Position numbers and translations under genes: made by a program | IMG/VR virus record: IMGVR_UViG_3300038436_000008 | Coordinates: 1-28,742 of that record | From: a virus | DNA: 28,742 nucleotides | Reading direction: 5' to 3' (one strand) | Notes under the pieces: generated by a model | What the model saw: the letters and a program-made list of their open reading frames with translations, nothing else | Databases searched by the model: none | Told to the model about the DNA's origin: nothing | Part shown: piece after piece, positions 1-28,742 of the stretch | Layout of the letters: each line of letters begins with the position of its first letter | Position numbering within the stretch: the first letter of the stretch is position 1

Positions 1-251
1 AAATTAGGCGCTTGCGGGGCCCGAAGTGTTTGTGCAGGTTTCGCTTTAGTTAAAGCGGCGAGTTGACGTTCTCTCGTGTAGGCTTCCGCATCAGGTTTTG
101 CAGATGTGTAGTCGAGTGTTCCGCCGCCCTTATACTGCCCACCACTCATGAGGTTGGCAAGGAGCATATCCCGACCAACATCCACACTGACTTTGTTGGC
201 TTTCGCGAGACCTTCAATTTGAGGTTTATACTTCTCGTCAAAGGTTGGCAA
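1..251 (-). CDS. Phage late protein, N-terminal part only (cut by window edge)
   Basis: Open frame of 83 codons running off the window. The chosen start is TTG at 251-249, preceded by AAAGGGGG with a 7-base gap and overlapping the end of the NlpC/P60-like gene. The visible part starts MPTFDEKYKPQIEGLAKANK, then a Gly-rich patch (SGGQYKGGGTL, about residues 36-46) and a Lys/Ala/Pro stretch; no known domain is recognised. Its place as the last visible gene of the tail module suggests a virion or internal protein, by position only. Confidence 0.65.
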   Translation of the reverse strand, partial: MPTFDEKYKPQIEGLAKANKVSVDVGRDMLLANLMSGGQYKGGGTLDYTSAKPDAEAYTRERQLAALTKAKPAQTLRAPQAPN

Positions 252-708
252 CAGAATGCCCCCTTTCCAAAAGGTTGTAGATTTCCAACAGTTCGCCGGG
301 TGTCACATCCCCAATCGGGAGATTTCCTTTTCGCGGCACACCGGCATAGTAAAACGCTTTATCGATCACTTCGGAGCAGATGAGTTTATTAGCGGAATCA
401 AAAAGACCTCTCTTGTTAAAGAGAAGCCCGATTAACTGCCAATAGTCATATTCGGTTCCGATAATAGAGACAGCGTAATATAAGATATCTTTCTTTTGTT
501 GTTCCGTTAAATCAAGACGGTAGACTCGATGAATGGAGGGGTCGTATTCAAACGGCACAATACCCGTTTGCACGAATCGATAGGCTTGAATGATGTGCGC
601 GCCGTCTATTGCCAATCCTACATGGCTGTAAGGGGACTGCGTGAACCAAGAGATGAGACTCCCGACAATCCCCTTACCACGAAAGAACACCACGTCACAC
701 GCTTGCAT
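238..708 (-). CDS. Permuted NlpC/P60-like (YiiX/YebB type) papain-fold protein
   Basis: 156 aa from ATG at 708, preceded by GTGGTGAT; a longer GTG start at 723 has no site of its own. The layout fits circularly permuted papain-like hydrolases: an early His in YSHVGLAI (His 29), then a Cys in LICSEV (Cys 111) followed by Glu. Members of this group are amidases or peptidases, and in phages they sit in tail modules, where they may act on peptidoglycan or lipoprotein linkages. The next gene downstream starts inside its end, so the two are probably translationally coupled. Substrate is unknown; a virion-associated wall hydrolase is an inference. Confidence 0.7.
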   Translation of the reverse strand: MQACDVVFFRGKGIVGSLISWFTQSPYSHVGLAIDGAHIIQAYRFVQTGIVPFEYDPSIHRVYRLDLTEQQKKDILYYAVSIIGTEYDYWQLIGLLFNKRGLFDSANKLICSEVIDKAFYYAGVPRKGNLPIGDVTPGELLEIYNLLERGHSVANL

Positions 709-712
709 ATGA

Positions 713-1279
713 TCACCACACAATCGCTTGAACTTGTGCGAGAGTGGTTGCCGCCCATACTTGCGCTTCGAGAGTGTAACATTTGGTGTGTTGGTCTCGC
801 TCGAATTTCCCTGCTTCTTTTAAAACCTCGATAAACTGGTCTCGTGTATGTGTTACGATTCCCTCTTTGGTCATCCAATCCACCGAGGTAATAGTCGGGT
901 CAAGCAGGAGTAAATTAGATTGTCCTTGCAGTTTTCGTTGGTCAGACTCACCGTAAAAATACTGATGTCCATTTGCAGAAGTGAATCCTGCTAAGATTGT
1001 TTCGTCTCGTTTGGCGTAGATTTCCCTCACCTTTGCATCTTTCGCTTCCTGCAGTTGCAAAGCAGAAATATTCGGGTCAGCGACAAGTTGCCCGTTTTGG
1101 ATAGTGTAATGGTTCGGGTGCAAATACGCATCTTGGACGGTTGCGTCTGCGGTGGACGCCTCAAACGGGCCCAGTACATCACATCCAGCAGGAATGTTTG
1201 TCCATTCGTTAGCTTCTCCGAGGTAAGGAGAACCGTGGATATTTCCGTTTGTTGTATCATAAAGAAAAAAGTGATTCAT
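713..1279 (-). CDS. DUF4376-containing tail-associated protein
   Basis: 188 aa, ATG start with AAGGGGTGAT upstream. The N-terminal part (to about residue 75) resembles the short lead-in found on tail-fibre-associated proteins. The C-terminal part (about 80-185) has the DUF4376 pattern: KRDETILAGF, then a short aromatic stretch HQYFYG, then a long helical region ending in an alanine-rich WAATTLAQVQAI. It lies directly after the fibre gene, as such proteins often do, so a role in fibre assembly or as a virion accessory is likely. The exact role of the family is not established. Confidence 0.65.
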   Translation of the reverse strand: MNHFFLYDTTNGNIHGSPYLGEANEWTNIPAGCDVLGPFEASTADATVQDAYLHPNHYTIQNGQLVADPNISALQLQEAKDAKVREIYAKRDETILAGFTSANGHQYFYGESDQRKLQGQSNLLLLDPTITSVDWMTKEGIVTHTRDQFIEVLKEAGKFERDQHTKCYTLEAQVWAATTLAQVQAIVW

Positions 1280-1290
1280 TTTATCACCCC

Positions 1291-2049
1291 TTATGAAGCA
1301 ATGGCGATCCAGTTGATAGCTCCTCCTGATATACCTTCCGTATAAAACGTGACCGACGTTGTGGATACAGCGTAAAATCTAACTACCACACTATTTGATG
1401 TACCGTTGGTTTGATAAGTTCCTACCACGACCGGTACAGTAGAAAAGGCAGTCGGAAATGTCACAACGAAACTCCCTGTTGAAGCAGCCGCTATCGTTCC
1501 ACTTTGGACTTTGTAGCCGCCGCTCAAAATGTACGGTATTTTATACCCAGTTCCCCAAAAGGAAGCATCTGTACCTGGCGCCTTACCAGCCGCAGCTTCA
1601 TAGTAATAGATTCCATCATTTAATTTCATACGAATCTGAATAGATTTATAACTAGCACTCCCTTGTACCCAATGATCAGCGTTTTGGTCTTGGTATGCGT
1701 TGTGTGTGATAACTAAATCTGCGCCTGAAAAACGGGTTCCGATACTAGCAAGTAGTGAACCTATCGTCCCGTACAAAGTTTGCAATACTGATGTGGCGAC
1801 ACCATCAATATGTTGATCTACAACATCCGTTGTTTGAGATACTTTTACCTGCCCTGTGACGGTTCCGCCTGTTGAATTGAATTTCCCATTCACTTCCGGA
1901 ACAACGCTATTGTTGTTGTAATCCCTCAACGCATAAAACAAATCCATAAACTGTTGGCGGGCGGCTGTTTCGTTTGCAGGTTTAGTGGGATAGGTTGCCA
2001 CATCTAGTAAGCCTGTCACTGGATTAAACGCCATATTTGAAAGCGTCAT
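1291..2049 (-). CDS. Tail fibre / receptor-binding protein with gp53- or H-type-lectin-like tip
   Basis: 252 aa; its ATG overlaps the stop of the preceding tail gene by one base (TAATG), with AAGGTGAAATA upstream. The N-terminal half contains a fibre-like stretch (NSTGGTVTGQVKVSQ, about 59-73). The C-terminal 80 residues carry the pattern FPTAFSTVPVVVGTY ... INWIAIA, typical of beta-sandwich tips (phage gp53-like or H-type lectin) that bind host glycans. This is the best candidate for the adsorption determinant in the window. Sharing of the distal domain with other phages would be expected. Confidence 0.75.
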   Translation of the reverse strand: MTLSNMAFNPVTGLLDVATYPTKPANETAARQQFMDLFYALRDYNNNSVVPEVNGKFNSTGGTVTGQVKVSQTTDVVDQHIDGVATSVLQTLYGTIGSLLASIGTRFSGADLVITHNAYQDQNADHWVQGSASYKSIQIRMKLNDGIYYYEAAAGKAPGTDASFWGTGYKIPYILSGGYKVQSGTIAAASTGSFVVTFPTAFSTVPVVVGTYQTNGTSNSVVVRFYAVSTTSVTFYTEGISGGAINWIAIAS

Positions 2050-3902
2050 TATTTCACCTTCCTTACTGTGAGATAACGGATAATCAAACTGAGAATCGAA
2101 AGGTTCTCATTAAATACATTGTTCGAAAACTCGATCTGAAAAAAAGTAACCTTCTTGATCTTTGGTTTTGTTCGAATCGTTGGCGCGAACTTACTCACAA
2201 ACCAACTAAACGTATCCCAAGCGAAGTTCGCCCAATCCCAAGATGCAGATATGGCGACAGACGTGGAATCAACTACCTCCCCGTTATCGTTTAGATATTT
2301 AATCGTGAGCGTCGATCCACTTAATGCCCGAGTGCTGAACCAGACTTCGGTAATCGTCTTGAGATAGTCAGGCAGATTGAAGTTAAATAGTTTGCTCCGC
2401 CACACACCGTTAATCGCGTTCCCAAAGTCGTTGTAGTTCGGCTGGAACTTCACAAGATAGCCATTCGTGCGGTCACCGTAGAATAGCTGTTGGTCGTAGG
2501 CAATCCAGTGTGCCGCGTTGATATTGTCATACGGGAACCAAGACAGCCGTTCCTCGTCGAGTGCCTGATTTCCTGTATTCGCAAAGGGAGACAGGCGATA
2601 ATCCCACACATACGCGACATTCCCCACGCATAGCCAGTATTTGCCGTCGAAATCCACAGAGGAAGCGTTTTGTAAGTCGGCGAGACTGAGCAAACCAGGA
2701 CGTAACATGTTGCCGTTGATGTTGCCAGAGATGGGTACGACCACTCGTTCATCTTTGACAGCCGTGGAGACGATCATAAACAAACCAAGTTCCGAGTTGC
2801 CGAACACGACATTGTTGTTGATGATTTGAACACTCCCCGGCATGTCACACCCGATTGAGCTGTTAAGTGGGAATGTGGGGAAGGATACAACGCCGTTTAC
2901 GTTTTGGTAGACTGAGAAGTGGTGCCCGTGTTCTTTTAGAGTAATCAGCTTGTCGAAATGCTTGGCTAACCCGTAAATCGTATCGGAGCTTCCGACATTT
3001 TGGTATGCGGTATCCGGCCAATAAGTCGGGTCTTGCAGTCCGCTTCTAAAGAGCCGGTTGGGATAGTTGGGATTCCCTGCCAAGAATACCCGTGTATCAT
3101 TCTCCCCGCCGTAGGTTTCGGCTATGGTGCAGTTTTTGATACGATTCGCGTAGCCTGAAATTGTTTTATAGGCGGTGATGATGACGTTGTTTGTTCCGCT
3201 AGGTGGTGCTACGGTAAAGGTGACAACGCCCGTTGTGCGGTTGACGGTAAAGTCAGTTCCTTCTGTTTTTGCTACTCCGTCCACGGTAGCGGTAACGGTG
3301 GTTGCATCAAGGTTCGTTTGACTGAGTTGGTAGGCGGTAGCCGTGCCATTTCCACTGAAACTATCCTTAAACCCCGGCTGAATCAGGTTGAGTGCTTCAT
3401 ACACCGTTCCCCCACCGGCAGGAGGTCGGCTGATTGTGAGAGTCGGGATATACCCCGTGACATTCTGTGGGGTGGTTCCGTCCCATTGCACAAAGTTGGT
3501 GCCGTTGATGTAATAGAGAATGTTGTTGAACAAGAAAAAAGTGCCCTTACTATTAGCAAGGCCACTCATGATACTTACAGGTTGTGCAGTTCCATCTTGC
3601 GTATAGAGTCCCGTTCCCCACGCAAAGACTTTTTTGTTCTTGTAGAGCCGCTTATACGCTCCGTTTACGCCGCCTGCTCCTAATGAGGTGGTGTACACAT
3701 ACGCTTGACCGGGTCGTTTGGTTAAGGTGCCCCTGTCGTCCGCGTTTAGGTTGAGCATATACGGACTTTGGTTGTCGTTGAGTTGGGACTCGATGTATTT
3801 CAGGGACAAACCACCGTCTAAGCGGATGTTGGAGTCGGCGCCTAGACGGAGTTCTTTCGGCGGTGGTGCAGGTGGTATTTTGAGTTGTTGAGCTTTATAC
3901 AA
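2049..3902 (-). CDS. Large tail hub/nozzle protein, P22 gp10-like (stabilisation protein)
   Basis: 617 aa from TTG at 3902, which has GGTGG eight bases upstream; a GTG at 3914 lies inside that site. The protein is rich in Gly, Asn, Thr and aromatic residues, with recurrent WDG-like and YG/WFPYDN motifs that suggest a beta-propeller. A region near residues 180-240 looks like an inserted immunoglobulin-like domain (TVTATVDG ... VVTFTVAPPSG). Size, fold signature and place after the adaptor and before the fibre match tail-needle stabilisation or nozzle proteins of short-tailed phages. Family assignment is by pattern, not by search. Confidence 0.6.
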   Translation of the reverse strand: MYKAQQLKIPPAPPPKELRLGADSNIRLDGGLSLKYIESQLNDNQSPYMLNLNADDRGTLTKRPGQAYVYTTSLGAGGVNGAYKRLYKNKKVFAWGTGLYTQDGTAQPVSIMSGLANSKGTFFLFNNILYYINGTNFVQWDGTTPQNVTGYIPTLTISRPPAGGGTVYEALNLIQPGFKDSFSGNGTATAYQLSQTNLDATTVTATVDGVAKTEGTDFTVNRTTGVVTFTVAPPSGTNNVIITAYKTISGYANRIKNCTIAETYGGENDTRVFLAGNPNYPNRLFRSGLQDPTYWPDTAYQNVGSSDTIYGLAKHFDKLITLKEHGHHFSVYQNVNGVVSFPTFPLNSSIGCDMPGSVQIINNNVVFGNSELGLFMIVSTAVKDERVVVPISGNINGNMLRPGLLSLADLQNASSVDFDGKYWLCVGNVAYVWDYRLSPFANTGNQALDEERLSWFPYDNINAAHWIAYDQQLFYGDRTNGYLVKFQPNYNDFGNAINGVWRSKLFNFNLPDYLKTITEVWFSTRALSGSTLTIKYLNDNGEVVDSTSVAISASWDWANFAWDTFSWFVSKFAPTIRTKPKIKKVTFFQIEFSNNVFNENLSILSLIIRYLTVRKVK

Positions 3903-3907
3903 CGAGA

Positions 3908-4825
3908 TCACCACCCATAGACATCAGTTATATTGGTAACGCCAATATTCACATTTGCGTCCAGATTGGCGAGTTTTTGCTGATACAAGTTTAGGAGTGT
4001 TGCCGCGACAGCCGGGTTTTCATCCAGAACAATATGCCCTCCGATATAGTAGGGAATTAACTCCTGCGCTTCTGTGTCGATTTCAAAGGTATAACTGTCT
4101 AAGGTTGCGCTTGTAATATCGGTTGGGTACTTGTAATAGTGGATGTCAAACGATCCGGTGTGATAGTAGTTGGCAACGAATGTCTTTTTTCCTTCCCAAT
4201 AGAAGTCCACCATCTGTTTATAGACTCTTGGGTCTGTGATATGCACCACTTTGTTGAGTTCCATGAAGTCAGCGGGCATATCGTATTTCACATATGGCTT
4301 ATAGTCCGGTACGTCACTTGCTACAGGAAAAGAATACGCATACAACGCCCTGTTTCGTAAGTTATACGGATACGAGCCGCTAAACCGCATACGGACGGTG
4401 TTGGATGTGCTGAAAGGCGTTAAGAGTCCTTTATAAGCTGTAAACTGCTTCTTTGTTGTGTTGTTGATGGTGACAAGATTCGTCCAGACTCCGCTTACAT
4501 TTTCCTCGATATAAATATCCGCTACATTATCAACCTCGAAGTAGTAGGCTTGGCTGCCTACCGCTTCATAAATCAGGTCGGTGTCCAAGTGTTGGACAAT
4601 ATCAAAGCCCTGCAAAAGCCCGAATTGGCTTTTTATGGGGTTTTGGCTGATCTGATAGACTGCGTGAATCTTCAAGAACTGTGCGATTTCCTTTTGCGCC
4701 ATGTCCGCCAAGTTGTTCATTCGGAGTTTATAGTCGGCGTTTGTGGCATCGGAAATCAGATTGCCGTTGTTGGAGTATTCATTGATCAGTTGAATCGCTT
4801 TTTCTTTCGCTGTTCCGAGGTTCAA
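3908..4825 (-). CDS. Head-tail adaptor / tail-completion protein
   Basis: 305 aa from TTG at 4825 (GGGGG eight bases upstream); a GTG at 4834 is embedded in that site and is less likely. The N-terminal helical part (about 1-60) resembles phage adaptor proteins that dock on the portal ring (P22 gp4-like, T7 gp11-like). The middle is beta-rich, with a basic YPYNLRNRALYAYSF motif, and the end is helical (AATLLNLYQQKLANLDANV). It sits between decoration and tail-hub genes and its stop overlaps the next start. Adaptor identity is inferred from length, order and helical N-terminus. Confidence 0.55.
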   Translation of the reverse strand: MNLGTAKEKAIQLINEYSNNGNLISDATNADYKLRMNNLADMAQKEIAQFLKIHAVYQISQNPIKSQFGLLQGFDIVQHLDTDLIYEAVGSQAYYFEVDNVADIYIEENVSGVWTNLVTINNTTKKQFTAYKGLLTPFSTSNTVRMRFSGSYPYNLRNRALYAYSFPVASDVPDYKPYVKYDMPADFMELNKVVHITDPRVYKQMVDFYWEGKKTFVANYYHTGSFDIHYYKYPTDITSATLDSYTFEIDTEAQELIPYYIGGHIVLDENPAVAATLLNLYQQKLANLDANVNIGVTNITDVYGW

Positions 4826-4837
4826 GAGGCTCACCCC

Positions 4838-5197
4838 CTATGCCGTATATCCGACTAAGTTCACTTTCCCGAGAGTTCCAGCCGTACCACTTGCGGCTAA
4901 TTCAACACTTACTGCATTTCCTGCTGTGGCTTTAATCGGTGTTGGTAAGGAAATCACATCCGCGTTGACGATGTAATATTCCGCAATTACGGCTGCACCG
5001 TCTTTGATTTGCAAGAGTCCTGTTTTTGCTCCACTGTAGCTTGCGAAAATAGTGGTGATGTAATGTGATTTTCCTGTTTCCGCTGCTTTGGTCGCGGTTG
5101 CTAACGCATTGTCCGCACTTGCGGTACTCACCCAACCTTCGCTAATTATTTCAACTGTATGGTCAATATACGTCCCGGCACTCGCCCATCTTCCCAT
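4838..5197 (-). CDS. Small beta-rich virion protein, possible capsid decoration protein
   Basis: 119 aa, ATG with AGGAGG upstream. Ala/Thr/Gly/Val-rich with almost no charged clusters and ending in a beta-type run (GTLGKVNLVGYTA). Such composition is common in head-decoration or minor head proteins. An intrinsic-terminator-like hairpin lies just before it, so its level may be set separately from the capsid gene. No family recognised with certainty; decoration is an inference from composition and location after the capsid gene. Confidence 0.5.
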   Translation of the reverse strand: MGRWASAGTYIDHTVEIISEGWVSTASADNALATATKAAETGKSHYITTIFASYSGAKTGLLQIKDGAAVIAEYYIVNADVISLPTPIKATAGNAVSVELAASGTAGTLGKVNLVGYTA

Positions 5198-5214
5198 TTG
5201 TCAACCTCCTAAGA

Positions 5215-5243
5215 AAATCCCCGACATCATCAGTCGAGGATTT
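5215..5243 (-). terminator. Intrinsic terminator or attenuator, minus strand
   Basis: Eleven-base-pair stem: AAATCCTCGAC (5243-5233) pairs with GTCGGGGATTT (5225-5215, one G-T pair) around a 7-base loop, followed on the minus strand by TTTTCTT. It overlaps the end of the coiled-coil gene and precedes the decoration-like gene. Confidence 0.6.
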
Positions 5244-5673
5244 GAATTTCCTTCTTCGTGCTTTCGCGAATCCGCTTTTGTACTTCCTGTGTCTTTTTAT
5301 AGCTTTCTTGCCAGATGTCACGAATCACAACCGGCACCTCGAAGTCCTGACCACGCGGCACAGCATAAATAATCCCGTTCCATCCAATCGGTACTACATC
5401 GTCAGGGTTGTTGGGGTCTTCCGGGATGTGAATAGTCACTTTCGGCATGTCTTTTAATTGTTGTTTGAGTGTCTTTTCCTGCGCTACAATCTGCGCTTCC
5501 AGGTTTTTCTCTTGTGCGGCGATCTTTTCTTCCAATGCTTTTTTATCAGCAGCCGCCTTTTCCGCTTCCTCTTTCGCTTTCTTTTCGTACTCTGCGCGAA
5601 TTTCCGCTTCAATTTGCGCTTTTAATGCGTTGATGTCAAGATCGTTATTCGCTTGATCGTTTTGTTTAGCCAT
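5230..5673 (-). CDS. Coiled-coil late protein of unknown function
   Basis: 147 aa, ATG with GGAGG upstream. Residues 12-75 form a long charged helix rich in Glu, Lys and Ala with clear heptad character (KKAKEEAEKAAADKK, then AAQEKNLEAQIVAQEKTL). The last 70 residues form a compact domain (MPKVTIHIPEDPNN ... PIGWNGIIYAVPRG), a pattern seen in phage proteins encoded next to capsid genes. Terminator-like hairpins lie on both sides, so it may be expressed at an intermediate level. Function unknown; a head-associated role is inferred from position. Confidence 0.6.
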   Translation of the reverse strand: MAKQNDQANNDLDINALKAQIEAEIRAEYEKKAKEEAEKAAADKKALEEKIAAQEKNLEAQIVAQEKTLKQQLKDMPKVTIHIPEDPNNPDDVVPIGWNGIIYAVPRGQDFEVPVVIRDIWQESYKKTQEVQKRIRESTKKEIQILD

Positions 5674-5696
5674 GTTATAACCTCCAAATTGGTTAA

Positions 5697-5723
5697 TAGA
5701 AAAGGAGGGGACTATGCCCCTCC
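5697..5723 (-). terminator. Intrinsic terminator after the capsid gene, minus strand
   Basis: Perfect GGAGGGG / CCCCTCC stem (5723-5717 with 5710-5704) around a 6-base loop, followed on the minus strand by TTTTCTATT. It starts 20 bases after the capsid stop. It would leave capsid mRNA more abundant than the downstream tail genes, or need antitermination for read-through. Confidence 0.75.
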
Positions 5724-5742
5724 GTCACTTATTTAGATACTG

Positions 5743-6705
5743 TTACACCGAGGCCCCGCTCTCGTAGCGAACCATTGCCAATTCTTGCAGACGAACAGAT
5801 GTAAACACACTCTTCCAAGCTACCGTGTTGAATTGATTGAGCGGATCGGAAACGCCACCACTCCCCGCCTTGTGGACGATGATTTCAGGCTTGGAGCTTC
5901 CTTCCACGTCCGGAACGCCGTATGCGCCTTTCCCGATAAAGAGAGTAGCGAATACGTCAGCACCTGCGGCACCTGCGCCTGTGTATTTCACGCCGTTGTC
6001 TACTTCCATAAAGTAGATACCGTACATTTTGCCTAAGATACCATCTTCACGGTTCTTGGTGTCCACGTAGGTGTTTTGGTCTTTCCATTCTTGAGTCTGC
6101 ATCAGATCCATTGCAACATCCGTGTGAGCGAACGCGAGATACCCTCTGCCTCCACCTGGAATTGGGATCGGCTTCACTTTGTTCCGGCGAAGAGTCCGGC
6201 GTACCTTGAGGATGTCGAGAGCCGTAATCTTGTCAGTCGCCGCGACAGTTACACGGGAAGTTGCCGCACCTGCATATTTCACATTCGTTCCTGCGTAGAT
6301 GATGTCACGGACAATCGTGTCAATCGACTCTCCGGCGTTTTCCCCCATCAACTCGGATACTTCGGTCATCAGCGGATCGAGTCCGACGAGGTTGATGAAT
6401 TCGGAAATCTTTGTCCAGTTTCCGTATTCCGATACAGTAGCAGACAGTTTGGAAATGTCCAAGTTTACACCATCAGGGGTTACTCCCTCCGTCAGCGCCG
6501 TAGTGGACACCGCCAACGAGTTCAGGCGGCGGAACGAAGTAACCGCACCCGCGTTTTTCGGAATGTTTTTCTTCTCTCCGTATTTCATATACACTAGTTC
6601 CGGCAAGAGCCGCTCCAACATCACACGCTGATAATATTCCGCTTGTTCAGCAGTAAGGGCGTTCACGCCCGCGGTTGCATTATACCCTTGTACAGAAGTT
6701 GCCAT
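5743..6705 (-). CDS. Major capsid protein, N4-gp56 family
   Basis: 320 aa, ATG with AAGGAGATGAT upstream. The start region (SVQGYNATAGVNALTAEQAEYY), the KYGEKKNIPKNAGAVTSFRR segment near residue 45 and the TALTEGVTPDG segment near 70-80 match the N4-gp56-type HK97-fold capsid family. The last third (FIGKGAYGVPDVEG, then TVAWKSVFTSVRLQELAMVRYE) fits the family's C-terminal part. It follows a scaffold gene and is followed directly by a strong terminator, the usual arrangement for a protein needed in hundreds of copies. Confidence 0.85.
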   Translation of the reverse strand: MATSVQGYNATAGVNALTAEQAEYYQRVMLERLLPELVYMKYGEKKNIPKNAGAVTSFRRLNSLAVSTTALTEGVTPDGVNLDISKLSATVSEYGNWTKISEFINLVGLDPLMTEVSELMGENAGESIDTIVRDIIYAGTNVKYAGAATSRVTVAATDKITALDILKVRRTLRRNKVKPIPIPGGGRGYLAFAHTDVAMDLMQTQEWKDQNTYVDTKNREDGILGKMYGIYFMEVDNGVKYTGAGAAGADVFATLFIGKGAYGVPDVEGSSKPEIIVHKAGSGGVSDPLNQFNTVAWKSVFTSVRLQELAMVRYESGASV

Positions 6706-6719
6706 TAAAAATCATCTCC

Positions 6720-7436
6720 TTAAAGTGAAGTAGTTTCGCCCCTTTTCACCTGCTCCACGAGTTTGTTGAAGTCTGTTTTTGGCATCTGAGAAATGCTTGT
6801 GCTGTGTGGCACATCTCCGCCACTCAGGGAACCGGTTGAGGTTTGGGCGTTTTGGGTTATTTTTTTGATTGCCTCTTGTTCGGCTTGCGTCTTGGTTCCG
6901 CTCAATAGAGAGGGGAGTTTGTCACGCAACACCAATGTAAAGGCGGTGTCATAGTCTGCCTGTGCCAGTTTTGCCAGTTGGTGAACCTCATCGCGAAACT
7001 GTTTGTACAGTTCGCCAAAATTCGGGTCACTTTCCAACTTGCGATCCTGTTCCAGCAGCGTATTGTCCCGTTTGAGTTCACGGGCGGCTTTAATATCCGG
7101 GTGATTTTCCAAGAATTGATTGAGCATGTCAGGGTCTAGCCCCGCTTGCTGATAGCGTTGACGGTCTTCTGCTTCTCGTTGCCGTTGGGTGGCCGCTTGG
7201 TACTCCGCATAAGTGCGGATACCGTGGGATTCTCCATACATTTCAGCAATGAGCGCATCACGGGCACGCTGTTCTGCTTTGCTCGTTTCGTCTTTCAAAC
7301 GATGGGCAAAGACTTGGGTTTGGGTGACATCCGTCTGAGGTACGCTCGTAGTCTCCGGAGTACCTACGTTGGCAGTCTCAGGCGTTTGAGAGGCGGCGAC
7401 ACTCTCCGTATTAGCAGCCATTTGTTGTTCTTCCAT
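6720..7436 (-). CDS. Capsid scaffolding protein
   Basis: 238 aa from ATG at 7436, seven bases after AGGAGG; the longer open frame upstream lacks a ribosome site. The N-terminus is low-complexity (Glu, Gln, Thr, Ala, Pro). A helical middle carries charged Gln/Arg/Glu runs (about residues 60-180), and the end is a short basic/hydrophobic helix (KTDFNKLVEQVKRGE), the usual capsid-binding tail of scaffolds. Location just before the capsid gene supports the call. It should act inside the procapsid and be absent from mature virions. Confidence 0.7.
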   Translation of the reverse strand: MEEQQMAANTESVAASQTPETANVGTPETTSVPQTDVTQTQVFAHRLKDETSKAEQRARDALIAEMYGESHGIRTYAEYQAATQRQREAEDRQRYQQAGLDPDMLNQFLENHPDIKAARELKRDNTLLEQDRKLESDPNFGELYKQFRDEVHQLAKLAQADYDTAFTLVLRDKLPSLLSGTKTQAEQEAIKKITQNAQTSTGSLSGGDVPHSTSISQMPKTDFNKLVEQVKRGETTSL

Positions 7437-7506
7437 TGGTAAACCTCCTGTTTGTTGGTGGTGGGCGATTTCCACACAGATTAGCAGCCCTCGATTGCAT
7501 GAGAAT

Positions 7507-7534
7507 GGGCCCCACTCTGCACTGAGAAGGGCCC
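7507..7534 (-). other. GC-rich hairpin between zinc-ribbon and scaffold genes
   Basis: GGGCCC at 7529-7534 can pair with GGGCCC at 7507-7512, with CTC/GAG extending the stem inside. No T-run follows, so it is not a typical terminator. It lies in the 99-base gap before the scaffold gene and could be an mRNA processing or stabilising hairpin. Confidence 0.4.
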
Positions 7535-7535
7535 G

Positions 7536-7721
7536 CTAGTTCACCTTATTTCGTATCGTTGTAATCACTTTTTGCGGATTGTCTAGGTTGCGTTCGTTCA
7601 TCTCACATTCCGGATTGACGCATACCATTGTCATTTCGTGGTAGACATCCGTTGAGCCGACATCGGAAACGAATTTGCCATTAGCCACCCGTGCCGACTG
7701 GTTGCATTTGGGGCATTCCAT
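7536..7721 (-). CDS. Small zinc-ribbon protein
   Basis: 61 aa, ATG with a strong AAGGAGG site placed inside the end of the portal gene, so it overlaps the portal frame by 41 bases. Two metal-binding pairs are visible: CPKC at residues 3-6 and CVNPEC at about 34-39, a rubredoxin-like or zinc-ribbon layout. It lies between portal and scaffold. Function unknown; a role in head assembly or as a nucleic-acid-binding accessory is only positional inference. Confidence 0.6.
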   Translation of the reverse strand: MECPKCNQSARVANGKFVSDVGSTDVYHEMTMVCVNPECEMNERNLDNPQKVITTIRNKVN

Positions 7722-9447
7722 TAGCCGTACCTCCTTGTGGTTGTTGCGCTCCTTGTTGCATCTGCATCATAATGCGTTGTTGCACATCAGGCGGGGCGTT
7801 CCTAAAGGCTAGTTGCTCGTCCGGTGGTAGTAGACTTAACATCTGCTCAAAGTTTGCCGCTTGATCCATTTGCATCTGCTGTGCCCGTTGTTCGAGTTTC
7901 TTTTTGAGCCGATCCTTAAACGGCACAACATTCTTTGGCGCAAAGTCCAGATAGTCTTCGAAGGTGATGTATTGGCCTTCTAAGAACTTATCCAACGATG
8001 ACATCATAAGTGTTTCGCTGTAGGACGAAGATGGGCCGATGTCAATTTTGAGATTGAGTTCCACATCTTGGTACTTGGAGCCATTAAACGGAACGGTCAT
8101 ATCGTTTCCGTCCTCGTCTTGCACCGTGACCATGCGCTCCGTGTTGTACTTGACTTTGAAAAACTCCATCCAAATTAGACCAATATCCTCCATAGCGCGG
8201 TAGAATCTGCGCTTAATGGATTCAATCGGCACACCTGCGGCTTTTTGGAGCAGCATAATGGCGGTTGCGTTGAGGTCGCTTGTGGTCTTTTCCCCTAATG
8301 CGTTCTCGTTGGCTCCGCTCGTCTCTTTGGTGTACTCGATGTACTTTTCAACCAACATCGGCGTATGGGGAGCCATGTTGCCAGGGGTCATATACTGCGC
8401 ACTCCATTGTCCGGGTGGGGATGTGTCAATCAGAATCTCACCTATGGTGTTGGTGATCTGCTGACGAATGAAGTCTTTTTTGACCATCAGCTTTGGAAAG
8501 CCTGTGACCTGTGCGTTTAAGAGTTGCAATGCCATGAGAAGGTTAATGCCTTTTTGATTCGGGATAAGCCCCTCTGTATCTCCTACCCCGTAAATACTCC
8601 GTTTCCTGCGCTTCCAAGGCATAGCGGCGATTGGATAGCGTTTCATGTTGGTGTCTACTTTTGTTTTGAACACCACACCGGAACAGACTTTCGTAAACCA
8701 TACCGTCCCAGTTTTCTTGTCTTTCCAATACTTTGTCTTAACCGTGGCTTTTTCGCTGTCTGCGAGTTCATGCTTTGCCATGTCATAGCCTTGATCTTCC
8801 GTGTCTTTATCCGGTCGAATCATAGCGATCGTTTCTTTGGAGATTTTGTTCGCTTCCGCTTCAGCTCGGATATTCTCAATCGTTTCCCGGCTTGTAATGA
8901 TGATGTACGGCTGTTTTTGCACGTTTTTCTGTTGGGGATTGCCAAAGAATATATCCATCGGGTCAATGGTTTCCCCACACATTTCCCCTACCCATTTAAG
9001 AGCCATGCCGCCCTGCTTCTCATAGTCCCAGTAGTAATGCCAGAACCCCGTACCCCGGTTGGCTCCATCCTCTAAGGCTTCCTCGTTTAACTCATCCTGC
9101 TTAACTCGCTCCCAAGTGGCATCCGCAAACTGTGTGAATCGTTCGCCTGCTTCATCCGCTAACATAAACATTTGTTCATCTTCTGCTAGGATTTCCTCGG
9201 GTGAGAACACCATCTTGATATTCTCATTCATGACAGATGCGACTTTGTGGGATTCAATCTGCTCGATAATGTTAAAGACAGGTCTTGGCAGGTTCTTTGT
9301 TTTCTCGGTCGGCGCAGGCCACTGATCCCCTGCTTTGAACCGTTCACATTCGGGCCACTTGGTCAAGAAGCCCATTTGCTTTTTGTAGTCAAGCCCCTGT
9401 TTATACTGCTGTTCCACAATCGACGCTTCTTGCAGTAGATCAGCCAA
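7681..9447 (-). CDS. Portal protein, P22-like
   Basis: 588 aa from TTG at 9447, directly after GAGGTGATCTAG. Features of the P22-type portal family: an early WPECERFKAGDQWP segment with a conserved NLPRPVFNIIEQ near residue 52, a central beta-rich part (CGETIDPMDIFFGNP), a GVGDTEGLIPNQKGIN segment before the ring helices, and a Gln/Met/Pro-rich C-terminal tail (about 530-588). The portal forms the twelve-fold ring at one capsid vertex through which TerL pumps DNA. The gene follows terminase by one small gene, the usual order. Confidence 0.85.
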   Translation of the reverse strand: MADLLQEASIVEQQYKQGLDYKKQMGFLTKWPECERFKAGDQWPAPTEKTKNLPRPVFNIIEQIESHKVASVMNENIKMVFSPEEILAEDEQMFMLADEAGERFTQFADATWERVKQDELNEEALEDGANRGTGFWHYYWDYEKQGGMALKWVGEMCGETIDPMDIFFGNPQQKNVQKQPYIIITSRETIENIRAEAEANKISKETIAMIRPDKDTEDQGYDMAKHELADSEKATVKTKYWKDKKTGTVWFTKVCSGVVFKTKVDTNMKRYPIAAMPWKRRKRSIYGVGDTEGLIPNQKGINLLMALQLLNAQVTGFPKLMVKKDFIRQQITNTIGEILIDTSPPGQWSAQYMTPGNMAPHTPMLVEKYIEYTKETSGANENALGEKTTSDLNATAIMLLQKAAGVPIESIKRRFYRAMEDIGLIWMEFFKVKYNTERMVTVQDEDGNDMTVPFNGSKYQDVELNLKIDIGPSSSYSETLMMSSLDKFLEGQYITFEDYLDFAPKNVVPFKDRLKKKLEQRAQQMQMDQAANFEQMLSLLPPDEQLAFRNAPPDVQQRIMMQMQQGAQQPQGGTANGMPQMQPVGTGG

Positions 9448-9452
9448 CTAGA

Positions 9453-9695
9453 TCACCTCTTTTCATCGGCTCCGTATATCCAATCGTTGATAATACTCTC
9501 TTGTTCCTTTGTGGCTTCGAGTTCCTCTTTCTCGGCTTTAGCTTCGAAAATCGGCTGTACCGGGCTCTCCATCGTTGGCTTTTGTTCATGCTTGACTTCC
9601 ACCTGCCAACGCAAGCCCATTTGCACACTTTTAAGCACGAAAAAGCCCACTACCAATGCGGTAATGGGGATACAGATGATTAAAGCGATCACCAT
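9453..9695 (-). CDS. Small membrane-anchored protein between terminase and portal
   Basis: 80 aa whose start overlaps the TerL stop. A single transmembrane helix covers about residues 2-24 (IALIICIPITALVVGFFVLK). The remainder is a charged, probably helical tail (EAKAEKEELEATKEQE). No family recognised. Membrane proteins in this slot are uncommon among packaging genes; it could tether packaging or host functions to the membrane, but nothing in the sequence shows this. Confidence 0.6.
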   Translation of the reverse strand: MVIALIICIPITALVVGFFVLKSVQMGLRWQVEVKHEQKPTMESPVQPIFEAKAEKEELEATKEQESIINDWIYGADEKR

Positions 9696-11005
9696 GTGAT
9701 ATACTCACCACTTCCATTGTCGTTTCCTTGCTTAAACATCCAATGAGCATCCGGTTTCTTTTGCTCTTTGAGTTCTTCCCAATACTTCATAGCCTCATAG
9801 TTCAAGGCGTACCGTACAGCGTCTATGGTGTGATTGTTCTTATCGGGGAATTTCGCTTTAAAGTTGCCGTTTGCGTCTTTTTCAAGCTCGTAGTTGAGGA
9901 ATTCCCTCGCTGTCTCCGGGCATCGTTTGTCGTCGATGATAATGGCCTCTAAACTTTGCAGGAACTTAATGCCATACTCCACGCTATCCGGCCCCTTTTT
10001 CACAGGAACAACGTGTAATCCGTATTGGATTAACTCATGTATGCTTTTTGGCTCGGCGGAATCGGCTAATATTTGATCGTTGCCTTTGTTTTCCTCGGAT
10101 ATATGGTCATAGGCAGCGTAATTGCTTAACCCTACTTTGTAGAGTTCACGGAAGATATACAGCCGTTTCTTTTTGCGGTCATAGTGCATGACATTGTAAG
10201 CTAACGGATCAATCGCATAACCGAAGTCTAGCCCTCGGTGGATGTTCCAGTACTCTTTGATTTCCTCGTCTGTAATCTCCCTTATCTGTACATTGATGAA
10301 CACCTCGCCGCCTGTTCCTGTTTCTTCCCCCATGTACTCATGCTCATAAGCAAGGGGACTGACTTCTCTTAGGTGCTCGGCCTCGATGATGAACTGCTCA
10401 CCAAGCCATTCTCTCGGTACATCCAAATAAGTGCTGTGGTGGACTAAGCGATCCTCTCTTGTGAGCTTCACTTCAACGTTCACCCAATTATTTACTGACT
10501 TCGGCGGGTTGTAGCTGTAGAATACGGTGAATTTCTCTCCACCCCGCATGAGAGACTGGTTAATCATCCGTATCTCTTCCATGCCGTTGAATTCGTCTAC
10601 TTCCTCATACCAAATGAATTTGGAGTATCCCCTGCTGAATTTGATGGACTTGATCTTTTTCGGATCGTCCGCACCCCTAAATATAATCTTCTGCCCTGTT
10701 GGGAGATAGGTTAATGACAGGGGGCTGATACCTCTATGCCAGAATCGTTCCACGCCTAACTTTTCAATCGCCCAGGATAGCTGCTCATATACGGAGTCTT
10801 TTAACGTATCCTTAACCTTTCTAAGTGCCACGGCGTTCGCGTCCGGGTCTTTCATAATGCCAAGTATGACTTCGATTGCCACGAAGGAGGATTTTGTACT
10901 CCCCCGACCGCCTTTTAGAAAGTGGTGGCTGTATCTGTTTTCTTTTATCGCTTTATGGACTCCATAGAAGGATGGAGCAATAAGTTGAGATAGTTTAATC
11001 TTCAT
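9689..11005 (-). CDS. terL: Terminase large subunit (ATPase and nuclease)
   Basis: 438 aa from ATG at 11005; two ATGs nine and six bases upstream are alternatives, and none has a clear site, so coupling with TerS is likely. Walker A is GGRGSTKS (residues 32-39), Walker B FIWYEE (130-135), and the RNase-H-like nuclease begins GLDFGYAID (258-266), with a second acidic site at DSAEPKS and a third near NHTIDAVRYAL. This matches the Terminase_3/PBSX group. TerL cuts concatemeric DNA and drives it into the procapsid through the portal. Its first bases overlap the end of TerS. Confidence 0.92.
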   Translation of the reverse strand: MKIKLSQLIAPSFYGVHKAIKENRYSHHFLKGGRGSTKSSFVAIEVILGIMKDPDANAVALRKVKDTLKDSVYEQLSWAIEKLGVERFWHRGISPLSLTYLPTGQKIIFRGADDPKKIKSIKFSRGYSKFIWYEEVDEFNGMEEIRMINQSLMRGGEKFTVFYSYNPPKSVNNWVNVEVKLTREDRLVHHSTYLDVPREWLGEQFIIEAEHLREVSPLAYEHEYMGEETGTGGEVFINVQIREITDEEIKEYWNIHRGLDFGYAIDPLAYNVMHYDRKKKRLYIFRELYKVGLSNYAAYDHISEENKGNDQILADSAEPKSIHELIQYGLHVVPVKKGPDSVEYGIKFLQSLEAIIIDDKRCPETAREFLNYELEKDANGNFKAKFPDKNNHTIDAVRYALNYEAMKYWEELKEQKKPDAHWMFKQGNDNGSGEYITW

Positions 11006-11378
11006 CCACATCATCCACGATTGTTACACCTATATTCGCGTCAATCTGCTGCCGATCCACCCACAACATATATCTCTTGCCGAGTAGCTCAAGGGCTTTG
11101 TTTCTGTCTTGGGCGGAAACGAATTTTACACCAAGTTCCTTTGCTTTTCCCTTTGCAATTTTGGATAGTTCCTCAAGCACCTGTTCAGCCGACAAAATAG
11201 TACTTTTGTGCATTTGATTAAGATGCTCGTCTATATAATTACGAATGGTAGTATTTCGTAGTAACTTTGTAGTATTCCCTCTCGCATTATAACCTGCTCT
11301 CCTTGCTGCTTCCTCGGCATTCCCTGACTCGATGTAGTAGTCAGCGAAACGCTTCTGCTTCTCTGTCAGGTCAGCCAT
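10995..11378 (-). CDS. terS: Terminase small subunit
   Basis: 127 aa, ATG after AGGTGGTGAT. The N-terminal block LTEKQKRFADYYIESGNAEEAARRAGY (an HTH typical of Terminase_2) recognises the packaging site. It is followed by a helical oligomerisation region (EQVLEELSKIAKGK) and an acidic end (DDVDED) that probably contacts TerL. Immediately followed by TerL in an overlapping frame. Confidence 0.9.
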   Translation of the reverse strand: MADLTEKQKRFADYYIESGNAEEAARRAGYNARGNTTKLLRNTTIRNYIDEHLNQMHKSTILSAEQVLEELSKIAKGKAKELGVKFVSAQDRNKALELLGKRYMLWVDRQQIDANIGVTIVDDVDED

Positions 11379-11410
11379 ATAAAATCACCACCTCAAAATA
11401 GCGTCTCTTT

Positions 11411-11446
11411 TTAGCATCCTGTTCCGCCTTTTTTCTTCTTAGCCAT
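11411..11446 (-). CDS. Candidate 11-residue lysine-rich mini-ORF
   Basis: Reads MAKKKKGGTGC, preceded by a strong AAGGGGG site at proper distance, in the gap between the 87-aa gene and TerS. The strength of the ribosome site for such a short frame is what makes it noticeable. It could be a leader controlling terminase translation or simply chance. Confidence 0.3.
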   Translation of the reverse strand: MAKKKKGGTGC

Positions 11447-11458
11447 TGGGATACCCCC

Positions 11459-11722
11459 TTATGCCTCTCTTTTTAGATCCAACGCTATGCCGTATTTTCT
11501 ACATACATCTACAGGAGCAACTTGCTTTCCTGTGATTCTTAAAACCCAATGCATGATTTGATAAGTAGGTACTTGTATGTCTACTTTGCCATCGTTGTAC
11601 TCCCAATTTTTCTGGCCACTACATTGGAAGCTTTCTATTCCGGTTTTGTTAATCCAGTTGCACACGACAACAGAAGCTAATCTTACATACCACGGTGCTT
11701 TTTCATTTACTGATCTATTCAT
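11459..11722 (-). CDS. Hypothetical small phage protein
   Basis: 87 aa from ATG at 11722 preceded by CGGAGGAAGAAAG. Compact and moderately basic, with a Trp-rich start (EKAPWYVRLASVVVCNWINK) and an end VDVCRKYGIALDLKREA. No recognised domain. Its start overlaps the stop of the Cys-rich gene upstream (ATGA), so the two are coupled. Confidence 0.55.
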   Translation of the reverse strand: MNRSVNEKAPWYVRLASVVVCNWINKTGIESFQCSGQKNWEYNDGKVDIQVPTYQIMHWVLRITGKQVAPVDVCRKYGIALDLKREA

Positions 11723-11865
11723 CTTTCTTCCTCCGCTCTCCTGCAATGGAACTGCTCGCAATGATCACCTGGTGTAGTGTCGCAATCCAACAGGAAACAC
11801 CTATTGCTCTCGAAGTGAATACAAAAATCACATGCTGCCATGCAACCATCCTTGCACTTTATCAT
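11719..11865 (-). CDS. Small cysteine-rich protein
   Basis: 48 aa from ATG at 11865, after CGGAGGAAGAAAG. Seven cysteines (CKDGC, CDFC, NRC, LDC, HCEQFHC, with additional His) suggest two metal sites. Proteins of this kind are frequent in Bacillales phages and are of unknown role. Its own ribosome-site sequence is repeated exactly over 17 bp at its end, where it codes the last residues and starts the next gene. Confidence 0.6.
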   Translation of the reverse strand: MIKCKDGCMAACDFCIHFESNRCFLLDCDTTPGDHCEQFHCRRAEEER

Positions 11866-11878
11866 CTTTCTTCCTCCG
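11719..11878 (-). repeat. 17-bp direct repeats bracketing the Cys-rich gene
   Basis: TCATCTTTCTTCCTCCG (plus strand) occurs exactly at 11719-11735 and 11862-11878. Each copy carries a ribosome-binding site and start codon for the minus strand. The gene between them would be lost cleanly by recombination between copies. Confidence 0.75.
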
Positions 11879-11919
11879 ATCACCCACAAAAATTTACGTG
11901 GTGTTCTCATCATGTTCGC

Positions 11920-11948
11920 TTTACAATGTAATGCAATCGTGTTATATT
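11920..11948 (+). promoter_or_regulatory. Sigma-A promoter of the plus-strand cassette
   Basis: TTTACA (11920-11925), a 17-base spacer and TATATT (11943-11948), 41 bases before the first plus-strand start. The nearest strong promoter match for genes that face against all surrounding transcription. Confidence 0.7.
11921..11931. promoter_or_regulatory. Palindromic operator candidate over the -35
   Basis: TTACA-A-TGTAA, a perfect 11-bp palindrome overlapping the -35 hexamer of the cassette promoter. A repressor, possibly the AlpA-like protein encoded in the cassette, could bind here. Confidence 0.4.
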
Positions 11949-11989
11949 TGTATCAACAAAGGGCGATGCCCACAAGGAGATGGATTAAG

Positions 11990-12415
11990 ATGAACATTTT
12001 TGAAATGTACGCGTTGTGCAAAAAAATCTACGAGGACAACGAGGACAATTACTGGTATATCGGATTGCGCTTTGAGGACAAAGACCGCGAGATCGGTGAA
12101 GAGTGCGAGTACAGCCGCCATAATCTTGACCGTGAAGATGAGAGAGATTTCCCAGTATTTGGCAGCGACGAGTACGACGACCTTGATCTACTAGACGGTA
12201 CTAGCGCCTATAATTTGATTGATCTTGATATTGGTCGGTACTGGCCTGGGTTGGGACGACCGCCACGCGATATTGATTTTGGTAAAGACTGCTCACGTGA
12301 GTTTTTGACTGATCACTGCTATATTATCGCCGGTAAACGGCAAGGGCAGCATGACAATCCTGACGACGGGGAGATCCTAATTAAAGACGCGATTGTTATC
12401 GCAAAGATCTTTTGA
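11990..12415 (+). CDS. Acidic protein of unknown function in reverse-oriented cassette
   Basis: 141 aa from ATG at 11990 with AAGGAG ten bases upstream; an open frame extends further up but would begin in the promoter. Strikingly acidic: runs such as EDNEDN, EDKDREIGEECE, DREDERDF and EYDDLDLLDG, with few basic residues. No known motif. High negative charge is a feature of DNA mimics that block host restriction or nucleases, but also of many ordinary proteins. First gene after the cassette promoter. Confidence 0.65.
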   Translation: MNIFEMYALCKKIYEDNEDNYWYIGLRFEDKDREIGEECEYSRHNLDREDERDFPVFGSDEYDDLDLLDGTSAYNLIDLDIGRYWPGLGRPPRDIDFGKDCSREFLTDHCYIIAGKRQGQHDNPDDGEILIKDAIVIAKIF

Positions 12416-12416
12416 T

Positions 12417-13076
12417 ATGCCAAAACGAATCGATCTAACCGGGCAACGTTATGGACGACTGACGGTGATAAAAGAAGCTGATCAAAATGGATATACCCGA
12501 CGATGGCTATGCCGGTGCGATTGTGGCAACGAAATGACAGTAACGATGTATAACCTACGTACCGGACACACTGTCTCATGCGGCTGCGTGCAAAAAGAAC
12601 GCGCCAGCCAAAACAACACAGATGACCTAACCGGATCTGTTTTTGGCCGCCTGAAAGTTTTGCGGAGATCTGATACAAAGCCCTATAAGTCGCGCCACGT
12701 TTTTTGGGAGTGCCAGTGTGATTGCGGCAATACAACGATAGCTGACGGCGTGCGTTTAAAGGACGGTACGACGCAATCTTGCGGCTGCTTGCGAACAGAT
12801 AAAGGTGTTGGGTTGCAAGAGTATAACAACGCAAATCTATATATTGACGGTGTGTTTACGCCGATCCTCAAAAGTAAGCTGCGAACAGATAGCTCAACCG
12901 GCGTTAAAGGCGTATCACGTAAACGCAAAAAAAGCGGTGCAATCGCTTATAGATCCAGTATCCGTATAAAAGGTAAAACCTATTATCTAGGCGAATACGC
13001 AACGATCGAAGAAGCCGCTGCCGCACGTAAACGCGGCGAAAAAAAGTACCACAAACCATACTTGGAGAGTGATTGA
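12417..13076 (+). CDS. Zinc-finger/AP2-type DNA-binding protein
   Basis: 219 aa from ATG at 12417, two bases after the previous stop. Contains two related modules: DLTGQRYGRLTVI with CRCDCGN and SCGC (residues 6-57), then DLTGSVFGRLKVL with CQCDCGN and SCGC (70-124). Each is a Cys4 unit of the sort seen in phage HNH and AP2 proteins. A C-terminal AP2 domain (about 160-212) has TGVKGVS, YRSSIRIKGKTYYLGEY and EEAAAARKRGEKKYH. No HNH catalytic motif is seen, so it is a DNA-binding protein rather than a clear nuclease. Such genes often spread as homing-like elements. Confidence 0.75.
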   Translation: MPKRIDLTGQRYGRLTVIKEADQNGYTRRWLCRCDCGNEMTVTMYNLRTGHTVSCGCVQKERASQNNTDDLTGSVFGRLKVLRRSDTKPYKSRHVFWECQCDCGNTTIADGVRLKDGTTQSCGCLRTDKGVGLQEYNNANLYIDGVFTPILKSKLRTDSSTGVKGVSRKRKKSGAIAYRSSIRIKGKTYYLGEYATIEEAAAARKRGEKKYHKPYLESD

Positions 13077-13077
13077 T

Positions 13078-13275
13078 ATGAGTGCACAGACGATCCCGCC
13101 CCTCGCCGGTCTTGACGAAGCATCTGAGATCCTCGGTTGGAGCAAGCAGCATATCCACAGCTATATCAGCCGGGGAGTGTTTCCACAGCCTATTCAACGT
13201 CTGGCGAGTGGGCCCATATGGACTAGAGAGCAGATTGAGCAGTATAAAAAGGAGCGTGAGAAACGTGAAGGCTGA
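13078..13275 (+). CDS. AlpA/excisionase-like winged-HTH protein
   Basis: 65 aa from ATG at 13078, eight bases after GGAGAG. Pattern LAGLDEASEILGWSKQHIHSY, then RGVFPQPIQRL and GPIWTREQIEQY, is that of the HTH_17/AlpA family: a MerR-like helix-turn-helix with wing. Such proteins repress promoters or direct excision. A repressor of the cassette promoter is a reasonable guess. Confidence 0.7.
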   Translation: MSAQTIPPLAGLDEASEILGWSKQHIHSYISRGVFPQPIQRLASGPIWTREQIEQYKKEREKREG

Positions 13276-13429
13276 GATTGTCCTCACAACTCGAGAATTT
13301 ACACAAGGTGTTATTGTTGAGGTATTGAAAATCGAACGTGACGGACCTTTTCCAAAAGCTCTTGTCAAGCACAAAGATAGAGAAATATGGGTATTGCTTA
13401 ACGAACTAAAGATAAGGGACGCTGACTAA
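13265..13429 (+). CDS. Hypothetical small protein, last gene of the cassette
   Basis: 54 aa from GTG at 13265 overlapping the end of the HTH gene, with AAGGAG ten bases upstream. Beta-rich (IVLTTREFTQGVIVEVLKIE, then ALVKHKDREIWVLL), possibly a small barrel. No family recognised. Its stop lies inside the stem of the terminator. Confidence 0.55.
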   Translation: MKAEIVLTTREFTQGVIVEVLKIERDGPFPKALVKHKDREIWVLLNELKIRDAD

Positions 13430-13441
13430 GCGTCTTTTTTT
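13418..13441 (+). terminator. Intrinsic terminator of the plus-strand cassette
   Basis: GACGCT-GACTA-AGCGTC stem-loop followed by seven T on the plus strand. On the minus strand the stem is preceded by A and followed by CCC, so it should stop plus-strand transcripts only. Confidence 0.75.
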
Positions 13442-13601
13442 ATTCCAAATCCACATCAATCGTCGGATTATTCTCGATATACTCATTGGCCAACAATAGC
13501 ACCTTTTGTATATCCTCTCTCGTGACGACAATATCCTCATCAAGTAGACGCTGAAATATATACTCTACTACTGCATCCTCGTTGACTTCGTAGTATTCCA
13601 T
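13440..13601 (-). CDS. Small acidic hypothetical protein
   Basis: 53 aa, MEYYEVNEDAVVEY start, preceded by GAGGTGATCTC. Mostly helical and acidic, with a RINGless central helix (VTREDIQKVLLLANEYIENN). Family unknown. Its stop codon abuts the plus-strand terminator, so it marks the left edge of the minus-strand block before the reverse cassette. Confidence 0.6.
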   Translation of the reverse strand: MEYYEVNEDAVVEYIFQRLLDEDIVVTREDIQKVLLLANEYIENNPTIDVDLE

Positions 13602-13610
13602 GAGATCACC

Positions 13611-14387
13611 TCATATCTCAACTCGGATATCTTTTATGACACTTTTATTTCGTGTGTACTGACCGCCTAGATAGACTTTCGGGAATCCTTTCTTGCCAGG
13701 CGGAAGCCCTGCCGCTTCTGCATAACTTCCTTCATAAGCCAGCGAATGCCCGGTGTTGACGAAATATTGTACTTGCTCGTTGATCTTGTTGTTTCGCGCA
13801 TCCGGAATATACATGATGCGGTTGTGTGCGTGCTGTTTATGTGTGTGACCCATAAGATAGACATCACAGAGCACAGTGTCCGTTTGGCTTTCGAGTTTAT
13901 TTACGGAAGATCCGCTTTTTCTACCTCCACCAGATCCGTGCCAAACGCTCACGTTATACGCCCGATGATTCCATGCGTACTTTATGATGCCTTGATACAT
14001 CATATATTTGTCGGGAATCCCTAGCATTTCAGCAAGCAGTTTGTTAAGTAGGATTCCTGCCCGTTGATAAACGCGCAACTCATGATTTCCTTCTATCACC
14101 CCATCAATGATGTCGCGGAATTCGTAAAATAGTCCCTTTGCGGCGTACAAGTGATTCATGATGATGTCCTCTTGCTCTGCCCACCCTGCACCAACGCTGT
14201 CTTTGAGTGCTGTTTCTAATATGTCTCCCATCAGGATAATGCGTGCGTTCTCTTTGCTCTTGATCCATTCCAGGTGCTTCTGGAGTGACTTTTTATCAAA
14301 GTGTGGAGATCCGATATGTATATCTCCGATGGGACAAAGGATAATCTCATCATGATTCCCGTTATAGCTCGATGGGATATATTTCAT
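13611..14387 (-). CDS. Calcineurin-like metallophosphoesterase
   Basis: 258 aa from ATG at 14387 after AGGTGGTGAC. All metal-binding motifs of the family are present: GDIH (21-24), GDILE (54-58), GNHE (100-103), a single His in WHGSGGG (150) and GHTH (180-183). The order fits the Mre11/SbcD-like fold, which hydrolyses phosphodiester bonds, though phage members lack a tested substrate. No ATPase partner (SbcC) is encoded nearby, so a stand-alone nuclease or nucleotide phosphatase is more likely than an Mre11-Rad50 complex. Confidence 0.82.
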   Translation of the reverse strand: MKYIPSSYNGNHDEIILCPIGDIHIGSPHFDKKSLQKHLEWIKSKENARIILMGDILETALKDSVGAGWAEQEDIIMNHLYAAKGLFYEFRDIIDGVIEGNHELRVYQRAGILLNKLLAEMLGIPDKYMMYQGIIKYAWNHRAYNVSVWHGSGGGRKSGSSVNKLESQTDTVLCDVYLMGHTHKQHAHNRIMYIPDARNNKINEQVQYFVNTGHSLAYEGSYAEAAGLPPGKKGFPKVYLGGQYTRNKSVIKDIRVEI

Positions 14388-14398
14388 TCGGTCACCAC

Positions 14399-14509
14399 CT
14401 ATTCCGGTAGCTCGATTTTGATCGGGAGAACCTCTCCGCAACTGGTACAGGTACCGTCTCGGTGTCAGGTTACGCAAAGTGGAGCTTGGCAAAGCGGGCA
14501 GTAGTCCAT
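14399..14509 (-). pseudogene. Zinc-ribbon mini-gene interrupted by in-frame TGA
   Basis: ATG at 14509 after GAGGTGATACC opens MDYCPLCQAPLCVT, then TGA (14467-14465), then HRDGTCTSCGEVLPIKIELPE to TAG. Read through, it is a typical two-pair zinc ribbon (CPLC ... CTSC). A TGG codon at the stop would give a normal protein. Either a nonsense mutation or recoding; the simplest reading is a broken gene. Confidence 0.55.
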
Positions 14510-14513
14510 GGTA

Positions 14514-14606
14514 TCACCTCAATGTACTTCTTACACACCTCGGAAACAGACAAACTATTTTTGTGCCTGTGTTGGTGCCCCATATACAGCCAATGCATTT
14601 ATGCAT
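14514..14606 (-). CDS. Small Cys-containing phage protein
   Basis: 30 aa from ATG at 14606 after AGAAGGTGAGTAT. Reads MHKCIGCIWGTNTGTKIVCL and FPRCVRSTLR, with CxxC and two later Cys, a layout common for tiny phage zinc-binding proteins. Its ribosome site and start are inside the second copy of a 22-bp repeat. It probably lies in the same message as the Mom-like gene. Confidence 0.55.
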   Translation of the reverse strand: MHKCIGCIWGTNTGTKIVCLFPRCVRSTLR

Positions 14607-14624
14607 ATACTCACCTTCTTATGG
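14603..14624 (-). repeat. Direct repeat copy 2 (22 bp, one mismatch to 15074-15095)
   Basis: Matches 15074-15095 in 21 of 22 bases. It carries the stop of the Mom-like gene and the ribosome site and start of the 30-aa gene. Confidence 0.8.
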
Positions 14625-15077
14625 TGTTCTCGCCCATCTCCACTTTCCTGAGATGTCGATGTTCTTTCTATTTTCTCTATCCTTTCCACTCCACTTCCCG
14701 CCGTCTGTCTTTCCAATTCGAAACCAGTTGTCAGCTGCGTAAATTGTTCCCTCGTGGCCTTGCCCGGTACTAGAATACGCAAGTAATCCCTTTACTTCTG
14801 GATAGTGCTTTCGAATGTGTTTTCGGGACATCGCCAGTGCTTTACTCTCTGCATATGGCTCCGTATCGTCAACAAAAAACATTCTTGTGAGTTCTAATAT
14901 TCCATTTTGGTCATAATGCCTTGATGTAGGTCTACCCCACATCATAGCGCCGATCCGTTCGCCGTGATCGTCAAGTACCCATAATCTTACCTTTGCTCCA
15001 GCTGGCGTCGACCGCAGATAATGTCGTTCTGCAATCCATACATCTAATTCCGTACTACGGCATACCTCAAGTCGCAT
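14619..15077 (-). CDS. GNAT-fold protein resembling phage Mu Mom (DNA adenine modification)
   Basis: 152 aa, ATG after AAGAAGGTGAGGAT. Pattern ILELTRMFFVDD (60-71), AYAESKA-like helix start (YAESKALAMSRKHIRKHYP), and YSSTGQGHEGTIYAADNWFRIG (101-122) match phage GNAT proteins of the Mom group, where the QGHxGTIYxAxNW box is a family signature. Mu Mom converts adenine in DNA to a carbamoylmethylated form and blocks restriction. Activity here is inferred from family likeness. The gene is bracketed by 22-bp repeats of its own start region, which suggests it is a mobile accessory. Confidence 0.65.
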   Translation of the reverse strand: MRLEVCRSTELDVWIAERHYLRSTPAGAKVRLWVLDDHGERIGAMMWGRPTSRHYDQNGILELTRMFFVDDTEPYAESKALAMSRKHIRKHYPEVKGLLAYSSTGQGHEGTIYAADNWFRIGKTDGGKWSGKDRENRKNIDISGKWRWARTP

Positions 15078-15095
15078 ATCCTCACCTTCTTATGG
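15074..15095 (-). repeat. Direct repeat copy 1 flanking the Mom-like gene
   Basis: Contains AAGAAGGTGAG and the ATG of the Mom-like gene. Identical to 14603-14624 except one base just after the start-proximal TATA. Confidence 0.8.
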
Positions 15096-15166
15096 GGTCA
15101 GCGTTTGTGACGGTAACTAGTATGTCGGTAGGCACACTGACCAAAGCCTTTTGTTGTCGTAATCGT

Positions 15167-15187
15167 GACAAGTTTCCGAGACTTGTC
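15167..15187 (-). other. Hairpin in the late leader
   Basis: GACAAGT / ACTTGTC, 7-bp perfect stem, 7-base loop. It lies directly after the terminator-like hairpin, so it could be an operator, an anti-terminator arm or an mRNA end protector. Confidence 0.45.
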
Positions 15188-15190
15188 GCA

Positions 15191-15218
15191 CAAAAAGAAA
15201 GTCTCTCAGGCGAGAGAC
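15191..15218 (-). terminator. Intrinsic-terminator-like hairpin upstream of late genes
   Basis: GTCTCTC-GCCT-GAGAGAC (15218-15201) followed on the minus strand by TTTCTTTTTG. Alternative pairing of AAGTCT with AGACTT would disrupt it. It would stop early transcripts, or late ones unless antitermination occurs. Confidence 0.6.
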
Positions 15219-15473
15219 ATAAGACTTACGTATAGAGAGGGGGTGCTGACTTATCGCCAGCGTTTGGGTTCCGACAATGCCATTAACCTAGGCGATTTTG
15301 TCGTTTTGGCATTTTTGATAGCGTTTCGTCCGGCTAATCCGCCAAAGCCTACTACCTCCGCTAGTCAGAAACCCAACGCCGGATACAAACCAGCATGCGT
15401 TCGAAAAGGATACGTGCTCATTTTCCGTCCTAGGGGAGGTCGGGCGGCTATCGTCTAACCGCCCCATGTTACA

Positions 15474-15482
15474 AGAATAGCA
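15474..15482 (-). promoter_or_regulatory. Candidate extended -10 of the late promoter
   Basis: TGCTATTCT on the minus strand. No good -35 stands at normal distance; the last 11-bp repeat lies there instead, as expected for an activator-dependent promoter. Confidence 0.4.
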
Positions 15483-15500
15483 CGGAATTTTTTCCAATTG

Positions 15501-15544
15501 GTCTACTTTATGTCTCTTTTTTGTCGCTAATTTGTCTATTCCAT
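15501..15544. repeat. Four 11-bp phased repeats, likely activator site
   Basis: Plus-strand units GTCTACTTTAT, GTCTCTTTTTT, GTCGCTAATTT and GTCTATTCCAT begin at 15501, 15512, 15523 and 15534. Period 11 puts each on the same face of the helix. The fourth overlaps the stop of the regulator gene. Suggested binding site of the ArpU/RinA-like protein. Confidence 0.6.
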
Positions 15545-16168
15545 TCCCGATAGATTTGCGTACTCATTTATTGCCGCTTTTCTCCACTTGTCAAATGTGC
15601 TTCTATGGATGTTTAATTCTCTGCTCACAATGTCAACCGGCTTATCCTCTATATACCGATACACTAACAGGTTACGATAGTGCGGCTTGTACTCTACCAT
15701 TGTGTTGAGTACCGAATCTATCATGTCTTTCTCTTGTTGCAAGTCTTGTAACTCCGACACTCTTCTTAACGCCGCTTCAAACTCATCCAGTGCCCCGTGC
15801 CTGGTGTCCATTACCTTGCGAATCTTGCTTGCCAGTTCCTTGATGAGTTTCCGATCCTCATCGTCCACCCCGCGGATCTGCTTCACGGTGTAGTGTTGAC
15901 TCTTAATACCTGCCGGATGTCGAGTGAGGTACGCATTCGCAACGCTCTCCAGTTTTTGTTCGCGCTTGGTGAGATACATATAACTCGGCAATCCCCTCAG
16001 TTGCCGGTGGAGAGCTTGCAGTTTGTCATCCTCATTGTATGGCTCAGTTAGGTGCATTCCGTTTCCAAGGGGGTACTTTTCAAGAATCTTGATACGCCCG
16101 ACGATAGTATTGTAACTACGTAGTTGCTCAATGACTCGTTGCTCTACTGTACTCTCCGCTAACAACAC
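15536..16168 (-). CDS. ArpU/RinA-like phage late-gene transcriptional regulator
   Basis: 210 aa from GTG at 16168, nine bases after GGGAGG. A long helical N-terminal half is followed by a C-terminal sigma-region-4-like helix-turn-helix (YRYIEDKPVDIVSRELNIHR then STFDKWRKAAINEYA, about 167-203). Proteins of this kind (ArpU, RinA, LtrC) end the early block of Firmicutes phages and activate the packaging and structural operon. The position just before the repeats and leader at 15501-15098 agrees. Family placement is by layout and HTH only. Confidence 0.7.
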   Translation of the reverse strand: MLLAESTVEQRVIEQLRSYNTIVGRIKILEKYPLGNGMHLTEPYNEDDKLQALHRQLRGLPSYMYLTKREQKLESVANAYLTRHPAGIKSQHYTVKQIRGVDDEDRKLIKELASKIRKVMDTRHGALDEFEAALRRVSELQDLQQEKDMIDSVLNTMVEYKPHYRNLLVYRYIEDKPVDIVSRELNIHRSTFDKWRKAAINEYANLSGME

Positions 16169-16199
16169 TCATATCAGCCTCCCTCAAAGATGATATGTG

Positions 16200-16571
16200 C
16201 TACTTACCGATCGCCTCTAAAATTTCTTTAATTGCATAGTATTCAGGATTTACTATTTTCATGATGTTGCCCGGCGTTTCAACAAAAGTAACGACGAGCA
16301 AAACAAAAACGAATACTGTGTAAATTGCTGCCAGGAGCATAATGGGAAATTCAAAGTCTTTGTCATAAAGATCATCATAATTATTTTTTATATACATAGC
16401 TAACTTGTATAAACCAAAGATCATCAATAGTGAGCCACCAATAAGTGTAATCGAATACACCCACCCCTCAATCACCATCTGTTTTGTGAGAACTTCCCAA
16501 ACATATTCAGTCGCAACACCTAATTTCTGTGCAATCGCGTCAATATATTGAGTGATTTTTTCTTCTGACAT
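16200..16571 (-). CDS. Two-helix membrane protein of unknown role
   Basis: 123 aa from ATG at 16571, nine bases after GAGGGG. Two transmembrane segments: about 41-63 (SITLIGGSLLMIFGLYKLAMY) and 77-100 (FPIMLLAAIYTVFVFVLLVV). The amphipathic N-terminus is likely cytoplasmic; the end is a charged helix. It sits among early regulatory genes, not with lysis genes, so a holin is doubtful. It could alter the host membrane or block superinfection. Confidence 0.6.
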   Translation of the reverse strand: MSEEKITQYIDAIAQKLGVATEYVWEVLTKQMVIEGWVYSITLIGGSLLMIFGLYKLAMYIKNNYDDLYDKDFEFPIMLLAAIYTVFVFVLLVVTFVETPGNIMKIVNPEYYAIKEILEAIGK

Positions 16572-16576
16572 TTTTA

Positions 16577-16807
16577 TCATCCCCTCTTATTTAGTTCATA
16601 CCTGACTATATCCACATCAATGCCATTCACCCGCAGTACTTCACGCAGCAGAAAATTCTCCGTTTCAAGCTGTTCGTTCAGTTTCCGCAGATACGCTGCT
16701 TCCTCCGCTTTCTGGATGCCGTATCGCTTATCAAGTTCCCGCGCCCGGCGTAATGTGGCGTTTTCTTGCTCGAGCCGCATGACTTCTGATAACTCACGGT
16801 AGATCAT
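16577..16807 (-). CDS. Short coiled-coil protein
   Basis: 76 aa from ATG at 16807 after GGGAGGTGATAAT. Charged heptad pattern with Leu/Glu (MRLEQENATLRRARELDKRYG, then AYLRKLNEQLETENFLLREVL), so probably a leucine-zipper-like dimer. No catalytic domain. A structural or DNA-binding partner is possible. Its start overlaps the DUF3850 gene end. Confidence 0.6.
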   Translation of the reverse strand: MIYRELSEVMRLEQENATLRRARELDKRYGIQKAEEAAYLRKLNEQLETENFLLREVLRVNGIDVDIVRYELNKRG

Positions 16808-16811
16808 ATTA

Positions 16812-17090
16812 TCACCTCCCATATTTTTTATGCTTTAAAAGCATAATTGACAATGCCACATTCCCCTCTGGCAGCCACGGTTCACCGCTCAGGATGTGCG
16901 TGACTAATACTCTCGCTTCCTGTCTGGTGTATACGTTAGAAATTGGGTTATATTCTTGAAGTAGAAGTTCGTCACCTACTCGGTAGTCGCGATCATTCTT
17001 CCTGATTTCCACGCGCTTCCTCTGTTTTAGATCCGGATGAACAACCGCCTGATAAAATTCAGGCCATATTTTCAGCGTATGAACTGTCAA
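16812..17090 (-). CDS. DUF3850/ASCH-like RNA-binding domain protein
   Basis: 92 aa from TTG at 17090, which follows AGGGGGTGAT; no ATG or GTG fits. Pattern HTLKIWPEFYQAV, KRVEIRKNDRDYRVGDELLLQEY and later VLVTHILSGE is that of DUF3850, a PUA/ASCH-fold family of phages thought to bind RNA. Usual family length is near 90. The conserved RKND motif is present. Partner unknown. Confidence 0.75.
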   Translation of the reverse strand: MTVHTLKIWPEFYQAVVHPDLKQRKRVEIRKNDRDYRVGDELLLQEYNPISNVYTRQEARVLVTHILSGEPWLPEGNVALSIMLLKHKKYGR

Positions 17091-17097
17091 TTTACCA

Positions 17098-17334
17098 TCA
17101 CCCCCTATTCTGCACACTTTTAACCGCTGCCTGTGCATATCCAAATTGGCTTTCTTGGATGATATAGGATTCTCGTTGCAACCAGGCATTGATCTCTCGT
17201 GTGCGCATTTCTTGCACGTACTGCGGTTTGCCATACTTTTTGAGCAGTGCTTTGCGTGTCATGTTGTGCTTGGTGCGGCAGTGATTCTCAGTGAGAAATT
17301 GGGTGAGTTCACCGCATACTGGACAACTAAACAT
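17098..17334 (-). CDS. Zinc-finger protein (Ros/MucR-like Cys2His2)
   Basis: 78 aa from ATG at 17334 after GGGAGGTGATGAT. The single finger CPVCGELTQFLTENHCRTKH, then NMTRKALLKKYG, resembles Ros/MucR zinc fingers (C-x2-C, then H-x-H-type end) with the familiar GLT-like helix and KKYG tail. Likely binds DNA or RNA as a small regulator. The rest is charged and unstructured. Confidence 0.55.
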   Translation of the reverse strand: MFSCPVCGELTQFLTENHCRTKHNMTRKALLKKYGKPQYVQEMRTREINAWLQRESYIIQESQFGYAQAAVKSVQNRG

Positions 17335-17338
17335 ATCA

Positions 17339-17422
17339 TCACCTCCCAAACGGCAGCGTCATCACCGCCAGCGTTATCACGATCGCTATGACAAGGACCT
17401 GGATGCGTTCGATGGTATTCAT
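17339..17422 (-). CDS. 27-residue single-pass membrane peptide
   Basis: MNTIERIQVLVIAIVITLAV then MTLPFGR, with perfect AAAGGAG site seven bases upstream of ATG at 17422. The helix covers about residues 8-24. Its stop lies inside the ribosome site of the zinc-finger gene, so translation may be coupled. Too short to assign. Confidence 0.45.
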   Translation of the reverse strand: MNTIERIQVLVIAIVITLAVMTLPFGR

Positions 17423-17424
17423 GA

Positions 17425-17733
17425 TTATGCTCCTTTCAGGGATTGACGGGCTATATTTCCTCCATCTGTCATGACGGGTTTTCCCAAACATCTATAAAAA
17501 ATTTGTCTCTTAATCTTTTCTTCTTTGTATCCATCTACATAATTATCTTCTTTTGCATAAAACTCCAACGCTTTACGGTAGCGTTCGTTTTCCTTCTGTA
17601 GACGCTCAATTCCCCTATCCGCCAAATCCAATTCCGTAAGTAGATTCCGAATTGCTCCCTTTGCATCGGTGAGTTCAAACGTTTCGCCGTCCAGCAACTC
17701 TCGTATGGTTTGGCGTGTTTCTTTAGTCAACAT
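17425..17733 (-). CDS. Hypothetical helical protein with conserved C-terminal box
   Basis: 102 aa, ATG after GAAAGGAGAG. Helical throughout (LLTELDLADRGIERLQKENER). The C-terminal portion contains a KALEFYA box and an IARQSLKG box; both recur in the broken copy just upstream. No known domain. Comparison with the damaged duplicate shows that the two boxes are the conserved part. Confidence 0.55.
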   Translation of the reverse strand: MLTKETRQTIRELLDGETFELTDAKGAIRNLLTELDLADRGIERLQKENERYRKALEFYAKEDNYVDGYKEEKIKRQIFYRCLGKPVMTDGGNIARQSLKGA

Positions 17734-17864
17734 GCGGTGTCTCTCCTTTCAGCGTTCGGCGAGCTATTTCACCATCATCAAAATTGCGTTCTGTGAATGT
17801 TGCGTTAGCGTAAAACTTCAATGCTTGCTTTCTCCAACCTCTCCCGTATCTCGTCGATTTTCAT
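17723..17864 (-). pseudogene. Frameshifted shortened paralogue of the following gene
   Basis: ATG at 17864 after GGAGGAGAG gives MKIDEIRERLEKASIEVLR then stop. One frame over, the sequence continues RKQALKFYANATF ... EIARRTLKGETPHVD, matching KALEFYA and IARQSLKG of the next gene. A one-base gain near 17833-17837 joins the frames. The intact forerunner would be about 46 aa, much shorter than the neighbour, so central parts are also missing. Confidence 0.55.
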
Positions 17865-17914
17865 GCGCTCTCCTCCAATCTGTAGCATGTGATTTCGATA
17901 TACATTAACTGTTC

Positions 17915-18391
17915 TCACAGCTCCTCGCTCTCAAATTTCATGAACGTCATCCAGTGTGTCTTCGCTCTTCGATCGCCGAATAATGGCTTGTGTCCTATGG
18001 CGTGTATCACTTCTTTTTGTGGAACTTGGTCTTCGTTCCATTTGAAAATCAATACTCCGTTTGGCTTCAGCACCCGCATGCACTCAGAGAAGCCTTTTTC
18101 GATGTCATCTCGCCAATTTTCGGAAAGTTTGCCGTATTTTTTGACTATCCATGCGTTGTCCCCCCCCTTTATCAGGTGTGGCGGGTCGAATACGACAAGA
18201 TAGAAACTATTGTCTGGAAACGGAAGATTTCGGAAGTCGGCCACGATATCTGGTTTGATGATCAGTTTGCGACCATCACATAATGTGTCTTCAAGCTCTC
18301 GGTTGTCTACATATGTCGTGTGCGGCTCTGTGCGGTCAAACCAGAACATTCGGGAACCGCAGCAAGCGTCAAGAATTTGTTTACCACTCAT
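17915..18391 (-). CDS. Class I SAM-dependent methyltransferase, DPPH type
   Basis: 158 aa from ATG at 18391 after GAGGAG. Motif I ILDACCGSRMFWF (6-18) binds SAM, and a DPPH catalytic motif (69-72) replaces the DPPY of N6-adenine and N4-cytosine methylases. Later helices EKGFSECMRVLKPNGVLIFK fit motifs of the class. No target-recognition domain is seen, so it could modify DNA, RNA or protein. Encoded between the resolvase and early small genes. Confidence 0.75.
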   Translation of the reverse strand: MSGKQILDACCGSRMFWFDRTEPHTTYVDNRELEDTLCDGRKLIIKPDIVADFRNLPFPDNSFYLVVFDPPHLIKGGDNAWIVKKYGKLSENWRDDIEKGFSECMRVLKPNGVLIFKWNEDQVPQKEVIHAIGHKPLFGDRRAKTHWMTFMKFESEEL

Positions 18392-18403
18392 CTTTATCAC
18401 TCC

Positions 18404-18826
18404 TCAAAATAACTCTTTTACTTCCAGTTTAATTCCAGGCTTTTCTCCGTATATCTTGATAGCTTTCATATCCACAACGCGGTTATCGTCTTCCCACAAA
18501 ACACCATTCAATGCGTCAAATAATCCTTTTACGAGATTGTCTATATCAGGTTTGCTCGTGTGATATGTTTCAATGGCGCCAACTTGTTTTTTCTTGCTCC
18601 AGCTTTTTAGTATCGGCATAACGAATGTTGCTCTTACGGAGAGTGCAGATTTCATAGTATCCATTTCACACATTTGAGTCCGTATCTGCCAGCCTATATC
18701 CTTCTTGTACGCGAGATATCGCAATGCTGATTCATTCACCCACTTTCCGTTCCTTGTCATTCGTACAGCCCCCATAGGTTCAATATCGATCCAGAATCGT
18801 TGCAAACTAAAATCTATTTCGATCAC
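18404..18826 (-). CDS. rusA: RusA-type Holliday-junction resolvase
   Basis: 140 aa from GTG at 18826, after GGGGAG; the preceding stop is one base away. RusA hallmark KPDIDNLVKGLFDALNG (residues 92-108) with Asp 94 and Asp 96, and acidic cluster WEDDNRV (111-117). RusA cuts four-way junctions and, in phages, trims branches before packaging. Length and order match the family. Confidence 0.9.
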   Translation of the reverse strand: MIEIDFSLQRFWIDIEPMGAVRMTRNGKWVNESALRYLAYKKDIGWQIRTQMCEMDTMKSALSVRATFVMPILKSWSKKKQVGAIETYHTSKPDIDNLVKGLFDALNGVLWEDDNRVVDMKAIKIYGEKPGIKLEVKELF

Positions 18827-18827
18827 A

Positions 18828-19076
18828 TCACCACTCCCCTATAGGCGTACAAAGTAGTTTCACAACTTCCCCTTGCAGCTTGTACCGTGATTCAAATTTT
18901 GTTTTCGCAAAGATATGCCATACATGTTGTTTAACTGTCTTTTCGGTCACGTATAATTTTTGAGCGATCTCTTTATTTGTGTATCCACGCGCAAGATAGT
19001 AAGTGACTTCTGTTTCCCGTTCGCTGAGTTCGTACTGTTGTTTGAGTGTTTCGGTGATGATAGAGATTTTGTCCAT
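18828..19076 (-). CDS. LuxR-type helix-turn-helix protein (HTH domain only)
   Basis: 82 aa, ATG after GGTTGGTGGAG. Contains the complete LuxR C-terminal domain: LSERETEVTYYLARGYTNKE, IAQKLYVTEKTVKQHVWHIFAK (about 17-59). There is no receiver or ligand domain, so it is a minimal DNA-binding regulator, comparable to phage GerE-like proteins. It may control middle or late genes or host promoters. Confidence 0.8.
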   Translation of the reverse strand: MDKISIITETLKQQYELSERETEVTYYLARGYTNKEIAQKLYVTEKTVKQHVWHIFAKTKFESRYKLQGEVVKLLCTPIGEW

Positions 19077-19111
19077 CTACTCCACCAACCTTTCTATCTC
19101 GGCGATAGCTT

Positions 19112-19582
19112 TTAAGATGGGATTTCATTGAGCCTTGCGTATTCACCGTGCAATTCAATCGCAGCTTTGTTATAAGCTTTTGCTGCATCGACCGGATCAT
19201 CGAAACGACCTAGATTTTTCTGCTTACCATTAGCTTGAATAGAAGCAATGTATTTACACCTTGTTTTATCCCAACAGACTCCTTTGAAGCCTGTTTTATT
19301 GTTAGATTGTTTTGCGCGGTTAAAGTAATTTTGTGCAGGTTTTACGATTCTTAGATTTTCGATCCTGTTGTCTAATTTATTTCCATTGATGTGATCTACT
19401 TCGTATCCGTCAGGTGCCATGCAAATATATCGGTGCATGTAGACAATTTTCCTGTTATTTCGCCCACCTATATCCCTAGCTGCATATTCACCAGTGAAAT
19501 ACCAAGACCACTGCTTTAGGATTTCATGCCACTTATCATCCACCATTACTTCATGGCCTTTTGTTAGAAAGATTGTTTTCAT
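19112..19582 (-). CDS. HNH endonuclease with AP2 domain (homing-type)
   Basis: 156 aa; its ATG overlaps the methyltransferase stop. HNH part contains MHRYIC and DHINGNKLDNRIENLR (about 49-78, His 64 and Asn residues), and the AP2-like DNA-binding domain is residues 98-150 (TGFKGVCWDKTR, then ASIQANGKQKNLGRFD). Enzymes of this shape nick at conserved phage sites and spread as free-standing homing genes. It directly follows the cytosine methyltransferase, which may protect or be protected by it. Confidence 0.85.
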   Translation of the reverse strand: MKTIFLTKGHEVMVDDKWHEILKQWSWYFTGEYAARDIGGRNNRKIVYMHRYICMAPDGYEVDHINGNKLDNRIENLRIVKPAQNYFNRAKQSNNKTGFKGVCWDKTRCKYIASIQANGKQKNLGRFDDPVDAAKAYNKAAIELHGEYARLNEIPS

Positions 19583-20322
19583 TTTCTACTCTCCTTTTCA
19601 ATGTTATAAATAGCTTTCAATATTGGGTAACATTGTTGTGGTACTACGGCGTTTCCGAGGGCGTGAGTTCTGTCCACCCTGTTGGGAATCCGAGTATTTT
19701 CTCTACCAAAATCGGCGGCGGATATGTGAGTCCATGGACCTGGCGACAGTAATCTCGAAAGTTGTTCCGCGGACCACGACCTACTCGCTCTGCCGCTTCC
19801 GTTGTCCTGCCCCCCCTGTAATCGCTCGCTGTAGGTGTGGGCAACAATAAATATTCTTCTTCGCTCGATGTCGGCATCGATGGCACAAGCTGGTATATCG
19901 AATACAACCGCTTTGTACCCGATACTCTCCAAGTCAGATAGCGCTTGGTCGAGACCCAGTGTGATGAACCCAACAACATTTTCTCCAAGTACCCAAGTGG
20001 GCCTGAGTTGATTGATAATTCTAAGCATCTCTGGCCAGAGATAGCGGTCATCATCTTCGCCTTTTCGCTCCCCGGCAAGACTGAAAGGTTGACAAGGGAA
20101 TCCGCCTGAAATAAGGTCAACTGTTGATAGTCCTGTTCGCTCTCGGAAGCTGTCTGTTGTAACATCCCTTATATCCCTCCATCTCGGCACGTTCGGCCAG
20201 TGTTTTTCGAGTATCTTTGTCGGATAATCCGCCATTTCGACTTGACCAACCGTTGTGAATCCTGCCCACTCGGCTGCCAAATCAATACCACCCACGCCGG
20301 TGAAAAGTGAAAAGTGATTCAC
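19579..20322 (-). CDS. DNA C5-cytosine methyltransferase, short form
   Basis: 247 aa from GTG at 20322, overlapping the upstream stop (GTGA). Motif I FTGVGGIDLA (7-16), IV GGFPCQPFSLAG (73-84, catalytic Cys 77), VI ENV (114-116), VIII ERRRIF (153-158), X GNAV (223-226). The target-recognition segment between VIII and X is only about 45 residues, far smaller than in most such enzymes, so a simple short target or relaxed specificity is likely. No cognate restriction enzyme is visible, so it should protect phage DNA from host restriction. Confidence 0.9.
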   Translation of the reverse strand: MNHFSLFTGVGGIDLAAEWAGFTTVGQVEMADYPTKILEKHWPNVPRWRDIRDVTTDSFRERTGLSTVDLISGGFPCQPFSLAGERKGEDDDRYLWPEMLRIINQLRPTWVLGENVVGFITLGLDQALSDLESIGYKAVVFDIPACAIDADIERRRIFIVAHTYSERLQGGQDNGSGRASRSWSAEQLSRLLSPGPWTHISAADFGRENTRIPNRVDRTHALGNAVVPQQCYPILKAIYNIEKESRK

Positions 20323-20588
20323 GATCCCAACACCCCACCTTCCCGCTTCCTCAATCTCCCATGCCTCGCCAACCAAATGATCAACACCGTTATCTCATCC
20401 TGGTCACGCTTGATTTCCTCCGCTATGTCCGCGATATGCTTGCCGTCGTTCCATAGCGCCTGAACGTTGCGGATCTCCTTCTTAGTCCACACGAACGAGA
20501 AGTCATCTTCCTCAAAGATCAAGACTCTCTCATTTCGCGGCTCCCGTGTCATGTAGACGGCTCCGATGTCACTCTTGGCTACTTTCAC
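20319..20588 (-). CDS. Small protein with putative HTH
   Basis: 89 aa from GTG at 20588 after AGGTGGTGAC. Two parts: a beta-rich start (VYMTREPRNERVLIFEEDDF) and a helical end KEIRNVQALWNDGKHIADIA, EEIKRDQDEITVLIIWLARHGRL, that resembles sigma-factor or resolvase HTH. Function unknown. Coupled to the methyltransferase through a GTGA overlap. Confidence 0.55.
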   Translation of the reverse strand: MKVAKSDIGAVYMTREPRNERVLIFEEDDFSFVWTKKEIRNVQALWNDGKHIADIAEEIKRDQDEITVLIIWLARHGRLRKREGGVLGS

Positions 20589-20613
20589 GCTCCGTCACCA
20601 CCTGTAACTGAAA

Positions 20614-21897
20614 TCATCTCGCTAAACTCTGAAACTTTTGAAACTGCTTGATAAAACTCAATTCCACTTTCCCAGTTGCCCCGTTTCGTTGCTTTGCGAT
20701 AAGTACCTCTGTGATGTTTTTAACCGGGCTCTCTGGGTTGTAGTAGTCGTCCCGGTAGAGAAATAGAATCACGTCCGCATCTTGCTCAATAGAGCCCGAT
20801 TCACGCAAGTCTGAAAGTATCGGACGTTTGTCTCTTCGTTGCTCAACATTCCGGCTCAACTGTGAGAGAACCACAACCGGCATATCCAGTTCACGTGCGA
20901 TGAGTTTCAATTCACGCGACATTTCCGCCACTTCTTGCACCCGGTTTTCGTTCCCGCTGCCTCTAATCAATTGCAGGTAGTCAACGATCAAAAGATGCTT
21001 GTCGTCCGGATGCTGACGTTTGAGTTTCCTCGCCTTGGCCCGTATCTCTTGTGTGGTTACGGCTGGCTTGTCGTAGATGTGAAGCGGCAATGATGAGATC
21101 ATACTGACTGCCATTGTAGCCTTCGGCCAGTCCTCATCGTGAAATAGTTTTCGCGGATTCCGCATCTTCGTTGCGTCGATTCGTCCCTCTGTGCAGATCA
21201 TCCGGCGGACTAGGGATTTTTTACTCATCTCAAGGCTAAATATCGACGTTTGGACTCCGTTTTTCGCACCGGTTAGCCCGATATTGAGAGCGAATGCTGT
21301 TTTCCCCATACTCGGCCGCGCCGCCACGATGATGAGATCCTGTTTTTGGAGACCGTTCAAAAAAGCGTTGAGGTCATAGAATCCAGTGTCGATTCCCGAA
21401 AGGTCACCGGTATCCTGTTCCATTTCCTCGAATACTTCCATGGTCGTGCTGTAGATATCCGAATCCTCGTCGTATCCCATCTCTTCCAAGCGGCTAAGGT
21501 CTGAGATCGTGCGGCTGATAGGTGTCGCATCCGCAGCGTCCTCAATCTCGCTTCGCAACCGGTTTGCGATCATCTCTGCTTGCCGCAGTTTCCAAGCGTC
21601 CAAGATGTACTTCTCGTGCGTTTTGTAGGTTTCGGTTATGAGTACAAAGTTAGGCAGCGACGCGAGATACGGTACACCCCCAACGAGTCCCATTTTATCC
21701 ACGCCAATATGCGTGGTGACGGTCACAACGTCGATAGGTTCGCTTTTCTTCTCCACACTTCGCATAGATTCAAAGATCACCCGGTGCCCGGCGTGGTGAA
21801 AGTGTTCTGGTTGCAGGCTAATCTCTTTGATGAGGTCGCTTTCAAGGAGAATGCAGCCAAGCAAGTATTGTTCCGCTTCGTGATTATGCGCTGGCAA
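20614..21897 (-). CDS. dnaB: Replicative DnaB-family helicase
   Basis: 427 aa from TTG at 21897, five bases after GAGGTGG; no ATG is near. N-terminal DnaB domain HNHEAEQYLLGCIL (4-17), Walker A RPSMGKTA (194-201), Walker B HLLIVDYLQL (301-310), and the DnaB C-terminal LSQLSRNVEQRRDKRP and DLRESGSIEQDADVILFLYR blocks. Hexameric 5'-3' helicase of the replication fork; loaded by the replisome organiser encoded directly upstream. Confidence 0.93.
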   Translation of the reverse strand: MPAHNHEAEQYLLGCILLESDLIKEISLQPEHFHHAGHRVIFESMRSVEKKSEPIDVVTVTTHIGVDKMGLVGGVPYLASLPNFVLITETYKTHEKYILDAWKLRQAEMIANRLRSEIEDAADATPISRTISDLSRLEEMGYDEDSDIYSTTMEVFEEMEQDTGDLSGIDTGFYDLNAFLNGLQKQDLIIVAARPSMGKTAFALNIGLTGAKNGVQTSIFSLEMSKKSLVRRMICTEGRIDATKMRNPRKLFHDEDWPKATMAVSMISSLPLHIYDKPAVTTQEIRAKARKLKRQHPDDKHLLIVDYLQLIRGSGNENRVQEVAEMSRELKLIARELDMPVVVLSQLSRNVEQRRDKRPILSDLRESGSIEQDADVILFLYRDDYYNPESPVKNITEVLIAKQRNGATGKVELSFIKQFQKFQSLAR

Positions 21898-22644
21898 TTA
21901 GACCACCTCACCGGAAATAGGGAAATATTGCTCAAGGAATGGATCTCTCTTCCCTGTGTCTGTTTTTTGCTGCGGGTGATGTCGCTCCCACATATCAGGT
22001 ATGACTTTGGCAAAAAACTTGAAACTATTCACCTTTTTCCCCACGGCTGCTTCTTTCATGGCTTGTAGGATGAAGTCTAACGGAATTTCTGAATTAGCGA
22101 GTTTTCTTGCTTCCTCTCGTTCTACTCCGTTCATGTATTGTTCTTGTCTGCCTGAGATTTCGGTATAGACGTCTAGGATTTGTACAAGAGGTTCGCGCGC
22201 GTCATTATTATGTTTTTGTTTATGTTTAAATAATGTGCCCCTCTCGTTGTCCCTCGTGTGCTCCTCTCGTTGCCCTTCTTGTTGTCCCTCCTGTTGCCCC
22301 TCTCGTTGTCCTTTTTGAACAATCGGGAAATTTATTATTGAATATTTCCCAGCTTCATTCGGACGATTTGATTTTTTGTAAGTAATCCTATCTAGCACAA
22401 TCAATGTCTGTCTTGCTTTTTCAAACTCTTTCCTGCTTAACCCGGCTCTGATCTGAAGCAATCCGTTTGGAACTGTAAATTCCTGCTTCCATCCAGTCTT
22501 ATTACAAACAGCCATCAATTCGTACCATAATGCAATTGCACTGGCAGGGAGCTGGTTTACATCCTTCCATTCGTGAAACGCCAAGATCTGCTGAAGGTAA
22601 TTCACACACTCACCAACTTTCTTACTGGTGATACTTCGATTCAC
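21898..22644 (-). CDS. Replisome organiser / DnaD-like initiator
   Basis: 248 aa from GTG at 22644 after GAGAGG. N-terminal winged-helix region WKDVNQLPASAIALWYEL and GWKQEFTVPNGLLQIRAGLS (about 27-73), a Gln/Glu linker built of GQxE repeats (about 109-125), and a C-terminal helical DnaD-like domain (SEIPLDFILQAMKEA, then NSFKFFAKVIPDMWERH). Such proteins bind the origin and load DnaB. The DNA for the linker forms 12-bp iterons, suggesting the origin lies within the gene. Confidence 0.78.
   Translation of the reverse strand: MNRSITSKKVGECVNYLQQILAFHEWKDVNQLPASAIALWYELMAVCNKTGWKQEFTVPNGLLQIRAGLSRKEFEKARQTLIVLDRITYKKSNRPNEAGKYSIINFPIVQKGQREGQQEGQQEGQREEHTRDNERGTLFKHKQKHNNDAREPLVQILDVYTEISGRQEQYMNGVEREEARKLANSEIPLDFILQAMKEAAVGKKVNSFKFFAKVIPDMWERHHPQQKTDTGKRDPFLEQYFPISGEVV
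22200..22316. other. Candidate replication origin: iterons and AT-rich tract
   Basis: GTTG-headed units start at 22269, 22281, 22293 and 22305 (exact 12-bp spacing), with a fifth at 22246. Beside them 22201-22237 is AT-rich with A-T runs. An initiator gene carrying iterons plus a melting region is the lambda O layout. Confidence 0.5.
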
Positions 22645-22714
22645 CCGTCATCCTCTCAAATCAGGGTATTATGCTCCGACACACGGAAGTAGTCTCATGT
22701 TCCGGAGTGGAAAG

Positions 22715-23080
22715 TTACTCTTCGCCATCATCCTCCACTATGCTCCATTTCCCATTTGTCAACTCTTTCCAAGATACATGTTCCCATTTCCCTTCCCTGT
22801 ACTCATTCCACCCACTTTCCCACTCTACGCGAATTGTCTTGCCTTCCTCATATGCCTTTATAGCCTCTTCTCTGGTGACGTATCGCGGCAGGAGTTGCCA
22901 TTTAGCTTGCATGAATCGAGTAGTCAGTTCTGCTGTACCTTTGTCTTCATTCCTACCCACATGATATATGCGTTCTTTTTCATCCATTGTGATATCGTGA
23001 TAATATCCAGATAAATCTTTCGCAATCTTTCCAGGCTTCAATAGAGCGATAATCTCTCCGGTATTGTAGGTTTTACTCAT
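22715..23080 (-). CDS. Hypothetical early protein
   Basis: 121 aa from ATG at 23080 overlapping the preceding stop, with GGAGGGAGAGG upstream. N-terminal half (GEIIALLKPGKIAKDL) is followed by a Trp-rich end (VEWESGWNEYREGKWEHVSW). No family recognised. It is the last early gene before the replisome organiser. Confidence 0.5.
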   Translation of the reverse strand: MSKTYNTGEIIALLKPGKIAKDLSGYYHDITMDEKERIYHVGRNEDKGTAELTTRFMQAKWQLLPRYVTREEAIKAYEEGKTIRVEWESGWNEYREGKWEHVSWKELTNGKWSIVEDDGEE

Positions 23081-23349
23081 TCTGCCTCTCCCTCCACCAA
23101 CTTCACTACAATTACATATGGTGCATAGAAATCAGTCTGCATACTTTTACCTCCGCGCGAAACCTCTACAATTACCCTGTCGCTTATTACGCTTACATTT
23201 TGAAACTTAATGCGACTTGGCTTAATGCTAGTTGGTAACTCATCGAATCCGCGTTCCATCGCATCTACAAAAGCTATGATTCTTCCGGTTTTCTCTTTAA
23301 ATGATCCACCTGCTTGTGATTTCCAAGTCACTATATCGCCAATTTTCAT
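23077..23349 (-). CDS. Hypothetical protein with KOW/SH3-like start
   Basis: 90 aa, ATG after AAGGGGGAAGAGGG. MKIGDIVTWKSQAGG then KEKTGRIIAFV recalls small beta-barrel domains that bind nucleic acids; the rest alternates beta strands. Assignment is only by pattern. Confidence 0.5.
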   Translation of the reverse strand: MKIGDIVTWKSQAGGSFKEKTGRIIAFVDAMERGFDELPTSIKPSRIKFQNVSVISDRVIVEVSRGGKSMQTDFYAPYVIVVKLVEGEAE

Positions 23350-23365
23350 CCCTCTTCCCCCTTCA

Positions 23366-24082
23366 TCAGATAGGTTGTACGGTAGTTCTCAAAGTGTTGA
23401 CCCATCGTTTCATATAGCACTTCCTGCAAAGCCCTTTTGCTTGGTGAGGCGTTTCGGTTGTGCCACACTGTGTACATGCGTCCCATATGGTTGCCCATTT
23501 GGTTTTTGATTGTCGACCGCCATACTTCTCAATCATGTGATGTGCCATATGTTCAATTTGGCTAGAGCAGAGTTCTAGGTTTTCGATTGCATTGTTTTGT
23601 TTATTGCCGTCCTTGTGGTGGACTATTTCGGTTGGCAATAATCGACCGCCGAGATGCTGTTCCATTACCAAACGGTGTTCTGAAATATACCCGTGACGAT
23701 CTGCATCCGGATGGTCAGCATTCCAAATATGGACATACCCGTTTTGAATTTTCCGACCGCCTCTCCAACTTGGGTGTTCCGGGCCACGTTTCCCCAACCT
23801 ATCAACGACCGCCCGTCTTTTTTCATCGGTATAATTTTCAGACTGGTGTTTGGCTGCACATTCACGAGAACAAAACTTTCCATTCCCGCGCTTTTTCTTG
23901 CATTCCCACGTTGTGAATATTCGACCGCATTGCTTACAAATTTCTTCTAAACGTCCGGGCCTGGTCGGTTTCAACCTGTACTTTTGGGCGCACGTTTTCG
24001 AACAGAATTTTCCTCTTCCGACTCGAATCTCTTTCGGCCATGTTTTAAACTCTTTACCACATTTGCATATTACCGAAACCAC
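23366..24082 (-). CDS. HNH endonuclease with three zinc-finger units
   Basis: 238 aa from GTG at 24082, overlapping the preceding TAG by one base. Cys pairs at C6/C8 with C27/C31, C49/C52 with C71/C75, and a C-terminal set (C203, C206, C219, C222) make three treble-clef-like metal sites. The catalytic HNH lies at 134-172: EHRLVMEQHLGGRL, VHHKDGNKQNN and AIENLEL (His 155-156, Asn 160 and 168). The NUMOD-like layout marks a homing-type enzyme. It abuts another HNH gene, which is unusual. Confidence 0.82.
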   Translation of the reverse strand: MVSVICKCGKEFKTWPKEIRVGRGKFCSKTCAQKYRLKPTRPGRLEEICKQCGRIFTTWECKKKRGNGKFCSRECAAKHQSENYTDEKRRAVVDRLGKRGPEHPSWRGGRKIQNGYVHIWNADHPDADRHGYISEHRLVMEQHLGGRLLPTEIVHHKDGNKQNNAIENLELCSSQIEHMAHHMIEKYGGRQSKTKWATIWDACTQCGTTETPHQAKGLCRKCYMKRWVNTLRTTVQPI

Positions 24083-24390
24083 TATTCACCATCTCCAAGA
24101 AGGTATTTAGTCCGATAATCTTCGAACCACTTTCTAACTTCACGGCTGTTATGACAAAGAGTGTGGCAAGCAGAACACACACAAACTCCGTTGGCTGCAT
24201 CGTTTCCACCAAGAGCCGAGCGGAAGATGATATGGTGAATATGTTCGGCTTTTCTTCCACATCGGACACATTGGTAGTTGTCGCGTTCAAAGATGATCTT
24301 GCGGACTTTGGGAGAGAATTCAGAGCGGCTCTTGCGTTTTGGTATTCTCCTGCCGAATGACGGCTTGGGTACGGGGTTGTGCTCAAACAT
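24082..24390 (-). CDS. HNH endonuclease
   Basis: 102 aa from ATG at 24390, overlapping the YopX stop; AGAGG ten bases upstream. Basic N-terminus (SFGRRIPKRKSRSEF) leads into FERDNYQCVRCGRKAEHIHH then NGVCVCSACHTLCHNS: two CxxC pairs and the His-His core of HNH nucleases. A restriction-like or packaging-linked nicking enzyme is possible. It is early, not next to terminase, so the latter is less likely. Confidence 0.8.
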   Translation of the reverse strand: MFEHNPVPKPSFGRRIPKRKSRSEFSPKVRKIIFERDNYQCVRCGRKAEHIHHIIFRSALGGNDAANGVCVCSACHTLCHNSREVRKWFEDYRTKYLLGDGE

Positions 24391-24805
24391 CAGCCAACAA
24401 CCTCTTAAATTTTTCAGCATGTTCGTACATATTCCCAACAACCTCATCGAAGTAGTAATGCATGATTGGTAAGTTTTCTTGCCCGTCCTTCACGTAAAAA
24501 CAAGCTTTACCTTCGTTCCAGTAAACAACCCCATGCCAACTAGAAAGAATACTGCCGAATTCTCCGCCTTCGTATCCGTAAACAATATCCCCCTCATAGA
24601 CCGGAGTTCCATTTCTATCCTTGAGCCCGGTACACCAAACGATTTCAACCTTTCCATTTAAGCGTTCTTTGTGCATATACTGTTGCATGTATTGTGATCG
24701 TTCTTCGATTTCCCATATATCTCCGTCTTGGTCAATGTAGATGTTGTCATAGTCGCTCCATTGTTTGTTTTTCAAGTCCCATGCCCGAAAACGAATCTCT
24801 CTCAT
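24383..24805 (-). CDS. YopX family protein
   Basis: 140 aa from ATG at 24805, eight bases after GGGAG. YopX hallmarks: MREIRFRAWDLKNKQW at the start, the VEIVWCTGLKDRNGTPVYEG box with EGDIV (about 69-93), and an end with MHYYFDEVVGNMYE. The family is common in phages of Firmicutes and of unknown function, probably RNA- or DNA-binding through an SH3-like fold. Length is normal. Confidence 0.88.
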   Translation of the reverse strand: MREIRFRAWDLKNKQWSDYDNIYIDQDGDIWEIEERSQYMQQYMHKERLNGKVEIVWCTGLKDRNGTPVYEGDIVYGYEGGEFGSILSSWHGVVYWNEGKACFYVKDGQENLPIMHYYFDEVVGNMYEHAEKFKRLLADV

Positions 24806-24807
24806 TC

Positions 24808-24936
24808 TCACATCTCCCTTATCGCATAAATGTGATATCCTTCCATAGCCGCCTTATACATGGCTTGCTGTAGGTTGTTGGCGGTGATTCTCTTTTGTAG
24901 GATTATGGGTGTTTGGTAGGTGACTAGAAATGTCAT
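24808..24936 (-). CDS. Small hypothetical protein
   Basis: 42 aa, ATG right after the preceding stop with GGGG upstream. MTFLVTYQTPIILQKRITAN then NLQQAMYKAAMEGYHIYAIREM; the second half is a helix. Its fold may be a ferredoxin-like or ACT-like stub, but no family is certain. Coupled to YopX by overlap of its stop with the ribosome site. Confidence 0.55.
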   Translation of the reverse strand: MTFLVTYQTPIILQKRITANNLQQAMYKAAMEGYHIYAIREM

Positions 24937-25404
24937 TTACACATCCCCTTTCTTCTCTTTTTCGATACTTTTGATAATGTCTTTTAAGCTGTTAATCGCG
25001 TCCCCGTAACTCTTTGCAATCCCGCTCCATCGGATATAGTTACCTTCGTAATGTGCCGCCTTTTCCAACTGTTTCCCCTTCGCCTTGCGTGATAGATACT
25101 GCCCATCTGTAGAACCGTTTAGCTGCCGTCCGTCTTTATTCGTGCGTGCCGCTTCATATCCATCCGCCTGTGCCATTTCTGCCCTAGCTTCGTATAGTTT
25201 CTGTTGTTTGCGGTAGTAACCGGCTATATTTGAGGCGTAGATTTGTGCCCATGCGTACCAGTATTCAGCCTTTGCGATAAGAAGGGAGGGGGCGTTGTCT
25301 AGGCCAATCTCGTTGATCTTTGCAAGATATTCGTTATGCTTGCTGACATAGTGACGGATCGCTTCATCTTCAAGCTCGATATATCTTTCTGTTGAGATTT
25401 CCAT
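24937..25404 (-). CDS. Helical hypothetical protein
   Basis: 155 aa from ATG at 25404, seven or eight bases after GGAGGGG; an alternative ATG at 25452 overlaps the ERF stop. All-helical, with charged and aromatic heptads (EYWYAWAQIYASNIAGYYR, then KKLEK-like KGKQLEKAAHYEGN). Such proteins are often found next to ERF or Gp157, perhaps as partner or single-strand-binding substitute; no SSB is otherwise seen in the window. Family unknown. Confidence 0.5.
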   Translation of the reverse strand: MEISTERYIELEDEAIRHYVSKHNEYLAKINEIGLDNAPSLLIAKAEYWYAWAQIYASNIAGYYRKQQKLYEARAEMAQADGYEAARTNKDGRQLNGSTDGQYLSRKAKGKQLEKAAHYEGNYIRWSGIAKSYGDAINSLKDIIKSIEKEKKGDV

Positions 25405-25448
25405 AGACTCTTCCCCTCCAAGTAAGAGTGATGCTATTTGTTTGCCGT

Positions 25449-26087
25449 TCATGCGGTCTTTTGTTTGTCAACCAACTTTTTAGCCAGGTAAGCGTCCATT
25501 TGTTCTTCTGAGAATCCACTTTCCAATTGTTTTTTGTGCCATCCATCAAATCCTGCCATTTCACCATAGAGAGTTTTCCATTTGGCACGAAGTACAGGGA
25601 GTTTACTTGGTTCCTTCTTAGTTGTTTGTTGTTTGCCTGATTCTTCTTTCGTGTCGCTTGCCTCTCCCGTTTCTTCATCCGCCTCCGGATCGTCCCCAGT
25701 CGGCAACATAAATGCTTTCATAAGGGCGTACTTCTGCGCACCTGTGATAGCTTTGTATATACCTTTATCACCTGCATCCTGCCCTTGTCCCGACATGTGG
25801 TAGGTGATCGTTTCATCTGAATCACCATCCATGAACGAGAATTCCATATTGACGGTTACGATGTATTCTACATTCCCACTCCGATTTGTTTTTTCCATGA
25901 TTTCGTGAGAAAGCATATTCGGTATCATCACCACATTATTTTCCGCCAACACTTCCCGGACTTTTTCTGCCACGTCTGCTTCTGTTGCATAGGTGTAGTT
26001 GTGAAACTTATTGTGACCGCGTTTCTGGATATATTGGACTTGTTGCATGACTTTGACTAACTTTTTAACAAGCGTTTTTTCACTCAT
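25449..26087 (-). CDS. erf: ERF-family single-strand annealing protein
   Basis: 212 aa from ATG at 26087, seven bases after GAGGAG. The ERF domain covers about residues 5-135; the signature GQGQDAGDKGIYKAITGAQ (101-119) and ALMKAFMLPTGDDPE (121-135) is intact. A low-complexity acidic linker (136-160) joins a short C-terminal helical domain. ERF rings bind single-stranded DNA and anneal complementary ends, allowing genome circularisation and phage recombination. Confidence 0.9.
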   Translation of the reverse strand: MSEKTLVKKLVKVMQQVQYIQKRGHNKFHNYTYATEADVAEKVREVLAENNVVMIPNMLSHEIMEKTNRSGNVEYIVTVNMEFSFMDGDSDETITYHMSGQGQDAGDKGIYKAITGAQKYALMKAFMLPTGDDPEADEETGEASDTKEESGKQQTTKKEPSKLPVLRAKWKTLYGEMAGFDGWHKKQLESGFSEEQMDAYLAKKLVDKQKTA

Positions 26088-26232
26088 CCTTATTCTCCTC
26101 ATCCACTGTTATTTCAAGGCTTACTTCATGCACCGTACCACATTCACAAAACACACGATCGATGTTGTCTCCTTCAAAGAAAAAGGCTGTTTTAGGCGAT
26201 CCGCACTTACAATTGAATTTAACTATTGGCAT
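26080..26232 (-). CDS. Small zinc-ribbon-like protein
   Basis: 50 aa from ATG at 26232, seven bases after GAGGGA; an ATG at 26247 in the same frame overlaps the upstream stop. Two CxC pairs, CKC (8-10) and CEC (29-31), with a later His, make a rubredoxin-like metal knuckle. An acidic end follows. Its stop overlaps the start of the ERF gene. Function unknown. Confidence 0.6.
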   Translation of the reverse strand: MPIVKFNCKCGSPKTAFFFEGDNIDRVFCECGTVHEVSLEITVDEENKDE

Positions 26233-26243
26233 ATCTTGTTCCC

Positions 26244-26738
26244 TCATTTGATCCGTAATGACTTGCCTTGTAACAATATTGCGCCGGGAACTTCCTGACC
26301 GTCTTTTATTGCTTCCTTGATAGCGTTTTTGTCCACATCCTCCACGATGGTCGTCTTGATAAACCGGCGTGGGATTGCGTCCCGATTTGTGATCTCAACA
26401 GCCGGAGGATTAGTTTGCACTTTTACGGTGATGAGCGGGGACTTGATCTCAGTAAACCCCGCCGCTTCTAATTGATACCGCACGTACTCTTTGATTTGTT
26501 TTTGCTTGTTCTCGATGGCTTTACGCCGATCCGCCAGACGTTTTTCTTCCGCTTTCAGAATCTCAACATCGGCATCCAGCATCCGCAACATCTTGCCGAT
26601 CCCTTCAACTTTGACGTTCAAGGCATCTTGGATAGAGTCCAACGTGTCAAGCATCGCTTTTGACGGAACGTCGGAATCTTGGATCATACTGAGCAGTACT
26701 GTGTAGTTGTTGGTGAGTTCGTACAGGGCTACACTCAT
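26244..26738 (-). CDS. Siphovirus Gp157-family protein
   Basis: 164 aa, ATG after GAGGAGGAA. Long coiled coil in the centre (VEILKAEEKRLADRRKAIEN, KQKQIKEYVRYQLEAAG), then LITVKVQTNPPAVEI and IPRRFIKTTIVEDVDKNAIK, the standard Gp157 ending with GAILLQGKSLRIK. In Streptococcus phages the family confers resistance when mutated and is linked to abortive infection; a role near replication is assumed. Directly upstream of recombination genes. Confidence 0.85.
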   Translation of the reverse strand: MSVALYELTNNYTVLLSMIQDSDVPSKAMLDTLDSIQDALNVKVEGIGKMLRMLDADVEILKAEEKRLADRRKAIENKQKQIKEYVRYQLEAAGFTEIKSPLITVKVQTNPPAVEITNRDAIPRRFIKTTIVEDVDKNAIKEAIKDGQEVPGAILLQGKSLRIK

Positions 26739-26950
26739 GCGACTTCCTCCTCTTCCAACACCGCGACCATCAAAGATTGGACATGCTCGGCGAGTGAATC
26801 ACGCTCAAGCCTCAACTGATCCCGTTCTTCCGTTACATCCTGCAGCCGCTCAATCGTTTCATAGAGCGCCTGTTTCAACAGCGCATATTCATTCAAGACA
26901 TCGCGCATTTGGATTTCGATATTGTTGATTTGATTGACCAAGCTATGCAT
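26735..26950 (-). CDS. Coiled-coil early protein
   Basis: 71 aa from ATG at 26950, seven bases after AAAGGAG; the longer frame upstream overlaps another small gene. Nearly all helix with heptads (IEIQMRDVLNEYALLKQALY, then RLQDVTEERDQLRLERD), ending in EEEE. It overlaps the Gp157 start, suggesting a coupled pair. No known fold; faintly reminiscent of YabA's N-terminal zipper, without its zinc tail. Confidence 0.55.
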   Translation of the reverse strand: MHSLVNQINNIEIQMRDVLNEYALLKQALYETIERLQDVTEERDQLRLERDSLAEHVQSLMVAVLEEEEVA

Positions 26951-26993
26951 GGCTTTTCTCCTTTCGATGTGATATACTTTTGGTAGAATATTT

Positions 26994-27116
26994 TCACTGA
27001 GCCTTACGGTTGCCACCGTGGGCTTTTTTCATGTACAGGAATAACTCCGCTTGCAATCGCATCTGGCGTTCTTTGCGCGGGAGCGACCTCCACCATGCCA
27101 CCAGGTCTTGGTTCAC
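26994..27116 (-). CDS. Small basic protein
   Basis: 40 aa from GTG at 27116, overlapping the preceding TGA by three bases. VNQDLVAWWRSLPRKERQMR then LQAELFLYMKKAHGGNRKAQ; strongly helical and basic. Its frame ends before the next ribosome site. Uncertain but well placed within the compact gene run. Confidence 0.45.
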   Translation of the reverse strand: MNQDLVAWWRSLPRKERQMRLQAELFLYMKKAHGGNRKAQ

Positions 27117-27250
27117 TTCACTTCCCTCCCCTTCACCTGTTCTTGAATCCACCGTTCACACTCAGCCTCTGTTTCAAAGTGGCGCATTACAATGCCGTCG
27201 ATGAGAACTTCCCAGAGTCCAGTGATCATGTTGTAGCCGTAGCGGAACAC
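27113..27250 (-). CDS. Small protein of a duplicated family (copy 2)
   Basis: 45 aa from GTG at 27250, just after the XRE stop. VFRYGYNMITGLWEVLIDGI then VMRHFETEAECERWI. The RYGYN ... TGLW opening is shared with the gene at 27680-27817, so the two are paralogues of equal length. The end is a helical EExC motif. Function unknown. Confidence 0.6.
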   Translation of the reverse strand: MFRYGYNMITGLWEVLIDGIVMRHFETEAECERWIQEQVKGREVK

Positions 27251-27254
27251 GTTA

Positions 27255-27515
27255 TCACGCCCCGATCTGTACATTTTCTTTCGTGGCCACCGCCATCATA
27301 GCGTTGAATCTTATCGCATCGTCCTGCATCTTTTTCCAGTGTTCGTATGTTACGGATAGCCAGATATTTACGATTTCTTGACTAGGTGTCAGTACGCCGG
27401 ATTCTACTTTTGAAATAGTAGAAGGATGTATATTCATACGCCTTGCCAGCTCCGTTTGTGATAAAGTTCCTCGAAGCAGTTTCAGCATATTCCCTAGTGC
27501 TATAGAGCCTTTCAC
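27255..27515 (-). CDS. XRE-family transcriptional regulator
   Basis: 86 aa from GTG at 27515; an upstream GTG (27527) is inside GGGAGGTGA and not a real start. HTH covers about 12-48 (LKLLRGTLSQTELARRMNIH, PSTISKVESGVLTPS), typical Cro/C1 type, with a helical tail. Candidate early repressor acting on the nested inverted repeats just upstream (27548-27600). No repressor-antirepressor pair is seen, so this is not a lysogeny switch on its own. Confidence 0.82.
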   Translation of the reverse strand: MKGSIALGNMLKLLRGTLSQTELARRMNIHPSTISKVESGVLTPSQEIVNIWLSVTYEHWKKMQDDAIRFNAMMAVATKENVQIGA

Positions 27516-27547
27516 GACTTTTCTCACCTCCCTGAAAGTTTCATAAC

Positions 27548-27600
27548 GCGGGTACTAGATTTGTGATTTAATAGATTGTTATATTTAATCCGTACCCCGC
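27548..27600. promoter_or_regulatory. Nested inverted repeats upstream of the XRE gene
   Basis: Outer arms GCGGGTAC (27548-27555) and GTACCCCGC (27592-27600) with one bulged base. Inner arms GATTTAATA (27565-27573) and TATTTAATC (27582-27590), one mismatch. The 50-bp AT-rich palindromic unit ends 33 bases from the XRE start and is a plausible operator. Confidence 0.5.
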
Positions 27601-27687
27601 AACATCCCTCATATGAGCCTCTCGAATCCTCTTAATCAACTCCTCTCTACAGGCCGTCTGGCTTCCCTCGGTCAGGCGGCTACTCAT
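27568..27687 (-). CDS. Possible small ORF overlapping the operator
   Basis: 39 aa from ATG at 27687, overlapping the previous stop by a few bases. MSSRLTEGSQTACREELIKR then IREAHMRDVAGYGLNITIY. No ribosome site of its own and its end lies in the nested inverted repeat, so it is only a weak candidate. Confidence 0.3.
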   Translation of the reverse strand: MSSRLTEGSQTACREELIKRIREAHMRDVAGYGLNITIY

Positions 27688-27817
27688 CTACTCCGTAATG
27701 GACTAGCAGATATCGTTTATACTCGGCATACTTATCAAACTCTTGCTCAATCTCATCTTTGTGCCAGATCGTCCATAAGCCGGTGTCGCCGTTGTATCCG
27801 TAGCGCAGGACGTTCAT
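27680..27817 (-). CDS. Small protein of a duplicated family (copy 1)
   Basis: 45 aa from ATG at 27817, with AAGGAG nine bases upstream. MNVLRYGYNGDTGLWTIWHK then acidic helix EIEQEFDKYAEYKRYLL. Shares RYGYN-x3-TGLW and length with 27113-27250. Family unknown, maybe a small beta-hairpin plus helix protein. Confidence 0.6.
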   Translation of the reverse strand: MNVLRYGYNGDTGLWTIWHKDEIEQEFDKYAEYKRYLLVHYGVDE

Positions 27818-27823
27818 GCCGAC

Positions 27824-28156
27824 TCACTCCTTCTCCCAGACTTCATACTTCACGTCTTTGAAGAATTGGCTCGCTAGATATGCGCATCCGGCGATTTTGT
27901 GTTCGTGCTTCGGGTCCCATGAACCAAGGATGGCTTTTATGTGCCTTAGCGCTTTCTTAGTGTCTATTCCATCCTGTGGTATCCATTCGGCTTTTGTTAG
28001 GCCACTGTAAAACCAATCATTCGTGAGTTTTACCCATTTGTTTTGCGTACCGTCGATTTTAAATTCATTCGGAATGCTTTCGTATTTCGGAAGCAATTCC
28101 ATCGCTTTACCGCCAAACATCATGTCAAAATCAGTCACATTTTTTGGCTTTATCAC
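27824..28156 (-). CDS. Hypothetical early phage protein
   Basis: 110 aa, ATG overlapping the preceding stop (ATGA). Start [20 protein letters not shown] and LLPKYESIPNEFK, then a Trp-rich core (KWVKLTNDWFYSG) and HIKAILGSWDPKHEHKIAG. No known domain, but the pattern resembles conserved short proteins near the left end of phage early regions. Coupled to the zinc-motif gene before it. Confidence 0.55.
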   Translation of the reverse strand: MIKPKNVTDFDMMFGGKAMELLPKYESIPNEFKIDGTQNKWVKLTNDWFYSGLTKAEWIPQDGIDTKKALRHIKAILGSWDPKHEHKIAGCAYLASQFFKDVKYEVWEKE

Positions 28157-28353
28157 GCTATCCGCCTCTGTGCGCCGAGTTTCTTTTCGGCAAATTCTTC
28201 AAAGCAATAACCATGTACCATTTCACCATCTTCGGTTTCAAGGTAAATTTCCTCTTCGTAGATGTGGTCTGTGCAATGATCGCAATAACCGATCGTTTCA
28301 GGTTCCACCCGATCAGGTGGTTCAAGCCATTTTCTGTGACCTGGGATATTCAC
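28153..28353 (-). CDS. Small protein with putative zinc site
   Basis: 66 aa from GTG at 28353, overlapping the pentapeptide gene's stop. CDHC (24-27) and a later HGYCFEEF (47-54) offer Cys and His ligands for one metal. Acidic centre ([13 protein letters not shown]). Function unknown. Confidence 0.6.
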
Positions 28354-28742
28354 ACTGTTTCCTCCCCCACTGGTTGTTTACTTTCCGCCGTCACATCTTT
28401 GAAAAAGCGAATCGCCGCATCATATTGCTTCCGATACTTACCGTCTGGATAGACCAGTTCGACACGCTCTTTAAACTGATTAAGAGTGCCCTTCCAACAA
28501 CCACAGAATATTGTGTCTGTGTCTACGTGATAGACGGTTTTGCTGTTTCTGCTTCCAATGTTGTCGACGGAAAGGAATGTTTGCCCATAGATTCGTGTTG
28601 TATGGGCACCGCTCAGGTCGGCACCGCCCAGGTTGGCATCGCCCAGGTTGGCACCGCTCAGGTTGGCATAGCTCAGGTTGGCATAGCTCAGGTTGGCATC
28701 GCGCAGGTCGGCACCGCTCAGGTTGGCATCGCGCAGGTCGGC
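28350..28742 (-). CDS. Pentapeptide-repeat protein (N-terminus outside window)
   Basis: 130 codons visible. The first 45 residues are nine A(D/N)LXX units (28742-28608), forming a right-handed quadrilateral beta-helix. The remainder is a non-repeat domain with [17 protein letters not shown] and [13 protein letters not shown]. In bacteria such repeats include DNA-mimic gyrase inhibitors (Qnr, MfpA), but many phage members end in this kind of conserved tail and have no known activity. The DNA repeats are nearly identical, suggesting recent expansion. Confidence 0.8.

What the first reader, a model, noticed from the sequence alone, without database searches (positions are those of the whole stretch)
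11920..13441. Self-contained reverse cassette (moron) inside the late region
Four plus-strand genes with own promoter (TTTACA-17-TATATT), palindrome over the -35 and own terminator (13418-13441) face opposite to everything else. Contents: an acidic protein, a zinc-finger/AP2 protein, an AlpA-like HTH protein and a small protein. The setup is that of a lysogenically expressed accessory locus, possibly defence or anti-defence.
Basis: partly seen in the sequence, partly recalled or inferred. Interest (0 to 1): 0.75.

Follow-up and report, generated by a model that had tools for sequence, protein, structure and literature searches.

The report
Reverse accessory gene cassette in phage
A phage from the Bacillus/Paenibacillus group carries a four-gene block with its own switch, running against the rest of the genome; its main gene belongs to an undescribed family that recurs with the same partners in about two dozen other phages, four times beside likely CRISPR-disarming enzymes, so it may help phages evade bacterial defences.

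Summary
The cassette is real: four overlapping or closely spaced plus-strand genes, a promoter at 11920-11948 and a strong terminator at 13414-13438, the only clear plus-strand genes of the window, between the early genes and the terminase.

The acidic protein founds an undescribed family (no match in Pfam, PHROGs, NCBIfam, PADLOC or PDB). I found it in 21 further IMG/VR viral contigs and in Paenibacillus phages Halcyone, Heath and Scottie, but not in their relatives Unity, Tripp, Ash, Ley and C7Cdelta. Zinc/AP2 genes accompany it in 12 of 23 other loci against 2 of 79 control loci; small HTH and Gp111 genes also recur. A distant acidic family uses the same partners. Four of 22 other records carry a ring-nuclease-like gene within about 2.5 kb; 0 of 40 controls do.

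Best reading: a modular, self-regulated accessory ("moron") cassette built like an acr-aca operon, whose acidic protein is probably an anti-defence factor. Accessory status is well supported; the anti-defence function is inferred and untested.

The parts
11920..11948 (+). sigma-A type promoter TTTACA-17-TATATT with TG before the -10
   Evidence: consensus scan, 10 of 12; an identical TTTACA-17-TATATT lies before the distant homologue in L129
11920..11935 (+). candidate operator half-site for the cassette's HTH protein
   Evidence: TTTACAATGTAATGCA matches, with 2 mismatches, TTGACWWTRTMATACA derived from the promoter repeats of L057 and L115, whose HTH proteins are 67% and 56% identical to the one here; only one other site in the window is as good
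11990..12415 (+). acidic protein, 141 aa (SRHN-x-DREDER family), probable effector
   Evidence: homologues at 39-68% identity in IMG/VR contigs and 50% in Paenibacillus phages Halcyone/Heath/Scottie; AF2 model pLDDT 80, pTM 0.75
12417..13076 (+). zinc (two CxCxCG...SCGC units) plus AP2 protein, 219 aa, basic; candidate DNA-binding or mobility component
   Evidence: PHROG 374 at 5e-51, AP2 part sub-threshold in Pfam; family in 12 of 23 other acidic-gene loci against 2 of 79 control loci
13078..13275 (+). small HTH protein, 65 aa (excisionase/AlpA-type), candidate autorepressor
   Evidence: PHROG 66 at 5e-7; 67% identical homologue next to a distant acidic homologue in L057
13265..13429 (+). 54-aa protein, GTG start, no homologue found
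   Evidence: ORF with AGGAG upstream, overlapping the HTH gene; no match in Pfam, PHROGs, NCBIfam, PADLOC or phage records
13414..13438 (+). intrinsic terminator of the cassette
   Evidence: z = -4.4 against 200 shuffles
10995..11378 (-). terminase small subunit, left flanking phage gene with an assigned function
   Evidence: PHROG 51, 1.5e-36
13611..14387 (-). metallophosphoesterase, right flanking phage gene with an assigned function
   Evidence: PHROG 7339, 5e-43

Best explanation
A modular, autonomously transcribed accessory (moron) cassette. Its own promoter drives the acidic protein (the effector), the zinc/AP2 protein, the small HTH protein and a 54-aa protein as one operon that ends at its own terminator. 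The HTH protein binds half-sites in the promoter and represses the operon once it accumulates, giving a burst of effector on infection and a low level in a lysogen. The acidic protein most likely neutralises a host defence, with cyclic-nucleotide (type III CRISPR-like) immunity the first candidate. The zinc/AP2 gene is a DNA-binding or formerly mobile component that travels with such cassettes. Shown: operon anatomy, recurrence, partner genes, presence or absence among relatives, ring-nuclease neighbours. Inferred: autorepression, expression in lysogens, the anti-defence function and its target.
For: Operon anatomy and terminator. An undescribed acidic family with 21 invariant columns over 19 members, in 21 other IMG/VR contigs and in Halcyone, Heath and Scottie but not in Unity, Tripp, Ash, Ley or C7Cdelta. 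Co-occurrence with zinc/AP2 (12 of 23 against 2 of 79, p = 7e-8), Gp111 (9 against 0) and small HTH genes. A distantly related acidic family (hhalign probability 92.6, E 4.5e-7) uses the same partners (L129, L130, L131) and occurs as acidic gene + HTH on the strand opposite to the terminase genes in L057 and L132. Promoter repeats in L057 and L115, where the HTH is closest, beat all shuffles, and their half-site matches the window's -35. Ring-nuclease-like genes (Crn4/Unk01 in G003 and Scottie, Csx16-like in G002 and G008) lie 0.5-2.5 kb from the acidic gene in 4 records, against 0 of 40 controls and, in published surveys, 11 Crn4 in 28,137 and 2 Csx16 in 28,114 phage genomes (PMC12830947, PMC12409355). 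Aca proteins repress through inverted repeats within acr promoters (PMC9410906).
Against: No experiment and no similarity to a known anti-CRISPR family in the libraries at hand. The window itself has no ring nuclease. None was found in the nine records with the distant acidic family. The Csx16-like matches are weak (E about 1e-6 to 1e-8). The control records are TerL relatives, not matched for lysogeny region or host. The palindrome of the window is not significant on its own. Nineteen members share a near-invariant DREDER loop, which is unusual for fast-evolving inhibitors and would also fit an enzyme; moreover that motif was used to find them. Phage HTH proteins have many roles.
Confidence: 0.5

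Rival explanations
1. The cassette is expressed in the lysogen to protect the host against other phages (superinfection exclusion or a small defence system) rather than to disarm the host.
For: Own promoter; homologue near the CI-like repressor in Halcyone; integrase within about 2.5 kb in G004, G012 and G014; HTH hit to a MADS defence regulator (mad1, 2.4e-5).
Against: No match to a known defence effector; the neighbours with assignable function are ring nucleases, which switch defence off; in L122/L123 the domain is encoded among head genes, which suits delivery with the virion rather than expression in a lysogen.
Confidence: 0.2
2. The acidic protein is an enzyme that modifies a host protein or nucleotide (for example a derived ADP-ribosyltransferase-like domain), used for host takeover as T4 Alt/Mod are.
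For: Invariant R...S...E pattern on predicted strands and a near-invariant, low-confidence loop; weak structural matches to a viral protein (E 5e-3, probability 1.0) and to several DUF7666 proteins; in L122/L123 the domain sits in the head operon behind a Gly-rich leader.
Against: No significant structural match in the PDB for two models, and the one NAD-related hit is at noise level; no Pfam, PHROG or PDB sequence match.
Confidence: 0.13
3. The HTH protein is an excisionase or lysogeny regulator and the cassette is part of the lysis-lysogeny circuit, not a weapon.
For: Best PHROG of the HTH is 'excisionase and transcriptional regulator'; many homologous loci lie in lysogeny modules.
Against: The HTH type varies between cassettes while the acidic gene stays; in the window, L125, L126 and L132 it lies beside terminase genes, not beside an integrase.
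Confidence: 0.1
4. The cassette is a toxin-antitoxin pair or a passenger carried by a homing-type zinc/AP2 element, without a defence role.
For: A 28% identical HTH in Mycobacterium prophi91-4 is annotated as antitoxin beside a toxin; zinc/AP2 genes are annotated as HNH endonucleases.
Against: The acidic gene also occurs without a zinc/AP2 gene (L019, L020, L024, L031) and fused behind a leader in a virion operon; no HNH domain was detected in this zinc/AP2 protein by Pfam.
Confidence: 0.07

Closest known systems
acr-aca operons of phages and prophages
   Same: Short operon of small genes with its own promoter, an HTH gene in the downstream half, repeats in the core promoter in the closest relatives, mobile between phages, near other anti-CRISPR candidates
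   Different: No known Acr or Aca sequence recognised; a zinc/AP2 gene stands between effector and HTH; the acidic protein is strongly conserved at one motif; function untested
Moron / lysogenic accessory loci (PMC7067206 describes such loci as often highly expressed in lysogens)
   Same: Own promoter and terminator, orientation against neighbours, patchy distribution
   Different: GC content equals the host phage; expression in lysogens not shown
Phage-encoded ring nucleases Crn4 (Unk01) and Csx16
   Same: Lie 0.5-2.5 kb from homologues of the acidic gene in four phage records
   Different: Not homologous to the acidic protein; absent from the window
Phage zinc/AP2 'HNH endonuclease' proteins (PHROG 374 and related)
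   Same: The second gene is a member by sequence
   Different: No HNH domain detected in this copy
DUF7666 phage and giant-virus proteins
   Same: Weak similarity of the predicted fold
   Different: No sequence match; not supported by the PDB search

Membership tests
acr-aca operon | encodes a protein shown to inhibit, or homologous to an inhibitor of, CRISPR-Cas | not tested
   no Acr library at hand; PADLOC, Pfam, PHROGs and NCBIfam give no match for the acidic protein
acr-aca operon | small HTH gene in the same operon | tested here: met
   13078-13275, PHROG 66 at 5e-7
acr-aca operon | inverted repeat within the core promoter | tested here: inconclusive
   weak repeat in the window, 178 of 200 shuffles equal it; strong repeats in L057 and L115 (0 of 200) and a shared half-site at the window's -35
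acr-aca operon | HTH protein represses the operon | not testable with these tools
   needs a reporter assay
phage moron | own promoter and terminator, independent of neighbouring operons | tested here: met
   (predicted signals)
phage moron | present in some and absent from other closely related phages | tested here: met
   acidic homologue in Halcyone, Heath, Scottie; no match in Unity, Tripp, Ash, Ley, C7Cdelta. For the window's own lineage, none of 79 TerL-relative loci holds the acidic gene, and L057 holds a distant version
phage moron | expressed in the lysogen | not testable with these tools
   needs RNA data
AlpA/excisionase-type HTH | passes the curated family cut-off | tested here: not met
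   Pfam HTH_17 18.9 of 27 bits, AlpA 12.5 of 21 bits; PHROG support only
AP2 domain | passes the curated family cut-off | tested here: not met
   14.7 of 33.3 bits, although PHROG AP2/HNH profiles match strongly
ADP-ribosyltransferase fold | structural match to solved ART enzymes | tested here: not met
   no significant PDB match for two models

The most novel reading that the evidence does not exclude
The acidic SRHN-x-DREDER proteins and their distant relatives are a new, widespread class of phage anti-defence proteins with an undescribed fold, carried in interchangeable cassettes with an Aca-like repressor and acting on the same signalling immunity as the neighbouring ring nucleases.
Probability: 0.25. 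Interest if true: 0.75.

Novelty: new variant of a known kind. Interest (0 to 1): 0.55.

Why it matters
If the acidic family is anti-defence, it adds a new inhibitor family in phages of the Bacillus/Paenibacillus group and a new marker (acidic gene + zinc/AP2 + HTH) for finding further ones. Even if not, it defines a recurrent modular accessory cassette with an undescribed conserved protein that can be tested directly with four small genes.

Tried and rejected
(1) Back-translated searches with the single acidic protein or a two-sequence alignment found nothing in viral or genome contigs, because the chosen peptides were not the conserved ones; DNA patterns for HNxDREDER found 21 contigs. (2) Plasmids hold no homologue. 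(3) The window's palindrome as an operator: not significant alone. (4) PDB sequence and fold searches: nothing. (5) A DUF7666 (PF24703) link suggested by the viral fold library: no member in the 44 phage records searched and no literature; kept only as a hint. (6) GC content as a mark of foreign origin: no difference. (7) Metallophosphoesterase as a bait for close relatives of the window: only distant matches. (8) The 54-aa protein: no homologue; a different 53-aa family fills a similar place in other cassettes. (9) Kin genomes cannot be drawn for a virus record.

Full report
What is there. The window is a 28.7-kb fragment of a viral contig. Genes with an assignable function lie on the minus strand: replication and recombination genes (Erf, DnaD, DnaB), a C5 methyltransferase, a Mom-like protein and a metallophosphoesterase on the right; terminase, portal, capsid and tail genes on the left. 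Between the metallophosphoesterase and the small terminase gene, four genes run the other way: an acidic protein of 141 aa (pI 4.3), a basic zinc/AP2 protein of 219 aa, a 65-aa HTH protein and a 54-aa protein, with overlapping or near-abutting ends. A promoter with 10 of 12 consensus bases ends 41 bp before the first gene, and a terminator with z = -4.4 closes the block. The palindrome over the -35 is no better than chance: 178 of 200 shuffles contain an equal one.

The acidic protein. It has no match in Pfam, PHROGs, NCBIfam, PADLOC or PDB. tblastn found it at 50% identity in Paenibacillus phages Halcyone, Heath and Scottie. The shared motif, back-translated to DNA, found 21 IMG/VR contigs, and each encodes a homologue. 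Over 19 members 21 columns are invariant, most in the stretch S-x-HN-x-DREDER; since that motif was the bait, its invariance is partly built in. AlphaFold2 gives a compact alpha/beta model (pLDDT 80-83, pTM 0.75) without a PDB match. In the viral library one uncharacterised phage protein matches at E 5e-3 and several DUF7666 proteins match weakly.

Accessory nature. Among the related Halcyone-cluster phages, Halcyone, Heath and Scottie have the gene, while Unity, Tripp, Ash, Ley and C7Cdelta do not (a region missing from Unity is noted in PMC6070908). In Halcyone it lies on the same strand as a CI-like repressor gene, a short way downstream of it. Thirteen of 21 records with the family carry an integrase or serine recombinase. 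In L125 and L126 the gene lies next to, and divergent from, a small-terminase-like gene, as in the window. None of 79 loci around related large terminases carries the family.

The cassette recurs. Profile searches over 23 other loci found zinc/AP2 genes in 12 (2 of 79 control loci, p = 7e-8), Gp111 genes (PF07410) in 9 (0 of 79), a small HTH family in 5 and a 53-aa family in 6. L124, for example, has acidic, Gp111, zinc/AP2, HTH and 53-aa genes in a row. In L057, a phage with a related large terminase (70% identity over the matched segment), a reverse two-gene cassette lies upstream of the terminase genes: an HTH gene 67% identical to the one here and a 128-aa acidic protein. That protein belongs to a second family, distantly related to the first (hhalign probability 92.6, E 4.5e-7). 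The second family also stands beside zinc/AP2, Gp111 and HTH genes (L129, L130, L131) and as acidic gene + HTH opposite to the terminase gene in L132. The acidic protein is therefore an exchangeable part of a modular cassette.

Regulation. L057 and L115 (Brevibacillus phage MRSA107), the two loci with the closest HTH proteins, have long inverted repeats over the core promoter that no shuffle equals. The half-site they share, TTGACWWTRTMATACA, matches the window at 11920-11935 with two mismatches, exactly at the -35 and on the right strand; only one other site in the window is as good. Part of this agreement is the -35 element itself. Autorepression is thus likely but not shown. Aca proteins act in this way (PMC9410906).

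Company. In four of the other records a ring-nuclease-like gene lies within about 2.5 kb of the acidic gene: Crn4/Unk01 in G003 (58.9-kb contig) and in Scottie, and a Csx16-like domain in G002 and G008. Crn4 and Csx16 degrade the cyclic oligoadenylates of type III CRISPR; they are rare in phages (11 of 28,137 and 2 of 28,114 genomes), and phage copies of Crn4 are thought to act as anti-CRISPRs (PMC12830947, PMC12409355). None of 40 control records has either, and none of the nine records with the distant acidic family does. In L122 and L123 the acidic domain is encoded between a protease-like and a capsid-like gene, behind a Gly-rich leader, which would suit entry with the virion; those gene names were assigned by eye.

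Conclusion. The moron reading is well supported; an anti-defence function is the best guess (about one in two), with lysogen-expressed defence, a host-modifying enzyme and lysogeny regulation as rivals. Family membership in 'acr-aca' is not claimed: the defining inhibitor activity is untested.

Noticed in passing
window 14619-15077 (-): Mom-like DNA modification protein (PF25680, 3e-20), near the cassette's right flank; with the C5 methyltransferase at 19579-20376 it suggests further anti-restriction functions.
   Followed up: no
window 19115-19585 (-): A second, weaker zinc/AP2-type match (2e-8) beside the methyltransferase gene.
   Followed up: no
window 28350-28742 (-): Pentapeptide-repeat protein cut by the right end of the window (PF00805, 2e-16).
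   Followed up: no
L122:7366-7935, L123:2130-2699: The acidic family's domain encoded inside a head-gene operon behind a GGAGSGHFGHAGRPG leader: a possible virion-delivered version.
   Followed up: partly
L025:3082-3624, L019:7913-8839: Phage proteins with a Csx16-like stretch inside a longer protein: candidate phage ring nucleases.
   Followed up: partly
L003:5503-6219 (Paenibacillus phage Scottie), L020:8152-8505: Crn4/Unk01 homologues, the Scottie one with an N-terminal extension, annotated only as hypothetical protein.
   Followed up: partly
L115:3561-4007: HTH of the cassette's type joined to a small unknown N-terminal region, with a 13-bp perfect inverted repeat over the promoter.
   Followed up: partly

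Follow-up and report, generated by a model that had tools for sequence, protein, structure and literature searches.

The window analyzed here, the whole 28,742-nucleotide stretch (a viral record of 28.7 kb), carries its late genes on the minus strand. Read in that direction, replication genes lie above ~19 kb (20-24 kb), followed by the gene for a 210-aa regulator and then by the late genes, all on the same strand. From 15077 downwards the late genes encode a Mom-like protein, a phosphoesterase, TerS, TerL and a P22-type portal. An array of four 11-bp repeats lies at the end of the regulator gene, and between it and the late operon are an extended -10 element, a second -10-like hexamer and a structured leader (Table 1). 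Other repeats occur elsewhere in the window. Tandem repeats of 15/30/45 bp, 84-87% alike, cover 28605-28742 and reach past the contig end, and a 12-bp repeat (TGCCCCTCTTGT) occurs in ~6 copies at 22236-22308, within the ORF at 21898-22644.

Table 1. Features of the regulator gene, the repeat array, the predicted promoter and the late leader. Positions are those of the window; negative and positive offsets are relative to the predicted transcription start.
Feature	Position	Strand	Basis
210-aa Ltr-kind (RinA/ArpU-like) late regulator; N-terminal helical part and C-terminal sigma-4-like HTH	15536-16168	-	phrog_248, phrog_36, RinA profile match, AF2 model
Unit 1, ATAGACAAATT; GAC at ~-69, overlapping the regulator stop codon	15529-15539	-	sequence and shuffle test
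Unit 2, AGCGACAAAAA; GAC at ~-58	15518-15528	-	sequence and shuffle test
Unit 3, AGAGACATAAA; GAC at ~-47	15507-15517	-	sequence and shuffle test
Unit 4, GTAGACCAATT; GAC at ~-36 (usual -35 place)	15496-15506	-	sequence; register fixed in 85 loci
Extended -10, TGCTATTCT	15474-15482	-	sequence; aligned to CCGTGnTAnnAT of 85 loci
Second -10-like hexamer, TAACAT; 8 bp past the first, ~-4 to +2	15466-15471	-	window sequence; TAnnnT in relatives
5' hairpin of the predicted late leader RNA; from ~+4, 9-bp stem, without U-tract	15442-15464	-	RNA folding
Intrinsic-terminator-like hairpin with U-tract; ~+250 to +275 of the late leader	15193-15218	-	terminator prediction
Mom-like DNA-modification protein, first late gene	14619-15077	-	PF25680 (E=3.4e-20), phrog_1384 (E=8.5e-35)

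On the plus strand the array appears as four GTC triplets, which start at 15501, 15512, 15523 and 15534. The exact 11-bp spacing claimed in the original prediction was borne out: the pattern GTC N8 GTC N8 GTC N8 GTC has a single occurrence in the window (15501-15536) and was absent from all 100 dinucleotide shuffles of it. A period of 11 was also called by Tandem Repeats Finder, at 15507-15537. When the window was considered alone and any lag was allowed to win, the 11-bp signal reached only p ~0.03 in a shuffle test, and hence its strength comes from the relatives described below together with the exact GTC pattern. The same prediction held that this phase would place every GTC on one face of the helix, which is true only roughly, as an 11-bp step drifts by ~17 degrees per unit on DNA of 10.5 bp per turn.

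Given that the minus strand encodes both the 210-aa protein and the late products, the functional reading of the array is that of the minus strand, where each GTC becomes GAC. The order is then ATAGACAAATT AGCGACAAAAA AGAGACATAAA GTAGACCAATT (15539 down to 15496), GGAAAAAATTCCG, and the extended -10 TGCTATTCT (15482 down to 15474). The TAG stop codon of the regulator and the first GAC have one G in common. An extended -10 without a usual -35 had been proposed, and indeed no TTGACA-like -35 precedes this element and promoter prediction returned no sigma-70 promoter there. With transcription predicted to start near 15467, the last GAC would fall at ~-36 and so take the place of the missing -35.

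The regulator itself matches phrog_248 (E=3.6e-10) and phrog_36 (E=1e-9). Compared with the RinA alignment by hhalign, it gave a probability of 93.7% (E=1.8e-7) over the HTH only, and by this profile evidence the HTH is homologous to RinA. Scores against the curated NCBIfam models are below the cut-offs (17.1 versus 31.9 bits for TIGR01636, RinA; 15.0 versus 43.1 for TIGR01637, ArpU), and the nearest database relatives are proteins of Paenibacillus phages with 48-54% identity. An AlphaFold model built with 60 relatives had a pLDDT of 83 (~98 in the HTH); a model from the single sequence reached 42 and was discarded. The recognition helix runs from about residue 189, and residues 188-194, with the motif HRSTFDK, begin the last helix of the sigma-4-like HTH in the model. 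At 210 aa and a pI of 8.6, the protein is basic and longer than a typical Ltr (about 130-140 aa, basic), with the caveat that Alt and the phi13 Ltr, at 6.3 and 6.7 by the same measure, are not basic.

Related phages were searched for the 11-bp spacing, using a sample of 100 distinct loci (the window and 99 relatives). These were collected by scanning viral contigs and 394 genomes with a profile, which matched in 87 of the genomes; the genomes represent the host family of the P. baekrokdamisoli prophage. Within 125 bp around the stop codon, self-identity relative to shuffles peaked at lags 11 (z 21.8), 22 (z 13.5) and 33 (z 7.0). Smaller excesses were seen at lags 8, 9 and 10 (z 4.0-6.7, with 6.7 for lag 10 and 6.0 for lag 8), and control DNA farther downstream in the 100 loci gave no comparable lag peak. 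The spacing is therefore conserved, with lag 11 dominant. In phages Bob and LincolnB, five GAGAC units stand straight 3' of the regulator stop codon; Pd_22F has five TGTCGCAT units and the P. baekrokdamisoli prophage has TGTCGTAA units in the same place. The units of all four are exactly 11 bp apart, and the -10 that follows each array is CCGTGTTATTATG or similar.

Arrays mostly contain 3-5 units, and a clear array is missing in some relatives (e.g. L053, L102 and L108). ArpU-type loci (L139-L153), for which a simple reading gave no clear common promoter picture, were left out. To look at register, we aligned 85 loci by the TG that begins their extended -10. Lag-11 identity was greatest in three blocks, -24 to -19, -35 to -30 and -46 to -41 from the TG. 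These fixed distances from the -10 indicate that array and promoter keep a constant register to each other.

The sequence of the repeat core varies among phages (TGTCGC, TGTCCG, TGGCGG, GCGAA, GAGAC, GGGAA and others), and particular cores go with particular recognition helices. GIVDRTFRR is found with TGTCCG, KIVRRTFER (VRRTF) with TGTCGC, NISKDVFYR (SKDVF) with GCGAA, QVSRRTYER (RRTYER) with TGGCGG, and ARSVYYR with GGGAA. We quantified this co-variation in 60 representatives of <80% protein identity, allowing for overall protein similarity. The top seven-residue window of the whole protein was 188-194, with a partial correlation with core similarity of 0.43 (median -0.02), and a Mantel permutation of helix versus core gave p<=0.0005. 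The depth of the alignment, phylogeny and the register chosen are possible sources of error here. The pattern is indirect evidence that the C-terminal part of the regulator sets repeat specificity, and we regard it as the strongest evidence, footprinting aside, that the regulator reads the array. It also yields ~60 independent combinations of a recognition helix with its 11-bp site, readable almost as a code, which could be used to predict or re-target late promoters of laboratory phages. As a separate observation, the same core, TGTCGCAT, occurs in the arrays of Pd_22F (L002, Paenibacillus) and PLE2 (L374, Lactobacillus casei), the regulators of which belong to different families.

Because the core co-varies with the recognition helix of the 210-aa protein, the array is very probably a late-promoter operator read by this adjacent regulator, which would switch on the late operon. 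We envision that the C-terminal sigma-4-like HTH of one protomer occupies each 11-bp unit, with protomers arranged head to tail and about one helical turn between neighbours. The last protomer would then sit where region 4 of sigma would touch a -35 element, and the bound protomers would put RNA polymerase on the extended -10, turning on the Mom-like gene, phosphoesterase, TerS, TerL, portal and onwards. The original proposal of a multimeric site for the neighbouring ArpU/RinA-like protein at a late promoter thus gains from both the conserved spacing and the co-variation.

Other functions for the array can be imagined. Since pac/cos regions and replication origins commonly feature short direct repeats as well, the units near the packaging genes might instead be a site for packaging by TerS, or replication iterons. 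We consider this very improbable, as the register relative to the -10 is fixed in 85 loci, the core follows the regulator helix, and terS is ~4 kb away in the window. There is a similarly slight probability that the array is an autorepression site of the regulator gene, whose own stop codon it touches, or a chance repeat. It lies after the gene, not before it, and is followed by a conserved extended -10, both of which argue against autorepression, while a chance or coding repeat is ruled out by the shuffles (0/100) and by conservation in relatives.

Two further elements accompany the array and bear on how the late promoter might work. One is the second -10-like hexamer. TAnnnT is found exactly 8 bp past the -10 in 90% of the 60 representatives, compared to a background of 1.3%, and the full extended form, TGnTAnnnT, is present at 8 bp in 87%. 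The paired hexamers read TATTCT TG TAACAT in the window, TATACT TG TATTAT in TP901-1 and TATTAT GA TAGTGT in phi11. The other element is a terminator in the leader. Among the 85 loci, 68 have a terminator-like hairpin <=190 nt from the start (48 of the 60 representatives), versus 20/255 shuffles and 27/425 windows (6%) drawn at random from these loci. In the 85 loci they mostly end at +40 to +60, and a terminator between the stop codon and the -10 was seen in only one. Leader terminators are present in phi11, phiNM1, IPLA88, PLE2 and phi13 as well, and in only 10/25 Alt-type leaders. No mention of the second hexamer or the leader terminator was found in the literature searchable here.

In the window, the non-coding leader between the late promoter and the Mom-like gene (15193-15467, minus strand) is structured (-94.8 kcal/mol, z -2.5) and contains no tRNA and no known RNA family. 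Leaders of other loci show features of their own. L004, L017 and L377 share the same long-loop hairpin (GGCTATGCT..GGGTGTACG) though their regulators are only distantly related, and this hairpin may be a mobile leader module. Alt-type late leaders (L007, L154-L231) have tRNA-like sequences soon after the promoter.

Together, the double -10 and the promoter-proximal terminator pose a concrete, testable question, namely whether the regulator acts by recruitment alone or also by Q-like antitermination. The former, which we judge somewhat probable, would make it an ordinary class-II type activator, with the leader hairpins ending the early operon or stabilizing RNA, and the paired hexamers offering a choice of start sites. 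RinA, Alt and Ltr have been published as transcription activators (PMC13123087; PMC9867676), and the last unit lies at the missing -35, both in line with recruitment. However, the exact 8-bp placement of the second hexamer and its near-invariant T, A and T are needless for plain recruitment. Moreover, the terminators stand downstream of the promoter, as in Q-type systems, and hence lie in the path of any polymerase that starts there; left unchecked, they would cut late transcription too.

Antitermination on top of recruitment would account for these features differently. Protein bound to the array would be passed to polymerase held at the second hexamer, which would then no longer stop at the promoter-proximal terminator, as with Q21 and AlpA. 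The site of Q21 consists of two direct repeats, and the protein makes use of a -10-like pause element and overcomes a terminator farther on (PMC6606751); AlpA likewise uses a -10-like element and passes a terminator (PMC9371919). The elements of those promoters, a site for an HTH protein beside the promoter, a -10-like element near the start and an intrinsic terminator downstream, have putative counterparts in the window, and the site of Q21 is also one of direct repeats. The near-constant hexamer, the clustered ends of the leader terminators and the presence of such terminators in phi11, phiNM1, IPLA88, PLE2 and phi13 fit this reading. So does structure comparison, in which Q21, as part of its loading complex, gave the best VIA match to the regulator model (Z 8.5 over 92 residues), albeit tied with many sigma-4 domains at 8.0. 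AlpA structures were absent from the VIA matches listed, to which we attach no weight. Weak matches to Pfam Phage_antitermQ (PF06530) were obtained for 13/60 family members (best E 1e-4), with none listed for the window protein. In combination, the second hexamer, the leader terminator and the Q21/sigma-4-like fold of the model suggest that the regulator may act by loading and antitermination of the lambda Q kind.

Q-like action is thus a serious possibility, but in our estimation the less likely one, and several observations speak against it. Sequence homology of the regulator to the Q homologue QuuD is not convincing (hhalign probability 4.5%, HTH only), and none beyond the HTH links it convincingly to Q21. 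The Q21 subsites and the AlpA site lie between -35 and -10, whereas the window array is upstream, at -72 to -34. The second hexamer starts at ~-4, whereas the lambda element lies within the transcript, and the terminator of the window is distant, at ~+250. Leader terminators, irregular among Alt-type phages, might simply end the early operon. Finally, known Ltr proteins have been described as initiation activators, and our literature search found no case of antitermination by any Ltr. A broader version of the idea, to which we give slightly less credence still, is that the Ltr (RinA-type) proteins of phages from Gram-positive hosts act, entirely or in part, as antiterminators loaded at the promoter in the manner of Q21 and AlpA, such that the 11-bp array loads the protein, the second hexamer holds polymerase and the terminator found ~50 nt past most of these promoters is ignored. 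If true, the 'late activator' would be a long-unrecognised Gram-positive counterpart of lambda Q.

Comparison with known late promoters places the window among the Ltr systems. In the sequence of TP901-1 (Lactococcus), for which we take position 13073 to be the start site, the best four-copy period is 11. There, as in the window, the regulator gene is directly upstream and the late operon downstream, and four 11-bp direct repeats are followed by a -10, with the second hexamer 8 bp on. Four imperfect repeats are the general binding site of Ltr proteins, and for Alt these have been described as direct repeats that span -76 to -32 (PMC13123087). Alt differs in being 140 aa long and of another family (PHROG 2198, DUF722), with the repeat core GGCACGAAA, and in Alt-type leaders the promoter-proximal terminator is less regular, often with a tRNA-like stretch instead.

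The RinA promoter of phi11/80alpha (Staphylococcus; TIGR01636) is similar in other respects, with a homologous HTH and a leader terminator. Two units 11 bp apart are found in the promoters of phi11 RinA, phiNM1, IPLA88, PLE2 and Vegas. Those of phi11, TGGCAGTAAAG and TGGCAG, are at the same distance from the -10 (TATTAT) as in the window family, and TATTATGATAGTGT resembles the Paenibacillus relatives. Unlike the window, phi11 has two units only, and its RinA, at 140 aa, lacks the extended N-terminal region that the window protein has. The array had been thought to represent a design unlike described sites; this view is not upheld, since TP901-1 Alt has four repeats and RinA-type promoters have the 11-bp spacing at a similar place.

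The P23 promoter of phi13, controlled by an Ltr of PHROG 1058, also has repeats where the regulator gene ends and a terminator-like hairpin past the promoter, and its repeat region is required for activity (PMC13123087). Its protein family is unrelated to that of the window, and its period is 9 bp (an 18-bp double unit) rather than 11. Loci of the phi13 type (L234-L291) show a 9-bp period (TCGAACACA or similar) at or just past the end of the regulator gene. These 9-bp units rule out 11 bp as a universal Ltr rule, and so this spacing is common, not universal. Judged from sequence, the window array and its regulator are a new example of the Ltr (RinA/ArpU/Alt-type) late promoters, with an array that is itself ordinary within its class.
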